64,000 bases of DNA, taken from NCBI RefSeq assembly GCF_004803505.1, contig NZ_SSWH01000004.1, positions 1 to 64,000 on the forward strand, written 5' to 3'. The position numbers were made by a program, and so were the translations under genes. Of the stretch, positions 1 to 64,000 are shown piece after piece. The DNA comes from Arthrobacter echini (lineage in GTDB: Bacteria > Actinomycetota > Actinomycetes > Actinomycetales > Micrococcaceae). The stretch's first letter is position 1. Every line of letters starts with the position of its first letter. Below the pieces are notes generated by a model. The model made no database searches, was not told the origin of the DNA, and saw only the letters and a program-made list of their open reading frames with translations.

Positions 1-73
1 CGCCGCGACAGCCCCCGAAACACCGCTACTCCTCACAGCCCTCCAGCGGCTCAACGCCCTCGCCCCGCCATAG
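1..73 (+). CDS. 3' end of an unidentified protein, cut by the window edge
   Basis: An open frame runs from base 2 to a TAG at 71-73 and encodes 23 residues ending in LNALAPP. It is too short to assign. The AC-rich sequence differs from the rest of the window, and the stretch lies about 170 bases before a possible inverted-repeat end. A transposase tail is therefore possible, but this is inference from position only. Confidence 0.3.
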   Translation, partial: AATAPETPLLLTALQRLNALAPP

Positions 74-400
74 GATCAACGACCGCCGACCACCCCGACA
101 CAGAAAGACGAGCAGCTGCACCGTGATGGACGTGGAACCATCACCGATCACCGCCACGGTCAGCGGCAGAAATCGTCACACCCACATGCCAACATCAACA
201 CCATCAGGCAGCCAGTAAGCCCCGATCACCGAAAGAACCCCGCCTCATGAAAGATCGAGGCTAAGCCCTACTTCCAGTCGACGAGGACCTGAATCGTTAC
301 CGTTCTATAGCGGCCGAACACCCGGTTTCGAAACTTCTGCGAACGGTCCTGATCCAACCGTCCGTGCGGGCGCACGGTGTCTGTTACGACCACGTCGGAG
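74..400. other. AC-rich intergenic stretch with a possible insertion-sequence end
   Basis: No gene is visible. The stretch is rich in A and C up to about 265, where the string CATGAAAGATCGAGGCTAAG (247-266) resembles the terminal repeats I associate with IS1380-type elements. From 270 on, composition looks like the host. The partner repeat would lie outside the window, so this is only a candidate left-over insertion-sequence right end. 300-400 lies downstream of the reverse-strand MOSC gene and may carry its terminator, but no strong hairpin stands out. Confidence 0.25.
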
Positions 401-955
401 TTATACGCGTTCCAACCTCCGATGCCGGCCGATCGGCAGGTCGACGTCCACGGCGTCGTCGGGTGAAACGGCGCCCCCGCGAACGACGACGCCCATGACG
501 CCTGCTCTACGGATCACGTTGCCTGCGTCATCCCGCGGCAACACAGCCTTGAGGAGTCCGGCTTGGAAGTGGTCGATCTGCCAGCAGGGATTGCGGAGCC
601 CGGTCACCTCGACCAATGCGTCCGGACCAACGCGTAGGAGGGCGCCGACAGGTAGGCCGAGGAGATCGATACCTCGGGTGGTGATGTTCTCACCGAGATC
701 GCCTGGGCTCACCCGGAACCCTCGGTGCGCGAGATCATCGAACAGCTCTGCCTGGATGAGATGTACCTGACGGAGGTTGGGCTGAGAGGGGTCCGCTCTG
801 ACCCGGGAGAGATGTTGCACGGTTGCTCCTGCGTGAGCGTCACCCTGCACGCCTGATCCCTCGACGAGCAGGATCGACGCGACGGGTTCCTTGGTGAAGT
901 CGTGAGAGGCGCTCATGCTGACTGACATGACCGATCCGCGTATCGCCGCCGTCAT
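401..955 (-). CDS. MOSC domain protein
   Basis: The 184-residue protein is a single MOSC domain, the fold of molybdenum-cofactor sulfurase C-termini and of YiiM/MOSC oxidoreductases. Visible family marks are GDAHAG (residues 38-43), the GENITT segment (88-93) and the conserved cysteine in RNPCWQ (Cys124), expected to carry sulfur or ligate the molybdenum cofactor. The length fits stand-alone MOSC proteins. The gene follows the hydrolase gene at 966-1802 by ten bases on the same strand, so the two are probably co-transcribed. The substrate is unknown. The start is the first ATG; a later in-frame ATG (MSVSMS) is an alternative that would remove nine residues. Confidence 0.85.
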   Translation of the reverse strand: MTAAIRGSVMSVSMSASHDFTKEPVASILLVEGSGVQGDAHAGATVQHLSRVRADPSQPNLRQVHLIQAELFDDLAHRGFRVSPGDLGENITTRGIDLLGLPVGALLRVGPDALVEVTGLRNPCWQIDHFQAGLLKAVLPRDDAGNVIRRAGVMGVVVRGGAVSPDDAVDVDLPIGRHRRLERV

Positions 956-965
956 CGAGTCGTAG

Positions 966-1802
966 TCAAGGGCGGGCAGCGTTCCGGACGAGCTCTGCGA
1001 TGAGTGCAGGCTGTTCGAGGCCAGGCAGGTGTGCCACCGCGGGCAGGACCCGTCCTGGTTCCTGGCCTATCCGGCGCGCGGTCTCTTCGTAGAACGGTAT
1101 GTCGCAGGGCAGATCCAGCTCACCCCAGGTACACAGGACGGGCACGCTCACCTCGTCGAGTCGGGTCCATGCATCAACGCCGGCATCCCCGGCGGAGTCG
1201 GGAGCTCCGACCGCAAGAATTCTTCGATTCATCTCCACGAAAAGGTCGCGGGCACTACCGGAGACCCGGCCTTCCGGCGCTTCCGGACCGTCCAGCCACA
1301 GGTGGGCGAGCGCTCTGATCCTGTCATCGGCTGTCGCCTCGGCGTCGTCTGCACGTGCCAGCAGTGGCGCAGAGGCGTCGTCCGGTTCCCAGTCGAACGC
1401 GGTGTCGTCGTCGGTCATGCCGGATACTCCAGCGCCGAGGAGCACCAGGCCGCTGACGCGATCAGGATGCAGCAGTGCTGTATCGATGGCGACTGCACCG
1501 CCCATCGAGTTCCCGACGAGGAGAACCTTCTGCAGATCGAGATCATCGAGAATGTGAATCAGGTCGTCGACATGCGTGAATGATGACGACGGTGCGGCGG
1601 CCGGGGTGTCGCCGTAGCCTCGTCTGTCGTATGCGAGGAGATCGAGACTCTCACCCCGAAGCGTGTCCGCAACCAAGGTCCAGGACCGCCGATCGGCCAC
1701 ACCAGCGTGCAGGAAGACGATCACAGGTCCCGGCGCTGGCCAGCGGGTCACGGCGAGCTGGGCTTGGTCCGGGGCTGTCACCATGAGCTGCTGAGCATCC
1801 AT
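966..1802 (-). CDS. Alpha/beta-hydrolase
   Basis: The 278-residue protein has the order of an alpha/beta-hydrolase: an oxyanion segment after VIVFLHAG (residues 28-34), the nucleophile elbow GNSMG with Ser99, a late acidic loop (GELDLP) and a C-terminal histidine in VAHLPG. It is a soluble cytoplasmic enzyme of the esterase/lyase superfamily; the substrate cannot be told from sequence. It is the first gene of a likely two-gene unit with the MOSC gene. Upstream, TAGGTT lies seven bases before the ATG, which suggests a very short or absent leader. Confidence 0.8.
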   Translation of the reverse strand: MDAQQLMVTAPDQAQLAVTRWPAPGPVIVFLHAGVADRRSWTLVADTLRGESLDLLAYDRRGYGDTPAAAPSSSFTHVDDLIHILDDLDLQKVLLVGNSMGGAVAIDTALLHPDRVSGLVLLGAGVSGMTDDDTAFDWEPDDASAPLLARADDAEATADDRIRALAHLWLDGPEAPEGRVSGSARDLFVEMNRRILAVGAPDSAGDAGVDAWTRLDEVSVPVLCTWGELDLPCDIPFYEETARRIGQEPGRVLPAVAHLPGLEQPALIAELVRNAARP

Positions 1803-1966
1803 GAGTCCGAACCTACGTCAAAGCTGGTGCCGCCGACAGGGCTTGCTCGTCCCAGTTCCGCACCCGCAGATGGATTCTGGCGGTCGCTGCGGTACGACTT
1901 GCGTCAGCCAGCGACAATTTCCACTTTTCTATCGACGATCATTGCGACGACGTCGTCAAGAGTTCC

Positions 1967-2141
1967 CTAGCACTTCTCCAGTTCAGGCAGGTGGTAGAAG
2001 CTACCTGTCGTCTCGGGACCGGTGATTGATGTCCTCCGGCGCATGCAGAATTGTCCACTTGCGTCGACCGATCGCGATGCCAAGCTCAAGGTGCGTGCTC
2101 TTGCCGCCTCGAAGCAGGACGACGACGTGCTGTTGGGCCTC
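1967..2141 (-). pseudogene. Fragment resembling the C-terminus of a nucleoside 2-deoxyribosyltransferase-like protein
   Basis: On the reverse strand one frame reads VVVLLRGGKSTHLELGIAIG and then WTILHAPED, like the active-site region (PCG-S-HLE-G-A-G) of the nucleoside deoxyribosyltransferase/MTH538 group, and then meets a TAG near 1998. The expected ending (SFYHLPELEKC, stop at 1967) continues in another frame, so a frameshift separates the two parts. No start or N-terminal half remains, because the acetyltransferase gene lies immediately upstream. 1803-1966 contains nothing else I can support. The assignment is by motif only. Confidence 0.4.
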
Positions 2142-2154
2142 GCGGCGAGACGAG

Positions 2155-2754
2155 TTACGCGCGGGCTATGAGCCATTCGATCTGCGCGCCGGTGAATGCC
2201 CGGTCCGCATAGATCCTTCGGCAGACATCGGCTGCGACAGCGTCCCTCGCCGGTCCTTCCCAGCGCAGCGTCAGGCCCGCGCGCTCCGCGACAGCAGACG
2301 AGGCCGGGTTGTTGGAGAGCACGCGAGCCATGACCGGCGCGGTGGGATCCGCCGTCGCCGCCGCCGATAGCGCCGCCGCGGCCAGCTCCGTAGCAAAGCC
2401 ATGGCCCCAAGTGGCCGGCGTCAGACGGTAGCCGAGGTTCCAGAGCCCTGAGCCGGTCAGGGTCACTCCGCCGATCCCGATGAATGCTCCCGGCGGCAGG
2501 CCACCCGGACCTCCGGCCTCTCCCACCCTGACGGCCCATGGTCCAGCCCCCGATTCGTCCCAACTTCTCTGCCCGGCGGCGATCAAGGCTTCGGATTGTT
2601 CTTGGCGTCGGTGGCGGCCGGAAGGTAGATGCGCCCAGGTCCTCGGGTCGCTGAAGATCTCGAACACGTTGGCGAGGTCACCCGGTGAGAGTGGCGTCAG
2701 GGCGAGTCGCGTGGTGGTGACGGAGGTGATCGGGTCCATCACCCCATTCTGCAA
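2155..2754 (-). CDS. GNAT-family N-acetyltransferase (RimJ/RimL type)
   Basis: The protein begins with TTRLALTPLSPGD, the usual opening of RimJ/RimL-like acetyltransferases. It carries the acetyl-CoA-binding segment GYRLTPATWGHGFATE and the following motif NNPASSAVAERAGL. It would acetylate an N-terminus or small amine using acetyl-CoA; the acceptor is unknown. Two ATGs compete: 2754 has no ribosome binding site, whereas 2739 (MDPITS) is preceded by CAGAAT and six bases, close to the leaderless pattern seen elsewhere here. The later start is therefore quite possible. A decayed gene follows directly downstream. Confidence 0.8.
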   Translation of the reverse strand: MQNGVMDPITSVTTTRLALTPLSPGDLANVFEIFSDPRTWAHLPSGRHRRQEQSEALIAAGQRSWDESGAGPWAVRVGEAGGPGGLPPGAFIGIGGVTLTGSGLWNLGYRLTPATWGHGFATELAAAALSAAATADPTAPVMARVLSNNPASSAVAERAGLTLRWEGPARDAVAADVCRRIYADRAFTGAQIEWLIARA

Positions 2755-3059
2755 CCGGCACCGCCGACTCGCTCACGTGCATACGCTGAGCCCTCAGCGT
2801 GCTGCGGCGTCGCATACTTCCTGGTCGCGCCGCTCCGGCCGTGGACGAGCCTCTTCGTCACTGCTGCACAGTGGGGCCGCTGTGACACGCGGGTCATCGC
2901 CCGTCGCTGCCGCCAGCTTCGCTGAGTGTGCGGCCGCCCGGGGCTGGTGCTGCCCCGGGCGGATCCATTACCACCACTGATGCAGGGCAGCTCGATTTGC
3001 GGACCCTGTTCTGTACACGGTCGAACGAAATCTCGAGTGCAACATGCACCGAATAGAGC
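2755..3059. other. Intergenic region with a small hairpin
   Basis: I see no gene in the roughly 300 bases between the acetyltransferase and vapB. A perfect 8-base stem with a two-base loop, ACGCTGAG-CC-CTCAGCGT, lies at 2783-2800. A second short inverted repeat, GTGC-N5-GCAC, lies at 3037-3049 just upstream of the vapB promoter and could be an antitoxin operator. Neither has a T-run. Confidence 0.35.
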
Positions 3060-3065
3060 TAGCTT
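3060..3065 (+). promoter_or_regulatory. -10 box of vapBC, leaderless arrangement
   Basis: TAGCTT is followed by exactly six bases and then the ATG of vapB at 3072. The start codon would fall at the expected transcription start, giving a leaderless mRNA. Positions 3061-3064 also belong to the palindrome AGCTAGCT. No good -35 is present. Confidence 0.45.
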
Positions 3066-3071
3066 GAGCGC

Positions 3072-3407
3072 ATGGCAAAGGTGATGCGGATTCGAGACGT
3101 GCCCGATGACGTGTACGAAGCCCTCGCAGAAGCTGCGCGGACCGAGGGGTTCTCGCTCACCAAGTACATGCTCCGTAAACTCGAACACCTGGCTCGGGTG
3201 CCGCAGATCGCGAGGCACAACAGCGCGGTGATTCGTCGCACTCAGGAGAAGGTTCAGGGGCGGGCAGATCGTACGACGATTTTGTCCGTACTCGATGGCG
3301 GTCGTGGAGATCGAGAGTCGTGGATGCCGGCGTCGTCGTCGAACTGCTTGCCGGTGGACTCGATCCCGGCCTTCTGGGCGACGAGGAACTCGCGGCGCCC
3401 CATCTGA
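3072..3407 (+). CDS. vapB: VapB-type ribbon-helix-helix (FitA-like) antitoxin
   Basis: Residues 1-45 form a FitA/VapB-like ribbon-helix-helix DNA-binding domain (MRIRDVPDDVYEALAEAA, then a helix with SLTKYMLRKL). The middle part (SAVIRRTQEKV) and the acidic stretch ILSVLDGGRGDRES are the region that wraps the toxin. Such antitoxins usually stop right after GDRE. Here the frame continues about 28 more residues, overlapping vapC by 88 bases, so the C-terminal tail is probably an unselected read-through. It should neutralise VapC and repress its own promoter. No ribosome binding site is present, in line with a leaderless start. Confidence 0.75.
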   Translation: MAKVMRIRDVPDDVYEALAEAARTEGFSLTKYMLRKLEHLARVPQIARHNSAVIRRTQEKVQGRADRTTILSVLDGGRGDRESWMPASSSNCLPVDSIPAFWATRNSRRPI

Positions 3408-3823
3408 TCGACAACGAGGTCATGCATGCGTTGCGCGGTCTTGTCCGACCGAGCATGCTCACCGGGGAGGAGGGCTCCATCGCCATGGAGGGCTTCAGCA
3501 GTCTCAGGATCACAAGATTTCCTGGCGACTGGCTCAGATCGCGGATGTGGGCACTGCGCCACAATCTGAGCGGCTATGACGCCACCTACGTCGCGCTGGC
3601 CGAAGCAACTGCTGCACCCGTCCTGCTGACGACAGACGTCCGCTTGGCCGAGCGCCCGGCGTCGAACGCAGGATCGAGCTGTTGGCCTGACACCCAGGCA
3701 CTGCTGCCAGGACGCGACTCCCGAGATCTGCTACGCGGAGATGCTGCGTATTCCACGTCAGGGCCTTGTAGAACCGACGTCGAGAACTCGACGGCCGGCG
3801 TGTCGGACCGACGGTGGTCGTAG
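3320..3823 (+). CDS. vapC: VapC-type PIN-domain toxin with a frameshifted C-terminus
   Basis: The protein starts with GTG (VDAGVVVELL) inside vapB. It has the four acidic residues of a PIN ribonuclease: Asp2, Glu33 (NEVMHAL), Asp87 (SGYDATYVALAE) and Asp106 (TTDVRLA). After residue 112 the frame leaves the family sequence. In the next frame GVERRIELLA followed by TGA at 3688-3690 is the ending expected of VapC proteins. One missing C in the CGCCCGG run near 3655-3658 explains the switch. The present product ends with about 55 unrelated residues. The catalytic residues precede the shift, so activity is uncertain rather than clearly lost. A sequencing error is also possible. Confidence 0.7.
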   Translation: MDAGVVVELLAGGLDPGLLGDEELAAPHLIDNEVMHALRGLVRPSMLTGEEGSIAMEGFSSLRITRFPGDWLRSRMWALRHNLSGYDATYVALAEATAAPVLLTTDVRLAERPASNAGSSCWPDTQALLPGRDSRDLLRGDAAYSTSGPCRTDVENSTAGVSDRRWS

Positions 3824-4007
3824 GGATTTCCGAACATAGTCCGAGGTTGCACTCGTCTTGCGGCTGTCGCGTGACGAATACCATATGTGCGGCGCAGGCG
3901 ATTTTCTTCACATCGCTCGCAGCGTCCGTGACTTCGATCCGATCCGTCGAGACGTCGGATGGGTCGAGGTCAGCACACCAATACACCGTCCATCTCTGGA
4001 GAACATC

Positions 4008-4475
4008 GTGAAAACTGCAAAGCACGCTTTGTCCGCCGTCGTCCTCGCCGCTCTGGTCATGGGGTCCACCGCCTGCACCCCGGAGGAAACCAACACCACC
4101 GATCCGCCCGAGGGCGTGATGCCGAGCTCGGCCGCGGCAGCGCCCATGACGTCAGCTCCGGCCATGCCGACGACCGAGGGTCCCTCCGCAAGTGAGGCCC
4201 CCGCATCATCCGACGCCGCCCCAGCCGAGGAGGCGATCATCACGATTGCGGATTTCGAGTATCAGATGCCCGAATCCATCGCCCCCGGCGCCGAAGTGAC
4301 CGTCACCAACGAGGACGATGCGCCCCATACAGTCACCGCTGACGGTGAAGGCGACTTCGACGTCGAGGTGGGTGCAGGAGAGACCGTGACCTTCACCGCC
4401 CCCGATGAGCCCGGCGACTACGCCGTGGTGTGCACGTACCACCCCCAGATGTCCGGGACGCTGGTCATCGGGTGA
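4008..4475 (+). CDS. Cupredoxin-domain lipoprotein
   Basis: From the GTG at 4008 the 155-residue product has a lipoprotein signal (MKTAKHALSAVVLAALVMGS followed by TAC), with Cys23 as the lipidated residue. Then come an acidic, Ala/Ser/Pro-rich spacer and a plastocyanin/azurin-like domain. The type-1 copper ligands are visible: the His in DAPHTVT, and Cys, His and Met in CTYHPQM. It should be an exported, membrane-anchored copper protein in electron transfer or copper handling. Longer in-frame starts upstream would place the signal peptide internally and are rejected. The next gene overlaps by one base (TGATG), so the two are translationally coupled. Confidence 0.8.
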   Translation: MKTAKHALSAVVLAALVMGSTACTPEETNTTDPPEGVMPSSAAAAPMTSAPAMPTTEGPSASEAPASSDAAPAEEAIITIADFEYQMPESIAPGAEVTVTNEDDAPHTVTADGEGDFDVEVGAGETVTFTAPDEPGDYAVVCTYHPQMSGTLVIG

Positions 4476-4792
4476 TGTCGACGAGAGCTCCTGACGGTAT
4501 CGGCGGTGGAACCGTGTTCCGCATCCAGGGCGTGATCGCCATCCTCTCGGCACTGTACGTCCTCGTCAGAGGTAGCAGCAGAGCCTTCCTGATGGCGGGA
4601 CTGGTGGCGTTCGCATCCCTCGCGGCGGTGCTGGCTTACCGGTACCTGCAGATTCCGTCGATCGGTCCGATCCCATCCATGTACGAGCCCGTCTGGTACA
4701 CCACGAAGGTCATCACCGCCGTCGTCGAAGGACTCGCCCTGATCCTCGCCGTCGTCGCCTACCGGCTTCAGCGCGGCACCTCCGCGAGCTGA
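4475..4792 (+). CDS. Small membrane protein of unknown function
   Basis: This is a 105-residue protein starting at the ATG that overlaps the stop of the cupredoxin gene. It has about three hydrophobic segments (VFRIQGVIAILSALYVLV, FLMAGLVAFASLAAVLAY and ITAVVEGLALILAVVAY) separated by a loop containing PSIGPIPSMYEPVWY. No known domain is recognised. The coupling suggests it works with the copper lipoprotein, for example as a membrane partner, but that is inference. Confidence 0.65.
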   Translation: MSTRAPDGIGGGTVFRIQGVIAILSALYVLVRGSSRAFLMAGLVAFASLAAVLAYRYLQIPSIGPIPSMYEPVWYTTKVITAVVEGLALILAVVAYRLQRGTSAS

Positions 4793-4889
4793 GCGCAAAC
4801 GTTGGTGCGTTCCCTGCAGCGGCGTGTCCTCGTTCGCTATGGTGGCGGGATCGACGAGCCGGATTCAGTTCCGGGGTACGGGGGAGCAC

Positions 4890-5597
4890 ATGCAACGTGT
4901 GGAGCCAGGGATCGATCGGCCGAGGATTTTCGGCGTAGCGCGGGTGCTCAGTTTCATCCACATCGTCGGCGCGACCCTGGTAACCCTGGTCATCATCGTC
5001 TCCGTGGTACTCCTGGACCGACCGCAGCAGATCGAGCTTCCTGTGGTGTCCTTCTGGCCGCAGATCCCCGAGCAGATCACCGTCTCCGAAGGGCCCACAG
5101 CTGAAGTGGTCGAGGGCGGATTCACACATGCAGAGGTGCTCGTCTCCGGCCTCGGCAACGGCGTGAAGTTCTGGCTCGCGGTGGGCCATCTGACCCGGGG
5201 AACGACTGCCGTCCTCATCGGTCTTGCCGTCCTTCACCTGGCGTCATCCCCCGATCGCACAGGAGTATTCCGGCCGGCCGTCAGTCGCGCGGTGACGGTC
5301 GCCGGTGTCGCGATCATGGTAGGCGGCATCGTGTGGCAGGTGGCATTCTCGATAGCGGGATCGATCGCGTCCCAGGAAACTCTCCGCTACACCAGTTGGA
5401 GAAGCGAGGGTGAGGTACCTCCGACGGTGACCGAGTCCTTCCCGCCGAGTCCGCTGGGTATTGCGCCGACGCCGGACATCACGGTCGAGTTCTGGCCTGT
5501 CTTCGTGGGTGTGGCGGTTCTCGCTGTTGCCGCCACGCTTCGGTATGGCGAGAAGGGCCAGTCACCAGGTGCGGTACTGAATGCCGCCGGACGCTAA
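4890..5597 (+). CDS. Four-helix membrane protein, possibly DUF2975-like
   Basis: The chosen ATG follows GGGGGAG. The 235-residue product has four predicted transmembrane segments: residues about 18-40 (LSFIHIVGATLVTLVIIVSV), about 98-125, about 138-162, and a last one near FWPVFVGVAVLAVAATLRYG. The long loop between the first two helices contains a polar extracytoplasmic stretch. The layout of four helices with a short C-terminal tail recalls DUF2975 proteins, but I do not see enough motif to be sure. It lies about 100 bases after the cupredoxin pair on the same strand and converges with the next gene. Confidence 0.6.
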   Translation: MQRVEPGIDRPRIFGVARVLSFIHIVGATLVTLVIIVSVVLLDRPQQIELPVVSFWPQIPEQITVSEGPTAEVVEGGFTHAEVLVSGLGNGVKFWLAVGHLTRGTTAVLIGLAVLHLASSPDRTGVFRPAVSRAVTVAGVAIMVGGIVWQVAFSIAGSIASQETLRYTSWRSEGEVPPTVTESFPPSPLGIAPTPDITVEFWPVFVGVAVLAVAATLRYGEKGQSPGAVLNAAGR

Positions 5598-5601
5598 TAG
5601 A

Positions 5602-5835
5602 TCACTCGCGTCGCTGCGCCGTCCCGGAACCGGGGACGTCACCCGGCTGGCCGATGAAGAACCAGAAAAAGGGACCAAGAAGCGGGAAGGCGAGAATGAT
5701 CAGCACCCACACTGCTCGAGCCGTGCCGGACAGCCGCTGGGAGCGGGCTATTCCTACGAGGGCGACGACGAAGAGAATGAGCGCCCCGATGGCCAGGACA
5801 AGACCGAAGATCATGACTCCGCTGGTCAGCCTCAT
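5602..5835 (-). CDS. PLDc_N-domain small membrane protein
   Basis: The 77-residue protein has two transmembrane helices and the signature of the phospholipase-D nuclease N-terminal (PLDc_N) family: WVLIILAFPLLGPFFWFFIG after a first helix IFGLVLAIGALILFVVALV. Such stand-alone proteins are common in actinobacteria. Their role is not established, although some resemble the antisigma/immunity-like N-terminus of cardiolipin synthases. It lies four bases from the convergent membrane-protein gene. Confidence 0.7.
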   Translation of the reverse strand: MRLTSGVMIFGLVLAIGALILFVVALVGIARSQRLSGTARAVWVLIILAFPLLGPFFWFFIGQPGDVPGSGTAQRRE

Positions 5836-6001
5836 GACCTTTCCCCTTCGCTGCGGTCCGCTTCATCGGCCGGACGTCCTGATCGCAGACTGTACATCAG
5901 GGAAATGGCCGACTGCTTGAAGGCTGATGGTTACTGCGGGGTTCGTCCGGAACGGATACCACGGCCCTCCGGGGTGAAGGTGCCGGGTATCCGATCGACG
6001 C

Positions 6002-6385
6002 TCAGTCCTGCGGGGGAGTGACGAGACCGAAGAGGTTGCCGAAGGGATCGCGGACCTGGAGCAGGCGCTCACCACTGAAGATCGTCTTGGGTCCCCGATG
6101 TGCAGTAGCGCCGAGCTTCTCGCAGTACGCGAGCGCGGCGTCGACGTCGTCGATCCCGAAGTAGGCGACGGTTCCGGCGGTGTCCGCGGCCTGGACGTTG
6201 TATTCGTCCTCCGAGTGGACCGTGAGGCGAACGCCGTCGAGCTGCCACACGGCGAGCTGCTTCTCGCGTTGCTCCGGCGGGCGGCCCACGAATCGTTCGT
6301 ACCAGTCCACAGCGTCGTCGAACTGCCGCACGAACAGGAAGACATTGCCCACCGAGCCAAGACCTACACCCTGCTGATCCGTCAC
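6002..6385 (-). CDS. Glyoxalase/bleomycin-resistance (VOC) family protein
   Basis: From the GTG at 6385, preceded by GAAAGG, the 127-residue protein is one VOC unit of two beta-alpha-beta-beta-beta repeats. It opens with GNVFLFVRQFDDAVDWYERF and ends with LLQVRDPFGNLFGLVTP. The VRDPFGN stretch is the usual last strand carrying a metal ligand region. The substrate is not predictable. The frame is open much farther upstream, but that part has no family resemblance. It lies 121 bases downstream of the esterase gene on the same strand. Confidence 0.75.
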   Translation of the reverse strand: MTDQQGVGLGSVGNVFLFVRQFDDAVDWYERFVGRPPEQREKQLAVWQLDGVRLTVHSEDEYNVQAADTAGTVAYFGIDDVDAALAYCEKLGATAHRGPKTIFSGERLLQVRDPFGNLFGLVTPPQD

Positions 6386-6506
6386 TGTCCCGCGCCTTTC
6401 ACTCGTGACCCTGGGGTCATGTAGCGGAATCTTCGCCCCGAAGGAGTGCTGGTCGTACAGCCGTTCTGCACGTCCTTGAAGCACTGCCGCACCGCGGAGC
6501 GCATCA

Positions 6507-7304
6507 TCAGCCGATGACGCGCTGCAGGAAAGCGAGTGTGTCGTCCAGGGCGTCGTCGCGGTAACCCTTCGCATGCCGACTGCCCGCGATGGTCCGCGCC
6601 GTGGCCTCGCCCCCGTGCTTCGCGAGTTCGGACTGCAGGGCGAGGATCCCATTGACCGGGACGAACTCGCGCAGCGAATTGATCAGCAGCATGGGGCCGG
6701 CGCCTTCTTCCACCCGCCTCAGCGGCGACGCCGCGCGGGCTGCATCCGGGTCGTCACCGAGGTAGTTGAGCAGGAACCACTTGTAGAACGGCTCGTCCTC
6801 GCCCGACTGGTCGATCTCGGACGACGACGTATCGTTCCCGGAAATGCCCTCGCTCTTGCGGGCGACGACGTCCGGGTGCTCCGCCAACCACGTGTCGATC
6901 TCGATGATCCCCGACCACGAGACCGCCGGTAGTGCCCTGCGCAGGCCCATCTCGATGGCGAGATTGCCTCCGGCTGAGGAGCCGAAGACGGCGAGGCGAT
7001 CGCCGTCGATCGCGACATCGGATCCGAGATTACGCGCGATCACCCAGTCGATGGCGGCGGAGACGTCCTCAATGGGCGCCGGGAAGCCGGCATCGGGCGC
7101 CAGCCGATAGTTCGGTATGACGGTGACGAAACCACTCTCGGCGAAGATGGCGCCGAGGTCGGCGTCCTTGGCTTTGTCGCCCTGGAAGAAACCACCACCG
7201 TGGAGGTCGACGACACAGCCGCCGTTGGGCGATTCCGGGAGGTAGACGTCAAGTGGGAGCTGATGCTCGGCACTGTAGACGAGGTCGGTTCGGGGTGTCG
7301 TCAT
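6507..7304 (-). CDS. Alpha/beta-hydrolase of the HSL/BD-FAE esterase type
   Basis: The ATG at 7304 is preceded by GGAG at good spacing. The 265-residue protein has the hormone-sensitive-lipase-like oxyanion motif LHGGGFFQG, the nucleophile motif GSSAGG, and a C-terminal GSRHAKGY with the catalytic histidine. These enzymes hydrolyse short acyl esters or kynurenine-formamide-like substrates. Here the substrate is unknown. A glyoxalase-like gene follows on the same strand. Confidence 0.8.
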   Translation of the reverse strand: MTTPRTDLVYSAEHQLPLDVYLPESPNGGCVVDLHGGGFFQGDKAKDADLGAIFAESGFVTVIPNYRLAPDAGFPAPIEDVSAAIDWVIARNLGSDVAIDGDRLAVFGSSAGGNLAIEMGLRRALPAVSWSGIIEIDTWLAEHPDVVARKSEGISGNDTSSSEIDQSGEDEPFYKWFLLNYLGDDPDAARAASPLRRVEEGAGPMLLINSLREFVPVNGILALQSELAKHGGEATARTIAGSRHAKGYRDDALDDTLAFLQRVIG

Positions 7305-7387
7305 GGGGTTCTCCGATCGCAGGACCGCGGATGCCCGGCCGACGTTACTCCGCGACGAGTCGGAGAACAATATCGGGCCGGGTCACC

Positions 7388-7984
7388 TCAGACGGGCTGA
7401 GCACATGCCGGACGGGCGAAGGAGGCGGCCAGCGCTACGCTCTCCTCGACGAATCTGCCGAGCCATTGGACGGGACCGAGGTCGGGCTGCGACGAGGCCA
7501 TGGTCACGGAGGCCCGGGAGCACTGGGAGATATTCACCGAAGCCCGGGTTACGTGATAGGTGGACGTCACGACGATCACGGTGTCCCAGCCCTGCTCGCG
7601 AGCAAGGGCGGCGATCGCGCGCGCCTCACCCCGGGTGGTGAGTGGGTCGGGGCTGAAGCAGGTCACCTCAGGGGAAGCGACCCTGCAGACTTCGTCGGTA
7701 GCGGCATTCCCGGGCAGGCCGGTGGACGAGAGCGCGAGCTCACGGGCGATGCCGCGGTCGATGAGTTCCTCCGCGACCGGCAGGCGTTCACTCGCGGCTC
7801 CCGCGAGAACGACGACGGCATCGGCCGAGCCGAGCGGAGGGTCGGGCGGGCTGTGGAAGAGCTGGAAGGCAAGAACGAGCCAGCCGATACATGCACTCAG
7901 GGCGATACCGAGCGCCAGACGCCGAGCGCTGCGCCTGGCGCTCGGCCTCGGTTCCTCGGGTACGACGACGGGATCGGGTGTCAC
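7388..7984 (-). CDS. YdcF/SanA-type DUF218 membrane-anchored protein
   Basis: The 198-residue protein has one N-terminal transmembrane helix (about 22-44) followed by a DUF218 domain: DAVVVLAGAASERLPVAEELI, a central TRGEARAIAALAREQGW, and VIVVTSTYHVTRA. These are the landmarks of YdcF/SanA proteins, linked in other bacteria to envelope barrier function. The domain is probably outside the membrane. The GTG start is preceded by TAGGCT and six bases, so the transcript is likely leaderless. It diverges from the DUF177 gene. Confidence 0.75.
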   Translation of the reverse strand: MTPDPVVVPEEPRPSARRSARRLALGIALSACIGWLVLAFQLFHSPPDPPLGSADAVVVLAGAASERLPVAEELIDRGIARELALSSTGLPGNAATDEVCRVASPEVTCFSPDPLTTRGEARAIAALAREQGWDTVIVVTSTYHVTRASVNISQCSRASVTMASSQPDLGPVQWLGRFVEESVALAASFARPACAQPV

Positions 7985-8012
7985 AGGGCGAGCCTAGACC
8001 GGGTACCAGATT

Positions 8013-8042
8013 TTGGGGCTGTCCCTCTTGACGGGCTAGAAT
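8013..8042 (+). promoter_or_regulatory. Predicted promoter of the DUF177-rpmF-rnc-mutM run
   Basis: TTGGGG at 8013-8018 and TAGAAT at 8037-8042 are separated by 18 bases. The -10 matches the actinobacterial TANNNT consensus well, and the -35 is moderate. The start of transcription would be near 8049, leaving a short leader that holds the AGGAG at 8066-8070. Confidence 0.5.
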
Positions 8043-8075
8043 GGTTCGTCGGTCATATGTTCTACAGGAGTCACC

Positions 8076-8666
8076 ATTAGAAGCGATCTCAGTTCGCCTC
8101 TGACATTCAATGTCAGGGACCTCGGACGCAGTCCGGGAAGTATGCGGACAATCGAGGAACATGTACCGGCACCCAAGGACTTCGGAGTGGCACTGGTCGG
8201 TGTTCAGGAGGGTTCCGACATGGAACTGGACCTGCGCTTCGAATCGGTCCACGAAGGCATCCTGGTGTCGGGGACAGCCCACCTCGAGGTTACCGGTGAG
8301 TGCGGGCGGTGCCTGGAGCCGCTGCACTTCGAGCGTGATGTGGACCTCCAGGAACTCTTCTTCTACAGCGACTCCGAGTCGCTGCCGGTGGAAGACGACG
8401 AGGAGCAGTACACGGTGGAGGACGATGCCATCGACCTGGAACCCGTCCTGCGGGATGCGGTAGTGACATCGCTGCCGTTCCAGCCGGTGTGCCGGGAGGA
8501 TTGCAAGGGCCTGTGCTCCGAGTGCGGAGAACAGCTCAACGATGATCCCGATCACCATCATGAAGTTCTAGATCCTCGCTGGTCAGCCCTCGCCGGGTTG
8601 ACGGGCACCGCCGCTGAGAACGACGCGGCGAACAAGTCAGAGTCAGACGAGAGAGAAGAGAGTTAG
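8076..8666 (+). CDS. DUF177 (YceD-like) protein, probably starting at ATT
   Basis: DUF177 proteins are regularly encoded just before rpmF, as here, and are linked to rRNA processing and translation. The protein has the family zinc-type cysteines ([10 protein letters not shown] near residue 77 and [13 protein letters not shown] near 140). The conserved N-terminus [19 protein letters not shown] lies upstream of the first ATG (8142). Between the in-frame stop at 8037 and that ATG there is no ATG, GTG or TTG. AGGAG at 8066-8070 points to an ATT at 8076, giving 196 residues. If ATG 8142 were used, the conserved first strand would be lost. Confidence 0.7.
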
Positions 8667-8668
8667 CC

Positions 8669-8872
8669 GTGGCTGTCCCGAAGCGGAAAATGTCCCGCGC
8701 GAATACCCGCGCACGCCGGTCCCAGTGGAAGGCAACAGCGCCGAAACTGGTCAAGACCCTCGAGAACGGCCGCGTCACCTACAGCCTCGCGCACCAGGCG
8801 AAGGTCGTCACCGACTCGGCGGGAACGCCCCTGTTCCTCGAGTACAAGGGCCGTAAGGTAGCCGACGTCTGA
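8669..8872 (+). CDS. rpmF: 50S ribosomal protein L32
   Basis: The 67-residue sequence [20 protein letters not shown] is the L32 N-terminus. The protein lacks the four zinc cysteines seen in some paralogues, so it is the zinc-independent form. The start is GTG, two bases after the DUF177 stop. It binds 23S rRNA near the large-subunit exit region. It is co-transcribed with the DUF177 gene. Confidence 0.97.
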
Positions 8873-8940
8873 TTCGGACCACCCGCACTGCGGCTGCGCT
8901 CTGCAGCTGAGGGTACTCGTCGGATGCAGCGTCAGCTGAT

Positions 8941-9666
8941 GTGATCGTGAAGAATCCCGAAGAACTCTTGAAGCGTCTCGGAGTCGACATCGACTCCGAG
9001 ACGCTTCGTCTTGCCCTCACACACCGGTCGTACGCCTACGAGAAAGGGGGCATCCCCACCAACGAGCGCCTGGAGTTCCTCGGCGACTCGGTCCTCGGCC
9101 TGGCCGTGACGGATGCCCTCTACCGTGACAATCCGGCGCTCTCGGAGGGGGAGCTCGCCAAGCGGCGCTCCGCCGTCGTCAGCACGAAGGCGCTGGCCGG
9201 CGTTGCGCGCACGCTGGACCTCGGGAGTCATGTCCTGCTCGGGCAGGGGGAGAAGCTCACCAACGGACGCGACAAGGCATCGATTCTCGCCGACACGATG
9301 GAGGCCGTGATCGGAGCGGCGTACCTGAGTCACGGCGTCGAGACTGCGCGTGCCATGGTGATGCGACTCATCAGCCCGCTGCTGCGTGATGCAGCCGTGT
9401 TGGGCGAGGGGACCGACTGGAAGACCCGGATCCAGGAGGCTGCGGCAGCACGCCGGTTGGGACTGATCGACTACCGCGTCGAGGGCGCCGGTCCCGACCA
9501 TGCCCGGACCTTCACGGCACGCCTGCTGATCGGCGCCGTGGAGTACGGCTCCGGGAGCGGCCCCTCGAAGAAGGACGCCGAGCAGGCTGCCGCGGCGCAG
9601 TCCTGGAAGATACTGACCGAGGGCGCCGCCCCGGCTCCCGCCGATCCGCACGTGGTCGGCGACTGA
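8941..9666 (+). CDS. rnc: Ribonuclease III
   Basis: The protein has the RNase III signature ERLEFLGDS at residues 42-50, with the catalytic acidic residues, followed by a C-terminal double-stranded RNA-binding domain (about 160-230, with SGPSKKDAEQAAAAQSW). At 241 residues it has normal length. It cleaves double-stranded RNA in rRNA precursors and mRNAs as a homodimer. The start is a GTG. A second in-frame GTG three codons later is possible. mutM begins at the base after its stop, so the two are tightly coupled. Confidence 0.95.
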   Translation: MIVKNPEELLKRLGVDIDSETLRLALTHRSYAYEKGGIPTNERLEFLGDSVLGLAVTDALYRDNPALSEGELAKRRSAVVSTKALAGVARTLDLGSHVLLGQGEKLTNGRDKASILADTMEAVIGAAYLSHGVETARAMVMRLISPLLRDAAVLGEGTDWKTRIQEAAAARRLGLIDYRVEGAGPDHARTFTARLLIGAVEYGSGSGPSKKDAEQAAAAQSWKILTEGAAPAPADPHVVGD

Positions 9667-10629
9667 GTGCCGGAGCTTCCCGAGGTGGAGGTGGTGCGGC
9701 GAGGGCTCGCCCGCTGGGTGACCGGACGCACCATCGAGTCCGTGCGGGTCCTCGACGCCCGATCGCTGCGACGCCACGTGGCCGGCGTCGAGGACTTCAT
9801 GGGCACTGTCGCCGGATCCCGCGTGCGGGATGTCGTACGCCGCGGGAAGTTCCTGTGGATGATCCTCGAGGAATCGGGCCACCCGGAGCCCCTGCCCCGG
9901 GTGGCCCTCATGGCACACCTGGGAATGAGCGGTCAGCTGCTGATCGAGGAACCCGAGGCACCCCCCGAGAAACACCTCAGGGTCCGGCTGCAGCTCTCCG
10001 CGGCCACGGACGAGGACGGCGTGAATCTCCCCACCGAACTGCGCTTCGTGGACCAGCGGATCTTCGGCGGGATGTTCGTCGCCGAGCTGGAGCCGACACC
10101 GGACGGTCAGCCGGGTGGGCTCGGCGACGGACTCCTGCCCCTGATTCCCCATCAGGCCGGCCATATTGCCCGTGATCCGCTCGACCCAGCCTTCTCCGGC
10201 GAGGATTTCCATGTACGTCTGCGCGCCCGCCGGACCGGCTTCAAGCGTGCGCTCCTGGATCAGGGCCTGATCTCCGGGATCGGGAACATCTACGCCGACG
10301 AGGCCCTCTGGGCAGCACGAATGCACTATGCGCGTCCCACCGACACCATGCGGCGCCCGGACACCGAGCGTATCCTCGACGCTGTCACCTCGGTCATGTC
10401 CCGAGCCCTGGCCGCCGGCGGAACGAGCTTCGACTCCCTGTATGTCAATGTGAACGGGTCCTCCGGCTACTTCGCCCGCGAGCTCGAGGCCTACGGGCGC
10501 GCAGGACAACCGTGCCGTCGATGCGCTGCCGCGGGGCGACACACTCTCCTGAGGCGCGAGTCCTTCATGGGCAGATCCTCCTTCCTGTGCCCGTGGTGCC
10601 AGCCGAGGCCACGGAACGCGCGCCTCTGA
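9667..10629 (+). CDS. mutM: Formamidopyrimidine-DNA glycosylase (Fpg)
   Basis: After a GTG start the mature N-terminus [12 protein letters not shown] carries the catalytic proline and the conserved glutamate. The middle has the helix-two-turn-helix region ([18 protein letters not shown]). The C-terminus has a zinc finger of type CX2C...CX2C (PCRRC and CPWC). The 320-residue enzyme excises 8-oxoguanine and nicks the site. The rnc-mutM junction is contiguous. In relatives smc normally follows, but here about 6 kb of other genes intervene. Confidence 0.95.
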
Positions 10630-10690
10630 TCTCTCCGAAGCCGTCAGAAGCAGTGCGGGGGAGGGATGAGGGGGCGATATCAACAGCTTC

Positions 10691-10730
10691 GTGACCTTAA
10701 CGTGACAATCGGCTTTCCACCCAGTACCGT
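10691..10730 (+). promoter_or_regulatory. Promoter with an MtrA-like direct repeat, upstream of the NlpC/P60 gene
   Basis: GTGAC-CTTAAC-GTGACA at 10691-10707 is a direct repeat of GTGAC with a 6-base spacer, the form of the MtrA response-regulator motif known from actinobacterial cell-wall hydrolase genes. The second half-site (10702-10707) also serves as a -35, and TACCGT at 10725-10730 as a -10, with a 17-base spacer. Overlap with the -35 could mean repression, or activation of a weak promoter. The assignment is by consensus recall. Confidence 0.5.
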
Positions 10731-10782
10731 TTATCTCGCGCTCGATCCACAATGGATGAGAGCCCGTCCTCATTCTGCTCAA

Positions 10783-10962
10783 CCCTGTCGATGAGGAACG
10801 GACCGTTCGCTCTACACATTCGACAGGGGCGGGGGAACCATCAGATGGGCTCCTTCAGGAGTCCTAGGGGTAAAGACACGTCATCACCGGCCCTGGCGCT
10901 GGTGGATGCACTGCGTGTCCGGATGTCCCATCCGAATCCGACAGCTAACTCCGCAGGCACAG
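10783..10962 (+). ncRNA. ydaO/yuaA-type cyclic-di-AMP riboswitch
   Basis: The leader contains the conserved blocks of the ydaO motif in the right order: GGGGGAACCA at 10831-10840, a GGGGTAAA block at 10867-10874, and TCCGAATCCGACAGCTAACT at 10931-10950 followed by CCGCAGGC. In actinobacteria this class sits upstream of Rpf and NlpC/P60 cell-wall enzymes and lowers expression when c-di-AMP binds. CCCTGTCGA near 10783-10791 pairs with TCGACAGGG near 10819-10827 in front of the core. The TTG start lies about 15 bases after the element, so control could act on translation as well as transcription. Boundaries are approximate. Confidence 0.8.
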
Positions 10963-10976
10963 GGAAAGGCATCAAC

Positions 10977-11798
10977 TTGTCCAAGAACATCTCTTCAGCG
11001 CGCCACCGTGCAGTTCCGACGCGTGTCAGCCCCTTCGTCACGGCATCGCGTGCCGTCACCATGAGCGCCTCGGTGGCAGGCAAGCCTGCTGCTGTGGTCG
11101 CAGCAGCTTCGGGCCTGATGCTCGGTGCAGCACTTCCCGCCAACGCGGCCGGTGAGATCGCTCCGGCATCAGCGACCGGAGGCGTCTACACCGTCACCGA
11201 GTGGGACGAGACAGGGACGCGCACCTACACCACCAACCAGTGGAACGCCGACCAGTTGGGTGCACCGGCGCCAGCCACGTACGCCCCCGCAGTCGCGGCA
11301 CCCGCGTACACGCCCGCACCCGCGTACACGCCCGCACCCGCGGCCACCTACACCCAGGCTCCTGTCGCAGCACCGGTAGCCGCTCCGGCTGCAGCCCCTG
11401 CGGCCGCCGCCCAGTCCGGATACAGCCTGCAGACCTCGGCATCGCTCAGTGTCCGCCAGAGCGCACCGGCAACCGGTATCGTCGGAACGGCGATGCAGGG
11501 TGAGGGCGCGGGCTACTCCTACGGCGGGACCGCATTCGGTGCCTGGGACTGCTCGGGCTTCGTGCAGTGGGTCTACGCGCAGAACGGCATCAACCTGCCG
11601 CGCACCACCTGGAGCCAGTTCGCCGCGCTGACGCCCACCTCGAACCCGCAGCCGGGTGACCTCGTGAGCCAGAACGGTGGCAGCCACGTCGGCATCTACC
11701 TCGGCAACGGCCAGATGATCAGCGCACTGAACCCGGGTTCCGGCACGCAGGTCCACTCGGTCAACGCCATGTCGGTGGACGGCTACTACACCCGCTAG
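10977..11798 (+). CDS. Secreted NlpC/P60 peptidoglycan endopeptidase
   Basis: The TTG at 10977 follows AGGGAAAGG at the end of the riboswitch; the in-frame stretch upstream is riboswitch RNA, not protein. The 273-residue product has a long N-region and a signal peptide ending near ALPANAA (about residue 58). Next come a TYTTNQWNAD stretch, a Pro/Ala linker with 6-residue repeats, and the C-terminal NlpC/P60 domain. The catalytic Cys lies in WDCSGFVQW and the His in GSHVGIYLG. It should cleave stem peptides in the cell wall outside the cell. LysM or SH3 domains are not evident. Control by c-di-AMP and MtrA would tie it to wall growth. Confidence 0.85.
   Translation: MSKNISSARHRAVPTRVSPFVTASRAVTMSASVAGKPAAVVAAASGLMLGAALPANAAGEIAPASATGGVYTVTEWDETGTRTYTTNQWNADQLGAPAPATYAPAVAAPAYTPAPAYTPAPAATYTQAPVAAPVAAPAAAPAAAAQSGYSLQTSASLSVRQSAPATGIVGTAMQGEGAGYSYGGTAFGAWDCSGFVQWVYAQNGINLPRTTWSQFAALTPTSNPQPGDLVSQNGGSHVGIYLGNGQMISALNPGSGTQVHSVNAMSVDGYYTR
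11301..11336 (+). repeat. 18-bp perfect tandem repeat in the NlpC/P60 linker
   Basis: Two identical 18-base copies (CCCGCGTACACGCCCGCA) at 11301-11318 and 11319-11336 encode PAYTPA repeats in the proline/alanine linker between the signal peptide and the catalytic domain. Copy number could vary by slippage without changing the frame. Confidence 0.85.
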
Positions 11799-11839
11799 AC
11801 GGTGCAGGTTCCCGGCCCCCACGCTGACGAACCAGTGAG

Positions 11840-11884
11840 CTACGACGAAGGACGGGATGATCTTCATCCCGTCCTTCGTCGTAG
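11840..11884. terminator. Perfect 21-bp hairpin between convergent genes
   Basis: 11840-11860 and 11864-11884 are exact reverse complements with a 3-base loop (TCT). The hairpin lies between the 3' ends of the NlpC/P60 gene and oleD and probably terminates both. There is no T-run on either side, which is common for actinobacterial terminators. Confidence 0.75.
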
Positions 11885-11953
11885 GTAGGAGTTCCTCCGA
11901 GCGGCAGGCGCGATCAGGGCCGTCGTGAGGCCGGTGAGCCGAAGGCCCATTCC

Positions 11954-12922
11954 TCAACGGCGGTAGTACGACTCCAGCCGCCGAAGGCCCTCCTCGATAT
12001 CCACGGCAGGTGTCCAGTCGAGAACCTCACGGGTGGCACGCTGGTCGAACCAGTGCGCAGTGGAGAGCTGCTCGGCCAGGAAACGGGTCATGGGCGGCTC
12101 CTCCGAACGGCCCGCCGCCAGCCATGCCCGTTCGATGACGGCTCCGGCGCCACGCGCGACGAGGCCCGGAACCGACCAGCGAGGTGGTGCGACACCGCCC
12201 GCGCGGCAGATGCCCGCGAGCAGTTCGGCGATGGGCCGCGGCTCTCCGTTGGTGACCACGAGGGCCCGTCCCTGTGCCTGGTGCATGCGGCGCAGACAGG
12301 CGACGATCGCAACGGCCGCGTTGTCCACGTAGGTGGTGTCGATCAGGGCGGTCCCGCCGTCGAGCAGCGGGAGGCGCCCCTGGCGGGCGCGCTGGATCAC
12401 GCGCTCCACGAGCTGCGTGTCGCCCGGACCCCAGACGATGTGGGGCCGCACGGCCGCAACGCGGAACCCGGGGGACGACCGGGCGAGGGCGAGGAGTTCG
12501 GCCGCGGCTTTCGTGCGGGCGTAGTGACCCCTCGCATGCGTCGGGTCCGCCGGCCCCGCCGGGGCGCCCACGAGGGAGGATCCACTGTGCGCGACGGACG
12601 GTGAGGAGACGTACACGACGTCGCCGACGCCTGCCTTTCGTGCCGCATCGAGGAGGCAACGGGTCCCCACGACGTTGATCCGGTCGAAGTCGGCCGCGGT
12701 GCCGGTGAACGAGACCTTCGCGGCGAGGTGGACCACGCTCGAACACTCCTGTACTGCCTCCGTGACGGCGGCGGAGTCCTCGATGGACCCGAGGTGGTCA
12801 CGGGCTCCCCGCACACCGGAGGGGCGGCGCTGGAAGCAGCGCACCTCCTCGCCGTCGGCCAGAAGCTGTTCGGCCACGGCACGTCCGAGCATGCCGCTCG
12901 CCCCGGTCACGAGAACGGTCAC
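11954..12922 (-). CDS. oleD: OleD-type NAD(P)-dependent reductase of long-chain olefin synthesis
   Basis: The 322-residue protein is a short-chain dehydrogenase/3-beta-HSD-like enzyme with a Rossmann motif VTGASGMLGRAVAEQL at the N-terminus and a YARTK catalytic Tyr/Lys pair. In the ole pathway OleD reduces the 2-alkyl-3-ketoacid made by OleA to the beta-hydroxy acid. The start is a GTG whose GTGA overlaps the stop of oleBC by four bases, so translation is coupled. It is the last gene of the oleA-oleBC-oleD operon and ends before a strong hairpin. Confidence 0.85.
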   Translation of the reverse strand: MTVLVTGASGMLGRAVAEQLLADGEEVRCFQRRPSGVRGARDHLGSIEDSAAVTEAVQECSSVVHLAAKVSFTGTAADFDRINVVGTRCLLDAARKAGVGDVVYVSSPSVAHSGSSLVGAPAGPADPTHARGHYARTKAAAELLALARSSPGFRVAAVRPHIVWGPGDTQLVERVIQRARQGRLPLLDGGTALIDTTYVDNAAVAIVACLRRMHQAQGRALVVTNGEPRPIAELLAGICRAGGVAPPRWSVPGLVARGAGAVIERAWLAAGRSEEPPMTRFLAEQLSTAHWFDQRATREVLDWTPAVDIEEGLRRLESYYRR

Positions 12923-15594
12923 AGGGGCCCGGACCGCCCGCCTGCGAGGAAGCGAGCGCTCCATCGGGCAACACGGGTACGGTCGATCTTCGCGTTGTGG
13001 CGGATGTCCACCGGGAGCCGCGGGACGGCGATCACCGCAGCGAGGTCGATGCCGCGTTCGCGCGCAAGCGCCCGGGCACGTGCGGTCACGGTATCGTCGG
13101 CCAGGCGCGCGCGACGACGCTTCGGTGCTGCCCTGCCTCCGCCGTCCACTGCATCACCCGCTGTGTCTTCTTCGATGACGGCGACGACGACCTGCGTACC
13201 CATCGGGCCGACGCCGACGACGGCGGCGAGCCGGACGCCATCGAGCCCCTCCAGCGCCTGCTCGAGCCCCACGGGCGTCATGGCGCCATCGGGTGAGCTG
13301 ATGACATGACCCAGCCTGCCCTCGACCCAGAGCCGTCCGTCGGCATCGAGGTGCCCTACGTCGCCCGTGCGGTGCCACGGCGGAATGCCGGCGGAGAGTT
13401 GCTCCGTCCTCCAGAGGCGGAAATAGCGATCCTTCACGTGCGGGGCGCTGACGAGGATCTCGCCGGTCACACCGGGCTCGACGGTCACGTCCTGCGACGG
13501 GGCGCCGACGTCGTCCAGCGCGGCGATGCCCACGCGAGCCCCGTGCACCGGACGCCCCACGCACACACCGTTGCCAGCGCCCTCCGTGCCCGTGCCGACC
13601 GCGGTCATGGCCTCCCGGATGCCCTGCAGATCGATGTCGGCGACCAGAAGGGACTCCGTCATCCCGTAGGGCGTGTGCAGGTCGGCGGCTGGAACGAGGT
13701 CCTGCACGGCTTCGAGAAGGGGCACGGGAATCGGTGCACCGGCCGAGAGGAGCAGCGTGATCCGGGCCAGCGCAGTCCTGCCCGACGGCGTGAGCTCGCC
13801 GCGTGTGGCGAGGACATTCCGCAGCGCGGCGGGAGAGGCGAACACGACGGTGGCCTCGATGGCCTCGGCCGCCTCCGCCAGTGCCTGGGCGGTGAGGGTC
13901 CGTGGAGCAGTGACGTCCATGGCGGGCGTGACCGAAGTGGCGCCCAGTGCAGGCCCCAGCAGCGCGAACGGAGCGAAGCCCGCCACGAGTGCCGTCCCCG
14001 GGCCGAGGCCGAGCGTTCGCTCCACGGCGTCCCGCATGGCGGCGAGCTGCCGATGGGTGTAGACAACTCCCTTCGCAGGACCTGTGGAGCCGGACGTGAA
14101 AAGGATCGCCGCATCGGCGTCAGGGTCCGCCTCCGGTTCCGGGGGAGCACCTCCGGTAGCAGACAATGCGGTGGATCGCAGATCCTTCAGGGACGCCTCT
14201 ATCCCGAGCGCCGATCGTTCGGCAGCGGACAGGGGTGCCGCGCTGATCCGGCGCCCGGGCCAGCCGAAGACCCGTGCGGCGACAAGGGCTCGCTCTATGC
14301 CGATGACCACATCGGGTGCCGCCCCCCGGACGGCGCGGCTCAGACCGCGCGCCCCGAGGCCTGCATCCGCCACGACGATGACGGCGCCGACACGCAGGCA
14401 CGCGTAGATCAGTACCGTGAGGTCCACGCCCGGCGGCACGAGCAGGCTCACCCGGCTGCCGTGCCCGATTCCGCGGGCCAGGAGACCGTGGCTGACACGC
14501 TCGATGTCGTCCTGCAGTTCGCGCCAGGACAGCGTTCTCGGAACTCCGGCGGCGGTCATCTCCGCTACGGCGGTGCTGCCGCTGTCCGGTCCGACCGCGA
14601 GCTCACCGACGCGCTGTCCGAGCGGTGCGTATGCCGTGTGTCCGGAGCGTTCGAGTGCTCCTGCGGGGACCGGGTCGAGTCCCACACCGCGGGCCTCGAG
14701 CCACTGCAGGGCCGTGGACGCGGTATCGGCGTCCTCCTGCACCAGATGTCCGGCGCCTTCGAAGCGATGGATGTCCGCGTGGGGGAGACGCCGGGCCAGA
14801 TCCTCGAGATAGGGGTCGGAGAAAATGGGATCCTGCGGTCCCCACATCATCAGCACGGGAACCGTGATGCTGCGGATACCCTCTGCCGCTGCTGTGAGCG
14901 CGGCGTAACTGGGGTGCGTGGGCCCTACCGGGATGTCGGCCACGAAGTTCGCGATGCCCTGGCGGGCCTTCGCGTCACGATAGGGAGCCCTGAAGGCACG
15001 GCGCACCTGACGGTCCAGGCGCGGCCGTGCCAGCGCGAGGGTCACGTCGAGGAACGCGCTGGTGGTCCGTGTGCCGAGCCGGTGGACGCCCCTGGCCAGT
15101 GCGAGCCGGAGTGGGGCAGGGATGGGGCGTGCGGGATCCTGGTGGATGGCCGTGTTCGTGAGGATCACACCCGCCAGCCCTGCGCGGTTCCGGTCGGCGT
15201 AGCCGAGACTCACCACACCGCCCCAGTCATGTCCCACGGTGACCACAGGGCCCGTGAGGCCCACGGCGGCGACGAAGTCCTCGAGATCGGTGATGCGGTC
15301 CGCGAGCCGCCGGAACACGCCGGTCCTGGCGGAGTACCCCATGTCGAGCTGATCCACGGCGATCACCCGCCACCCGGCTGCAAGCCCTGCCGCGAGGTAT
15401 GTGCGCCAGAGGAAGGAGAAGGTGGGGTTGCCGTGCACGCACAGGAGCGTTCCCTTGACCGTCCTGCCGTCGTGGTCCGCCCGATTGTCGAGGTAGTGCC
15501 AGCGGTGGGTGGTGCCGGGGGTGTCGGCCGAGCTGGTGGAGGGTACGTCCGCGAACGTCGACCACGAGGGGTCGACGCCAGGGAGTGCTACCAC
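12919..15594 (-). CDS. oleBC: Fused OleB hydrolase and OleC AMP-ligase-like protein
   Basis: The 891-residue protein has two parts. Residues about 1-310 form a haloalkane-dehalogenase-like alpha/beta-hydrolase with HGNPTFSFLW, an aspartate nucleophile (GHDWGG) and a late FEGAGH histidine; OleB converts beta-lactones to olefins. Residues about 340-890 form an AMP-binding enzyme with FTSGSTGPAKG and HRTGDVGHLD; OleC makes the beta-lactone. Fusion of the two is known in Micrococcus and relatives. The GTG at 15594 overlaps the oleA stop by seven bases. A longer open frame upstream lies within oleA and is rejected. Products are probably long-chain internal alkenes in the membrane. Confidence 0.85.
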   Translation of the reverse strand: MVALPGVDPSWSTFADVPSTSSADTPGTTHRWHYLDNRADHDGRTVKGTLLCVHGNPTFSFLWRTYLAAGLAAGWRVIAVDQLDMGYSARTGVFRRLADRITDLEDFVAAVGLTGPVVTVGHDWGGVVSLGYADRNRAGLAGVILTNTAIHQDPARPIPAPLRLALARGVHRLGTRTTSAFLDVTLALARPRLDRQVRRAFRAPYRDAKARQGIANFVADIPVGPTHPSYAALTAAAEGIRSITVPVLMMWGPQDPIFSDPYLEDLARRLPHADIHRFEGAGHLVQEDADTASTALQWLEARGVGLDPVPAGALERSGHTAYAPLGQRVGELAVGPDSGSTAVAEMTAAGVPRTLSWRELQDDIERVSHGLLARGIGHGSRVSLLVPPGVDLTVLIYACLRVGAVIVVADAGLGARGLSRAVRGAAPDVVIGIERALVAARVFGWPGRRISAAPLSAAERSALGIEASLKDLRSTALSATGGAPPEPEADPDADAAILFTSGSTGPAKGVVYTHRQLAAMRDAVERTLGLGPGTALVAGFAPFALLGPALGATSVTPAMDVTAPRTLTAQALAEAAEAIEATVVFASPAALRNVLATRGELTPSGRTALARITLLLSAGAPIPVPLLEAVQDLVPAADLHTPYGMTESLLVADIDLQGIREAMTAVGTGTEGAGNGVCVGRPVHGARVGIAALDDVGAPSQDVTVEPGVTGEILVSAPHVKDRYFRLWRTEQLSAGIPPWHRTGDVGHLDADGRLWVEGRLGHVISSPDGAMTPVGLEQALEGLDGVRLAAVVGVGPMGTQVVVAVIEEDTAGDAVDGGGRAAPKRRRARLADDTVTARARALARERGIDLAAVIAVPRLPVDIRHNAKIDRTRVARWSARFLAGGRSGPL

Positions 15595-16613
15595 GCAATC
15601 TCCATCATCGACGTATTGAGGCCCGATCCCACGCCGAGGCAGAGCACGCGGTCGCCCGGGTTCAGCGACTGGGACTCCTGGGCCAGGGTCATGGGCAGTG
15701 ATGCCGGGCCCACGTTGCCCCAGTGGGGGAAGGTGATGGGAACGCGCTGCCGCTCGAGGTCGACGGCCTTGATGATGGCGTTGGTGTAGGACGTGGAGAC
15801 CTGGTGGGTGACGTAGCGATCCATCGCGTCCCACTTCCAGCCGTCCTCCTGGGCCTCGTGCCAGGCGGTGACCACCAGATCCAGACCGCCGTCGAGGAGT
15901 CCCTTGGTGTCGGTGTACATGCCGTCGATCCCGCCGACGCACAGTTCATGGTGCTGCGTACCGGCGCGGGACACGCCGCCGAGGATCCGGTGCGAGCCGG
16001 GGTGGAGGTCGGCCGGCCCGATGACGGCCGCGGCGGCTCCGGAGCCGAGCGTCAGGGTCGCGAACTCGCTGAGGAAGTCCTCCCGCGTCGAATCCTCGTG
16101 ATTGAGCCGATTGAAGGTGGCCTCCTGCGTCTTCTGCGCGTCCTCACCTGCCACGATCAGCGCGTACTTGATCTGGCCCGAATCGATCATGTTCGCGGCC
16201 AGGGTCATCCCGTTGACGAAACCGAGACAGGCATTCGCGAGGTCGAAGTTCATGGCGGAGGTCGGCAGACCCAGGGAGTGGTGGATCTTCACGGCCACGG
16301 ACGGCTCGAGGTTGCGCCGGGTCACCGACGTGTTGACCAGCAGGCCGACGTCACCGGGCTCGATCCCTGCCTCGGCCATGGCTTTCGCACCGGCCTCGAT
16401 CGCCGCGTCGTCGAAGTCGGAACCTGGGGACCACCACCGGCGCTCCGTCACCCCCGCCACCCGCTCGAGCAGTCGCTTGGAGAGCCGGAGCCTCTTCAGG
16501 CTGGGGGCCAGCCGTTCGTCGAACTCGGTGGAACTGACGACTACCGGCGCCTCCACGCTCGTGACGGCGAGCAGAGCCGTGTTGTCATGTCGGAACGTCG
16601 CGTTACCGGTCAA
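15588..16613 (-). CDS. oleA: OleA-type 3-ketoacyl synthase III-like condensing enzyme
   Basis: The 341-residue thiolase-superfamily protein has the catalytic cysteine in NACLGFVNG (Cys129), a conserved Glu103 in RRNLEPS, which matches the OleA-specific glutamate, and late His and Asn motifs (THQVSTSYTN and HWGNVGPAS). OleA joins two fatty acyl-CoAs head to head. The start is a TTG after AGGA with short spacing, giving NATFRHDNTALLAVTSVEAP, the usual opening of actinobacterial OleA. It is the first gene of the ole operon and diverges from smc. Confidence 0.87.
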   Translation of the reverse strand: MTGNATFRHDNTALLAVTSVEAPVVVSSTEFDERLAPSLKRLRLSKRLLERVAGVTERRWWSPGSDFDDAAIEAGAKAMAEAGIEPGDVGLLVNTSVTRRNLEPSVAVKIHHSLGLPTSAMNFDLANACLGFVNGMTLAANMIDSGQIKYALIVAGEDAQKTQEATFNRLNHEDSTREDFLSEFATLTLGSGAAAAVIGPADLHPGSHRILGGVSRAGTQHHELCVGGIDGMYTDTKGLLDGGLDLVVTAWHEAQEDGWKWDAMDRYVTHQVSTSYTNAIIKAVDLERQRVPITFPHWGNVGPASLPMTLAQESQSLNPGDRVLCLGVGSGLNTSMMEIAW

Positions 16614-16704
16614 ATTTCCTGCCTCGTCAACTGGTCAGCGTCCGTGAAACGCCCCACCGGCGGGTGGGAGCGAACGCCTTCGGATAGTGCTGAAACTTTG
16701 GTAA

Positions 16705-16719
16705 GCCTACTTGGTAGGC
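16705..16719. promoter_or_regulatory. Inverted repeat between oleA and smc
   Basis: GCCTAC-TTG-GTAGGC is a perfect 6-base inverted repeat, and TTGGTA occurs twice around it (16698-16703 and 16711-16716). It lies about 90 bases upstream of oleA and 120 upstream of smc, so it could be an operator for either. The left half resembles part of a DtxR/IdeR box but the right half does not. Confidence 0.4.
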
Positions 16720-16836
16720 GGGGTCGGGTCACGTGGAGCTCTCCCGTACCCGCGACCGAGCGGTCCCGATGCGGTGGTCCTCGGATGCCGTCCAGTAGAT
16801 TGGGCAAGTCCTACCCCACCTGGAGATCCTGACACC

Positions 16837-19800
16837 GTGCATCTGAAGAGTCTAACCGTGCGCGGGTTCAAGTCATTCGCCTCGGCGACAACCTTCGACT
16901 TCGAGCCCGGCATCACCGCCGTCGTCGGTCCCAACGGATCCGGCAAGTCGAACGTGGTGGACGCGCTCGCCTGGGTGATGGGTGAGCAGGGTGCCAGGAG
17001 CCTGCGCGGCGCCAGGATGGAGGACGTCGTCTTCGCCGGGACCTCCGCCCGCGCGCCGCTCGGGCGTGCCCAGGTGGTCCTGACCATCGACAACAGCGAT
17101 GGCGCCCTGCCGATCGACTACACGGAGGTCACGATCTCCCGGACCCTCTTCCGGACGGGAGGTTCCGAGTACGCGATCAACGGCAGAGCATGCCGGCTCC
17201 TCGATGTCCAGGAATTGTTGTCGGACTCGGGTCTGGGTCGGGAGATGCACGTGATCGTGGGCCAGGGCCAGCTCGACAGGGTGCTGCACGCCACGCCGGA
17301 GGAGCGCCGCGGTTTCATCGAGGAGGCCGCAGGAATCCTCAAGCACCGTCGGCGGCGGGAGAAGACGGTACGCAAGCTCGAAGCCATGCAGACGAATCTG
17401 GCTCGGCTGTCCGATCTCACCGCCGAGCTTCGACGGCAGCTGACCCCCCTGGGCAAGCAGGCAGAGGTCGCGCGCCGCGCCCAGCAGGTGCAGCTCGCCT
17501 TCCGGGACGCGCGGTCGCGTCTGCTCGCCGACGATCTGGTGAGTCTGCGCGAGGCCCATGACCGGGAGGTCGCGGCGGAGGCAGAACTACAGGCGAAGCG
17601 CTCGACGCTCGAGGATCAGCTCGCCGTGGGCCGCGAGCGGCAGCGCGAGCTCGAGCAGGACTCCGCCGCAGCTGCGCTCCACCTCGAAGGAGCGAGGGAG
17701 TCCTGGCACGGGCTCTCCGGTGCCCGGCAGAAGCTAGCAGCCCTCGCGGTGCGAGCGGAGGACCGGGCGTACCTGCTGGAACAGGGCGAGTCCAGCCCGG
17801 ATAGGCGGACCGACCCGGACCGGCTCGATCGCCACGCCGCGCAGGCGCGGGCGGAAGCCGGTACGCTGCAGGAGCAGGTCACCGCGAATGCCCGAGCGCT
17901 CGAGGACGCTCTGGTCCATCGCACGGAGGCGGAGGCAGCAGCCTCGCAGGAGGATGCCAGACTCGCCGGCCTCCTGCGCTCCGCGGCCGATCAGCGCGAG
18001 GCGATGGCGAGACTCACAGGAACCGTCGGCGCGGCGCAGACCCGGGTCGACGCCGCAGTGGCCGACCTGGCACGACTGCGTGCCTCGATCAGCGCAGCCG
18101 AGGAGGACCAGCGAACAGCCGAACGCGCGTTCGCAGCACTCGAGGGTCAGGTCCGGGTGGACGAGGCCGGCGAAGCAGGGCTCGACGCCGAGTACGAGAA
18201 AGCATCCGCGATTCTGACGTCCATCGGCGCGGAGCTGGAATCACTCCTCGACCAGGAGCGTCGGACCGATCGTGAACGCAGTTCCCTGGCGGCCCGACTC
18301 GAGGTGCAGCGCGAGGGGCTGCTCCAGCGCGATGCCGCAGGGACACTGCTCGACGCCGGACTGGACGGTGTGCTGCAGCCGCTCTCCGACGTCCTGCAGG
18401 TGGCTGCGGGTTACGAGCGGGCGCTCGCCGTCGCGCTCGAGGAATTCAGCGACGCCGTGATCGTCGAGAGTCTCCCTGCGGCGCTCGCTGCTCTCGAGCG
18501 GGTCAGGCGCGACGACGCCGGTCAGGTCTCGCTCGTGATCGCGCCGGGACACCGCGCGGTCCAGCGCGGGGACATCGAGCCCGGCACCGCGGATCGCACG
18601 GCGGAAGCACAGGAGGGCGTCGCCGGTGAGGGTGCTGTTCCGTTGCTCTCGGTGGTCGCAGCCCCACCCGAGGTCCGGGCCGCGCTCGAGAGTCTGCTGG
18701 GCGGGCTCGTGGTGGTGGACGATCTCCCGCACGGCGTCCGCGCGGTGGAGAGCGGATCAGCTCGCGCAGCGATCACCCGGACCGGTGAGGTCCTGTCCCC
18801 GCACACGGCGCGCGGCGGCTCAGCCGGGGCGCCGGCGTATCTCGAACGGCGCGCGGCCGCCGAGCAGACCCAGGCTGAGCTGACGCGCGCCGTCACGGCA
18901 GCGGAGGACATCCGGGTTCGTCTGGGCACGGTGCGCGGACGTCACCGGTCAGCCCGGCAGCACGTCGACGAGGCACTGGGACACCTGCACGACTCCGATG
19001 CGAGAATGGCCGCGCTGACCGAGAAACTCGGTCAGCTGAACGCGACCCGGCACTCGGCCTCCGGCGAGAAGGACCGTCTGGATGCTCTCCTGAGCACCGC
19101 CCGGTCGACGCACGAGCGCGAGGTCACGAAGCTGGCGGACGCCGCACGAGCCCTCGAACGACTCCGCGAGCGTCCTGTGGAGACCGAGCCGTCGACTCAG
19201 CGGCAGGAGGAGCTCCGGCAGGCCGCCGCCGAGGCACGCCAGGGTGAATTCGAGGCACGCCTGACCCTGCGCAGTAGCGAGGAGCAGCTCTCGGCCCTGA
19301 AGAATCGGGCCCTGTCGCTGGAACGGGCGGCGGGTGACGAGCGCCGGACGCAGGAGCAGGCGGCCCGCAGGGCCCGGATCCGCAGGGCCCAGGCGCTCAG
19401 GGCCGGTGCAGTTGCCCGGGGTGCACGGCAGGCGGAGGAGTACGCGGCTGCGTCCATGGCCGTGGCCGCCGAGAACCGGACCACCATGGAACAGTTGCGC
19501 CGCGACCGGGACATGCAGCTGCAGGAGATCCGGCGGAGGAACACGGATCTCGGTGAGGACCTGGCTCGACTGACCGATGCGGTGCATCAGGACGAGCTCG
19601 CTCGCACGCAGCAGAGACTTCGGATCGAAGCCCTGGAGAAACGGGTGCTCGAGGAACTCGGGCTGACCCCGGATCATCTCGTGGCGGAATTCGGCCCCCA
19701 CCGTCCTGTCCCGGAAGATGCGGTGCACGAGGACAGGTGGGCCGAGCTGCGCGCACCGGTCGACGACGCCGGTCACCCCGTCCCGACGGGGCGGCCCTTC

Positions 19801-20463
19801 GTGCGCAGCGAGCAGGAGAAGAGACTCAGGCGGGCCGAGAAGGACCGCGCCGCGCTCGGAAAGGTCAATCCCCTGGCGCTCGAGGAGTTCACGGCACTCG
19901 AGGAACGGCACCAGTTCCTCAGTACGCAGCTGGCCGATCTCGAGGACAGCCGCAAGGATCTGCTCGAGATCATCCGGGAGGTCGACGAGCGCGTGGAGCA
20001 GGTCTTCGCGGCGGCCTACCAGGACACCGCCGAGCAGTTCGAGCGCGTCTTCGCCGCCCTCTTCCCCGGGGGAGAGGGCAGGCTCGTCCTCACCGATCCC
20101 GAGGACATGCTCTCCACAGGCATCGAGGTGGAAGCCCGGCCGGCCGGCAAGAGGATCAGGAGGCTCTCGTTGCTCTCGGGCGGGGAGCGTTCCCTGACGG
20201 CGGTTGCCCTACTGGTCGCCATCTTCAAGGCGCGCCCCTCGCCGTTCTACGTCATGGACGAGGTCGAGGCAGCGCTCGACGACACGAATCTCGGTCGGCT
20301 CATCGCGATCCTGCAGGATCTGAGCCGGACCAGCCAGCTGATCATCATCACGCATCAGAAACGGACGATGGAGATGGCCCACGCCCTCTACGGCGTCACC
20401 ATGCGGGGCGACGGCGTATCGACGGTCATCAGCCAGCGCCTCGCAGCGCCGGCTGAATACTGA
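16837..20463 (+). CDS. smc: Chromosome partition protein Smc
   Basis: The 1208-residue protein begins with HLKSLTVRGFKSF and the Walker A motif GPNGSGKSN (residues 31-39). Two long coiled coils surround a hinge (about 500-660), and the end carries LSGGERSLTA and the Walker B motif VMDEVEAALDD. It folds back on itself and dimerises to organise and separate chromosomes with ScpA/ScpB. The GTG start matches the family N-terminus; upstream in-frame codons do not. In relatives smc follows mutM and precedes ftsY. Here oleABCD and NlpC/P60 lie before it and an MFS gene before ftsY. Confidence 0.96.
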   Translation: MHLKSLTVRGFKSFASATTFDFEPGITAVVGPNGSGKSNVVDALAWVMGEQGARSLRGARMEDVVFAGTSARAPLGRAQVVLTIDNSDGALPIDYTEVTISRTLFRTGGSEYAINGRACRLLDVQELLSDSGLGREMHVIVGQGQLDRVLHATPEERRGFIEEAAGILKHRRRREKTVRKLEAMQTNLARLSDLTAELRRQLTPLGKQAEVARRAQQVQLAFRDARSRLLADDLVSLREAHDREVAAEAELQAKRSTLEDQLAVGRERQRELEQDSAAAALHLEGARESWHGLSGARQKLAALAVRAEDRAYLLEQGESSPDRRTDPDRLDRHAAQARAEAGTLQEQVTANARALEDALVHRTEAEAAASQEDARLAGLLRSAADQREAMARLTGTVGAAQTRVDAAVADLARLRASISAAEEDQRTAERAFAALEGQVRVDEAGEAGLDAEYEKASAILTSIGAELESLLDQERRTDRERSSLAARLEVQREGLLQRDAAGTLLDAGLDGVLQPLSDVLQVAAGYERALAVALEEFSDAVIVESLPAALAALERVRRDDAGQVSLVIAPGHRAVQRGDIEPGTADRTAEAQEGVAGEGAVPLLSVVAAPPEVRAALESLLGGLVVVDDLPHGVRAVESGSARAAITRTGEVLSPHTARGGSAGAPAYLERRAAAEQTQAELTRAVTAAEDIRVRLGTVRGRHRSARQHVDEALGHLHDSDARMAALTEKLGQLNATRHSASGEKDRLDALLSTARSTHEREVTKLADAARALERLRERPVETEPSTQRQEELRQAAAEARQGEFEARLTLRSSEEQLSALKNRALSLERAAGDERRTQEQAARRARIRRAQALRAGAVARGARQAEEYAAASMAVAAENRTTMEQLRRDRDMQLQEIRRRNTDLGEDLARLTDAVHQDELARTQQRLRIEALEKRVLEELGLTPDHLVAEFGPHRPVPEDAVHEDRWAELRAPVDDAGHPVPTGRPFVRSEQEKRLRRAEKDRAALGKVNPLALEEFTALEERHQFLSTQLADLEDSRKDLLEIIREVDERVEQVFAAAYQDTAEQFERVFAALFPGGEGRLVLTDPEDMLSTGIEVEARPAGKRIRRLSLLSGGERSLTAVALLVAIFKARPSPFYVMDEVEAALDDTNLGRLIAILQDLSRTSQLIIITHQKRTMEMAHALYGVTMRGDGVSTVISQRLAAPAEY

Positions 20464-20484
20464 GCACGCACGCGTCGAGCCCGC

Positions 20485-21801
20485 TCAGTCCGTGCCGTCG
20501 GAGGAGGCCCCTGCCTGCTCGCCACTGGTTTTCCGCGACTTCGACAGGGTCTCCCTGGCGCCGAGCCAGACCACGGCGGCGAGCAGGGCGATGGCGCCCG
20601 TGGTGATGAAGGCCAGATCGTAGGAGCCCACCCAGAGCCGGTCGATGATGATCCCGGCCACGATCGGGCCGAAGATGGCGCCGAGGTCGGAACTCATCTG
20701 GAACGCGGCGAGAACCTTCCCCCCGCTTCGGTCCCGACCGATGACGTCGGCCACAGCGGCCTGCTGCGCCGGATTGAGCAGCCCCGTTCCGATACCGCCC
20801 ACCACGCAGATCGCCAGGAACACGACGACGTTGCCGGAGAACCCGAGGGCGGCCATCGCGAGCCCGTTGATGATCAGGCCGGTGATCACGAGAGGTTTCC
20901 GGCCGGCGCTGTCCGTGAGGCGCCCGGAGACGGTGAGGGCGAGAGCGGTACCGGTGGCGAAGAACGCCAGGGACAGTCCGGCGATCTCGGGGCCGGCACC
21001 CAGGACCGCCGAGGCGAACAGGGGCACCAACGCGATCCGGATGCCGAACGAGGACCAGCCGTTGGCGAAACTGGACACCAGCGACGCACGGTAGGCGGAA
21101 TCGCGGAGTGCGACCCCGACGGTCAGCGGCGCCTGCTTGCGCGCTGCCTGGCGATCGGCGAGGGAGGTGTCCTTCAGCTGGAAGAACACCACGGCCGCGG
21201 CGATGAGCAGTGTCACGGCGTAGACGAGGAACGGTACGCGGAGCCCGAACCCCGCGAGCAGACCGCCGATGACGGGTCCGCCGATGTTACCGAGGAGGAA
21301 CGCGGTGGCGTAGGCGCCGGAGACCCGACCGCGGATCGCCGAAGGGGCGAGTCGGACGATCAGACCCATCGCGGAGACCGTGAACATGGTGGACCCGATA
21401 CCGCCCAGGCCGCGGAAGATCAGCAACTGCCAGTAGGAGGCGGCGAACCCGCTCGCAGCGGTGGAGAGTGCCACGATCAGCAGGCCGGCAATGTACACGG
21501 GCCGTTCCCCGGCCCGCTCGATCAGCCACCCGCCTGCCGGCGCGAACAGCAGGCGCGTCAGGGCGAAGGCGCTGACGATCACCGATGCCGCGGTCACCCC
21601 GACGTCGAAGCTCTGGGCGAAGGCGGGCAGGATCGGTGCGACGAGCCCGAAGCCGATCGCGATCACGAAGGCTGCTGCGATGAGGACCTTGATCTCGCGC
21701 GGGATCGGCTGCTTCTCGACGGCGGACCGGCTGGATGACGGCCGCCTCCTGGAGGGATCGCCGGGGGAGGGGTGTCTGCGCGTGCGTGGGGAGCCGGACA
21801 T
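20485..21801 (-). CDS. MFS transporter
   Basis: The 438-residue protein has about twelve transmembrane helices in two halves, with the typical loop-2-3 motif GGWLIERAGERPVYIAG and the second-half equivalent GRLTDSAGRKPLVITG. The first 35 residues are basic and soluble. It resembles drug/proton antiporters of the multidrug DHA1 type; the substrate is unknown. It sits alone on the reverse strand between smc and ftsY, only 21 bases from the convergent smc stop. Confidence 0.85.
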   Translation of the reverse strand: MSGSPRTRRHPSPGDPSRRRPSSSRSAVEKQPIPREIKVLIAAAFVIAIGFGLVAPILPAFAQSFDVGVTAASVIVSAFALTRLLFAPAGGWLIERAGERPVYIAGLLIVALSTAASGFAASYWQLLIFRGLGGIGSTMFTVSAMGLIVRLAPSAIRGRVSGAYATAFLLGNIGGPVIGGLLAGFGLRVPFLVYAVTLLIAAAVVFFQLKDTSLADRQAARKQAPLTVGVALRDSAYRASLVSSFANGWSSFGIRIALVPLFASAVLGAGPEIAGLSLAFFATGTALALTVSGRLTDSAGRKPLVITGLIINGLAMAALGFSGNVVVFLAICVVGGIGTGLLNPAQQAAVADVIGRDRSGGKVLAAFQMSSDLGAIFGPIVAGIIIDRLWVGSYDLAFITTGAIALLAAVVWLGARETLSKSRKTSGEQAGASSDGTD

Positions 21802-21903
21802 GGTTCTCGCATTCTCTCACTGTCCGACGACCCGTGATCACGGACGAGTGGTCACCGGTCGTCGGACAGGTGGGCGGGATGAGCGCTGTGAGAAGGTGGA
21901 TCG

Positions 21904-23097
21904 GTGAATGAATTACTGCTGCCCGTCATTTTCATCGTCCTCGCCATCGCCGTCATCGGCTCGCTCATCACGCTACTCGTCCGCGGCCGACGCACACCGC
22001 CGGGGCTGTACTCGTCGCCGCGTGATCCCGATGACCGCGTGGAGCCCGGACCGCACGGTGCCACCTCCACGGATGTCCTGGACCGCCCCGACGGCACCAC
22101 GACGGACGTGCTCGTCCCCGACGATCTCAGCGGCCTCGAGGAGGCACCGCCCGCTCCGGGACTGGACCTCGTCGACCCGGTACAGGGCAGGCTCGCCCGC
22201 CTCCGGGCGCGGCTGGTGCGCTCCAACAACGCCCTCGGCAAGGGCCTGCTGGCCCTGCTCTCGCGGGACAGGATCGACGAGGACGTCTGGGACGAGGTGG
22301 AGGAGACGCTCCTGCTGGCGGATCTGGGAACGGACCCCACCATGGAGCTCGTCGATGCACTGCGCGAGCGCGTGAAGGTAGCCGGCAGCCGTGACGCCGC
22401 GGAGGTCAAGGGCATGCTCCACGAGGAACTCGTCAAGCTCGTCGACCCGGCCATGGACCGATCGCTGGCCACCGAGCGCCATGTGGACCGCCCCGCCGTC
22501 GTGATGGTGGTCGGCGTGAACGGTGTGGGGAAGACCACGACGGTCGGCAAGCTGGCCCGCGTCCTGGTGGCTGACGACAAGGATGTGCTGCTCGGAGCTG
22601 CGGACACCTTCCGTGCAGCCGCGGCGGAGCAGCTGGCCACCTGGGGTGCGCGGGTCGGCGTGCCGACCGTCAGGTCCGACGTCGACGGCGCCGATCCCGC
22701 CTCCGTGGCGTTCGACGCCGTGAAGGCCGGCATCGAGCAGGAGGTCGATGTGGTCCTGATCGACACGGCAGGGCGTCTGCAGAACAAGGTGGGGCTGATG
22801 GACGAGCTAGGGAAGGTCAAGCGCGTCGTGGAGAAGCACGGTGCCGTGGATGAGGTCCTGCTGGTGCTGGACGCGACGACGGGCCAGAACGGCCTGAATC
22901 AGGCCAAGGTCTTCGCCGAGGTGGTCGACATCACCGGGATCGTCCTGACGAAACTGGACGGTACGGCGAAGGGCGGCATCGTCGTGGCCATCCAGCGCAG
23001 CCTCGGGGTACCCGTGAAGCTCATCGGGCTGGGGGAGGGCGCGGACGACCTGGCGCCGTTCGAGGCCGAAGAGTTCGTCGACGCCCTCCTGAACTGA
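21904..23097 (+). CDS. ftsY: Signal recognition particle receptor FtsY
   Basis: The 397-residue protein has an N-terminal transmembrane segment (residues about 2-24), an acidic linker, and the NG GTPase domain. G1 is GVNGVGKTTTVGKLA, then DTFRAAAAEQL, G3 DTAGRLQNK and G4 TKLDGTAKGG. It docks the ribosome-SRP complex (Ffh, at 24.8 kb here) at the membrane by paired GTP hydrolysis. The start is GTG. A weak 7-base inverted repeat (GCCGGTG at 23106-23112 with CACCGGC at 23136-23142) follows the gene and may terminate transcription against zwf. Confidence 0.96.
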   Translation: MNELLLPVIFIVLAIAVIGSLITLLVRGRRTPPGLYSSPRDPDDRVEPGPHGATSTDVLDRPDGTTTDVLVPDDLSGLEEAPPAPGLDLVDPVQGRLARLRARLVRSNNALGKGLLALLSRDRIDEDVWDEVEETLLLADLGTDPTMELVDALRERVKVAGSRDAAEVKGMLHEELVKLVDPAMDRSLATERHVDRPAVVMVVGVNGVGKTTTVGKLARVLVADDKDVLLGAADTFRAAAAEQLATWGARVGVPTVRSDVDGADPASVAFDAVKAGIEQEVDVVLIDTAGRLQNKVGLMDELGKVKRVVEKHGAVDEVLLVLDATTGQNGLNQAKVFAEVVDITGIVLTKLDGTAKGGIVVAIQRSLGVPVKLIGLGEGADDLAPFEAEEFVDALLN

Positions 23098-23151
23098 GCA
23101 TCTCGGCCGGTGTCAGCGGACCGTGAGTCAGCTAGCACCGGCGGCGCCCGG

Positions 23152-24588
23152 CTACTCGCCGCGCGAGGTCGGCCAGGCCTCCGGCCCGGCCGACCCGGCG
23201 GTGTACTCGTCGAGTGGAACCTGGCCCTGGGACCACGACTTCAGAACGGGGTCCACGATGCGCCAGCAGTCCTCGGCCGTGTCACCGCGGACCGAGAGCG
23301 TGGGATCCCCGGCGAGGACACCCTCGAGCACCTCGCCGTAGGGGAGCAGATCGGTGGCGTTCAGATCGGTACTGAGGGTGGTGCGGTCCAGTGAGAAGAT
23401 GTCGCCCGGACCGTTCACGTCGATTTCGAGCTGCAGTGTGTCGGGGCCGAAGCCGATGCGCAGTTTCGTGGGGACGTCCTCACCCTTGAAGCCGGTGGGC
23501 AGATGGCTCACGGGCTTGAACGTCACCACGGCCTCCTTGCGCGTGACTCCGAGGGCCTTGCCGGAGCGAAGGATGAACGGTACCCCCGACCACCGCTCAT
23601 TGTTGATCGAGACGGTGATCTCGGCAAGCGTCTCCGTGTTGTTGCCGGCATCGACGCCGGGCTCGGCCGTGTAGTCGGAGACCGTCCGATCGCCGATCCG
23701 GCCCGCGGTGTACCGGGCACGCCGACTGCTGCCCGGGGCGTCGAGATCCACCGAACTCGCGCGTAGGACGGAACCGATGTGGTCGCGCAGATCCCGCTCG
23801 TGCAGGGTCGACGGCGCGTTCAGGGCCAGCAGAGCCATGACCTGCAGCAGATGACTCTGGATCATGTCCCGCAGGGCACCGGCGTGATCGTAGTAGCGGG
23901 CACGGTTCTCGAGGGCGAGTGCCTCGTCGAAGAAGATCTCGACCTTCTCGATGTGGAGATTGCTCCACACCGGCTCGAGGATGCGGTTGGCGAAACGCAG
24001 TCCGAGGATGTTGAAGACCGTGGCCTTACCGAGGAAATGATCCACGCGGTGGATGTTCTGCTCGGGGACGACCTTCGCCAGCTTCTCGTTGAGCAGGTGG
24101 GCAGAGGCCTGGTCCGTGCCGAACGGCTTCTCCATGACGAGTCGCGTGCCCTCGGGCAGGGAATCGGCACCGAGAGCATTGAAGGCCTTCTGGCTGACGG
24201 CCGGTGGCAGGGCGAAGTAGATGGCGACCGGGCCGTCGAGGGTTGCCACGAGATCGGCCAGACCCGGCTTCGTCACGTCGAGGAAGTGATAGGAACTGTC
24301 ATTGCGGACCTGCTGCAGTGCGGCCCGCCCGGCGTCGTCCGCCTTCTCCATCGCCAGGGCGAACGAGCCGTCGATGCGCTCGTGCCAGTGCTCGTTCGTC
24401 CAGTCGTCGGAGCCGGCACCGACGAGCTTGAGGCCGTCAGCGCGCCCGAGGCGGATCAGCCGGGCCAGTCCGGGGAGCAGGAGGCGGCCCGCCATGTCAC
24501 CGGACGCGCCCAGGACCAGCAGCGTCTTCACGCGGGTGTCCGCTTCGGCGGGGATCGAATCGTGTTCTGCGAGTGAGTGAGTGTCCAC
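23152..24588 (-). CDS. zwf: Glucose-6-phosphate dehydrogenase
   Basis: The 478-residue protein keeps the main G6PD landmarks: a nucleotide-binding loop GASGDMAGR, the substrate motif RVDHFLGK (classic RIDHYLGKE) and YYDHAGALRDMIQSHLLQ with the catalytic histidine. The variant motif letters and its place between ftsY and ffh, away from the usual tkt-tal-opcA genes, suggest a second, divergent zwf. It makes 6-phosphogluconolactone and NADPH. gnd is also in the window (54.2 kb). The GTG start is preceded by CACAGT and six bases. A 13-base tandem repeat lies 50 bases upstream. Confidence 0.88.
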   Translation of the reverse strand: MDTHSLAEHDSIPAEADTRVKTLLVLGASGDMAGRLLLPGLARLIRLGRADGLKLVGAGSDDWTNEHWHERIDGSFALAMEKADDAGRAALQQVRNDSSYHFLDVTKPGLADLVATLDGPVAIYFALPPAVSQKAFNALGADSLPEGTRLVMEKPFGTDQASAHLLNEKLAKVVPEQNIHRVDHFLGKATVFNILGLRFANRILEPVWSNLHIEKVEIFFDEALALENRARYYDHAGALRDMIQSHLLQVMALLALNAPSTLHERDLRDHIGSVLRASSVDLDAPGSSRRARYTAGRIGDRTVSDYTAEPGVDAGNNTETLAEITVSINNERWSGVPFILRSGKALGVTRKEAVVTFKPVSHLPTGFKGEDVPTKLRIGFGPDTLQLEIDVNGPGDIFSLDRTTLSTDLNATDLLPYGEVLEGVLAGDPTLSVRGDTAEDCWRIVDPVLKSWSQGQVPLDEYTAGSAGPEAWPTSRGE

Positions 24589-24631
24589 GCCCTCACTGTG
24601 CCATGACTTCCCGGGCGTGTCCCATATTGTC

Positions 24632-24663
24632 CCCCGTCATTGTTCCCCGTCATTGTTCCCCGT
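24632..24663. repeat. 13-bp tandem repeat upstream of zwf and ffh
   Basis: CCCCGTCATTGTT occurs twice in a row (24632-24644 and 24645-24657), followed by a partial third copy. The array lies in the region between the divergent zwf and ffh genes, about 45 bases before the zwf start. It could hold regulator sites or be neutral slippage. Confidence 0.75.
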
Positions 24664-24778
24664 CCAGGTCACCGGGCCGCGCAGGTACTGCCCGGCGCAC
24701 ATTCGTGGGCACATGCCCTGTTGATACCCTAGGGAACCAGAGTCTCCATCCTTTCCCGATGAAAGAAGTTCACGGCAC

Positions 24779-26362
24779 GTGTTCAATTCACTTTCCGACC
24801 GCCTGACTGCGACCTTCAAGAACCTCCGTGGCAAGGGGCGGCTGAGCGAAGCCGACATCGACGCCACGGTCCGCGAGATCCGGCGCGCCCTGCTCGACGC
24901 CGACGTCGCCGTCTCCGTGGTTCGCGCCTTCACGGCGTCCATCAAGGAGCGCGCGCTCGGCCTCGAGGTGTCGCAGGCGCTGAATCCCGGCCAGCAGATC
25001 GTCAAGATCGTCAACGAGGAACTCGTAGGGATCCTCGGCGGCGAGACGCGGCGCATCCGCCTCGCAAAGAATCCGCCGACGGTCATCATGCTGGCCGGAC
25101 TGCAGGGTGCAGGCAAGACCACCCTGGCCGGGAAGCTCTCCACGTGGCTCAAGGGGCAGGGGCACAGCCCGCTGCTCGTCGCGTGCGACCTCCAGCGCCC
25201 CAACGCCGTGCGGCAGCTCCAGGTCAACGGTGAACGCGCCGGCGTACCGGTCTTCGCGCCGCACCCCGGTGTCAGCTCCGAGTTCGAGGCGGCCACCGGC
25301 GACCCCGTGGCCGTGGCCCGCCAGGGCGTCGCCGAGGCGCGCGCCCGCCTGCACGACGTCGTCATCGTGGACACGGCCGGACGCCTCGGTGTCGACGCCG
25401 AACTGATGCAGCAGGCCGCGGACATCCGGGCGGCGATCAGCCCCGACGAGGTGCTCTTCGTGATCGACGCGATGATCGGTCAGGACGCCGTCACCACCGC
25501 ACTGGCGTTCAGCGAGGGTGTGGACTTCACGGGCGTGGTCCTGACCAAGCTCGACGGTGATGCGCGCGGCGGCGCGGCGCTCTCGGTCGCGTCCGTGACC
25601 GGCAAACCGGTGATGTTCGCCTCCACGGGTGAGGGGCTGAAGGACTTCGAGCTGTTCCACCCTGATCGGATGGCCTCGCGCATCCTCGACATGGGCGACA
25701 TCCTGACCCTGATCGAGCAGGCGGAGAAGTCCTGGGACAAGGACGAAGCGGCCCGGATGGCGAAGAAGTTCGCCGACCAGGAGGACTTCACCCTCGACGA
25801 CTTCCTGGCGCAGATGCAGCAGATCCGCAATATGGGCTCCATGAAGAAGATGCTCATGATGATGCCCGGCGCCGCCAACATGCGGGAGGCCCTCGAGAAC
25901 TTCGACGAGCGCGAGATCGACCGCGTCGAGGCGATCGTGCGCTCCATGACTCCGCACGAGCGTGTTGCGCCGAAGATCCTCAACGGCTCCCGGCGCGCGA
26001 GGATCGCCCGCGGGTCGGGCGTGCACGTCTCCGAGGTCAACGGACTGCTCGAGCGCTTCGCGCAGGCGCAGAAGATGATGAAGAAGATGGCCTCCGGCGG
26101 CGGTGTCCCCGGCATGCCCGGGATGGCCGGACCCGGTGGTTTCGGTGGAGCCCGCAAGAACAAGGCCGTCGCGGCCAAGGGGAAGAAGAAGCCGCGCTCG
26201 GGCAACCCGGCCAAAGCGGCGCAGGAGGCCAGGGAGGCCGAGGAACGGCGCGTCGCGGCCCGCAGCGCTGCGCCCTCGGGTGCGGCGTTCGGCGGCCAGC
26301 AGGACTTCGATCCCTCGGCGATGAATCTTCCGAAGGGCTTCGAGAAGTTCCTCGGGAAGTAG
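24779..26362 (+). CDS. ffh: Signal recognition particle protein Ffh
   Basis: The 527-residue protein has an N domain (MFNSLSDRLTATFKNL), a GTPase G domain (GLQGAGKTTLAGKL, DLQRPNAVRQL, DTAGRLGVD, TKLDGDARGG) and a methionine-rich M domain (NMGSMKKMLMMMPG, and GSGVHVSEVNGLLERF). A lysine/alanine-rich tail of about 90 residues follows, typical of high-GC actinobacteria. It binds 4.5S RNA and signal sequences and delivers nascent chains to FtsY. GTG start. A TACCCT box at 24725-24730 could be its -10. The RNA gene ffs is not visible in the window. Confidence 0.96.
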   Translation: MFNSLSDRLTATFKNLRGKGRLSEADIDATVREIRRALLDADVAVSVVRAFTASIKERALGLEVSQALNPGQQIVKIVNEELVGILGGETRRIRLAKNPPTVIMLAGLQGAGKTTLAGKLSTWLKGQGHSPLLVACDLQRPNAVRQLQVNGERAGVPVFAPHPGVSSEFEAATGDPVAVARQGVAEARARLHDVVIVDTAGRLGVDAELMQQAADIRAAISPDEVLFVIDAMIGQDAVTTALAFSEGVDFTGVVLTKLDGDARGGAALSVASVTGKPVMFASTGEGLKDFELFHPDRMASRILDMGDILTLIEQAEKSWDKDEAARMAKKFADQEDFTLDDFLAQMQQIRNMGSMKKMLMMMPGAANMREALENFDEREIDRVEAIVRSMTPHERVAPKILNGSRRARIARGSGVHVSEVNGLLERFAQAQKMMKKMASGGGVPGMPGMAGPGGFGGARKNKAVAAKGKKKPRSGNPAKAAQEAREAEERRVAARSAAPSGAAFGGQQDFDPSAMNLPKGFEKFLGK

Positions 26363-26405
26363 CCCCGGTGGTACGGGTCCGGCCGACGGTGAACCGGGAA
26401 CGGAC

Positions 26406-27113
26406 GTGAGGCCCGGGCGCATGGTCCTCGTCCACGGCGCAGGCTCGTTCGGTGCAGCGGCATGGCCGCGCCAGCACGGACTGTCCCTGGAGTTCGATTG
26501 CCTGTATGTGCGGCGCCACGGGTTCTCGGAGACGGAGGCACCGCTGCCCACCGACCATGAGCGCGACAAGGCCATCATCGCCGAAGCACTCGGCGCCGGG
26601 GGACACGTCGTCGCTCATTCGCAGGGTGCGGTCGCTGCCATGCTGCTGGCTGTGGAGCGCCCGGATCTCGTGCGCACCCTGACCCTGGTCGAACCGGCCT
26701 GCTTCTCGCTGACCGCGGAGTTGCCGGCGACGAAGGCGCACATCGAGCTGGTGGCGCCCCTGTTCGCCGAACGGGAGAAGATGTCGGACGAGCAGTTCCA
26801 CCGGGAATTCGTGCGCCTGGTCCTCTCCGCCGATGCCCGTGAACCCACCACGGAGGCGGCCCGCCGCTCGGCGGCGAGGCTGCGACTCCAGAGTCCGCCC
26901 TGGGAGGCGCCCCTGACGATCGTCCCCGGTGTGCCCACGCTCGTGCTCACCGGGGGGTGGGAGCCGCTCTACGAGGAGGTCGCCGGGTACCTGGCCGGCA
27001 CGGGGGCCATCCATCACCACGCGCCGGGCGGTCACCGTCCGCAGGATTCGGACGAGGGGGACACCCTCATCAGGACGTTCCTGCGCTCTTCCGCTCAGGC
27101 CGAAGTCGCCTAA
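26406..27113 (+). CDS. Alpha/beta-hydrolase
   Basis: The 235-residue protein is a small alpha/beta-hydrolase. VLVHGAGSFG opens the fold. The nucleophile elbow HSQGA lies about 70 residues in, an acidic residue is expected in LVLTGGWEPLYEE, and GGHRPQ near the end supplies the histidine. It resembles lipase/esterase or thioesterase-like proteins; the substrate is unknown. GTG start, 43 bases after ffh on the same strand, so it may be read through from ffh. It ends about 155 bases before rpsP. Confidence 0.75.
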   Translation: MRPGRMVLVHGAGSFGAAAWPRQHGLSLEFDCLYVRRHGFSETEAPLPTDHERDKAIIAEALGAGGHVVAHSQGAVAAMLLAVERPDLVRTLTLVEPACFSLTAELPATKAHIELVAPLFAEREKMSDEQFHREFVRLVLSADAREPTTEAARRSAARLRLQSPPWEAPLTIVPGVPTLVLTGGWEPLYEEVAGYLAGTGAIHHHAPGGHRPQDSDEGDTLIRTFLRSSAQAEVA

Positions 27114-27268
27114 TGCAGCACCGTCTGGCACAATGAATCCGTACCCGATCCGCATGGCCCCTCTCTCCGTGCGCGCATCGTGTCCTGAAGAACCCCCATG
27201 AATGGCCCGCCCCACGGGAGCAGGATGACGGGTTCGCCCCTTTTCATTTACAAGGAGTGACCACACCA

Positions 27269-27673
27269 GTGGCCGTAAAGATTCGCCTCAAGCGCATGGG
27301 CAAGATCCGTGCACCGTTCTACCGTGTCGTCGTCATGGACGCACGCTCCAAGCGTGATGGCCGTGCCCTCGAAGAGATCGGCAAGTACAACCCCACCGAG
27401 GAGCCCTCGTTCATCGAGATCGACTCGGACCGGGCCCAGTACTGGCTCGGCGTCGGTGCGCAGCCGACGGAGCAGGTCTCCGTCCTGCTCAAGATCACCG
27501 GCGACTGGCAGAAGTTCAAGGGACTCAAGGGCCAGGAAGGCACCCTGAGGACCAAGGCATCGAAGGAGCAGTTCGTCGCTCCCGACAAGGGCTCCGTGAT
27601 CGTCCCCGAGGCCATCACGCCGAAGGCGAAGAAGAGCGACGACGCCGCAGCGGAAGCGACCGAGGCGGAGTAG
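27269..27673 (+). CDS. rpsP: 30S ribosomal protein S16
   Basis: [20 protein letters not shown] is the S16 N-terminus. The GTG at 27269 has AAGGAG 11 bases upstream; the earlier GTG at 27257 overlaps that ribosome binding site and is rejected. The 134-residue protein has an alanine/lysine/glutamate-rich tail of about 45 residues beyond the core, as in actinobacteria. It starts the rpsP-khpA-rimM-trmD-rplS run. CACAAT at 27129-27134 may be the -10. Confidence 0.96.
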
Positions 27674-27674
27674 G

Positions 27675-27920
27675 TTGCTGGCCGAAGCCCTGGGGCACCT
27701 CGTCCGCGGCATCGTCGACAATCCCGACGCCGTGCGGGTCTCCGCGAGGAACGACCGCCGCGGTGAGACCCTCGAGGTCCGCGTGCACCAGGAGGACCTC
27801 GGCCGGGTGATCGGCCGCCAGGGCCGCACCGCCCGCGCACTGCGCACGGTCATAGCAGCCCTTGCGGACGGTGAGCCGGTGCGCGTGGACGTCGTCGACA
27901 CCGACCGCCGCCGGAGCTGA
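27675..27920 (+). CDS. khpA: KH-domain RNA-binding protein KhpA
   Basis: The 81-residue protein is a single type-II-like KH domain with the GXXG loop in GRVIGRQGRTARALRT (about residues 43-58). KhpA proteins bind RNA, often with KhpB/Jag, and are almost always encoded between rpsP and rimM, as here. TTG start, one base after the rpsP stop, so translation is coupled. A strong hairpin follows about 35 bases downstream. Confidence 0.93.
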   Translation: MLAEALGHLVRGIVDNPDAVRVSARNDRRGETLEVRVHQEDLGRVIGRQGRTARALRTVIAALADGEPVRVDVVDTDRRRS

Positions 27921-27956
27921 ACCGCACCTGAACCACGGAGCACGAGCGCTTCTGAT

Positions 27957-27989
27957 CGGCCCCACCACCAGGACCTGGCGGTGGGGCCG
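27957..27989 (+). terminator. Hairpin between khpA and rimM
   Basis: CGGCCCCACC (27957-27966) pairs perfectly with GGTGGGGCCG (27980-27989), and the loop itself contains CCAGG-AC-CTGG. TTCTC follows. It sits inside the ribosomal operon, so it may be a partial terminator that lowers rimM-trmD expression relative to rpsP. Confidence 0.65.
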
Positions 27990-28031
27990 TTCTCATGCAC
28001 GACCCCCATCGATTTCAGCAGGAGCACCACC

Positions 28032-28625
28032 ATGGACGTACTCGTCGCCAGGATCGGCAAGCCGCACGGCATCAAGGGCGAGGTGACCGTGCAGCTGTTC
28101 ACCGACGCGCCCGAGGACCGCTTCGACACCGGCGAGGTGTTCCGCGTCGAGGGAGCGGCCGTGACGGAGCTGACGGTCGGGCAGGCCCGCTGGAACAAGG
28201 ACATCCTGATCGTCGGGTTCGAGCGGATCGGCGACCGGAACCAGGCGGAGACCCTCCGCGGCGCCCGGCTGTTCATCGACACCTCCGAGGTCCAGGACGA
28301 GGACGACGACGCCTGGTACGAGCACGAACTCGTCGGCCTCGATGCCCGGGTGGACGGCGTGTCGGTCGGCACGGTCACCGCGCTGCGGACCATGGCGGTG
28401 CAGGATCTCCTGGTCGTCGAACTGACCGACGGACACGAGGCCTACGTGCCGTTCGTCGGCGACATCGTGCCCGAGGTGAACCCGGAGGAAGGGTTCATCG
28501 TGATCACACCGCCCGCAGGGCTCTTCGAACTCAACACACCGGGCTCGAACCAGGCGCCCGACGACGGCGACGGCGTCGATGACGGTTCCGGGGCACGTCC
28601 GGGGTCCGGCGAGGCGCTGCGCTAG
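28032..28625 (+). CDS. rimM: Ribosome maturation factor RimM
   Basis: The N-terminal RimM domain begins [20 protein letters not shown]. The C-terminal PRC barrel spans about 100-180 ([34 protein letters not shown]). The 197-residue protein helps 30S assembly around S19 and 16S helix 31/33b. The ATG has AGGAG upstream (GCAGGAGCACC). The acidic tail after PPAGLFEL is unconserved. Its stop overlaps the trmD start by one base (TAGTG). Confidence 0.95.
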
Positions 28626-29395
28626 TGCGCATCGACGTCGTCTCCATCTTCCCGGAGTACCTCGCGGCGCTTGATCTCTCCCTCATCGGGAAGGCGCGCC
28701 GGGACGGCGTCCTCGACATCCGTATCCACGATCTGCGGGACGCGACGACCGACCGGCACCGGACGGTGGACGACACTCCGTACGGCGGCGGGGCCGGGAT
28801 GGTCATGAAGCCCGAGCCGTGGGCGCAGGCGCTGGAGTCTGTACAGGCCTCGGCTTCCGTGCCACGACCCACGCTCGTCGTCCCGTCGCCGGCGGGGGCG
28901 GTCTTCGACCAGGCGATGGCCCACGACTTCGCCGAGCTGGACCACCTCGTCTTCGCCTGCGGCAGATACGAGGGCATCGACGAGCGCGCCATCGACTGGG
29001 CGCGGGAGTTGTTCGACGTCCGTCCGGTCTCACTCGGTGACTACGTGCTCAACGGCGGGGAAGTGGCCGTCCTCGCGATGGTGGAGGCCGTGGGCAGGCT
29101 GATACCCGGCGTCGTCGGGAATCCGGCCTCCCTCGTGGAGGAGTCGCACGCGGACGGACTGCTGGAGTACCCCGTCTACACGAAGCCGTCCTCCTGGCGG
29201 GGCCGGGAGGTCCCCGAGGTGCTCCTGAGCGGCAATCACGCCAGGATCGCTCAGTGGCGGCGACTCGAACAGGTCCGACGGACAGCGCAGCGGCGGCCGG
29301 ATCTGCTGTCCGGGCTCGATGCGCCGGCGTTGACCGACGAGGAGCACGCGGCGGTGCGTGAGGCCGGAACCGGGCCGGACGACGCTCGGCGCTGA
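28625..29395 (+). CDS. trmD: tRNA (guanine-N1)-methyltransferase
   Basis: The 256-residue SPOUT enzyme starts at GTG ([13 protein letters not shown]). It has the AdoMet-binding deep trefoil knot [11 protein letters not shown] and [17 protein letters not shown], and the catalytic-loop region [14 protein letters not shown]. It methylates G37 of tRNAs to keep the reading frame. It is coupled to rimM and followed by rplS after a 229-base gap. That gap holds an AT-richer GGAATAAT near 29429-29436, which might be part of an rplS promoter. Confidence 0.96.
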
Positions 29396-29624
29396 CCGGG
29401 GCAGCATTAGCGGTTGGCCCGGCCGCTGTGGAATAATCGGTGCCTGTGTCCACTGGGCCGGACCCTGCCACAGGGGGCGTCCGGTCGACAGTTCCACACC
29501 GGCCTGCCGAATCATCGGACCGGCCGGACATCCCCTTGCCGGAGGTATTGCCGGGACCTACGTGTCCCGTCCTTGCCGCCGTGACCCACGTGAATGACCT
29601 GTGGCGTTCATCAGGAGCACCAAT

Positions 29625-29984
29625 ATGCATATTCTCGATTCCGTCGATGCCGGATCCTTCCGCAACGACGTCCCGGACTTCCGCGCGGGCGATACCGTCA
29701 ACGTCCACGTCAACATCATCGAAGGCAGGAACACCCGCGTCCAGATCTTCAAGGGTTTCGTCCTCGGCCGCCAGGGCGATGGTATCCGCGAGACCTTCAC
29801 GGTCCGCAAGGTGAGCTTCGGCGTCGGGGTGGAGCGGACGTTCCCCGTCCACAGCCCGGTGCTCGAACGCATCGAGGTCGTCTCCCGTGGCGACGTACGT
29901 CGCGCCAAGCTGTACTACATGCGTGATCTGCGCGGCAAGGCTGCGAAGATCAAGGAGAAGCGCGACCCCAAGACGCTCAAGTAG
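29625..29984 (+). CDS. rplS: 50S ribosomal protein L19
   Basis: [19 protein letters not shown] and [22 protein letters not shown] are L19 landmarks. The ATG follows CAGGAGCACCAAT. A GTG 24 bases upstream in frame overlaps this ribosome binding site and is rejected. The 119-residue protein contacts the bridge between the subunits. It is followed three bases later by a signal peptidase gene. Confidence 0.96.
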
Positions 29985-29987
29985 CTG

Positions 29988-30671
29988 GTGCACGAACCCC
30001 CTGCCGCCCGGCCGACGACCGGGAAGCACGCGAGACGCCGGTCCCGATCCGTGGGCTGGCGTTTCGTGCTCTCCGCCGTCGTCATCGCGACGCTCGTCAC
30101 CGGACTGGTCCGGGGCTTCCTCGTGGATGTCTACTTCATTCCGTCCCCGTCGATGGAACCCCTCCTCAGCGAGGGCGACCGCGTCCTCGTGGACAAACGT
30201 GCGGGTACTGCCGGGCAGGTGCGGCCGGGAGAGATCGTCGTCTTCGACGGCAGGGGGTCCTTCGACCCGATCACCGACGATCGGGAGCTGCCCGAGCGCC
30301 TGCTCGCAGCCACCGGCCAGTGGCTCGGAGTCAGTGGTAGCGACACCGTCTACATCAAGCGCGTGATCGGGGTCGGCGGTGACCATGTGCAGTGCTGCTC
30401 GAAGGAGGGGGACCTGACCGTCAACGGCTCCGTCCTGGACGAGCCGTACCTCTACCCGGGCGACCGAGCGAGCGACGACGACTTCGACGTCGTCGTGCCG
30501 GAGGGGCGTGTGTGGGTCCTCGGGGACCACCGTGCGGTGTCGCAGGACTCGCGGTCACTGCTCGGTGCGCCCGGCGGGGGACTCATCGCCGAGGATCGGA
30601 TCATCGGGAGGGCCTTTCAGCTAGTCTGGCCCCCTGGACGGTTTGCGCCGATCCCGGGTTCGGCCGCCTGA
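29988..30671 (+). CDS. lepB: Signal peptidase I (first of two)
   Basis: The 227-residue protein has one N-terminal transmembrane helix (about 25-47), the catalytic serine in PSPSMEPLL and the general-base lysine in YIKRVIGVGGD. The family box GDHRAVSQDSRS follows. It cuts signal peptides outside the membrane. The GTG start lies three bases after rplS. A second, separate signal peptidase follows about 90 bases later. Confidence 0.9.
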   Translation: MHEPPAARPTTGKHARRRSRSVGWRFVLSAVVIATLVTGLVRGFLVDVYFIPSPSMEPLLSEGDRVLVDKRAGTAGQVRPGEIVVFDGRGSFDPITDDRELPERLLAATGQWLGVSGSDTVYIKRVIGVGGDHVQCCSKEGDLTVNGSVLDEPYLYPGDRASDDDFDVVVPEGRVWVLGDHRAVSQDSRSLLGAPGGGLIAEDRIIGRAFQLVWPPGRFAPIPGSAA

Positions 30672-30760
30672 GCCGGTCGGAACTGCGGGGAGCAGATCAG
30701 TGCGCCGGGCCCGCGACGGGCAGCAGCCGGGCATCACCACGACCACAGAGGAATCAGTAC

Positions 30761-31579
30761 ATGGCACGGAGCTTCCGCAGGAAGTCGAACCAGGGGAACG
30801 AAGCAGCCGGGTCCCACGCCGTCGAGCCGGCCATGGATCCCGCGCTCGCTCCGGCTGCCGACGATGCGCCCCGGCGCGCGTCCCGCCAGAAGGCGGAGAA
30901 GAGTGCCGATCGCGGGATCGGTGCCTGGCTCAAGGAGATCGCGACGATCATCGTGATCGCGTTGGTCCTCTCGTTCCTGATCAAGACCTTCTTCTTCCGT
31001 GCCTTCTTCATCCCGTCGGGCTCCATGGAGGAGACCCTCGAGATCGACGACCGCATCTTCGTCAATCAGCTCGTGCCCCAGCCCTTCGATCTCCAGCGGG
31101 GGGACATCGTGGTCTTCGAGGACACCGAGGGCTGGTTGCCGCCGCAGGAGGAGGTCCAGCTCAGCTGGCTCCAGGAGGCGCTGATCTTCATCGGTCTCTC
31201 CCCGGACCGGTCCCAGCAGCATCTGGTGAAGCGTGTGATCGGGCTGCCCGGGGACACCGTGGCCTGCTGTGACGCCGAGGGTCGCCTCACGGTCAACGGT
31301 GAGCCCATCGTGGAGCCCTATCTGTTCCCGGGCGCGAACCCCTCGGACGTCCCGTTCGACGTCGTCGTCCCCGAGGGCAGCGTCTGGGTCATGGGGGACC
31401 ACCGCAATGCCTCGGCCGATTCCCGCGCGAATCAGGACAAGTCCGGGGAAGGGTTCGTCGACATCGACGACGTCGAGGGCAGGGCCGCCGTCATCGCCTG
31501 GCCGCTGGATCGCATCGGCTTCCTCGACAATCATCCGGACGGCGTGTTCGACGGCGTTCCGGAGCCTGCGGGATCGTGA
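30761..31579 (+). CDS. lepB: Signal peptidase I (second of two)
   Basis: The ATG at 30761 has AGAGGAA upstream. The 272-residue product has a longer cytoplasmic N-terminus (about 60 residues) than the first copy, then one transmembrane helix, the serine in PSGSMEETL, the lysine in [11 protein letters not shown] and the box [12 protein letters not shown]. The two copies share fold and motifs but differ in loops, so they arose by an old duplication and may process different substrates. The stop overlaps the rnhB GTG by four bases (GTGA). Confidence 0.92.
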
Positions 31580-32307
31580 ATGCCCTTCGTCGGCCACGCT
31601 CAGTTGCCCCTACCCTCCGCGTCGAGAAGTCCCTCGCGGAGCAGGGCCACAGATTCGTTGCGGGATGCGACGAGGTCGGTCGGGGAGCTCTGGCCGGTCC
31701 GGTGTCGGTCGGCGTCGTCGTCGTCGACCTGGAGTCCGTCAAGGGGTTGCGCGGAGTCCGCGACAGCAAGCTGCTGCGGCCCGCCGAGCGTGAAGCGCTG
31801 GTGCCGCGCATCCGGCGCTGGTCCGTGGCCTCCGCCGTGGGCCACGCCTCCGCCGCGGAGATCGACGCCGTCGGTCTCATGGGCGCCCTCCGGAGCGCCG
31901 GGAGCAGGGCATGGGCAGCCGTCAGCGCGATCGTCCCTCCCGACGTCGTCGTGCTCGACGGGAACCACGACTGGCTGTCCGCGCGCCTGCCGGGCGCACG
32001 GGGCGAGGACGCCGGGAGTGCTGCGGCTGAGCCGGGCTGCAGGGCACCCGTGCACACACGGATCAAGGCGGACCTCACGTGCCTGAGCGTGGCCGCCGCG
32101 AGTGTACTCGCGAAGGTGGAGCGGGATGCCCTGATGGTCTCGCTCGCCGCACACCACCCGTCCTTCGGATGGGACGTCAACAAGGGGTACGCCACCGAGG
32201 GGCACCGCGCAGCGATCGACGCCGCCGGCCCCACGGGGTATCACCGTAGAACCTGGCGTCTGGGCAGCCTCGACAGGCCTGCCGCGCCGATCCTGGAAAG
32301 AGGATGA
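31576..32307 (+). CDS. rnhB: Ribonuclease HII
   Basis: The 243-residue protein has the RNase HII motifs [14 protein letters not shown] (catalytic Asp and Glu), an internal DSK, and [11 protein letters not shown] with the following GWDVNKGY. It removes ribonucleotides from DNA and cuts RNA-DNA hybrids using divalent metal ions. GTG start coupled to lepB. DUF2469 follows after four bases. In many actinobacteria yraN comes next, but here a reverse-strand cassette intervenes. Confidence 0.93.
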
Positions 32308-32311
32308 TCGA

Positions 32312-32638
32312 ATGAGTGCCGAGGATCTCGAGAACTATGAAACCGATATGGAGCTCCAGCTCTACCGCGAGTACCGGGACGTCGTGGGGCTCTTCAGCTA
32401 TGTCGTGGAGACCGAGCGCCGGTTCTACCTGGCGAACCATGTGGATCTGCAGGCGCGCTCCGCGGACGGCGAGGTCTACTTCGATCTGACGCTGCAGGAC
32501 GCGTGGGTGTGGGACGTGTACCGCTCGGCGCGGTTCGTGAAGAACGTCCGCGTCATCACGTTCAAGGACGTCAACGTCGAGGAGCTGACGAAGACGGACG
32601 ACATCACCCTGGCGAAGGACGGGACGCTGGGCAGCTGA
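32312..32638 (+). CDS. DUF2469 protein
   Basis: The 108-residue acidic protein starts SAEDLENYETDMELQLYREY and continues with the nearly invariant VETERRFYLANHVDLQ. It is a conserved actinobacterial family encoded between rnhB and yraN, and its function is unknown. The spacing of four bases from rnhB indicates one transcript. It is soluble with no membrane segment. Confidence 0.9.
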   Translation: MSAEDLENYETDMELQLYREYRDVVGLFSYVVETERRFYLANHVDLQARSADGEVYFDLTLQDAWVWDVYRSARFVKNVRVITFKDVNVEELTKTDDITLAKDGTLGS

Positions 32639-32668
32639 GCGCGGCTCACCCCACCTGGTCCCGCGCCG

Positions 32669-33622
32669 TCAGAGCACGATGACCTGCCGTCCGGCGGGGC
32701 GCCCGTCCGGCGGTGACGCGAGTACAGCCAGCGCCTCGCCGGCGTCGTCGAACGACCACTCGTCGACGTCCAGGGGCTCGAGTGCGCCGGAGTCGAACCC
32801 GCGTCCTGCCTGCGTGAGCGCATGCGCCGTCTCCACGCCGGTGAGCTGCAGAGTGTCCAGGCCGATCAGCCGGCGTCGACCGTGGAAGAACTCGGCCAGA
32901 TCGAAACTCACGGTGGGCTCCGCCGAGAACATGGCGACCTGCCGCCCGGGGTTGGCCTGCGCCTGCACGGACGGGGCGAAGAAGTCACCACCGACGGTGT
33001 CCAGGACGAGGTCGGCGCCCCGTCCCTCGGTGACGTCCTGCACGGCATCCGCGAGGTCGGCGGCATCGAGGTGCAGCATGTCATGGACACCTCGCACCGG
33101 GGAACCCGAATGTCGGCTCGCGCCGATGACCCGCGCCCCCGACCACGCCGCGACCTGCGCAGCCATCCGACCGACGGCGCCGGTGACCCCGGTGATGAGC
33201 ACCCGCTCGCCGGGCTGCACCCTGCCGATCGAGACGATGGCCTCCCACGCCGTGAGCGTGGGAATACCGTGCGCTGCGGCCTGAGCCGGTGAGAGGGACC
33301 GCGGCCGCCGTGCCACCCAGTCCGCGGGCACGGTGACGTACTCGGCGAGGCTGCCGTCCCGGTCCGCTGCGAACCCCTGCGGGGTGCCCCACACGGCGAC
33401 CCCGTCGAGGTCACCGCCCGCTACCGTCCCGGCGAAGTCCCGCCCTGCCGTCCGCGGCAGTTGGCCTCCGAAGGCGCCCTGCAGATTCGCAAGATCCATC
33501 GGGTTCAGACCTGTCGCCTCGACGCGGACGAGGACCTCACCTGCACCAGCCTGCGGAGTGTCGACCGTTCCGAGGTGCAGCACCTCCGGTCCGCCGAACT
33601 CCTCGAATCGCCATGCCCTCAT
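32669..33622 (-). CDS. Zinc-free quinone oxidoreductase-like MDR protein
   Basis: The 317-residue medium-chain dehydrogenase/reductase opens MRAWRFEEFGGPEVL. It has the GroES-like fold with GRDFAGTV and the NADPH-binding motif LITGVTGAVGRMAAQVAAW. No zinc cysteines are present, so it groups with quinone oxidoreductases. AGGAG precedes the ATG. It is the last gene of the reverse-strand operon aldehyde dehydrogenase-SnoaL-MDR and would reduce an activated double bond or quinone. The substrate is unknown. Confidence 0.82.
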   Translation of the reverse strand: MRAWRFEEFGGPEVLHLGTVDTPQAGAGEVLVRVEATGLNPMDLANLQGAFGGQLPRTAGRDFAGTVAGGDLDGVAVWGTPQGFAADRDGSLAEYVTVPADWVARRPRSLSPAQAAAHGIPTLTAWEAIVSIGRVQPGERVLITGVTGAVGRMAAQVAAWSGARVIGASRHSGSPVRGVHDMLHLDAADLADAVQDVTEGRGADLVLDTVGGDFFAPSVQAQANPGRQVAMFSAEPTVSFDLAEFFHGRRRLIGLDTLQLTGVETAHALTQAGRGFDSGALEPLDVDEWSFDDAGEALAVLASPPDGRPAGRQVIVL

Positions 33623-33638
33623 GTCAGCTCCTCTCGAC

Positions 33639-34241
33639 TCAGCTGTCGTCGTTCAACCACTCGCGTCCCTGCGCGTACAGGGCTTCGACCTCGGGACCCT
33701 TCATACCCGGTCGCGGGGGGCCCTTGACCTCGTAGCCTATCTGCGTCTGCAGATAGGCCAGATGGCGGTACCCGTACGGGAAGGAGTCGAGCAGGCTCCG
33801 GTCGAGATCGACGCCCGCCCCGGGTGTGGTCGGGTCCATGCGGTCCTTCTCGTAGATGCAGCGACGGTGGACGATGGCCCAGCGTCCGTCGCGTTCCTCG
33901 AAGAAGTCGTAGAACCGGCCCGTGCACACGACGTCCACCTCGACCCCATGAACCTCCGCGCGCTGCGAGATCGTCATCTTCGTCTGGGCGATGGCCCGCC
34001 GCCCCACCAGGTCGAGGCTCGTTCCGCCGAGTGCGTGAATGATCGAGACGCCCTTCTCCCACCCTTCCCGGCGTCCGGCCATGAAGTCGTCGGCGGACGC
34101 CTCGCGCCACGTCGCGGACATATCGGCACCCTCGTGCCACACGGTCCCGAACTCGTCCCAGAATCCGGAGTCGGAGAAGACGATCCAGTTCTCGATGACC
34201 TCTCGGATCGCGAGCTTGTCCTCCCAGCGAGTGGTGCTCAT
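33639..34241 (-). CDS. SnoaL-like (NTF2 fold) protein
   Basis: The 200-residue protein begins with a helical stretch (DKLAIREVIENWIVFSD) and then the cone-shaped alpha/beta NTF2 fold. MTISQRAEVHGVEVDVVCTG and GRFYDFFEERDGRWAIVHR are typical of SnoaL_4-type enzymes, which act as isomerases, dehydratases or dioxygenase-like small subunits. Its ATG overlaps the aldehyde dehydrogenase stop (ATGA). Its job is probably catabolism of an aromatic or terpene-like compound with its neighbours, by inference. Confidence 0.78.
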   Translation of the reverse strand: MSTTRWEDKLAIREVIENWIVFSDSGFWDEFGTVWHEGADMSATWREASADDFMAGRREGWEKGVSIIHALGGTSLDLVGRRAIAQTKMTISQRAEVHGVEVDVVCTGRFYDFFEERDGRWAIVHRRCIYEKDRMDPTTPGAGVDLDRSLLDSFPYGYRHLAYLQTQIGYEVKGPPRPGMKGPEVEALYAQGREWLNDDS

Positions 34242-35571
34242 CGTCCCGTCACCCCTGGCTTGATGGAGATGTGCGTGAGCTCGAGGAAGTCGTCGAGCAC
34301 GGCGCTACCGCGCATACGGCCCGTACCGGAGGCCTTGAAGCCGCCTTCCTCGAACTGGTCGTACAGCGCCGCCCGGTCGTTGATCCAGATGGTCCCCGCA
34401 TCGATCGCCTCGGCGACGCGCAGCGCGCGATCGACGTCACGTGTCCAGATGCTGGCGGCGAGGCGGTACTCCGTGGCGTTGGACATCTGTACGGCCTGCT
34501 CCTCGGTATCGAACACCTCCATGGTGAGAACCGGACCGAAGATCTCCTGCTGGACGACGCCGTCGATCCGGTCTGCATTCGCCTGGTCGATGACCGGGCC
34601 CATCTGACTGTCCGGGTCCGAGGCGGGTCCGACGACCAGTGCCTCGAGGGCGTCCTTGAGTCTGCTGCGCACCTCGTCGGCAACGCCGCTCTGTACGAGC
34701 AGGCGGCTGCCGGTCATGCAGAACTGCCCGGCGAAGACGGCGAGGGCCAGGACGGCCTTCTCGACGGCCTCGCCGAGGTCTGCGTCGTCGAACACGACGA
34801 GGGGGGTCTTGCTCCCGAGCTCCAGAGCGAAACGCTTGAGGTGTTCGGCCTCCTGCTCGGAGATGACCCGACCCGTGGCCGTCGACCCGGTGAAGCTGAT
34901 CGACGGGACGTCCGGGGACTTCACGAGCACCTGCCCGGTCTCCGTGCCGCCGTTGAAGAAATTGACGACGCCCCGGGGCAGGTCCTCGGTCTCCGAGACG
35001 ACCTCGGCGATGAGGGAGTTCGTGTGCGCGGTCTGCCACGGCAGGTGGAAGGCCACGGTGCAGCCGGCGGCCGGAGCCAGCGAGCGGATGCCCAGAGCAA
35101 TGGGACTGTTCCACGGCGCGATGATGCCTGCGACGCCCATGGGCTGTCCGATGACCCAGTCCAGTACGCCGGCCTCGACCGACGACACGTGACCGCTCTC
35201 GGTCAGGGCGAGGGCCGCATTGAACCGCAGCGTGTCCGGCACGAACCCGAACTCGACCTCGGCGTGGGCGCGCACCTTGCCGTTCTCGGTCATGAGGACC
35301 TCGAGCAGGTCTTCCTTGCGTGCCTCGAAGCGGGCGGCCATGTTGTTGCCATTTTGTTGAGGACCCGGGCCCGTAGCCGACGGTCCCGCTTCCAGTCGGT
35401 CGTGTCGAACACGCGTTTGGCGACGTCGACAGCGTGCTGCGCGTCGTCGGCGGTCGCCTCCGCGTACTCACCGATCTCCTCCCCGGTTGCCGGGTCGATG
35501 GACATACCGGTTCGTCCGGAATCCAGCCACTGGCCATCGATCCAGTGGCGGGCCTTCTCGTATCTCGTCAT
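34238..35571 (-). pseudogene. Aldehyde dehydrogenase broken by an 11-bp duplication and an internal deletion
   Basis: The N-terminus (MTRYEKARHWIDGQW...RARVLNKMA) is in one frame from 35571. The rest (RFEARKEDLLEVLMTENGK to the stop at 34238) is in another. The switch coincides with an imperfect 11-base tandem duplication at 35337-35358. The catalytic Cys region (GQFCMTGSRLLV) and the Glu motif (LELGSKTPLVV) are intact. A second defect lies near 34552: IDQANADRIDGVV joins directly to QEIFGPVL, so about 45 residues present in other family members are missing in frame. The remaining 367-residue frame could be translated from an internal ATG at 35341 but would lack the first strands. Confidence 0.8.
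35337..35358 (-). repeat. 11-bp imperfect tandem duplication in the aldehyde dehydrogenase gene
   Basis: GCCATGTTGTT (35337-35347) is followed directly by GCCATTTTGTT (35348-35358), 10 of 11 bases alike. Removing one copy joins the two parts of the aldehyde dehydrogenase in one frame. The mismatch argues against a recent assembly artefact, although it does not exclude one. Confidence 0.85.
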
Positions 35572-35814
35572 CGTGGGCCGCGTCCTTTCGAGCTGCCGGA
35601 ATGATGCACACGATGGTACAGGGCACTCAGCCCCCTGCGCCCCCCTTGACGAGACGGGATCCGTTTCGTGCCATGGTTCCTCCCGCCTCGACCCTCGGAG
35701 CTGCCCGGCGAGGAATGTCCACCGGCTGTGGTGCGCGTGCTGTTGTCCACATAGCAGCTTCTCTTCCTCGGTTCTTCCTTCCCCTGTTCCAGGCTGGGGG
35801 TGGAGGTGATGACC

Positions 35815-36171
35815 ATGTTGGCGAAGGATCAACTGGGACGCCGCGGGGAAGCGACGGCCGCTGAGTTCCTCAAGGGCGAGGGCCTGCTGATCGTGGACCG
35901 CAACTGGCGGTGCCCGGCGGGTGAGATCGACCTCGTCGCGGTGGAGGGCTCCACCCTGGTGATCGTCGAGGTGAAGACGCGGAGCTCGGACGACTTCGGG
36001 CAACCGCTCGAGGCGATCAGTGCCGGCAAGCTCGAGAGGTTGTACCGGCTCGCCCTGACGTGGGCGCGGGCCCACGAGTTGCGCTTCAGCGGTTTCCGCA
36101 TCGACGCGGTCGGGGTGCTCGACGACGGTTCCGGGGCTCCGCGTATCGAGCACGTCAGGGCCATCGTCTGA
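35815..36171 (+). CDS. YraN/UPF0102 family protein
   Basis: The 118-residue protein is a restriction-endonuclease-like UPF0102 member with RRGEATAAEFL, EIDLVAVEG and IVEVKTRSS, the D-E-K-type catalytic arrangement. The start is taken at ATG 35815 because GGAGG (35802-35806) is eight bases before it; an ATG at 35809 is too close. The function is unclear; related proteins are linked to DNA handling. Its stop overlaps the comM start (TGATG). Confidence 0.85.
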   Translation: MLAKDQLGRRGEATAAEFLKGEGLLIVDRNWRCPAGEIDLVAVEGSTLVIVEVKTRSSDDFGQPLEAISAGKLERLYRLALTWARAHELRFSGFRIDAVGVLDDGSGAPRIEHVRAIV

Positions 36172-37706
36172 TGGCCCTCGGTCGGACCTACGCGGTCTCG
36201 CTCGTGGGCATGAACGGTCACGTGATCGAGGTGGAGGCCGACATCGGGCAGACCCTGCCGGCGTTCGTGCTCCTCGGGCTGCCCGATGCCTCGCTCAACG
36301 AGGCGAAGGACCGCATCAGGGCGGCGGCCCGGAACGCCGGTGTTCCGCTGAGCCGCAGGAAGCTCACCGTCAATCTCATCCCCGCCTCCCTGCCCAAGCG
36401 CGGTTCGGCGTTCGACCTGGCGATTGTCATGTCGGCTCTTGCCGCGGCGGGGGATGTGCGTGGGTGCGGTTCCACGGTCTTCATCGCAGAACTCGGACTG
36501 GACGGCCGACTGCGTCCGGTCAGAGGAGTGCTCCCGGCGGTCATGGCGGCTGTGGCGGCCGGACATCATCGCATCGTCGTCGCCGAGGAGAACGAGGCGG
36601 AGGCCGCACTGGTCCCCGCGGCCGAGGTCAGTTCCTTCCGCACACTTGCCGACGTGGCGCTCGCCTTCGGCGCCGACGCGTCACTGGTGAAGCTGCCCGA
36701 TCCCGTGCTCGCCGTGGCGACGGCGGCGGAGCACGCACAGCCCGAGCACCTACGTGACCTCTCGGACATCGCCGGCCAGCAGGAGGCCCGCTTCGCGCTC
36801 GAGGTCGCCGCTGCGGGCGCCCACCACCTGCTGATGGTCGGACCGCCCGGGGCGGGCAAGACCATGCTCGCCGAGCGTCTGCCCGGAATTCTGCCTGATC
36901 TCCAGGACGACGACGCGATGGAGGTCACGGCCATCCACAGTCTCAGCGGTGACAGACCCTGTGCGGAGCTGGTGCGCAAGCCTCCCTTCGAGAGCCCGCA
37001 CCACACGGCGACTCCGGCCTCCGTCATCGGGGGAGGCAGTGGTATTCCGCGCCCGGGTGCAGCATCCCGTGCCCATCGCGGTGTGCTGTTCCTCGACGAG
37101 GCGCCGGAGTACGAGCGGCGGGTCCTCGAGGCGCTGCGTGAGCCGCTGGAGAGTGGGCGACTCGTGCTGCACCGAGCCTCGGGAACGGCATCCTACCCGG
37201 CTCGTTTCCAGCTCGTGCTGGCACTGAATCCGTGTCCGTGCGGTCTCGCCAGCGGAAAGGGAACCGACTGCGTGTGCACGGCCCAGCAGCGTCGACGCTA
37301 CTTCAACAGGCTCTCCGGGCCGCTGCTGGATCGTGTGGACCTGCAACTGGCGGTGCGGCGGGTCGGACTCGCCGACTACGCCGATGCCCATGCAGCGGAG
37401 TCCTCGGCCGTGGTCGCGGCACGGGTCTCCGGTGCCCGTGGTGCCCAGCGGGAGCGGTTGAGCGCGTGGGGCATCGCCACGAATGCGGAGGTGCAGGGCC
37501 GGATCCTTCGCGACGAGCTCGCCCTGCCGCGCACCGTCACGGCCTCCCTGGACAGGGCCCTCGAACTCAATCTCGTCAGTGCGCGTGGCTGGGACAGGGT
37601 CACACGCGTCGCATGGACCATCTCGGACCTCGCCGGTCGCACCCGTCCCGATGCCGACGACGTCGTCACCGCGCTCGGGTTCCGACTGCAGGAACGGGCG
37701 GCGTGA
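36171..37706 (+). CDS. ComM/YifB-type Mg-chelatase-like AAA+ ATPase
   Basis: The 511-residue protein has an N-terminal subunit-ChlI-type domain (ALGRTYAVSLVGMNGHVIEVE), a AAA+ domain with GPPGAGKTMLAERLPGILP and FLDEAPEYERRVLEALREPLE, and a C-terminal helical Mg_chelatase_C domain. ComM is a helicase that aids branch migration during natural transformation. It is directly coupled to dprA by a one-base TGATG overlap, which fits a DNA-uptake role. Confidence 0.9.
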   Translation: MALGRTYAVSLVGMNGHVIEVEADIGQTLPAFVLLGLPDASLNEAKDRIRAAARNAGVPLSRRKLTVNLIPASLPKRGSAFDLAIVMSALAAAGDVRGCGSTVFIAELGLDGRLRPVRGVLPAVMAAVAAGHHRIVVAEENEAEAALVPAAEVSSFRTLADVALAFGADASLVKLPDPVLAVATAAEHAQPEHLRDLSDIAGQQEARFALEVAAAGAHHLLMVGPPGAGKTMLAERLPGILPDLQDDDAMEVTAIHSLSGDRPCAELVRKPPFESPHHTATPASVIGGGSGIPRPGAASRAHRGVLFLDEAPEYERRVLEALREPLESGRLVLHRASGTASYPARFQLVLALNPCPCGLASGKGTDCVCTAQQRRRYFNRLSGPLLDRVDLQLAVRRVGLADYADAHAAESSAVVAARVSGARGAQRERLSAWGIATNAEVQGRILRDELALPRTVTASLDRALELNLVSARGWDRVTRVAWTISDLAGRTRPDADDVVTALGFRLQERAA

Positions 37707-38899
37707 TGAAACCCGACAACTCCACCACACTCGCCAGGGCGGCACTCTCGCGCCTGTTCGAGCCCTCGGACAGCGTGGGACTCGGTCTGGTCGCCATGGT
37801 GGGACCCGTCGATGCCCTACGGATCGCCCGCAGGGACCTCTCGGCGGACACCACCCTCGGGTGCTCTCTGCGTGAGTTCCTCGGGATTGCCGACGGGCCG
37901 CGGGACCCGCTCCAGGACGGGCTCACCCGGTGGGCACCGCGACTGGCCGATCTTTCTCCTGAGCGTGACCTGGCCACCCTCCGCCGGCTCGGCGGTCGGC
38001 TGGTCACCCCCGAGACCGATGAGTGGCCCGAGGCCCTGGACGATCTCCAGGGCGCTGCTCCGGTGTGCCTGTGGGTGCGTGGGACGCAGTCGGTCCCGCC
38101 GCTGAGCCGTGTGGCGGCCGTCGTGGGATCCCGGGACAGCACCGCGTACGGCGACTCGGTGACAGCTGAACTGTCCTCGGGTCTGACCGAACGCGGGTAC
38201 CGGGTGATCTCCGGTGGTGCCTACGGCATCGATGCACGTGCGCACAGGGCTGCACTGGTGTCCGCCGATGGTCAGGGTCCGTCGACCATCGCGGTGCTTG
38301 CCGGCGGCATCGACAGGTACTATCCGGCGGGCAACGAGGAGCTGCTACGCAGTATCGCGCACTCGGGTCTACTGATCTCCGAAGTTCCGCCTGGGGGCTC
38401 TCCCACCCGCTGGAGATTCCTGCAGCGGAACCGGTTGATCGCAGCGCTGAGCGCTGTGACCGTCGTCGTGGAGGCGCGTTGGAGATCGGGAGCCCTGAAC
38501 ACGGCACACCACGCCGCAGGACTCGGCCGTCCTGTCGGTGCCGTGCCCGGCTCGGTCCATTCCGCCAATTCGGCCGGGTGTCACAGACTGCTGCGCGACG
38601 GGTCCGCGGTCTGCGTCACCGACGCGGCCGACGTCGTCGAACTCGCCGGCCCGTTGGGCGGCGAGCCCCTGGGCGATCGTGCACGGGCCGAGGCCGCTCC
38701 CACCCGTGACCAGGACGGCCTGACGGTACCGGATCTGCTGGTACTGGACGGGTTGCCGGTACGGAGCACGACGACCGTGGACAAACTGTCGTCCGTGGCC
38801 GGTCTCTCCGTCCGCGAGGTCATCAGCGGGCTGTCCCGCCTCGAACTCGCAGGCCTCGCATGCCGCACCGGTGAGGGGTGGCGGCGGCAGAGAAGATGA
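37706..38899 (+). CDS. dprA: DNA-processing protein DprA
   Basis: The 397-residue protein has a Rossmann-like DprA core (VAAVVGSRDSTAYGD, GGAYGIDARAHRAAL, VLAGGIDRYYPAGN, SEVPPGGSPTRWRFLQRNR) and a C-terminal winged-helix (LSVREVISGLSRLELAGL). DprA loads RecA on incoming single-stranded DNA. Position directly after comM is the usual one. The start is the ATG overlapping the comM stop. Confidence 0.92.
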   Translation: MKPDNSTTLARAALSRLFEPSDSVGLGLVAMVGPVDALRIARRDLSADTTLGCSLREFLGIADGPRDPLQDGLTRWAPRLADLSPERDLATLRRLGGRLVTPETDEWPEALDDLQGAAPVCLWVRGTQSVPPLSRVAAVVGSRDSTAYGDSVTAELSSGLTERGYRVISGGAYGIDARAHRAALVSADGQGPSTIAVLAGGIDRYYPAGNEELLRSIAHSGLLISEVPPGGSPTRWRFLQRNRLIAALSAVTVVVEARWRSGALNTAHHAAGLGRPVGAVPGSVHSANSAGCHRLLRDGSAVCVTDAADVVELAGPLGGEPLGDRARAEAAPTRDQDGLTVPDLLVLDGLPVRSTTTVDKLSSVAGLSVREVISGLSRLELAGLACRTGEGWRRQRR

Positions 38900-38954
38900 C
38901 GTGCCCGACCAGGGCTCGAGCAGCCGGTACCCGGCCGACAGCAGGAGGATCACC

Positions 38955-39584
38955 ATGGCGAGAAGCAGTGCAGGCAGCATGCGTGAACGATGGCATCAGG
39001 AGATCGAGTCCCCGGTGGGAGGACTCGTGCTCGTCGCCGAGGCAGAGACCCTCGTCGGTCTCTACCACCGGAACCACGACCCGGCACCCGAGCCTGTACG
39101 GCTCGGGTACGCCGTCCACCGGTCAGGGCCGACGCCCGCGGTGGCGGGGACGGGTAGCGGGTCCGATGCCCAGCAGCCCGTGCCGGACACCACGATGGCC
39201 GTCCTCGACCGAGCAGCACTCCAGCTCGGTGAGTACTTCGCAGGCGCCCGTCAGGGGTTCGATCTTCCTCTTGGGCTTCACGGCTCCGACTTCCAGGTAC
39301 GCGTCTGGACCGATCTGCTGAAGATTCCCTACGGCGAGCGTCGCAGCTATCGTGATCTCGCCGAACGCGAGGGGAATCCCGCCATGGGCCGGGCCATCGG
39401 AGCAGCCGTGAGAGCCAATCCGGTGTCCATCATCGTGCCGGGTCACCGAGTGGTCAGCAGTTCCGATCGACTCGTGGGTTACGCCTCCGGTATCGGGACG
39501 AAAAGCGCCCTGCTCGAGCACGAAGCCGGAACCCGCAGCCTCGTAGGTACTGTGGGAGGGGCTGCCGGCCGTGGGTCGCAGTGA
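38955..39584 (+). CDS. MGMT-like alkyltransferase homologue lacking the active-site cysteine
   Basis: The ATG follows AGGAGG. The 209-residue protein has both parts of O6-alkylguanine-DNA alkyltransferases: an N-terminal domain and the DNA-binding domain (GSDFQVRVWTDLLKIPYGERRSY, AMGRAIGAAVRANP). The suicide motif PCHR reads PGHR here (Pro162-Arg165; Gly codon GGT at 39441-39443). Without the cysteine it cannot accept alkyl groups. It therefore resembles alkyltransferase-like proteins, which usually have PWHR, bind alkylated DNA and recruit nucleotide-excision repair. A single T-to-G change from TGT would give this. It lies between dprA and xerC. Confidence 0.8.
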   Translation: MARSSAGSMRERWHQEIESPVGGLVLVAEAETLVGLYHRNHDPAPEPVRLGYAVHRSGPTPAVAGTGSGSDAQQPVPDTTMAVLDRAALQLGEYFAGARQGFDLPLGLHGSDFQVRVWTDLLKIPYGERRSYRDLAEREGNPAMGRAIGAAVRANPVSIIVPGHRVVSSSDRLVGYASGIGTKSALLEHEAGTRSLVGTVGGAAGRGSQ

Positions 39585-39637
39585 GTACTCGCTGTGGGGC
39601 GCGGTGAGGCGCGATAGGAACCGGAAGCGGAGGCGTC

Positions 39638-40570
39638 ATGGGAAGCGGCAGCGCAGCAGGCCCCAGGCAGTTCGAGACGGCACTCGAGATGTTCCTGGAT
39701 TACCTGACTCGGGAGCGTCATCGATCCGACCACACCAGGCGCGCCTACCAGCTGGACATCGAGCTGTTCCTCGCACATGCCTCTGGTGCTGGCGCGTCCG
39801 GTCTGCAGGACCTCGAACTGCACCACTTCCGTGCCTGGCTCGGTGCACTGGATGCCGCCGGCCTCTCGCGTTCCACGATCGCGCGGAGGGCAGCCTCGGT
39901 CCGGACCTTCATGGACTGGGCCGTCCGCGACGAGCTGGTGCCGGTGAATCCGGCACTGCGCCTTCGTGCGCCGAAGCGGGCCAGTGCTCTCCCCGAGGTG
40001 CTGAGCCGGTCGCAAGCCACAGCGCTGTTCGACACGCTCGCCGAGCGGGCCCGGTCCGGCGACCCGCGCGAGCTCCAGCGGCGCGCGATGCTCGAGCTGC
40101 TGTACGGGTCAGGGGTTCGCGTGGGGGAACTCGTCGGCCTCGACATCGACGACCTCGACCTCGAGCGCCGCACGCTCGTGGTTCTGGGCAAGGGGGAGAA
40201 GGAACGAACGGTTCCGTACGGAGTGCCCGCCGCGGAGGCCACGGATGACTGGCTGAGGCGAGGACGAAAGCAGTGGGTCACCGGAGTGAGCGGTGCCGCG
40301 TTGTTCCTGGGACCACGTGGCGGGCGAATGGGTCAGCGCGCCGTGAGGTCCCTCGTGGCGGAATCCCTCGAGGCGCTCGGGGACACGGCAGCCCGCGGTC
40401 CGCACTCCCTGCGGCACAGCGCTGCAACCCACCTGCTCGACGGCGGTGCCGATCTGCGGTCGGTGCAGGAGCTCCTGGGTCATTCGAGCCTCGCAACCAC
40501 CCAGTTGTACACGCACGTCTCGGTGGACCGCCTCCGCCAGAGCTACCAGCAGGCGCACCCCCGGGCCTGA
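39638..40570 (+). CDS. xerC: Tyrosine recombinase XerC
   Basis: The 310-residue protein has an N-terminal SAM-like core-binding domain (FETALEMFLDYLTRERHRS) and the catalytic domain with GSGVRVGELVGL (Arg), HSLRHSAATHLLDGG (His/Arg), LGHSSLATTQLYTHVS (His, Tyr). With XerD it resolves chromosome dimers at dif. The position after dprA and the full set of catalytic residues fit housekeeping XerC, not a phage integrase. ATG start. Confidence 0.9.
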   Translation: MGSGSAAGPRQFETALEMFLDYLTRERHRSDHTRRAYQLDIELFLAHASGAGASGLQDLELHHFRAWLGALDAAGLSRSTIARRAASVRTFMDWAVRDELVPVNPALRLRAPKRASALPEVLSRSQATALFDTLAERARSGDPRELQRRAMLELLYGSGVRVGELVGLDIDDLDLERRTLVVLGKGEKERTVPYGVPAAEATDDWLRRGRKQWVTGVSGAALFLGPRGGRMGQRAVRSLVAESLEALGDTAARGPHSLRHSAATHLLDGGADLRSVQELLGHSSLATTQLYTHVSVDRLRQSYQQAHPRA

Positions 40571-40690
40571 GAGCACTACAGCCCTCCACCGGGACCCGCG
40601 GCTATCCACCTCGCCCGGCCGGCGCTCCCCGGCAGTGGCGCGATCCGCCGATCTCGGGCACAATGAGCCGTAGCCGGCGAGGATCCCTCG

Positions 40691-40716
40691 TTCCGCGGAA
40701 GACTTCCGCGGAAGAC
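40691..40716. promoter_or_regulatory. Two tandem palindromes upstream of the DUF3145 gene
   Basis: TTCCGCGGAAGAC occurs twice in a row (40691-40703 and 40704-40716). Each copy contains the perfect 10-base palindrome TTCCGCGGAA, spaced 13 bases apart. The region between xerC and the DUF3145 gene is otherwise featureless. Two adjacent identical palindromes suggest binding of a dimeric regulator or a hairpin. Confidence 0.45.
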
Positions 40717-40801
40717 GTGGACAGCGTCGGTATGACACGGGCAGTGCCATCCATCACTGAAGGTCGTTGGGGAAGACGTACCTACAGCTATGGAGGATGG
40801 A

Positions 40802-41305
40802 ATGTCTGTTGTGATGGCGCGCGGTGTCCTGTACGTGCACTCGACCCCCAGTGCGCTCTGTCCGCATGTCGAGTGGGCCGTAGGGTCCGTGCTGGACCAA
40901 CGCACCGACCTGGCGTGGACCGTGCAGCCTGCTGCTCCCAGCATGCTGCGAGCGGAATTGCCCTGGTCAGGCGTGCAGGGCTCGGGTTCCCGCCTGGCAT
41001 CCGCGTTGCGCGGCTGGGCGCACCTGCGTTTCGAAGTCACCGAGGAGCAGAGCCCCGGTGCCGACGGCGGCCGGTGGTCCTACACTCCCGAACTCGGAAT
41101 CTTCCATGCGACGACGGACGTGCACGGCAACATCATGATCAGCGAGGACCGGATCCGCTACGCCTACGAGGCCGGAGCGGGAGATCCCGCAGCTGTCTAC
41201 CACGAGCTGTCGCTGGCGCTCGGCGAGTCCTGGGACGAGGAGCTCGAATCGTTCCGTCATGCCGCCGAGGGGGCCCCTGTCCGATGGCTCCACCAGGTGG
41301 GTTAG
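40802..41305 (+). CDS. DUF3145 protein
   Basis: The 167-residue protein belongs to the actinobacterial DUF3145 family: VMARGVLYVHSTPSALCPHVEWA near the N-terminus, and WSYTPELGIFHATTDVHGNIMISEDRIR in the middle. No enzymatic motif is known. The ATG at 40802 has GGAGG five bases upstream. An earlier in-frame ATG at 40790 overlaps that site and is rejected. The gene is convergent with the fab operon. Its conserved proximity to fab genes in relatives suggests a link to lipid metabolism, by inference. Confidence 0.88.
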   Translation: MSVVMARGVLYVHSTPSALCPHVEWAVGSVLDQRTDLAWTVQPAAPSMLRAELPWSGVQGSGSRLASALRGWAHLRFEVTEEQSPGADGGRWSYTPELGIFHATTDVHGNIMISEDRIRYAYEAGAGDPAAVYHELSLALGESWDEELESFRHAAEGAPVRWLHQVG

Positions 41306-41326
41306 GAACAGGTCGGCCGGGAACTC

Positions 41327-41361
41327 GCCGGCCAGGTGTATCGACCCCAGGGGTGGCCGGC
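41327..41361. terminator. Hairpin between convergent DUF3145 and fabF
   Basis: GCCGGCCA (41327-41334) pairs with TGGCCGGC (41354-41361) across a 19-base loop. It lies between the 3' ends of the two convergent genes. There is no T-run. A bidirectional terminator is likely. Confidence 0.5.
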
Positions 41362-41412
41362 AGGAGGACGCAGGCCGCTGCCAGATGTATCTCGCCCAGG
41401 GTCGACCGGCGC

Positions 41413-42648
41413 TCAGACGTTGCGCAGCACGATCACCGCGTTGTGTCCTCCGAAGCCGAACGAGTTGCTCAGGGCGACGACGTCTCCCGCCGGCAGATCG
41501 CGGGGTGCGGTCACGATGTCGAGGGGAATCTCCGGATCCTGGTTGTCGAGATTGATCGTCACGGGGGCTTTCCGCTCATGCAGTGCCAGGACCGTCATGA
41601 TGGCCTCCATCGCGCCCGAGGCTCCGAGAAGGTGACCTGTCTGCGACTTCGTCGCCGAGACGGCCACCTGATCGAGATGAGCGCCCAAGGCGGCGTTCAA
41701 CGCCGTGTACTCGGGCTTGTCACCCACGGGCGTCGATGTGGCGTGGGCGTTGACATGGACGACATCCTCCGCCTGGGCACGAGCGTCGAAGAGTGCTGCC
41801 TTGAGTGCCCTGGTGGCGCCGAGACCCTCGGGATCCGGTGCGGTGATGTGGTAGGCGTCGGCTGTGACGGACGTCCCGGCGAGTTCCGCGTAGATCCGCG
41901 CGCCGCGGGCCAGCGCGTGCTCTTCCGCCTCGATGACGAGGGCGCCGGCGCCCTCTCCCATCACGAAGCCGTCGCGGTCGGTGTCGTAGGGGCGTGAGGC
42001 GAGTTCCGGTTCGCTGTTGCGCCGTGACAGGGCCTGCATCGAGGCGAAAGCGGCGATCGGCATCGGGTGGATCGCAGCCTCGGCCCCACCGCACATCACC
42101 ACATCGGCCTTGCCCGAGCGAATGAGTTCCAGTCCCTGATGAAGTGCTTCTGTCCCCGAGGCACACGCCGACACCGGAGTGTGTGCTCCTGCACGCGCGC
42201 CGAGGTCGAGACTGACCGCCGCGGCAGGGCCGTTCGGCATCAGCATCGGGACGGTCATCGGCAGCACCCGGCGCGGCCCCTTCTCCCGGAGCGTGTCCCA
42301 GGCATCGAGCAGGGTCCAGACACCGCCGATACCCGTTGCGAAGGCCACGGCCAGCCGGTCCTTGTCCACCTCCTCGATGCCCGAATCACGCCAGGCCTCA
42401 CGCGCCGCGACCACGGCGAACTGCGTCGAGGGATCCATACGCTTGGACTCCACGCGGGAGAGGACCTCCGATGCCCCAGTGGCGATCTGGGCGGCGAAGG
42501 TGACCGGTAGCTCGTACTTCTGCACCCAGTCCGCTTCGATGGTTCGTGCACCCGAGACCCCCGTGAGGGCGTTGGCCCACATGGTGGGTACGTCCCCGCC
42601 GATCGGGGTGGTTGCACCGAGTCCGGTGATGACGACTTTGCGTGGCAT
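41413..42648 (-). CDS. fabF: Beta-ketoacyl-ACP synthase II
   Basis: The 411-residue condensing enzyme has the Cys-His-His triad in VSACASGTEAL, NAHATSTPVGD and SATKSQTGHLLGASG, and the C-terminal GFGGHNAVIVL. It extends acyl-ACP with malonyl-ACP in type II fatty-acid synthesis. The start is the ATG (MPRKVVITGLGATTPIGG) after GAAAGAG. It is the last gene of fabD-fabH-acpP-fabF, and a hairpin separates it from acpP. Confidence 0.95.
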   Translation of the reverse strand: MPRKVVITGLGATTPIGGDVPTMWANALTGVSGARTIEADWVQKYELPVTFAAQIATGASEVLSRVESKRMDPSTQFAVVAAREAWRDSGIEEVDKDRLAVAFATGIGGVWTLLDAWDTLREKGPRRVLPMTVPMLMPNGPAAAVSLDLGARAGAHTPVSACASGTEALHQGLELIRSGKADVVMCGGAEAAIHPMPIAAFASMQALSRRNSEPELASRPYDTDRDGFVMGEGAGALVIEAEEHALARGARIYAELAGTSVTADAYHITAPDPEGLGATRALKAALFDARAQAEDVVHVNAHATSTPVGDKPEYTALNAALGAHLDQVAVSATKSQTGHLLGASGAMEAIMTVLALHERKAPVTINLDNQDPEIPLDIVTAPRDLPAGDVVALSNSFGFGGHNAVIVLRNV

Positions 42649-42707
42649 GGTCACTCTTTCGAAGCGGGAAGAACGCACCGGCTGCACCGGGGCGAGGACG
42701 TGACGAC

Positions 42708-42747
42708 TGCGGCCGCTCACACGGCGGGTGTGCCGGGAGCGGCCGCA
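42708..42747 (-). terminator. Hairpin between acpP and fabF
   Basis: TGCGGCCGCTC (42708-42718) and GAGCGGCCGCA (42737-42747) pair perfectly, with an inner ACAC/GTGT pairing. It lies within the operon downstream of acpP. A partial terminator or a stabilising 3' stem would raise acpP over fabF, which fits the high need for carrier protein. Confidence 0.6.
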
Positions 42748-42765
42748 GGGCGGGAGCCGGAGCTG

Positions 42766-43011
42766 CTAGGCCTGGGCGCCGGAGATGAAGGTGACGGCGT
42801 CGCCGACGGTCTTGAGGTTCTTGACCTCTTCGTCGGGAATGCGTACGCCGAACTTCTCCTCCGCATTGACCACGATGGTCATCATGGAGATCGAGTCGAT
42901 GTCGAGGTCGTCGGTGAAGGACTTGTCCATCTCGACGGACTCGGGGGCGAGCCCGGTCTCCTCGTTGACGATCTCTGCCAGGCCGGCCAGGATTTCTTCG
43001 TTGCTCGCCAT
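42766..43011 (-). CDS. acpP: Acyl carrier protein
   Basis: The 81-residue acidic protein has the phosphopantetheine serine in DDLDIDSISMM (Ser40). The motif is DSI rather than the usual DSL. It carries growing acyl chains between FabD, FabH and FabF. Length and helices fit ACP. The ATG at 43011 is chosen; the open frame upstream belongs to the fabH-acpP gap and has no resemblance. The stop lies 117 bases before fabF. Confidence 0.95.
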   Translation of the reverse strand: MASNEEILAGLAEIVNEETGLAPESVEMDKSFTDDLDIDSISMMTIVVNAEEKFGVRIPDEEVKNLKTVGDAVTFISGAQA

Positions 43012-43087
43012 TACGGCTCCTTTTCTGTTCTTGCCGGCGGACCGGCGGGGATGGGCAGATCGCGCTGTCGCGATCTGGGCTTGGGGA

Positions 43088-44149
43088 CTAGGGCAGAACC
43101 ACGACCTGCGAACCGAAGACGAGTCCGGCACCGAAGCCGATCTGCAGCGCGAGCCTGCCACTGAGCTCGGGCCGCTCCTTGAGGGTGCGGTGCATGGCCA
43201 GCGGGATCGAGGCGGCCGAGGTGTTCCCCGCATCGACGATGTCCCGCGCCACGTAGACGTGCTCCGGCACCTTGAGCTGCTTCACCATCTCATCGATGAT
43301 ACGGATATTGGCCTGATGCGGCAGGAACACGGCGAGATCGTCGACGGTCACACCAGCGGCATCGAGGGCGCGCTGGGCCACTTTCGCCATTTCCCAGACC
43401 GCCCAGCGGAACACCGTCGGGCCGTCCTGGCGCATGGTCGGCCACAGGCTCTGCCGCTCCGCGTCCACGTCCTGCTGGCGTTCGGCGTCGGTGGCGACGG
43501 CGCCGATGGCGTAGTCGCGCACGTCCAGCAGCGAGCGGTCCATCCGGATCGCGTCGCGCTTGCTGCCGTCGGAGCCCCACACCGACGGTCCTATCCCGGC
43601 GGAGTCGGCGGGACCCACGACGACGGCGCCGGCACCATCGCCGAGCAGGAAGGAGATGGTGCGGTCGGAGTTGTCGATGAAGTCCGAGAGCTTCTCGACG
43701 CCGACCACCAGGACGTACTCGGCCGTTCCGGCATGCACGAGGGCGTCGGCCTGCGCGATTCCGTAGCAGTAGCCGGCGCAGGCGGCGGAGATGTCGTATG
43801 CGGCGGCGGGCGTGGCCCCCAAGCGGTCCGTCAGCTGGGCCGCTGCCGAGGGAGTGGCGTAGGGATGTGTCACGGTCGAGACCAGGACGGCGCCGAGCTG
43901 GGAGGCGTCGATGCCGGAGGCTGCAAGTGCCTCCTGGGCTGCGGCTTCCGCCATGTCGATCACGCTCACATCGCGCGGCGCACGGTGGCGTGTGACGATG
44001 CCGGTCCGCTGCCGGATCCACTCGTCCGAGGAGTCGATCCACTGACAGACGTCCTCGTTCGTCACGATCACCTCTGGCCGGTAACCGCCCACGCCACGGA
44101 TACGTGTGTGTTCGCGGAGGGGGGCCTGCTTGAGTGTACTGATGCTCAC
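43088..44149 (-). CDS. fabH: Beta-ketoacyl-ACP synthase III
   Basis: The 353-residue enzyme has the Cys-His-Asn triad: SAACAGYCYGIA, FLPHQANIRI and DAGNTSAASIPLA. It begins fatty-acid synthesis by condensing an acyl-CoA primer with malonyl-ACP. In actinobacteria FabH prefers branched primers and so sets iso/anteiso lipids. It overlaps fabD by four bases (ATGA), so the two are coupled. Confidence 0.95.
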   Translation of the reverse strand: MSISTLKQAPLREHTRIRGVGGYRPEVIVTNEDVCQWIDSSDEWIRQRTGIVTRHRAPRDVSVIDMAEAAAQEALAASGIDASQLGAVLVSTVTHPYATPSAAAQLTDRLGATPAAAYDISAACAGYCYGIAQADALVHAGTAEYVLVVGVEKLSDFIDNSDRTISFLLGDGAGAVVVGPADSAGIGPSVWGSDGSKRDAIRMDRSLLDVRDYAIGAVATDAERQQDVDAERQSLWPTMRQDGPTVFRWAVWEMAKVAQRALDAAGVTVDDLAVFLPHQANIRIIDEMVKQLKVPEHVYVARDIVDAGNTSAASIPLAMHRTLKERPELSGRLALQIGFGAGLVFGSQVVVLP

Positions 44150-45111
44150 TTGGATCCTTCGGGTATGAGAGACGGATCGAGATCCGGGGTCCGCGAATGC
44201 TCTTCGATGAACGCGGCGGCGGCGTCCAGGTCCTCGGGAGACTTTACGGGCAGCGATGCGGTTCCGCGCATTCCCCGGCGGGCCAGCCCGGTCAGGGTTC
44301 CGGCGGGGGAGAGCTCGATCATTCCGCTGATCCCCATCTGCTGCATCGATTCCATGCAGAGATCCCAGCGGACCGGACGCGATACCTGCGCGATCAGGCT
44401 GTCGAGGTTCTGCTGCCCCTGGACGATGGGCCTGCCGTCGTAGTTCGAGATCAGCGTGGCGACCGGCGCCGAGGGGGAGAGCGAGGGCCGAAGCGCCTCC
44501 AGCGCCGTGACGGCCGGCGTCATGTGTCGGGTATGAAATGCGCCCGCGACCTTCAGGGCGATCACACGTGCCTTCGCGGGAGGATTCTCGGCGAGGGACG
44601 CGAGTTGCTCGGTGGTACCCGCGGCAACCACCTGTCCGCCACCGTTCATGTTCGCTGCGGTGAGTCCGAACTCCGCCAGACGCGCGGCGACGTCCTCGGG
44701 GTCACCCCCGAGCACCGCGCTCATGCCGGTCGCTGTTTCGGCGGCGGCCTCGGCCATGGCATTGGCCCGGACTCGGACGAAGGCGACGGCGTCGTCCTCG
44801 GTCAGCGCTCCGGCGACGGCCGAGGCGGTCAGTTCCCCGACGGAGTGACCGGCGACGACGGTGGCCGCCGTCAGGAGGAAGTCCTCGAGGAGAAGGCGGG
44901 CCGTGACCAGGCCGGCGGCGACGATGAGCGGCTGGGCCACCGCGGTGTCCTTGATGGTCTCCTCGTCCGAGACGGTCCCGTGACGGACCAGGTCGACCCC
45001 GGCTCGCTCGCTGAGCTGTTCGAGGTGATCGCGGACTCCTGCGAGTTCGAGCCAGGGGCTCAGGAAGCCCGGAGTCTGGGAGCCCTGTCCGGGGCAGGTG
45101 ATTGCAAGCAC
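44146..45111 (-). CDS. fabD: Malonyl-CoA:ACP transacylase
   Basis: The 321-residue protein has the N-terminal PGQGSQTPGFL, the nucleophile GHSVGELTA and the FHTRHM histidine of FabD. It moves malonyl from CoA to ACP. GTG start with GGAAAG eight bases upstream. It is the first gene of the reverse-strand fab operon. A palindrome about 70 bases upstream, at the end of the fasR-like gene, is the likely operator. Confidence 0.95.
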   Translation of the reverse strand: MLAITCPGQGSQTPGFLSPWLELAGVRDHLEQLSERAGVDLVRHGTVSDEETIKDTAVAQPLIVAAGLVTARLLLEDFLLTAATVVAGHSVGELTASAVAGALTEDDAVAFVRVRANAMAEAAAETATGMSAVLGGDPEDVAARLAEFGLTAANMNGGGQVVAAGTTEQLASLAENPPAKARVIALKVAGAFHTRHMTPAVTALEALRPSLSPSAPVATLISNYDGRPIVQGQQNLDSLIAQVSRPVRWDLCMESMQQMGISGMIELSPAGTLTGLARRGMRGTASLPVKSPEDLDAAAAFIEEHSRTPDLDPSLIPEGSK

Positions 45112-45177
45112 TCTTCCAGCTTTCCAAATGGAGTCGGTGTTACCGCGTGGCCGGCCGAACCAAGCTGGTTGTGGCCC

Positions 45178-45197
45178 TTTGTAGGAAGTCTACAAGG
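45178..45197. promoter_or_regulatory. Putative FasR-type operator before fabD
   Basis: TTGTAG-GAAGT-CTACAA (45179-45195) is a perfect 6-base inverted repeat. It lies about 67 bases upstream of fabD and includes the stop codon of the regulator gene. A related site occurs before the regulator gene at 46558, with the shared form TTTGT-N9-ACAA. Two similar palindromes around one regulator are best explained as its binding sites. Confidence 0.55.
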
Positions 45198-46521
45198 AGC
45201 CGGGACGTCCGGCAGTCGACGGCCTCGCCTTCGCGGCGGCAGTCGTCCGCGGTGAGGTAGTGCTCGCCGCGGGCGATCCGCTGTGTCGGACGGGGTCGGC
45301 GCCTGCCTCGGCAGGGGTGAGCCGCCCCACGACCAGCGCCGTCTGCAGGACATAGGCCTCGCGGGGGACGAGAGGATCCCAGCCGGTCAGATCGCTCACC
45401 CGGCGCAACCGGTACCGAACGGTATTGGCATGGACGAAGAGCGATCTCGAGGTGGCTTCGAGGGAGTGACCGAGCTCGAGATAGGAGGACAGCGTCTGTT
45501 CCAGACCGTTCGATGCTGCCAGCAGGGGCCTGTAGATGCTGCGGACCAGTGCACCGCGTGCCGTTGCGTCACCCGAGATCACGCGCTCGGGCCACAGGTC
45601 CTCCGAGGAGACGGGGCGGGGTGCGTCCGGCCACGCTCTGGCCGCCGTGAGCCCGGCGAAGGCGGCCTGCGCCGAGCTGCTGGCCGTCACCAGCGACGAG
45701 GCTTCCGGGCCGAAGACGACGGCGCCGGCGCCGAAGAGCTCACTGATGCGTGGGTAGGCCTTCTCCGGTTCCCGCACTCCGCCCAGGACCAGGATGAGCC
45801 GCTCACCCTGGATGCCCACGAGGACGTCCTCCGCCAGACGCCCCGTGATGCGTCGGAGCTCGTTCAGCAGACCGGCGTCCGGATCCCGCGGCGTACTGCC
45901 GACCATGACGGTGATCCGTGCCTGTGACTTCCAGCCCACGGCCGCGATGCGGGAGCGCAGGGCGTCCGAGCTCTCACCGCGCAGGATGGCGTCGACGACC
46001 AGTGCCTCGAGCCGGGTGTCCCACGATCCCCGGGTCTCGGCGGCACGGGCATAGACATCGGCCGCAGCGAAGGCGACCTCACGAGAGTACCTCAGCACAG
46101 CCTCCCGCAGAGGTCCCTGATCAGGGGCGGGCGCGAGGAAGGGCACCTGGTCCTCGACCACCTGGACGACCACGCGGATCAGCTGCAGCGCCTTCTGCAG
46201 GCTGATGGATCGGGTCAGTTCCGTCGGAGCAGTACCGAAGACGTCACTGAGCACCCATGCCGGCGAGACGGGCTTCTGGTACCAGTTGACGAAGGAGGCG
46301 ATGCCCTTCTGCGCCACCAGGCCCAGCGCGGAGCGTTCGTCGGGCCTCAGACCGCGATACCAGGGCAGATCGGCGTCGAGTTGCCTGAGGGTAGCCGTGG
46401 ACAGCGAGCCGATCGTCGCCCGCAGCTTCTCGACGGTGGCCGGGTCGGGAGGAGTGCTCCCCGCATTCGTCGCTCCGACCCCACTGCGGGCCCTGCCGGG
46501 GTCGACTTCGGGTTGCGGCAT
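45190..46521 (-). CDS. PucR/CdaR-type transcriptional regulator, FasR-like
   Basis: The 443-residue protein has a C-terminal HTH_30 domain (LELGHSLEATSRSLFVHANT, then VRYRLRRVSDLTGWDP), typical of PucR/CdaR regulators. The N-terminal 200 residues are a long helical sensory region. Its place directly before fabD and on the same strand matches FasR of streptomycetes, an activator of fatty-acid synthesis genes. The effector may be a fatty-acid-pathway intermediate, by inference. Two palindromes flank the gene (45178 and 46558), suggesting self-control and control of fab. The start is the first ATG. Confidence 0.8.
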   Translation of the reverse strand: MPQPEVDPGRARSGVGATNAGSTPPDPATVEKLRATIGSLSTATLRQLDADLPWYRGLRPDERSALGLVAQKGIASFVNWYQKPVSPAWVLSDVFGTAPTELTRSISLQKALQLIRVVVQVVEDQVPFLAPAPDQGPLREAVLRYSREVAFAAADVYARAAETRGSWDTRLEALVVDAILRGESSDALRSRIAAVGWKSQARITVMVGSTPRDPDAGLLNELRRITGRLAEDVLVGIQGERLILVLGGVREPEKAYPRISELFGAGAVVFGPEASSLVTASSSAQAAFAGLTAARAWPDAPRPVSSEDLWPERVISGDATARGALVRSIYRPLLAASNGLEQTLSSYLELGHSLEATSRSLFVHANTVRYRLRRVSDLTGWDPLVPREAYVLQTALVVGRLTPAEAGADPVRHSGSPAASTTSPRTTAAAKARPSTAGRPGSL

Positions 46522-46557
46522 CCTCCGAGCATACGGCGTGCGCCCTGTGGACCTCCA

Positions 46558-46577
46558 TTTGTGCAGAAGCTACAAAG
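46558..46577. promoter_or_regulatory. Putative operator before the FasR-like gene
   Basis: TTTGT-GCAGAAGCT-ACAAAG at 46558-46577 matches the site before fabD in the outer half-sites and 9-base spacing. On the reverse strand both read TTGTAG-N7-ACAAA. It lies 37-56 bases before the regulator start, in the promoter zone, and directly adjoins the aceE terminator. Confidence 0.5.
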
Positions 46578-46621
46578 AACGACGGCGGGAAACGGCTGTG
46601 AAGCCGCTCCCGCCGTCGTTC
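46577..46621 (-). terminator. Terminator of aceE
   Basis: GAACGACGGCGGGA (46577-46590) pairs perfectly with TCCCGCCGTCGTTC (46608-46621). CGGCT-GTGA-AGCCG forms an inner stem. The hairpin follows aceE by 26 bases and ends right at the operator of the next gene, so aceE transcription should not run into the regulator gene. Confidence 0.75.
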
Positions 46622-46647
46622 CTGCTCAGGTGTTGTGTTCGTCGTGC

Positions 46648-49401
<2,754 letters not shown>

Positions 49402-49515
49402 GCGATATCTCTCCACTTCCACGGACCAGCGCCCGTGTCGCTTTGTACCTGTACCGGCCTTCGAAGCAGGCACGGCGATGCATGCGGAACCGCCGGGCAT
49501 CGGCTCAGCGGCCAT

Positions 49516-49527
49516 ATGATCACTCTA
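49516..49527 (-). promoter_or_regulatory. -10 box and start region of aceE
   Basis: On the reverse strand TAGAGT (49527-49522) is followed by GATCAT and then an ATG at 49515 in frame with aceE. Transcription should start near 49515. The mRNA either is leaderless from this ATG or has a 114-base leader to the GTG at 49401. The rest of the 49402-49750 gap shows a TATAAA at 49671-49676, which may be the -10 of the DUF3052 gene. I see nothing else in it. Confidence 0.5.
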
Positions 49528-49750
49528 TCGCCGCCGTCCTGCCCGTGCGTAGCGGGACCGGGGATCACTGCCGATCGCGACGGGTCCGCGCCCGCGGTGC
49601 GCACCCCGCGACGCTCCGCAGCGCTCGATCCAGCAGCGGATGAAACCGAATACCGGCTTGATGCCTGACGTATAAAGGTGTTGGCTGGTAGCAAGCAGCA
49701 CCAACTCGAGGGCGCGTCATTCGACGGTCCGTCTTTTCAGGAGGAGTTAA

Positions 49751-50167
49751 TTGAGCGAGGCTGAAGCCGCCACTGCGGTTGATGTGGCAGGCAAGTTGGG
49801 TTTCAAGAACGGGGATCTCGTTCAGGAACTCGGCTACGACGACGACGTCGACTTCGACTTCCGCGAACTCCTCGAGGCGGGCATCGGCGGCGAACTGCTC
49901 ACGGAGGACGATCAGGAGGTCGTCGACGGAGTCATCCTCTGGTGGCGCAGCGGCGACGGTGACCTCGTGGATGCGCTCGTCGATTCCCTCACCTCCCTCG
50001 ATGCCGGCGGTGTGGTGTGGCTCTTCACCCCCAAGACGGGTCGTGCCGGCTACGTCGCCCCTGCGGACATCCAGGAGGCCGCTCCCACGGCGGGTCTGCA
50101 CTCCACGTCATCGGTAGGTGTCTCGGGCGACTGGGCCGCCACACGACTCGTCAGCCGGAAGCAATAG
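49751..50167 (+). CDS. DUF3052 protein
   Basis: The 138-residue acidic protein has the DUF3052 opening KLGFKNGDLVQELGYDDDVDFDF and the later WWRSGDGDLVDALVDSL and GVVWLFTPK. The family is widespread in actinobacteria next to aceE and an AhpE-like gene, as here, and its function is unknown. The start is TTG, after GGAGGAG. It begins a three-gene forward unit with the peroxiredoxin and sirtuin genes, with spacing of three bases and then an overlap. Confidence 0.88.
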   Translation: MSEAEAATAVDVAGKLGFKNGDLVQELGYDDDVDFDFRELLEAGIGGELLTEDDQEVVDGVILWWRSGDGDLVDALVDSLTSLDAGGVVWLFTPKTGRAGYVAPADIQEAAPTAGLHSTSSVGVSGDWAATRLVSRKQ

Positions 50168-50170
50168 GCC

Positions 50171-50635
50171 ATGCCGCTGGAGGTCGGTGTGGCGTCACCC
50201 GAGTTCGCCCTGGCCAACCAGTTCGGCGAGACCGTCGAGAGCGCATCCCTCACCGGCGGTGCGGTGGTGGTCTTCTTCCCCTTCGCCTTCTCCAGGATCT
50301 GTACCGATGAGCTCGGCGAGCTTCGCGACAATCTGGAGATGTTCGATGCGGCAGGCGTGGCGCTGGTGGCCATCGCCGTCGACCACAAGTACACGCTGCG
50401 GGCCTTCGCGGACGTGAACGACATCTCCTTCGACCTGCTCGCCGACTTCTGGCCGCACGGATCTGTGACACGGGCCTACGACGCGTTCGACGAGGCCAAC
50501 GGATACGCGCAGCGCGTCAGTTATGTACTCGATGGGAACGGCACGGTGCGCTCCGTCATCACCGCTGCGCACGGACAGGGAAGGCCCATCGCGGAATACT
50601 CACGCGCGCTGAGCCTGGTGGAAGACGTCCTGTGA
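50171..50635 (+). CDS. AhpE-like 1-Cys peroxiredoxin
   Basis: The 154-residue thioredoxin-fold protein has the peroxidatic motif PFAFSRICTDEL with Cys44. No other cysteine occurs, so it works as a 1-Cys enzyme and needs an outside reductant such as mycothiol/mycoredoxin. It lowers peroxides or peroxynitrite. It sits between the DUF3052 and sirtuin genes and overlaps the latter by four bases (GTGA). Confidence 0.88.
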   Translation: MPLEVGVASPEFALANQFGETVESASLTGGAVVVFFPFAFSRICTDELGELRDNLEMFDAAGVALVAIAVDHKYTLRAFADVNDISFDLLADFWPHGSVTRAYDAFDEANGYAQRVSYVLDGNGTVRSVITAAHGQGRPIAEYSRALSLVEDVL

Positions 50636-51621
50636 CGATGTCCGGCGGTGACATCACCGGGCGCGCATCGCAGCCGGGGCCGGAGTCCAATCCACGGCTC
50701 GGTCTTACCGGCTTCGTGAGCACGACGCCGATGTCGACCCTTGCTCCCCTTCTGCGCGAAGAACGCGACATCCTGGATCGGGCTGTTTCCCTGCTCAGTG
50801 GACTGCCGCTCGCCGTACTGACGGGTGCCGGCCTGAGCACGGATTCCGGGATACCCGACTACCGCGGACCCCAATCGGTGAAACGTAACCCGATGACCTA
50901 TCAACAGTTCGTCGGGGATGAGGAACTGCGGCGTCGGTACTGGGCACGCAATCATGTGGGCTGGCGGCACCTGCGCCGTGCCGACCCGAATGCCGGGCAT
51001 GCGGCTGTGGCGCTGATGGAGGAGCGCGGTCTGCTCACCGGTCTGGTCACCCAGAACGTCGACAAGCTCCATTCCTCCGCCGGGAGTCTCAACGTCATCG
51101 ATCTGCATGGCACCTTCGACCGCGTGGTCTGCCTGCAGTGCGGGTCGGTCTTCCCGCGCAGTCGTGTCGCCGAGATCCTCGAGGAACTCAATCCCGGCTA
51201 CCTCGAGCGGGAGTCCGACGCCGGTGATGTAGCGCCGGACGCCGATGCGGACGTCGACGACACAGGTGACTTCTCGATGGCGCCGTGTCCGGTGTGCGGT
51301 GGCATGCTGAAGCCGGACTTCGTCTACTTCGGGGAGAACGTGCCCAAGGACAGGGTGGCGGCAGCGTACGCGATGGTGGACGCGGCCGGCGCCCTCCTGG
51401 TCGCGGGTTCCTCGCTGACGGTGATGAGTGGCCTGCGGTTCGTCCGGCACGCAGCCAAGCAGGGAAAACCTGTCGTCATCATCAATCGCGGGCCGACGCG
51501 CGGCGACGACTTCGCCTCCCTCAAGATCGAGGTGGGCGTCTCGGAGGCGCTGACCTACCTCGCGGAGCAGCTTCCCGCGCTGCCGACCGGGCACGTACCG
51601 GTGCCGAAGGAACCTGAGTAG
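50632..51621 (+). CDS. SIR2-family NAD-dependent protein deacylase
   Basis: The 329-residue protein has the sirtuin motifs GAGLSTDSGIPDYRG, VTQNVDKLH and the catalytic HGTF, with zinc cysteines CLQC and CPVC. It removes acyl groups from lysines using NAD+. An acidic insertion of about 25 residues separates the two zinc pairs. The GTG overlaps the peroxiredoxin stop; internal ATGs at residues 3 and 34 are possible. It is probably a metabolic deacylase. No Thoeris-type partner gene is nearby. Confidence 0.88.
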   Translation: MTMSGGDITGRASQPGPESNPRLGLTGFVSTTPMSTLAPLLREERDILDRAVSLLSGLPLAVLTGAGLSTDSGIPDYRGPQSVKRNPMTYQQFVGDEELRRRYWARNHVGWRHLRRADPNAGHAAVALMEERGLLTGLVTQNVDKLHSSAGSLNVIDLHGTFDRVVCLQCGSVFPRSRVAEILEELNPGYLERESDAGDVAPDADADVDDTGDFSMAPCPVCGGMLKPDFVYFGENVPKDRVAAAYAMVDAAGALLVAGSSLTVMSGLRFVRHAAKQGKPVVIINRGPTRGDDFASLKIEVGVSEALTYLAEQLPALPTGHVPVPKEPE

Positions 51622-51711
51622 CCCAGCACCTGATTCAGGTAGCCGCTACTGTTCCCGAGCCGTTCTTCCCGTCGTACGTTCATCTCCTGGGTCTCTCGAC
51701 TGGGGTGGAAA

Positions 51712-52383
51712 ATGCGTCATTCAACAAGGTCTCTGTTCGTGGGTGTGGGAGCGGCTACGGCTCTGCTCGCACCTCTCCTCCTCGACATGGGGGAGGACGA
51801 GGGGAGCGCAGGGAGCACGGTGGTGCCGGTGGCTCTCCAGCAGGGGCCCGTACCTGAGGAGGACCTGCCGAGGGCAGGAGCGCTGACGATGAAGGAGGTG
51901 CCGGGCGCCGTGGCCGTCCGGGACGAAGGCTCCGGCGCTGTGCCGGCGTCGTCCGCCGGGAGTGCCATGGGAGGGGATCTACCGACCAGCGGGTTGCCTT
52001 CGCCTGCATTTCCCCGATGTCCCACCCCGGCCGAGGGAAACTGGTGGACCGATCCGGCCGATCCCTATACCTGCCTGCCTCCGGTCCCGGTCCCGTTCCA
52101 TGAGCCGACGCCGCCGGGGATGCCGCCGGAGCTGCTTCAGCCGATCGACGCGGCGCCGACGGCGCCGGGGGTGCTGCCGGTCCCGGTCCCGTTCCATGAG
52201 CCGACGCCGCCGGGGATGCTGCCGGAGCTGCTTCAGCCGATCGACGCGGCGCCGACGGCGCCGATCGACACCGACGACTGCCGGGTGAGTGGTGCGATGC
52301 AGTGCACCGTGACGATCATGGGCCAGGCCTATGTCATCGACTTCGTGGGCGGCGAGCCGGTGGCAGTGAGCCCGGCCGAGTAG
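51712..52383 (+). CDS. Exported proline-rich repeat protein of unknown function
   Basis: The 223-residue protein starts with a short basic stretch and a hydrophobic segment (residues about 8-24) that looks like a signal peptide or anchor. Next come an acidic, low-complexity region, a tandem duplication of about 30 residues (PVPVPFHEPTPPGM-PPELLQPIDAAPTAP), and a C-terminal stretch with two cysteines (DDCRVSGAMQC). No family is recognised. It stands alone between the sirtuin gene and a small membrane-protein gene. Confidence 0.6.
   Translation: MRHSTRSLFVGVGAATALLAPLLLDMGEDEGSAGSTVVPVALQQGPVPEEDLPRAGALTMKEVPGAVAVRDEGSGAVPASSAGSAMGGDLPTSGLPSPAFPRCPTPAEGNWWTDPADPYTCLPPVPVPFHEPTPPGMPPELLQPIDAAPTAPGVLPVPVPFHEPTPPGMLPELLQPIDAAPTAPIDTDDCRVSGAMQCTVTIMGQAYVIDFVGGEPVAVSPAE
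52081..52263 (+). repeat. 96-bp-period tandem repeat in the exported protein gene
   Basis: An 87-base unit at 52081-52167 recurs at 52177-52263 after a nine-base spacer, so the period is 96 bases (32 codons). The copies differ at only one place that I can see (ATGCCGCCG versus ATGCTGCCG). Such young in-frame repeats can change number by recombination. Confidence 0.85.
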
Positions 52384-52425
52384 GCGTGGAATCGCCGGCA
52401 GGCACCTCCCGCCTATGCTTGACCC

Positions 52426-52641
52426 ATGCGACGTGCTCGGCGGTGGAACCGCACAACAGTCATGTTCGTCGTCGGCGCCTCACTGATGGCGCTGTGCGTC
52501 GCGGCGCTGAGACTGGGACTCGGTACGGCGACCGGGGAGGGCGGACCTGCGTGGTGGCTGGCGGCGATGTTCCTGGTCGGCGCCGGCCTGCTGATGATCG
52601 TCCTGGTGCAGAGGATCCTTGCCATGGTGCGGAAGCCGTGA
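52426..52641 (+). CDS. Small two-helix membrane protein
   Basis: The 71-residue protein has two hydrophobic segments (VMFVVGASLMALCVAALRL and WWLAAMFLVGAGLLMIVLVQ) with basic ends. No family is recognised. The ATG is preceded by TATGCT and six bases, so the gene could be transcribed without a leader. It ends 20 bases before the tRNA-Val gene on the other strand. Confidence 0.55.
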   Translation: MRRARRWNRTTVMFVVGASLMALCVAALRLGLGTATGEGGPAWWLAAMFLVGAGLLMIVLVQRILAMVRKP

Positions 52642-52661
52642 GGGCTTCGCCCGACCGATGA

Positions 52662-52737
52662 TGGTGGGTCCTACCGGGATCGAACCGATGACATCCACGG
52701 TGTAAACGTGGCGCTCTACCAGCTGAGCTAAAGACCC
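52662..52737 (-). tRNA. tRNA-Val (anticodon TAC)
   Basis: On the reverse strand the sequence folds as a cloverleaf. GGGTCTT pairs with AGGACCC in the acceptor stem, with discriminator A and encoded CCA. TAGCTCAGCTGGTAGAGC forms the D arm. CCACG-TTTACAC-CGTGG is the anticodon arm with TAC. GGTTCGATCCC is the T arm. It reads GUA and other valine codons by wobble. Confidence 0.93.
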
Positions 52738-52843
52738 TTACGTACTTCTTTCTCACTGTCAGCACCGCCGGATGTCTCCGGCCGGGCTCACGAGGACCGA
52801 CTATACCGGCTCGGCTCCGCCCCTCGCCACTTTCCCGTGAGCA

Positions 52844-54064
52844 TCACTCCTCGGCAGCGAGTTGCCCGCACGCTCCGTCGATCTCCTTGCCGCGGGTGTC
52901 GCGGAGCGTCGTCGGAATCCCGGCGGCGCGGAGCCGGTCGATGAACTCGGCCGAGACGGAGGGTTCCGATGCCGTCCAGATGGAGCCCGGCGTCGGGTTC
53001 AGCGGAATCGGGTTGACGTGTACCCACCCCCGACCACGCTGGTTCAGCTTCTTCGCCAGCAGGTCGGCGCGCCAGGCGTGGTCGTTCATGTCCTTGATGA
53101 GCGCATACTCGATGCTGACGCGGCGCCCTGTGGTCCGGTAGTAGCCGTACGCCGCGTCGAGCGCCTCGTCGACCTTCCAGCGCGTATTGACCGGAATGAG
53201 CTCGTTGCGCAGTTCGTCGTCGGGCGCGTGGAGCGACAGCGCGAACGTGACCGGCAGCGACTCGGCAGCGAGCTTGTCGATGGCCGGCACCAGGCCGACG
53301 GTCGAGACCGTGATGTTGCGCGCCGACATGCCGAGTCCCGCCGGGGATTCGTCGACGAAGCGATGCAGGGCGCCCATCACGCGCCTGTAGTTGGCCAGCG
53401 GCTCGCCCATACCCATGAACACGATGTTGGTGACGCGGGGCGCATCGTGTCCGCCGTCCGTCCGCAGGCCGCCGAGTGCGTTCTCGGCCAGCGCACGATT
53501 CGCGGCGACCACCTGATCGACGATCTCGGCGCTCGACATGTTACGCGTCAGCCCGGCCTGTCCGGTGGCGCAGAAGGGGCAGTTCATCCCGCACCCGGCC
53601 TGCGAGGAGACGCAGAGGGTGACGCGTCCCGGATAGCGCATGAGCACGGACTCCACGAGCGCACCGTCGAACAGCCGCCACAGGAATTTGACGGTGTCCC
53701 CGTTGTCCGTGGTCAGCCGCTTCACCTCGGTGAGCAGCGGCGGGAACATCGCGCGCACGAGATCCTCGCGTCCGGCCTTCGGCAGATCGCTCATCAGCTC
53801 GGGGTCGGTGGTGTGGTGCGAGAAATAGTGCGTGGAGAGCTGCTTGGCGCGGAAACCCGGGTGGCCCAGTTCCTTCAGCCGTTCCTGCCGTTCGGCGAGG
53901 GTGAGATCCGCGAGGTGCACGGGCGGCTGGCTGACACGGGGGGACTTGAACTGCAGCAGGGGACGGCCGTCGCTCGCGACGATCGGCTGCGCACCCTCCA
54001 CCTCAGGGCGGACCTGTGGTCGGGCGGCAGCGGGGACAACGGGGGTAACGGTAACGTCTGACAT
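52844..54064 (-). CDS. rlmN: 23S rRNA/tRNA adenine-C2 methyltransferase RlmN
   Basis: The 406-residue radical-SAM enzyme has the cluster motif [12 protein letters not shown] and the surrounding LCVSSQAG. Later motifs are [11 protein letters not shown], the methylation strand region and [11 protein letters not shown]-like [10 protein letters not shown]. It methylates A2503 of 23S rRNA and A37 of some tRNAs. The start is the ATG (MSDVTV) at 54064. The first 40 residues are a variable extension. Confidence 0.93.
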
Positions 54065-54224
54065 CGTCTTTATTGTTTCACGTATCAGAAGCACCCGTGC
54101 CGGCGTGTGGCGGCGGTCCCGGGACGGTAATAGTGTGAGATCACCGGGATGGTCCGCGCGGACGTGCGCGGTAGCGCCGGCGTACGCAGCGCTATGCATC
54201 CAGCTGAAAACGACGGAGAACACA

Positions 54225-55661
54225 GTGAGCGCACAGATCGGTGTCACAGGCCTGGCAGTCATGGGGGCGAATCTCGCCCGCAACCTGGCCCGCAACGGCT
54301 ACACCGTGGCCCTGCACAACAGGTCCATCGAGAAGACGGACGCCCTGCTGGAGGAGCACGGTGACGAGGGCGATTTCGTCAGGACCGAGACGCTCCAGGA
54401 GCTCGTCGACTCGCTCGAGAAGCCCCGCCGCATCCTGATCATGGTCAAGGCCGGCGCGCCGGTCGATTCCGTGATCGAGCAGCTCACACCGTTGCTCGAC
54501 CCCGGCGACATCGTGATCGACGGCGGTAATTCGCATTTCGAGCACACGCGGCGTCGCGAGGCCACCCTCGCCGGGCAGGACCTGCACTTCGTGGGTGTGG
54601 GGGTTTCGGGCGGCGAGGAGGGCGCGCTCCTCGGCCCGTCGATCATGCCCGGGGGCTCCCGGGAGTCCTACGACTGGGTCGGTCCGATGCTGGAGAAGAT
54701 CTCCGCCAAGTACCACGGCGAACCCTGCTGCCGCTGGATCGGCACGGACGGCGCCGGACACTTCGTGAAGATGGTGCACAACGGCATCGAGTACGCCGAC
54801 ATGCAGGTCATCGGGGAGGCGTTCGATCTGCTTCGCTCAGGTGCCGGCATCGAGCCCCAGGACCAGGCGAGGATCTTCTCCGACTGGAACGCCGGGACCC
54901 TGTCCTCGTACCTGATCGAGATCACCGCAGAGGTCCTGGGCCACACGGATGACAGAACGGGCAAGCCGTTCGTGGACGTCGTCGTCGACTCAGCCGGCCA
55001 GAAGGGCACGGGACGCTGGACGGTCGTCTCCGCCCTGGAACTGGGGAGTCCGACGTCGGGAATCGCCGAGTCCGTCTTCGCCCGCGCGCTGTCCTCGCAG
55101 CAGGACCAGCGCGTCCTGGCACAGGAGTCACTGGCCGGGCACGAGGCGACGGTGGAACTCCCCGAGAACTTCGTCGAGGACGTCCGCCTTGCCCTCTACG
55201 CCTCGAAGCTGGTCAGTTACGCGCAGGGTATCGACATGCTGACCGCTGCGGCAGCCGAGTACGGCTGGGAGCTCAAGCTCGATGAGATCGCCTCGCTGTG
55301 GCGGGCCGGGTGCATCATTCGCGCCGAGCTGCTCGATGACATCATGAAGGCCTATGCAGGCAAGGACCGCCCGGCGAATCTTCTGCTCGCGCCGGCCTTC
55401 ACCGAGGCCATTGCCGGCGCCGTGCCCGCGTGGCGCAGAGTGGTGTCGATCGCGGTGCAGCTGGGCATCCCGGTGCCGGTCTTCTCGGCCTCCCTGGCGT
55501 ACTACGACGGCCTGCGACGCGAGCGGCTACCCGCCGCCCTGACCCAGGGCCTGCGCGATCTCTTCGGCGCGCACACCTACAACCGCGTGGACACCGAGGG
55601 GACGTTCCACACGATGTGGGGTGCCGACAGGTCCGAGGTCGAAGGGGTCGACACCCACTGA
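54225..55661 (+). CDS. gnd: 6-phosphogluconate dehydrogenase (decarboxylating)
   Basis: The 478-residue protein begins with GTG and [22 protein letters not shown] (NADP-binding). It has [19 protein letters not shown] and the catalytic Lys-containing [22 protein letters not shown]. It forms ribulose-5-phosphate and NADPH downstream of Zwf. At 478 residues it is the long homodimeric form. It converges with cysE and ends at a clear hairpin. Confidence 0.95.
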
Positions 55662-55676
55662 TCGCTGATGCAGACG

Positions 55677-55711
55677 AATGCCCCCGGACCAAGGATGGTC
55701 CGGAAGGCATT
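55677..55711. terminator. Bidirectional hairpin between gnd and cysE
   Basis: CCGGACC-AAGGAT-GGTCCGG (55684-55703) is a perfect 7-base stem, extended by AATGCC (55677-55682) and GGCATT (55706-55711) around a small bulge. It lies between two convergent genes and directly adjoins the triplicated repeat at the cysE stop. Confidence 0.7.
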
Positions 55712-55717
55712 CCTCCG

Positions 55718-55759
55718 CCGGCTCAGATGTACCCGCTCAGATGTACCGGCTCAGATGTA
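55718..55759 (-). repeat. Three 14-bp tandem copies carrying the cysE stop codon
   Basis: On the reverse strand TACATCTGAGCCGG repeats three times with one difference in the middle copy (55759-55718). The first copy holds the last codons of cysE and its TGA; the two others put the same TGA downstream. The array lies right after a terminator hairpin. Confidence 0.8.
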
Positions 55760-56338
55760 GATGGCCGGGTCCACGTACTCGGCGGGGTCGACCGCAGGCT
55801 GTGTCTCGCGTCGGGCATCCCGGTGCCGGAACGTGGCAGGGATGCCCGTGACGATCGAGTCCGCCGGCGCGTCCTTCACGACGACGGCGTTGGCGCCGAT
55901 CGCGCTTCCGGACCCGATGGTGATGGGCCCGAGCACCTTGGCGCCGGCACCGATCGTGACGCGATCACCGATGGTCGGGTGCCGTTTGACCTTCTCGAGC
56001 GACCTGCCCCCGAGCGTCACCCCCTGATACAGCATGACGTCGTCGCCGATCTCGGCCGTGCTGCCGATGACGATCCCCATGCCGTGATCAATGAAGAACC
56101 TGCGCCCGATCGTCGCCGCCGGGTGGATCTCGACCCCCGTGAGGGTCCTGGCGAGCTGGGACAGCGCGCGTGCCGGGAAGCGCAACCTCTCGTTCCGCCA
56201 CATCCTGTGGGTCAGGCGGTGCACCCAGATGGCGTGGAGTCCCGAGTACACCGTCGTCGTCTCGATCGGGCCACGGGAGGCCGGATCATGGGTGCGAGCG
56301 GTCTCAAGATCCTCACGCAGTCGCTCCATGAAGCTCAC
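55751..56338 (-). CDS. cysE: Serine O-acetyltransferase
   Basis: The 195-residue protein has a helical N-terminal half ([15 protein letters not shown]) and left-handed beta-helix hexapeptide repeats with [21 protein letters not shown] and [22 protein letters not shown], the family hallmark. It makes O-acetylserine for CysK, encoded just upstream. The GTG at 56338 follows AGGAG at five bases. An ATG three codons later is an alternative. The stop codon lies in a 14-base tandem repeat. Confidence 0.92.
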
Positions 56339-56402
56339 GGAGGCTCCTCTCAGCAGAAATAGCGGCATCGTCGGCGTCGTCGCGGGCTGTCTCCCCGGGG
56401 AG

Positions 56403-57338
56403 TCAGCCGCGGATGTCGTCGAAGAGGACCGTGGAGATGTAGCGCTCACCGAAGTCGCAGACGACGGCTACGATGAGCTTGCCGGCGTTCTCCGGGCGCT
56501 TCGCGAGTTCCAGGGCCGCCCAGACGATGGCTCCCGAGGAGATTCCACCGAGAATGCCCTCCTGGGTGCCCAGCGCCCGTGCTACCCGGACCGAGTCCTC
56601 CACCGTGGCGTCCAGGACCTCGTCGTAGGCCGTGCGGTCCAGGTTCTCGGGGACGAAGTTGGCACCCAGGCCCTGGATCTTGTGCGGTCCCGGGGCGCCG
56701 CCGTTCAGGATGGGGGAATCGGCGGGCTCCACCGCGACGATCTGCACACCGGGCTTGCGCTCCTTGAGGACCTGACCGACGCCGGTGATCGTTCCGCCGG
56801 TCCCCACGCCCGCCACGAAGATGTCCACCTCGCCGTCGGTGTCGTCCCAGACCTCTTCCGCCGTGGTGGACCGGTGTATCGCAGGATTGGCGGCGTTGGC
56901 GAACTGTTCTGCCCAGATCGCGTTGTCGGTCGTCGCGACGATCTCCTTGGCTCGCTCGACCGCGCCCCGCATGCCCTCCGAGCCGGGTGTCAGCACGATC
57001 TCCGCGCCGTAGGCCCGGAGCATGACCCGACGCTCGGTCGACATGGTCTCCGGCATGGTCAGAATGACCCGGTACCCGCGCGCGGCGCCGACCATGGCCA
57101 GTGCGATACCCGTGTTGCCCGAGGTGCCCTCCACGATCGTGCCGCCCGGCTGCAGTGCTCCCGCCTGCTCCGCCGCGTCGATGATGGCCACGCCGATCCG
57201 ATCCTTGACACTGTTGGCCGGATTGTAGAACTCGAGCTTCACGGCGACCTCCGCGTCGAGGCCTTCGGTCAACCGGTTGAGTCGCACGAGGGGCGTACGT
57301 CCGACCAGCTGGGTCACGTCGTCGTAGATCTTTGCCAT
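56403..57338 (-). CDS. cysK: Cysteine synthase A
   Basis: The 311-residue PLP enzyme has the cofactor lysine in [11 protein letters not shown] and the PLP phosphate loop [11 protein letters not shown], plus GGTITG. It converts O-acetylserine and sulfide to cysteine. It is co-oriented with cysE, 64 bases apart, as a probable operon and enzyme complex. The ATG at 57338 ([20 protein letters not shown]) is the standard start. Confidence 0.95.
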
Positions 57339-57387
57339 GCGGGGCCTGCCTGTTCCGGAACGGAGGATGGATGGGGAAGGTGTGGTG

Positions 57388-57420
57388 CGGCTCGTGGGTG
57401 GTGAAGTCACCCACGAGCCG
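57388..57420. terminator. Perfect 13-bp hairpin after msrA
   Basis: CGGCTCGTGGGTG (57388-57400) pairs perfectly with CACCCACGAGCCG (57408-57420) around a seven-base loop. It lies between msrA and cysK on the reverse strand, 13 bases after msrA, and separates the two units. Confidence 0.75.
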
Positions 57421-57432
57421 ATGGTACTGCTA

Positions 57433-57957
57433 CTACGCCGCCAGCCACTGGGCGTGCTGCTTGCGCGCCTTGGACAGTTTCGGGTCGATGATCACCTGGC
57501 AGTACCCCTGCTCGGGGTGCTTGGCGTAGAAGTTCTGGTGCGTCTCCTCGGCGACATGGAACTCCGGGAGACGGGCGATCTCCGTGACGATCGGGTTCTT
57601 CCAGTTCGACTGGTGTCTGCGGATGGCGTCCTCGAACAGTTCCTTCTGCTGCGCATCCTGGTAGTACATGACGCTGCGGTACTGCGTGCCGACGTCGTAC
57701 CCCTGCCGATTCAGCGTGGTGGGATCGTGCGAGACGAAATACAGGTCGAGGATGACGTCCTCGGGGATCACGGTCTCGTCGAACGTCACGGCGACGACCT
57801 CTGCGTGGCCCGTCATGCCGGAGCACACGGAGTCGTAGTCCGGGGCCCTGGTGTGTCCGCCGGTGTATCCCGAGACCACTTCGGTCACTCCGCGCGTCTT
57901 CTGGTAGAGAGCATCGAGGCACCAGAAGCAGCCTCCTCCAAGTACGAAAGTCTTCAT
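57433..57957 (-). CDS. msrA: Peptide methionine sulfoxide reductase A
   Basis: The 174-residue protein has the catalytic GGGCFWCLD, the SGYTGG region and [11 protein letters not shown], then YRSVMYYQD. It repairs methionine-S-sulfoxide with thioredoxin-type reductants. Recycling relies on a second cysteine, probably in [10 protein letters not shown]. The ATG at 57957 is the family start. It precedes cysK in the same direction and stops before a strong hairpin. Confidence 0.93.
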
Positions 57958-58061
57958 GCTGTTATCAATGCGCCGCTCGCCGCGATGATTCCCGTCCGGG
58001 ATCAGCCTGCGGTGAACAAGGCGGAATTGCCGCCACCAGCAGCGGCGGGTATGACTGGGGC

Positions 58062-59024
58062 ATGGAACAGAACCAGCACGACGCCGGTGCAGCAGGCTCG
58101 AGCGAGGGGCCGGCGTCGGCGGGTGAGCAGAAGGACGCCGTGACGGGACCTGATCCAACTGGGCCCGACTCCGCCGCGTCCGCCTCGGCTCCCACGGTGG
58201 CCGATGTGATGGCTGCTGTGGAGGAGCTGTGGCCGCAGGGTCTTGCCGAGCCGTGGGACGCCGTGGGGCTCGTCGCCGGACGGCCGGGCACCCGCGTGGA
58301 GAAGATCCTGTTCGCGGTCGATCCGACGACAGCCGTGCTCGACGAGGCGTTCGCGTGGGGCGCGTCGATGATCCTCTCGCACCACCCGCTGCTCCTGAAG
58401 CCCGTCTCCGGCGTTGCGGCGTCCGGTTTCAAGGGTGAGGTGATCCACCGGCTCATCGAGGGCGGATGCGCCCTGGCCACGGTCCACACCAACGGCGACA
58501 GCGCCGTGGGCGGCGTCTCCGATGTGCTCGCGGAGGCACTCGGTCTCCACGACCTCGAGCCGCTGATGCGTGCTGATGGGGGATCGCCCGCGGAAGGGAT
58601 CGGGCGCGTGGGCGAGCTGGGAACGCCACAGGCTCTGGGGGACTTCGCGGAGGCGGTCTTCTCGATCCTTCCGGCCGTGGCCGGAGGGGTCCGCGTGGCG
58701 GGGGACCGGAAGGCGCTGATCCGCAGGGTCGCCGTCTGCGGGGGAGCAGGCGACTCTCTCTTCGATCAGGTCCGCTCGAGCGGGGCCGACGTCTTCGTCA
58801 CGGCTGATCTGCGCCACCACCCGGCATCCGAGGCCAGGGAGGCGGCCGGTCCCGGAACCCCGTATCTGATCGACGTGTCCCATTTCGGCAGCGAATGGCT
58901 CTGGCTGACACCGGCTGCAGCACGCCTGGGCGCCCTGCTCTCGGATCGGGGATTCGGCGTCGACATCCGGGTCAGCGAGGTCAACACCGATCCCTGGGAC
59001 TTCGTGCTCACCCCGGGCCGCTGA
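58062..59024 (+). CDS. Nif3-like dinuclear metal-centre protein
   Basis: The 320-residue protein has a low-complexity N-terminal extension of about 45 residues, then the Nif3/DUF34 fold: EPWDAVGLVAGRPG, SHHPLLLKPVSGV, ATVHTNGDSAVGGV, and DVSHFGSEWLWLTP. The His/Asp/Glu residues bind two metal ions. These proteins are linked to GTP cyclohydrolase-like or NAD-salvage functions but none is proven. The gene is followed by a coiled-coil gene and RNase HI, a conserved actinobacterial order. Confidence 0.88.
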   Translation: MEQNQHDAGAAGSSEGPASAGEQKDAVTGPDPTGPDSAASASAPTVADVMAAVEELWPQGLAEPWDAVGLVAGRPGTRVEKILFAVDPTTAVLDEAFAWGASMILSHHPLLLKPVSGVAASGFKGEVIHRLIEGGCALATVHTNGDSAVGGVSDVLAEALGLHDLEPLMRADGGSPAEGIGRVGELGTPQALGDFAEAVFSILPAVAGGVRVAGDRKALIRRVAVCGGAGDSLFDQVRSSGADVFVTADLRHHPASEAREAAGPGTPYLIDVSHFGSEWLWLTPAAARLGALLSDRGFGVDIRVSEVNTDPWDFVLTPGR

Positions 59025-59141
59025 CGCCTGAGCGCACTGACGTCGGGCTGAACGTCAGTGGGAACAACGCCTAGGCTGGAACCGGCGTCGGTGCGGGCGC
59101 CTGTCCCCGTACCCCATTCGTTCCGATCCCGGAGGTTTATC

Positions 59142-59885
59142 GTGGCCAAGGCTGCACCTGAGGAACAACTCCGTCTGCTCGATCTGCAGGCCCTCGATTC
59201 GACCCTCAATCTCCTGCTGCGTCAGGCTGCTGCCGCCCGCAGCAATCCGGCCCTCGCGGCTGCTGCGGCGCGGGTGGCGGAGGGCGACGGCGAACTCGTG
59301 CGCGCCGAGACCGAGCTCGGTGATCTGGAACGCGAGCTGACCCGCGCGGAGGACGAGGTCCAGGCGGTCGTCACCAGGCTGGAGCGTGACGAGAAGCGGC
59401 TGAACAGCGGCACCGGCACCTCGAAGGACCTCACGGCGCTGCAGCACGAGGTGGCCTCGCTGTCCAGGCGACGGTCCGATCTCGAGGACGTGGAACTGGA
59501 CGTCATGGAGCGCGTCGAGACGGCACGTGCGGCCCGGGCCGCGATCCAGGAGCGGACGAACAGCGTCCGCGCCGAACTCCGCGACCTCGAGCAGACCCGT
59601 GACACCGAACTCGCCGGGATCGAGGAGCAGCGGGCGCAGGTCCAGGCGCAGCGCGAGGAACTCGCGGGAACCTTCGACGCCGGCCTGCTGAGCACCTACG
59701 AGCGCATTCTCGCCCGGCGCGGCGTCGGCGCCGCACGGCTCTTCCACGGCAAGTCGGAGGGCTCGGGCATGCAGCTGAGCCCCGGAGACCTCCGCGACAT
59801 CTCGGGTGCCGCGCCCGACGACGTCGTGATCTGTCCCGACTCCGGGGTCATCCTCGTCCGCTCCGCCGACTGGGGGAGCCAGTGA
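59142..59885 (+). CDS. Coiled-coil protein of the zinc-ribbon family with a degraded ribbon
   Basis: GTG start after GGAGG. The 247-residue protein is a long coiled coil (residues about 10-190, as in LLDLQALDSTLNLLLRQ) ending in the region where relatives carry a four-cysteine zinc ribbon. Here only one cysteine remains (DVVICPDSGVILVR); the others are Ser or absent (KSEGSGM). The fold may persist without zinc, or the domain is decaying. It belongs to the Nif3-linked DUF (CT398-like) family. TAGGCT at 59074-59079 may be its -10. The stop overlaps the RNase HI start by four bases. Confidence 0.75.
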   Translation: MAKAAPEEQLRLLDLQALDSTLNLLLRQAAAARSNPALAAAAARVAEGDGELVRAETELGDLERELTRAEDEVQAVVTRLERDEKRLNSGTGTSKDLTALQHEVASLSRRRSDLEDVELDVMERVETARAARAAIQERTNSVRAELRDLEQTRDTELAGIEEQRAQVQAQREELAGTFDAGLLSTYERILARRGVGAARLFHGKSEGSGMQLSPGDLRDISGAAPDDVVICPDSGVILVRSADWGSQ

Positions 59886-60883
59886 CCGTGGATGAGAGGC
59901 AGCTGTTCGACACCGCTGGCACGGACGACGACGGGAGCGCCGGGACGGGCAGGCGCCTGATCGTCGAGGCCGATGGAGGCTCCCGTGGCAATCCGGGTCA
60001 TGCCGGCTACGGCGCGCTCGTGCGGGACCCCGAGACGGGGCGGATCCTGGTGGAGAAAGCAGCGTACATCGGCAAGGCCTCGAACAACGTCGCCGAGTAC
60101 ACGGGCCTGGTCGCCGGGCTGGAGCTGGCTCGCGAGATCGATCCGCGCGCGAGCGTTCACGTGAAGATGGACTCCAAGCTCGTGGTCGAGCAGATGTCCG
60201 GTCGGTGGAAGATCAAGCATGCGGACATGCGGGTCCTGGCGGAGAAGGCACGGAAGGTGCTGGCACCTAGGCGGGTGCGCTACGAGTGGATCCCGCGCGA
60301 GCGCAACAAGGACGCCGATCGCCTGTCCAACGAGGCGATGGATGCCGGTATGGCCGGCGTCGACTGGGCGCCCCGGAACGCGAGCGCGGCGGACCGGAGG
60401 CGCGACCCGGAGTCGGCCGCGACCGGAGGGACCGCCGCACCGGGTACGACCTCGGTGACGGGTGCGGCGCCGGCAGCCGAGCAGGGGCAGCGACCGACCG
60501 GAAGCCTGCATCACGTGGAGGTGTGGACGGCGGATCTGCCCGGAGCGCAGGCGAGCCTCGGCTGGCTGCTCGAACGTCTCGGGTTCCCGCAGCGGAACGC
60601 CTGGGGCGGCGGAGCGAGCTACGGGTCCGACACGTTCTACCTGGTGCTCGAGAGTGGGCCCGATCTCGCACCGGGAGGCCACGAACGCCGTCGTCCCGGG
60701 GTGAACCACCTCGCGTTCAGGGCCGGCTCGCGCGCCGACGTCGATCTGCTGGCGCGTCGGGCATCCAGTCACGGCTGGACGCTCCTGTTCGCCGACCGGC
60801 ATCCTTTCGCCGGCGGCGCGGGGCACTACGCCGCGTACCTGGAGAATGCCGAGGGCTTCGAGGTGGAGCTGGTCGCGGACTGA
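59882..60883 (+). CDS. RNase HI fused to a glyoxalase/VOC domain
   Basis: The 333-residue protein has two clear domains. Residues about 24-155 are RNase HI with the acidic site residues Asp31 (EADGGSRGNPG), Glu72 (AEYTGL), Asp97 (KMDSKL) and Asp146 (NKDADRLSN). After a linker rich in Gly, Ala, Thr and Pro (about 165-206), residues 207-333 form a VOC unit beginning SLHHVEVWTADLP and ending GHYAAYLENAEGFEVELVAD. Other actinobacteria fuse RNase HI to a CobC-like phosphatase, so a VOC partner is uncommon. GTG start coupled to the gene upstream. RNase HI degrades RNA in hybrids; the VOC substrate is unknown. Confidence 0.85.
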   Translation: MTVDERQLFDTAGTDDDGSAGTGRRLIVEADGGSRGNPGHAGYGALVRDPETGRILVEKAAYIGKASNNVAEYTGLVAGLELAREIDPRASVHVKMDSKLVVEQMSGRWKIKHADMRVLAEKARKVLAPRRVRYEWIPRERNKDADRLSNEAMDAGMAGVDWAPRNASAADRRRDPESAATGGTAAPGTTSVTGAAPAAEQGQRPTGSLHHVEVWTADLPGAQASLGWLLERLGFPQRNAWGGGASYGSDTFYLVLESGPDLAPGGHERRRPGVNHLAFRAGSRADVDLLARRASSHGWTLLFADRHPFAGGAGHYAAYLENAEGFEVELVAD

Positions 60884-60946
60884 GCATCCGGTCCTGCGGG
60901 CTCCTGGCGAGCGCGGTCGGGCACGGTGGTCGGTGGAGCACGATGC

Positions 60947-61708
60947 TCACTCGACCAGGATGTTCAGTTGCGCCGGTTTCCGTGCTGTCGCCGGCGTCAG
61001 GTCCGCAGTCCATTTCTCCTGTGTCGCGGCCAGCAGTGCAGCCGGGGTGGCCGGCGGTGCTCCGCGGCGGGTCAGCAGATGGCGTGCCAGCTCGCCCCGG
61101 GTGTGCTTGGCGAAGTGCGAGACCACGGTGCGCCGGCCGCCGCGCAGTGCGAAGACGTTCACCGCGGCGCTGTTCTGCGGAGGAGGAGTCCAGGCCGCTG
61201 CGTAGGTGCTGGAGCGGCAGTCGACCACGAGGTCATGGCCCGCATGTCGGGTGAGCGGGGCGGCCAGCTGCTGCTTCCAGAAGGTCGTCAGGCGTCCGAT
61301 GCCCGGCAGGTCCACCGCCATCGACAGCCGGTACGCGGGAATGCGATCACCGAGGCCGATTGCCCCCCACAGTCCCGAGACCACGATGCACTGGCTCCGG
61401 GCCTTCCGTTTCTGGGCCGGCGTCAGAGTTGCGTAGCCGAGCGCCTCGTACAGCACTCCGGAGTAGATGCTGTGGGCGCCGGATGCGGGTGCTGTCCCGA
61501 GCAGGAGATTCCGCCGGATGTCTCCGGCCAGCGATGCCCCGACGCCGAGGACGGCGTGGGCGTCAGGGGCGTCGCTGGCCTTCTGCAGGCCGGCGAGCAC
61601 TGCCCTGCGCGCCTCGTTCAGTTCGGGGAACAGGAGCTCGTCCCAGCGGAACGGGGTTCCCCTTCGCGCGGAGGACTTGCCCTCGGAGGGTGGAAGCAGG
61701 ATCAGCAC
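60947..61708 (-). CDS. YaaA (DUF328) family protein
   Basis: The 253-residue protein starts MLILLPPSEGKSSARRGTPF, the DUF328/YaaA opening. It has HSIYSGVLYEALGYATL and the later DCRSSTYAAAW and FAKHTRGELARHLL. YaaA binds DNA and lowers hydrogen-peroxide damage in E. coli. The GTG is preceded by TAGGGT and six bases, consistent with a leaderless mRNA. It is divergent from the RNase P RNA gene. Confidence 0.9.
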   Translation of the reverse strand: MLILLPPSEGKSSARRGTPFRWDELLFPELNEARRAVLAGLQKASDAPDAHAVLGVGASLAGDIRRNLLLGTAPASGAHSIYSGVLYEALGYATLTPAQKRKARSQCIVVSGLWGAIGLGDRIPAYRLSMAVDLPGIGRLTTFWKQQLAAPLTRHAGHDLVVDCRSSTYAAAWTPPPQNSAAVNVFALRGGRRTVVSHFAKHTRGELARHLLTRRGAPPATPAALLAATQEKWTADLTPATARKPAQLNILVE

Positions 61709-61788
61709 CGATCAACCCTACCCACTGCACGACGGCGTCCCGTCCCGGACGAGCGGGGTGGCGTGGTCACCTCTTCGGTCGGAACATC

Positions 61789-61794
61789 TAGGAT
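61789..61794 (+). promoter_or_regulatory. -10 box of the RNase P RNA gene
   Basis: TAGGAT is followed by six bases and the 5' end of the RNase P RNA helix at about 61801-61802. The same spacing before RNA and protein start sites in this window supports the reading of TANNNT boxes elsewhere. Confidence 0.55.
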
Positions 61795-61801
61795 GGTCAC
61801 T

Positions 61802-62203
61802 GGATGGGTCGACCAGGCGGCCGCGTTGGACGGTGCCGAGGCATCCGGTCCACCGAGGAACGTCCGGGCTCCACAGGGCAGGGTGGTGGGTAACGCCCAC
61901 TCGGGGTAACCCGCAGGCCAGTGCCACAGAGAACAGACCGCTGTCCGCAAGGGCTTCGAGCCCGAGCGGGGAGTAAGGGTGAAACGGTGGTGTAAGAGAC
62001 CACCAGCGCACCGGGTGACCGGTGCGGCTCGGTAAACCCCACCCGGAGCAAGGCCAGACAGTGCGCGATCGAGGGCTGCCCGCCCGAGTGCACGGGTAGG
62101 CCGCTGGAGGTCGTCGGTAACGGCGACCGTAGATGGATGGCCGCCACTCGCACGACGGCGACGTCGTGCGATGACAGAACCCGGCGTATCGGTCGGCCCA
62201 TCC
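61802..62203 (+). ncRNA. rnpB: RNase P RNA (class A)
   Basis: The conserved strings are present in order: GAGGAACGTCCGGGCTCCAC (61853-61872), AGGGCAGGGTGGTGGGTAAC after it, GGTAAACCCCA, and the 3' GACAGAACCCGGCGTA. GGATGGGTCGACC (61802-61814) pairs with GGTCGGCCCATCC (62191-62203) to form helix P1. It is the catalytic RNA of tRNA 5' maturation. The approximately 402-nt length fits actinobacteria. Confidence 0.95.
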
Positions 62204-62354
62204 CACTGCCTGTGCCACGGCCCAGTCACCGCCCGACGACGGCACACCGTGCTCACCGTGCGAAGTCCCGGCGCGTCGTGCCCTCCCCGGCATCGTAGGG
62301 GTGCCTACGCTGTGGGTACCGCCGCGGGTCTCACACGCTCGGCGCGACGGTACG

Positions 62355-62395
62355 AACGGGCCGGCCTGCTGCTGGGGACCTGGGGCCGGCCCGTT
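62355..62395. terminator. 12-bp GC-rich hairpin downstream of rnpB
   Basis: AACGGGCCGGCC (62355-62366) pairs perfectly with GGCCGGCCCGTT (62384-62395) over a 17-base loop. It lies about 150 bases after rnpB. A smaller inverted repeat, CGTAGG-GGTG-CCTACG, is at 62294-62309. Either could end the rnpB transcript. Confidence 0.5.
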
Positions 62396-62558
62396 CACCA
62401 CGACGGCGATCAGCAGAAGACCTATCGAAGGGGTGACCGCATGAGTCGATCCAGCAGTATCACCGGAGGGTCACCGATCGTCAAGAGCTGCGCACTTTCC
62501 TGCGTGGACCGCGCCCATCCGGTCAGGCAGCCATTCCTGACGCGGTTAGAGTGATTCG
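62396..62558 (+). other. Intergenic stretch with a possible 37-codon frame and a leaderless-type -10
   Basis: An ATG at 62441 after GAAGGGG opens 37 codons to TGA at 62554, but composition and length give no proof of a gene. TAGAGT at 62547-62552 lies six bases before the ATG of the MFS gene at 62559, so the downstream gene is probably leaderless. I see nothing else here. Confidence 0.35.
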
Positions 62559-63848
62559 ATGGTTGCTGGGGGCATCAAAAAAAGTCTGTTCGTGCGCAAC
62601 GCGAACTTCCGGGCATTGCTGGTCTCCAGTACCTCGGGTGTGCTCGGCAACGCCATCGCTGCGGTGGCGCTTCCGGTCATCGCCGCCGTCGAGCTCGACG
62701 CCAGTAATTTCGCCGTAGCCGCGCTCGCAGGCATGACGTTCCTGCCGTGGCTGCTGTTCGGTCTGTTCATCGGTGTCTGGGTGGACCGGCTACCGCGCAA
62801 GCCCGTGATGCTGACAGCCCTCACCGCACGCGTGATCGTCCTCTCGCTGCTTCCCCTGGGGTACTGGCTGGGGTTCCTCACCACACCCCTGCTCTTCGCG
62901 GCGGCTTTCGCTGCCGGTGTCGCCTCGGCCTTCTTCCAGCTGGCGGACGCGGCACTCGTGCAGCAGGCGGTGACCCCGGACGAGCTGATGGAGGGCAACG
63001 GGCTCATCACCGGAGCCGGAGCCGCGGTGGATGCCGGAGGACGATCCGCGGCAGGATGGCTGACGGGTCTCGCCGGGGCGTCCAACACACTCGTCGTGCA
63101 GGTGGTGACGTCGATCGTCTCCCTGGTCGCCATCCACCGACTGCAGGTGAAGGAGGTCCTTCAGCCGCCCAGTGGGCATCACATCTGGCGGGAGATGATC
63201 GACGGACTGCGCTACACGTTCAGTACCGCACCCCTGCGAGCCCTTCTCTTCAATGCCGCTCTCTGGAATCTCGGAGGCAACATCGCGGCGTCACTGCTGG
63301 TGCTGCTGGTCCTTCGGACCCTTCAGGAGTCGGAGATCTGGCTGGGTCTGCTTCTGGCAGCGGCATCCGTGGGCGGCGCGGTCGGAGGGATCAGCGCCCA
63401 CGCGATGGGCGAGAGATTCGGATCCGGGCCGCTGTGGCGCTGGTCGATGGTGCCGGGAGTCCTCGGCTATGCCTCGCTGCTGATCCTCACACCGGGCTGG
63501 GGCATGCTCTGGGGCGTACTGGGCATGTTCGTCATGGGCTCGAGCGTCGCCTGGAACATCGTGGTCGGGTCGAGCTTCCGCCAGCGTGTGTGTCCCCCCG
63601 GCATGATGGGGCGGCTCGGTGCGGCGTCCAGGATGGTGAGCTGGGGAATGCTCGCACTGGCGAGCTTCGTGGCGGGTGTCCTCGCCGAGGTGATCGGTAT
63701 CCGTGAAGCCATTCTGGTCGGGGTCGTCATCGCCTGCTCGGCACCGCTGGTGGCATTGCTGGGTTCGTTGCGGGGCATCAGGCGGCTCGAGGATCTCGTC
63801 GAGGCGCCCGCTCCTGCCGGGCTGGACGCGACGCCCTCCCAGGGGTGA
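62559..63848 (+). CDS. MFS transporter
   Basis: The 429-residue protein has about twelve transmembrane helices, with GLFIGVWVDRLPRKPVMLTALTAR as the first-half signature and basic C-terminal residues after the last helix. It resembles the macrolide-efflux-like (MFS_3/enterobactin exporter type) group. The substrate is unknown. The start follows a -10 box by six bases. It is the last complete gene in the window. Confidence 0.85.
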   Translation: MVAGGIKKSLFVRNANFRALLVSSTSGVLGNAIAAVALPVIAAVELDASNFAVAALAGMTFLPWLLFGLFIGVWVDRLPRKPVMLTALTARVIVLSLLPLGYWLGFLTTPLLFAAAFAAGVASAFFQLADAALVQQAVTPDELMEGNGLITGAGAAVDAGGRSAAGWLTGLAGASNTLVVQVVTSIVSLVAIHRLQVKEVLQPPSGHHIWREMIDGLRYTFSTAPLRALLFNAALWNLGGNIAASLLVLLVLRTLQESEIWLGLLLAAASVGGAVGGISAHAMGERFGSGPLWRWSMVPGVLGYASLLILTPGWGMLWGVLGMFVMGSSVAWNIVVGSSFRQRVCPPGMMGRLGAASRMVSWGMLALASFVAGVLAEVIGIREAILVGVVIACSAPLVALLGSLRGIRRLEDLVEAPAPAGLDATPSQG

Positions 63849-63875
63849 GGGCCCGCGGTGAGGACATGCGCCCGG

Positions 63876-64000
63876 TCAGTGGCCGAACGGGTCGGGATCG
63901 ACACCGGGCAGCCACGTGAGTCCGGGCACGCCCCACCCGTTGTTCCGGATGGTCCTGCGTGCCTTGCGCTGGTAACGGCTGGTGAGCCGGTCGACGAAGA
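63876..64000 (-). CDS. 3' end of an unidentified protein, cut by the window edge
   Basis: On the reverse strand 40 residues are encoded up to the window end, reading [20 protein letters not shown] and ending [15 protein letters not shown], before a TGA at 63878-63876. The basic stretch and Pro-rich end do not let me name a family. The N-terminal part is outside the window. Confidence 0.55.

Follow-up and report, generated by a model that had tools for sequence, protein, structure and literature searches.

A conserved Ogt homologue without the acceptor cysteine, encoded between dprA and xerC in three actinobacterial genera

The analyzed window, a 64,000-nucleotide stretch of DNA from Arthrobacter echini, carried on its + strand the gene order UPF0102 (yraN), comM, dprA, Cys-less ogt, xerC, and DUF3145; all window features given below lie on this strand. 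The conserved upstream neighbor, dprA (37706 to 38899), was recognized by PF02481 (216.5 bits) and synteny, and the conserved downstream neighbor, a xerC-type tyrosine recombinase gene (39638 to 40570), by PF00589/PF02899 and synteny. The DUF3145 gene (40790 to 41305; 240 bits) followed xerC. Between dprA and xerC, separated from them by gaps of 55 nt and 53 nt, an open reading frame (38955 to 39584) encoded a 209-aa Ogt homologue, identified by its translation and by its PGHR-containing orthologues. The translation contained NPVSIIVPGHRVV. A Shine-Dalgarno-like AGGAGG (38943 to 38948), found by direct reading, was located 6 nt before the ATG at 38955, so the start codon was well placed. The PGHR motif, also read directly, occupied residues 162 to 165 (39438 to 39449), and codon 163 was GGT (39441 to 39443), encoding Gly163 where the acceptor Cys would stand. 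The initial annotation had described the gene as a full-length MGMT homologue with PGHR and with GGT at these positions, which agreed with the ORF reading, the domain matches, and the alignment to 4wx9 reported below. Scanning of the dprA-to-xerC stretch detected no promoter-like site and, on the + strand, no terminator-like site.

The protein passed the cut-offs of both PF01035 (90.1 bits, cut-off 27; residues 112 to 191) and TIGR00589 of NCBIfam (90.1 bits, cut-off 46.4). The N-terminal domain profile PF02870 scored below threshold in the window protein (15.3 bits, cut-off 21), matched 10 of the 11 sequences in the alignment of the window's genus at E≤0.1, and scored above the cut-off (30.8 bits) in the single PTHR orthologue scanned. 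An AlphaFold2 model, for which the window protein was combined with 50 PCHR relatives, had a mean pLDDT of 85.0 and a pTM of 0.81. The model matched DNA-bound M. tuberculosis OGT (4wx9) along all 164 residues of the latter (Z 23.2, 40% identity), and the N-terminal domain is therefore present in the window protein. The match to human MGMT gave Z 17-19, and that to S. pombe Atl1 covered the C-terminal domain only (83-88 residues, Z about 10.5). The window protein is thus a two-domain, full-length Ogt/MGMT homologue.

The N-terminal ribonuclease-like domain (residues 11 to 51; 38985 to 39107) was delimited by conservation, by the strands in the model, and by a pooled dN/dS of 0.16, calculated from seven close pairs of the window's genus. 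Its signature YH..H.P.P....LG was invariant across the window's genus. The His at residue 38 was found in 34/34 proteins of this genus; other Ogts commonly carry another residue there. A variable linker (residues 52 to 83; 39108 to 39203), with a pooled dN/dS of 0.51 and a pLDDT under 50 at residues 59 to 70, led to the C-terminal DNA-binding and active-site domain (residues 84 to 192; 39204 to 39530), which was supported by PF01035, by the model and its structure matches, and by a pooled dN/dS again of 0.16. Within the latter domain, a helix-turn-helix (residues 132 to 153; 39348 to 39413) was placed from model helices at 132-138 and 142-153 and from residue counts, and included Tyr132 (the flipping Tyr), Arg133, and Arg146 (the Arg finger). 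Residue counts also located Glu190 (39522 to 39524), the counterpart of the Cys-activating Glu in MGMT, and Asn155 (39417 to 39419), the Asn hinge, which portions of a 2023 review describe as absent from classic alkyltransferase-like proteins (ATLs) (PMC10779285).

Within the window's genus, a protein search gave matches in all but one of 35 genomes (34/35); the exception, G026, was 68% complete. The orthologue beside dprA contained PGHR in all 34 genomes with a match, the window included. In a second genus (g47), the relative at the same place also contained PGHR (2/2 genomes), and in a third genus (g53) it contained PTHR (29/29 genomes). Motifs were read by regular expression over the orthologue loci and cross-checked against profile hits. 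Residue 163 was accordingly Gly in 36, Thr in 29, and Cys in none of the 65 orthologues. A search for PGHR in several species, proposed as a check in the initial annotation, thus recovered 36 species in two genera. The residue that replaces Cys is not Gly throughout: the sister genus g53 has Thr. Mean identity was 49% within the window's genus, 39% against g53, and 35% against g47, from which the PGHR and PTHR lineages were judged to be old. The Gly codons at the site were GGA (12), GGC (10), GGG (8), and GGT (4) in the window's genus and GGC twice in g47, and the Thr codons in g53 were ACC (20), ACG (5), and ACT (4). Because Gly (36) and Thr (29) accounted for all 65 orthologues, with synonymous codon turnover, the loss of Cys at residue 163 is, on the codons compared, far beyond chance or base error. 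A sequencing error or a pseudogene was rejected in view of the other 64 orthologues, which lack the Cys as well and have intact ORFs.

No Cys-less relative was seen outside the three genera among the best 80 of 585 named matches (80/80 with Cys), among the order-level loci outside the clade (25/25 with Cys), or among the family-level loci L156-L167 (12/12 with Cys). Cys was also present in 28/28 class-level loci and in 17 of 18 further loci, one being unread; these sets were picked by similarity and overlap slightly, which leaves room for Cys-less forms elsewhere. Three viral relatives were found, all with PCHR, and 389 plasmid records contained relatives, all of <60% identity (motifs unread). 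A phage or plasmid origin was rejected on these viral and plasmid matches.

The PTHR proteins of g53 (L208-L236) had a near-invariant Cys-Cys pair (29/29 and 28/29) at positions corresponding to window residues 100-101, which precedes the C-terminal domain and is absent from the window's genus. Those examined contained a further Cys near the C-terminus, which was likewise not found in the window's genus. These Cys residues are perhaps a metal or disulfide site.

The position of the gene was highly conserved. dprA adjoined the Cys-less gene in 65/65 cases (34/34 in the window's genus, 2/2 in g47, and 29/29 in g53), and xerC was close downstream, in the stretch examined, in 63/65 (33/34, 2/2, and 28/29, respectively). 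At the exceptions, L035 (G032) and L205/L214 (G240), xerC was not found in the DNA examined downstream, which reflects a local rearrangement. For comparison with the rest of the family, dprA was surveyed in one genome from each of 31 other genera (41 genomes including further g53), of which 28 genera were left after removal of g47, g53, and g50 (no dprA was found in g50). In the DNA examined after dprA, neither tblastn nor a profile search detected an Ogt-like ORF in any of the 28 genera (one genome each), and xerC was close after dprA in 26 of them. Because of this absence in 28/28 other genera, the Ogt gene seems to have entered the dprA-xerC site in the stem lineage leading to the three genera.

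Selection on the rest of the gene, another check proposed in the initial annotation, was evident from the dN/dS values of the two domains given above: both are under purifying selection. For the whole gene, dN/dS in eight pairs of the window's genus was 0.14-0.41, compared with 0.09-0.22 for dprA and 0.03-0.11 for xerC, and the Cys-less gene was faster than both neighbors in 8/8 pairs. In seven pairs of g53, whole-gene dN/dS was 0-0.10, below that of dprA in each pair. The Cys-less gene is therefore constrained, less than its neighbors in the window's genus and about equally in g53.

A maximum-likelihood tree was constructed from 90 chosen rows, comprising Cys-less proteins (17/34 from the window's genus, 2/2 from g47, and 10/29 from g53), PCHR Ogts, second-type PCHR proteins, and seven ATLs. 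The 29 Cys-less rows formed one clade (support 100/98), which was nested within a cluster of actinobacterial PCHR Ogts (support 100/90). Masking of residue 163 left the Cys-less rows together as a single clade (SH-aLRT 98), for which a single state change is enough. The branching order of the three genera lacked resolution, and the tree is compatible with both a Gly-first and a Thr-first history. The ATL branch was 6.6 changes per column long. Joining the ATLs to the Cys-less clade gave an AU p of 0.674 and joining them to two other groups gave p of 0.607 and 0.65; none of these placements was rejected. In contrast, the profiles separated the groups clearly: with an Ogt profile, the median score was 178.7 bits for the Cys-less rows and 13.7 bits for ATLs, and with an ATL profile it was 15.1 bits for the 29 Cys-less rows, 15.2 bits for 41 PCHR Ogts, and 168.9 bits for ATLs. 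These profile scores set the Cys-less clade apart from the known ATL family, as an independent offshoot of Ogt instead of an ATL subtype. The proposal of a new ATL subtype in the initial annotation was therefore upheld only in part: an intact, full-length, Cys-less homologue with its DNA-binding and base-flipping residues was indeed found, but its derivation from Ogt appears to be separate. Membership in the classic ATLs was rejected on the N-terminal domain, the Asn hinge, and the profile score, the tree fitting either placement.

Three PF01035 genes were identified in the genome of the window: the Cys-less gene, a gene for a PCHR protein (contig 9), and a gene for a short ATL (contig 40). 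Second copies sampled in other genomes of the window's genus contained Cys in 11/11 cases, and these second PCHR proteins were distant relatives of the Cys-less one (about 30-40% identity). An ATL relative was present in 28/28 genomes tested, which represented the window's genus, g47, g53, and six more genera. As a methyltransferase and an ATL coexist with it, the Cys-less Ogt is not a stand-in for a missing ATL or methyltransferase.

Active-site and DNA-binding residues were counted in the 65 Cys-less proteins (34 + 2 + 29), and compared with PCHR Ogts, of which 43 were actinobacterial and 80 were named ones. Residue roles were assigned by alignment to MGMT and its numbering. Arg146, Pro162, His164, Arg165, Lys183, and Glu190 were kept in 65/65 Cys-less proteins, Tyr132 in 64/65, Tyr176 in 63/65, and Asn155 in 62/65. 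The initial annotation had stated that the Arg, the helix-turn-helix, and the N-terminal domain are kept, which was confirmed by the invariant Arg residues, the two model helices, and the structural match over all 164 residues. At the Arg-finger position, the 43 catalytic-looking actinobacterial PCHR Ogts contained Arg (21) or Gln (22), and all Cys-less proteins contained Arg. Lys or Arg directly after the flipping Tyr (Arg133 in the window protein) was found in 64/65 Cys-less proteins, in 0/43 actinobacterial Ogts, and in 27/80 named Ogts; since these 27 PCHR Ogts from other bacteria share it, this feature does not distinguish a sensor. The two g47 proteins were altered in the pocket lid, with Tyr176 changed to F or S and Gly175 and Gly179 replaced, and both had His in place of Asn155. 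The roles of Cys, His, Glu, the Arg finger, and Tyr in MGMT are described in parts of the same review (PMC10779285).

Judged by these sequence comparisons, the gene is a conserved, probably non-catalytic Ogt paralogue in which the nucleophile is gone and the DNA-binding and base-flipping machinery is kept under selection. The clade resembles Ogt/MGMT proteins such as M. tuberculosis OGT (4wx9) in its two-domain fold and in its helix-turn-helix, Tyr, Arg finger, Asn hinge, His, Lys, and Glu; unlike them, it has a constant position, with dprA before it and xerC after it, and lacks the acceptor Cys (Gly or Thr in 65/65), so that no transfer by the known mechanism is expected. If only Cys can accept, alkyl transfer by the known mechanism would be excluded for the whole clade. 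With ATLs such as S. pombe Atl1 and E. coli ATL (YbaZ), it shares a PF01035 domain without acceptor Cys, the helix-turn-helix, Tyr, and Arg finger, and the window protein would likewise be expected to bind and not to repair. As far as portions of the review describe them, ATLs have no N-terminal domain (the initial annotation likewise stated that they lack the full domain) and no Asn hinge, and mostly have Trp at the acceptor place (PMC10779285), whereas the Cys-less clade keeps the N-terminal domain and Asn (62/65) and has Gly or Thr in place of Trp. Of the two motifs that the initial annotation had considered usual for ATLs, PWHR and PAHR, the latter was not found in the literature searched. 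Full-length proteins with a replaced Cys are also known as laboratory variants of MGMT (S. tokodaii C120S, 7csm, 7e1p); the replacement in the window clade differs from these in being natural and conserved. No report of a PGHR alkyltransferase, or of a Gly or Thr form of a Cys-less alkyltransferase, was found in the PMC literature searched, a scope outside which most subscription papers lie. In comparison with ATLs as described in portions of the review (PMC10779285), the conserved two-domain, Cys-less Ogt might tentatively be regarded as a new variety.

It appears moderately probable that the Cys-less protein is an ATL-type damage sensor derived from Ogt, which would flip and hold alkylated guanine without repairing it. 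In the proposed scheme, an Ogt-type gene seems to have come between dprA and xerC in the stem lineage of these genera and to have lost its acceptor Cys; the site is now Gly in two genera and Thr in one, and the fold, the helix-turn-helix, Tyr, the Arg finger, and His/Lys/Glu were retained under selection. The helix-turn-helix would bind the minor groove, and Tyr132 and Arg146 would flip O6-alkylguanine, or a bulky adduct of a similar kind, into the pocket, where the flipped lesion would be held reversibly for want of a nucleophile. Gly, being roomier than Cys, would suit bulky adducts, and Thr would add no good nucleophile. The long-lived complex might then pass its lesion on to nucleotide excision repair, through UvrA as in classic ATLs, or shield it, and the protein would act beside the catalytic methyltransferase and the classic short ATL. 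Transfer to UvrA follows what the review describes for ATLs (PMC10779285), and a contact of the Cys-less protein with UvrA is a guess by analogy. The sensor reading is in line with PDB 7e1p, by its title a Cys-to-Ser archaeal MGMT with an O6-methyl nucleoside. It is weakened by the faster evolution of the gene relative to dprA and xerC in the window's genus and by the classic ATLs already carried by 28/28 genomes tested, which make the need for a second sensor less than obvious. Given the loss of pocket-lid residues in g47, the ability to hold lesions may also not be shared by the whole clade.

A possible but rather doubtful alternative is that the protein has been repurposed as a DNA binder that does not recognize alkylated bases and has a structural or regulatory job with DprA, XerC, or ComM, its pocket being kept for folding. 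The fixed dprA-xerC position in three genera and the gaps of only 55 and 53 nt without a + strand terminator-like site between the genes are consistent with such a job, as are the g47 proteins, which retain the helix-turn-helix and PGHR yet lost pocket-lid residues, and the tolerance of Thr or Gly, which suggests that the identity of the residue matters little unless it is Cys. However, gene position alone is weak evidence for a shared function, and a tie to DprA or XerC drawn from it is a guess; further, conservation of the pocket-loop Tyr (63/65) and of Tyr132, Arg146, His164, and Glu190 (64-65/65) goes beyond the needs of DNA binding alone.

It is improbable that the protein serves as a partner or shield of the catalytic methyltransferase, with the N-terminal domain joining cooperative DNA clusters that recruit or spare the PCHR enzyme. 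Consistent with this, selection maintains the N-terminal domain (pooled dN/dS 0.16), and N-terminal residues serve cooperative DNA complexes of human AGT and M. tuberculosis OGT according to parts of the review (PMC10779285). A PCHR enzyme does coexist with the Cys-less protein, in 11/11 sampled second copies and in the window's own genome, but these PCHR proteins are distant (about 30-40% identity).

That the protein is still an enzyme, with His/Glu activating water to hydrolyze the alkyl group with turnover or with another residue as the acceptor, is very improbable. His164 and Glu190 were retained in 65/65 proteins even though their known task, in the portions of the review that describe it, is Cys activation (PMC10779285), and g53 has an invariant Cys-Cys pair elsewhere (29/29, 28/29). 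His and Glu are, however, also part of the pocket structure, Gly and Thr within one family fit no single chemistry, the window's genus has no conserved Cys, and no precedent was found in the literature searched (C145G with methylguanine). The specific version in which water takes the place of the thiol and His/Glu hydrolyze O6-alkylguanine with turnover, which would make a true dealkylase out of a suicide protein, is highly improbable, and the branch with Thr points to a binder rather than a dealkylase.

The other possibility raised in the initial annotation, a recently inactivated and decaying enzyme, or else a base error at 39441, is scarcely credible: a change from Cys (TGY) to Gly (GGY) takes a single base, but 65 intact Cys-less orthologues form one old clade over three genera, with four Gly codons, synonymous codon turnover, and purifying selection on both domains (dN/dS 0.16).

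If the sensor reading is true and alkylated guanine is bound, an ATL-type sensor would have arisen a second time, here from full-length Ogt and with Gly or Thr where ATLs have Trp, in bacteria already equipped with both a methyltransferase and a classic ATL. The members of the clade would be natural, long-tested variants in which to study how the N-terminal domain and the acceptor-place residue contribute to holding a lesion and passing it to excision repair. The automatic label "methylated-DNA--cysteine S-methyltransferase", which follows from a TIGR00589 score above the cut-off, would mislabel the whole clade.

The short ATL of the window's own genome (L003, 1273-1758 on the - strand of contig 40) had the motif PWWR. 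Among the classic short ATLs of the family, PWWR was found in 7/7 that were read (two of nine unread), so that the His of PWHR is replaced too; besides L003, the loci concerned were L258, L265, L266, L268, L269, L272, and L276.
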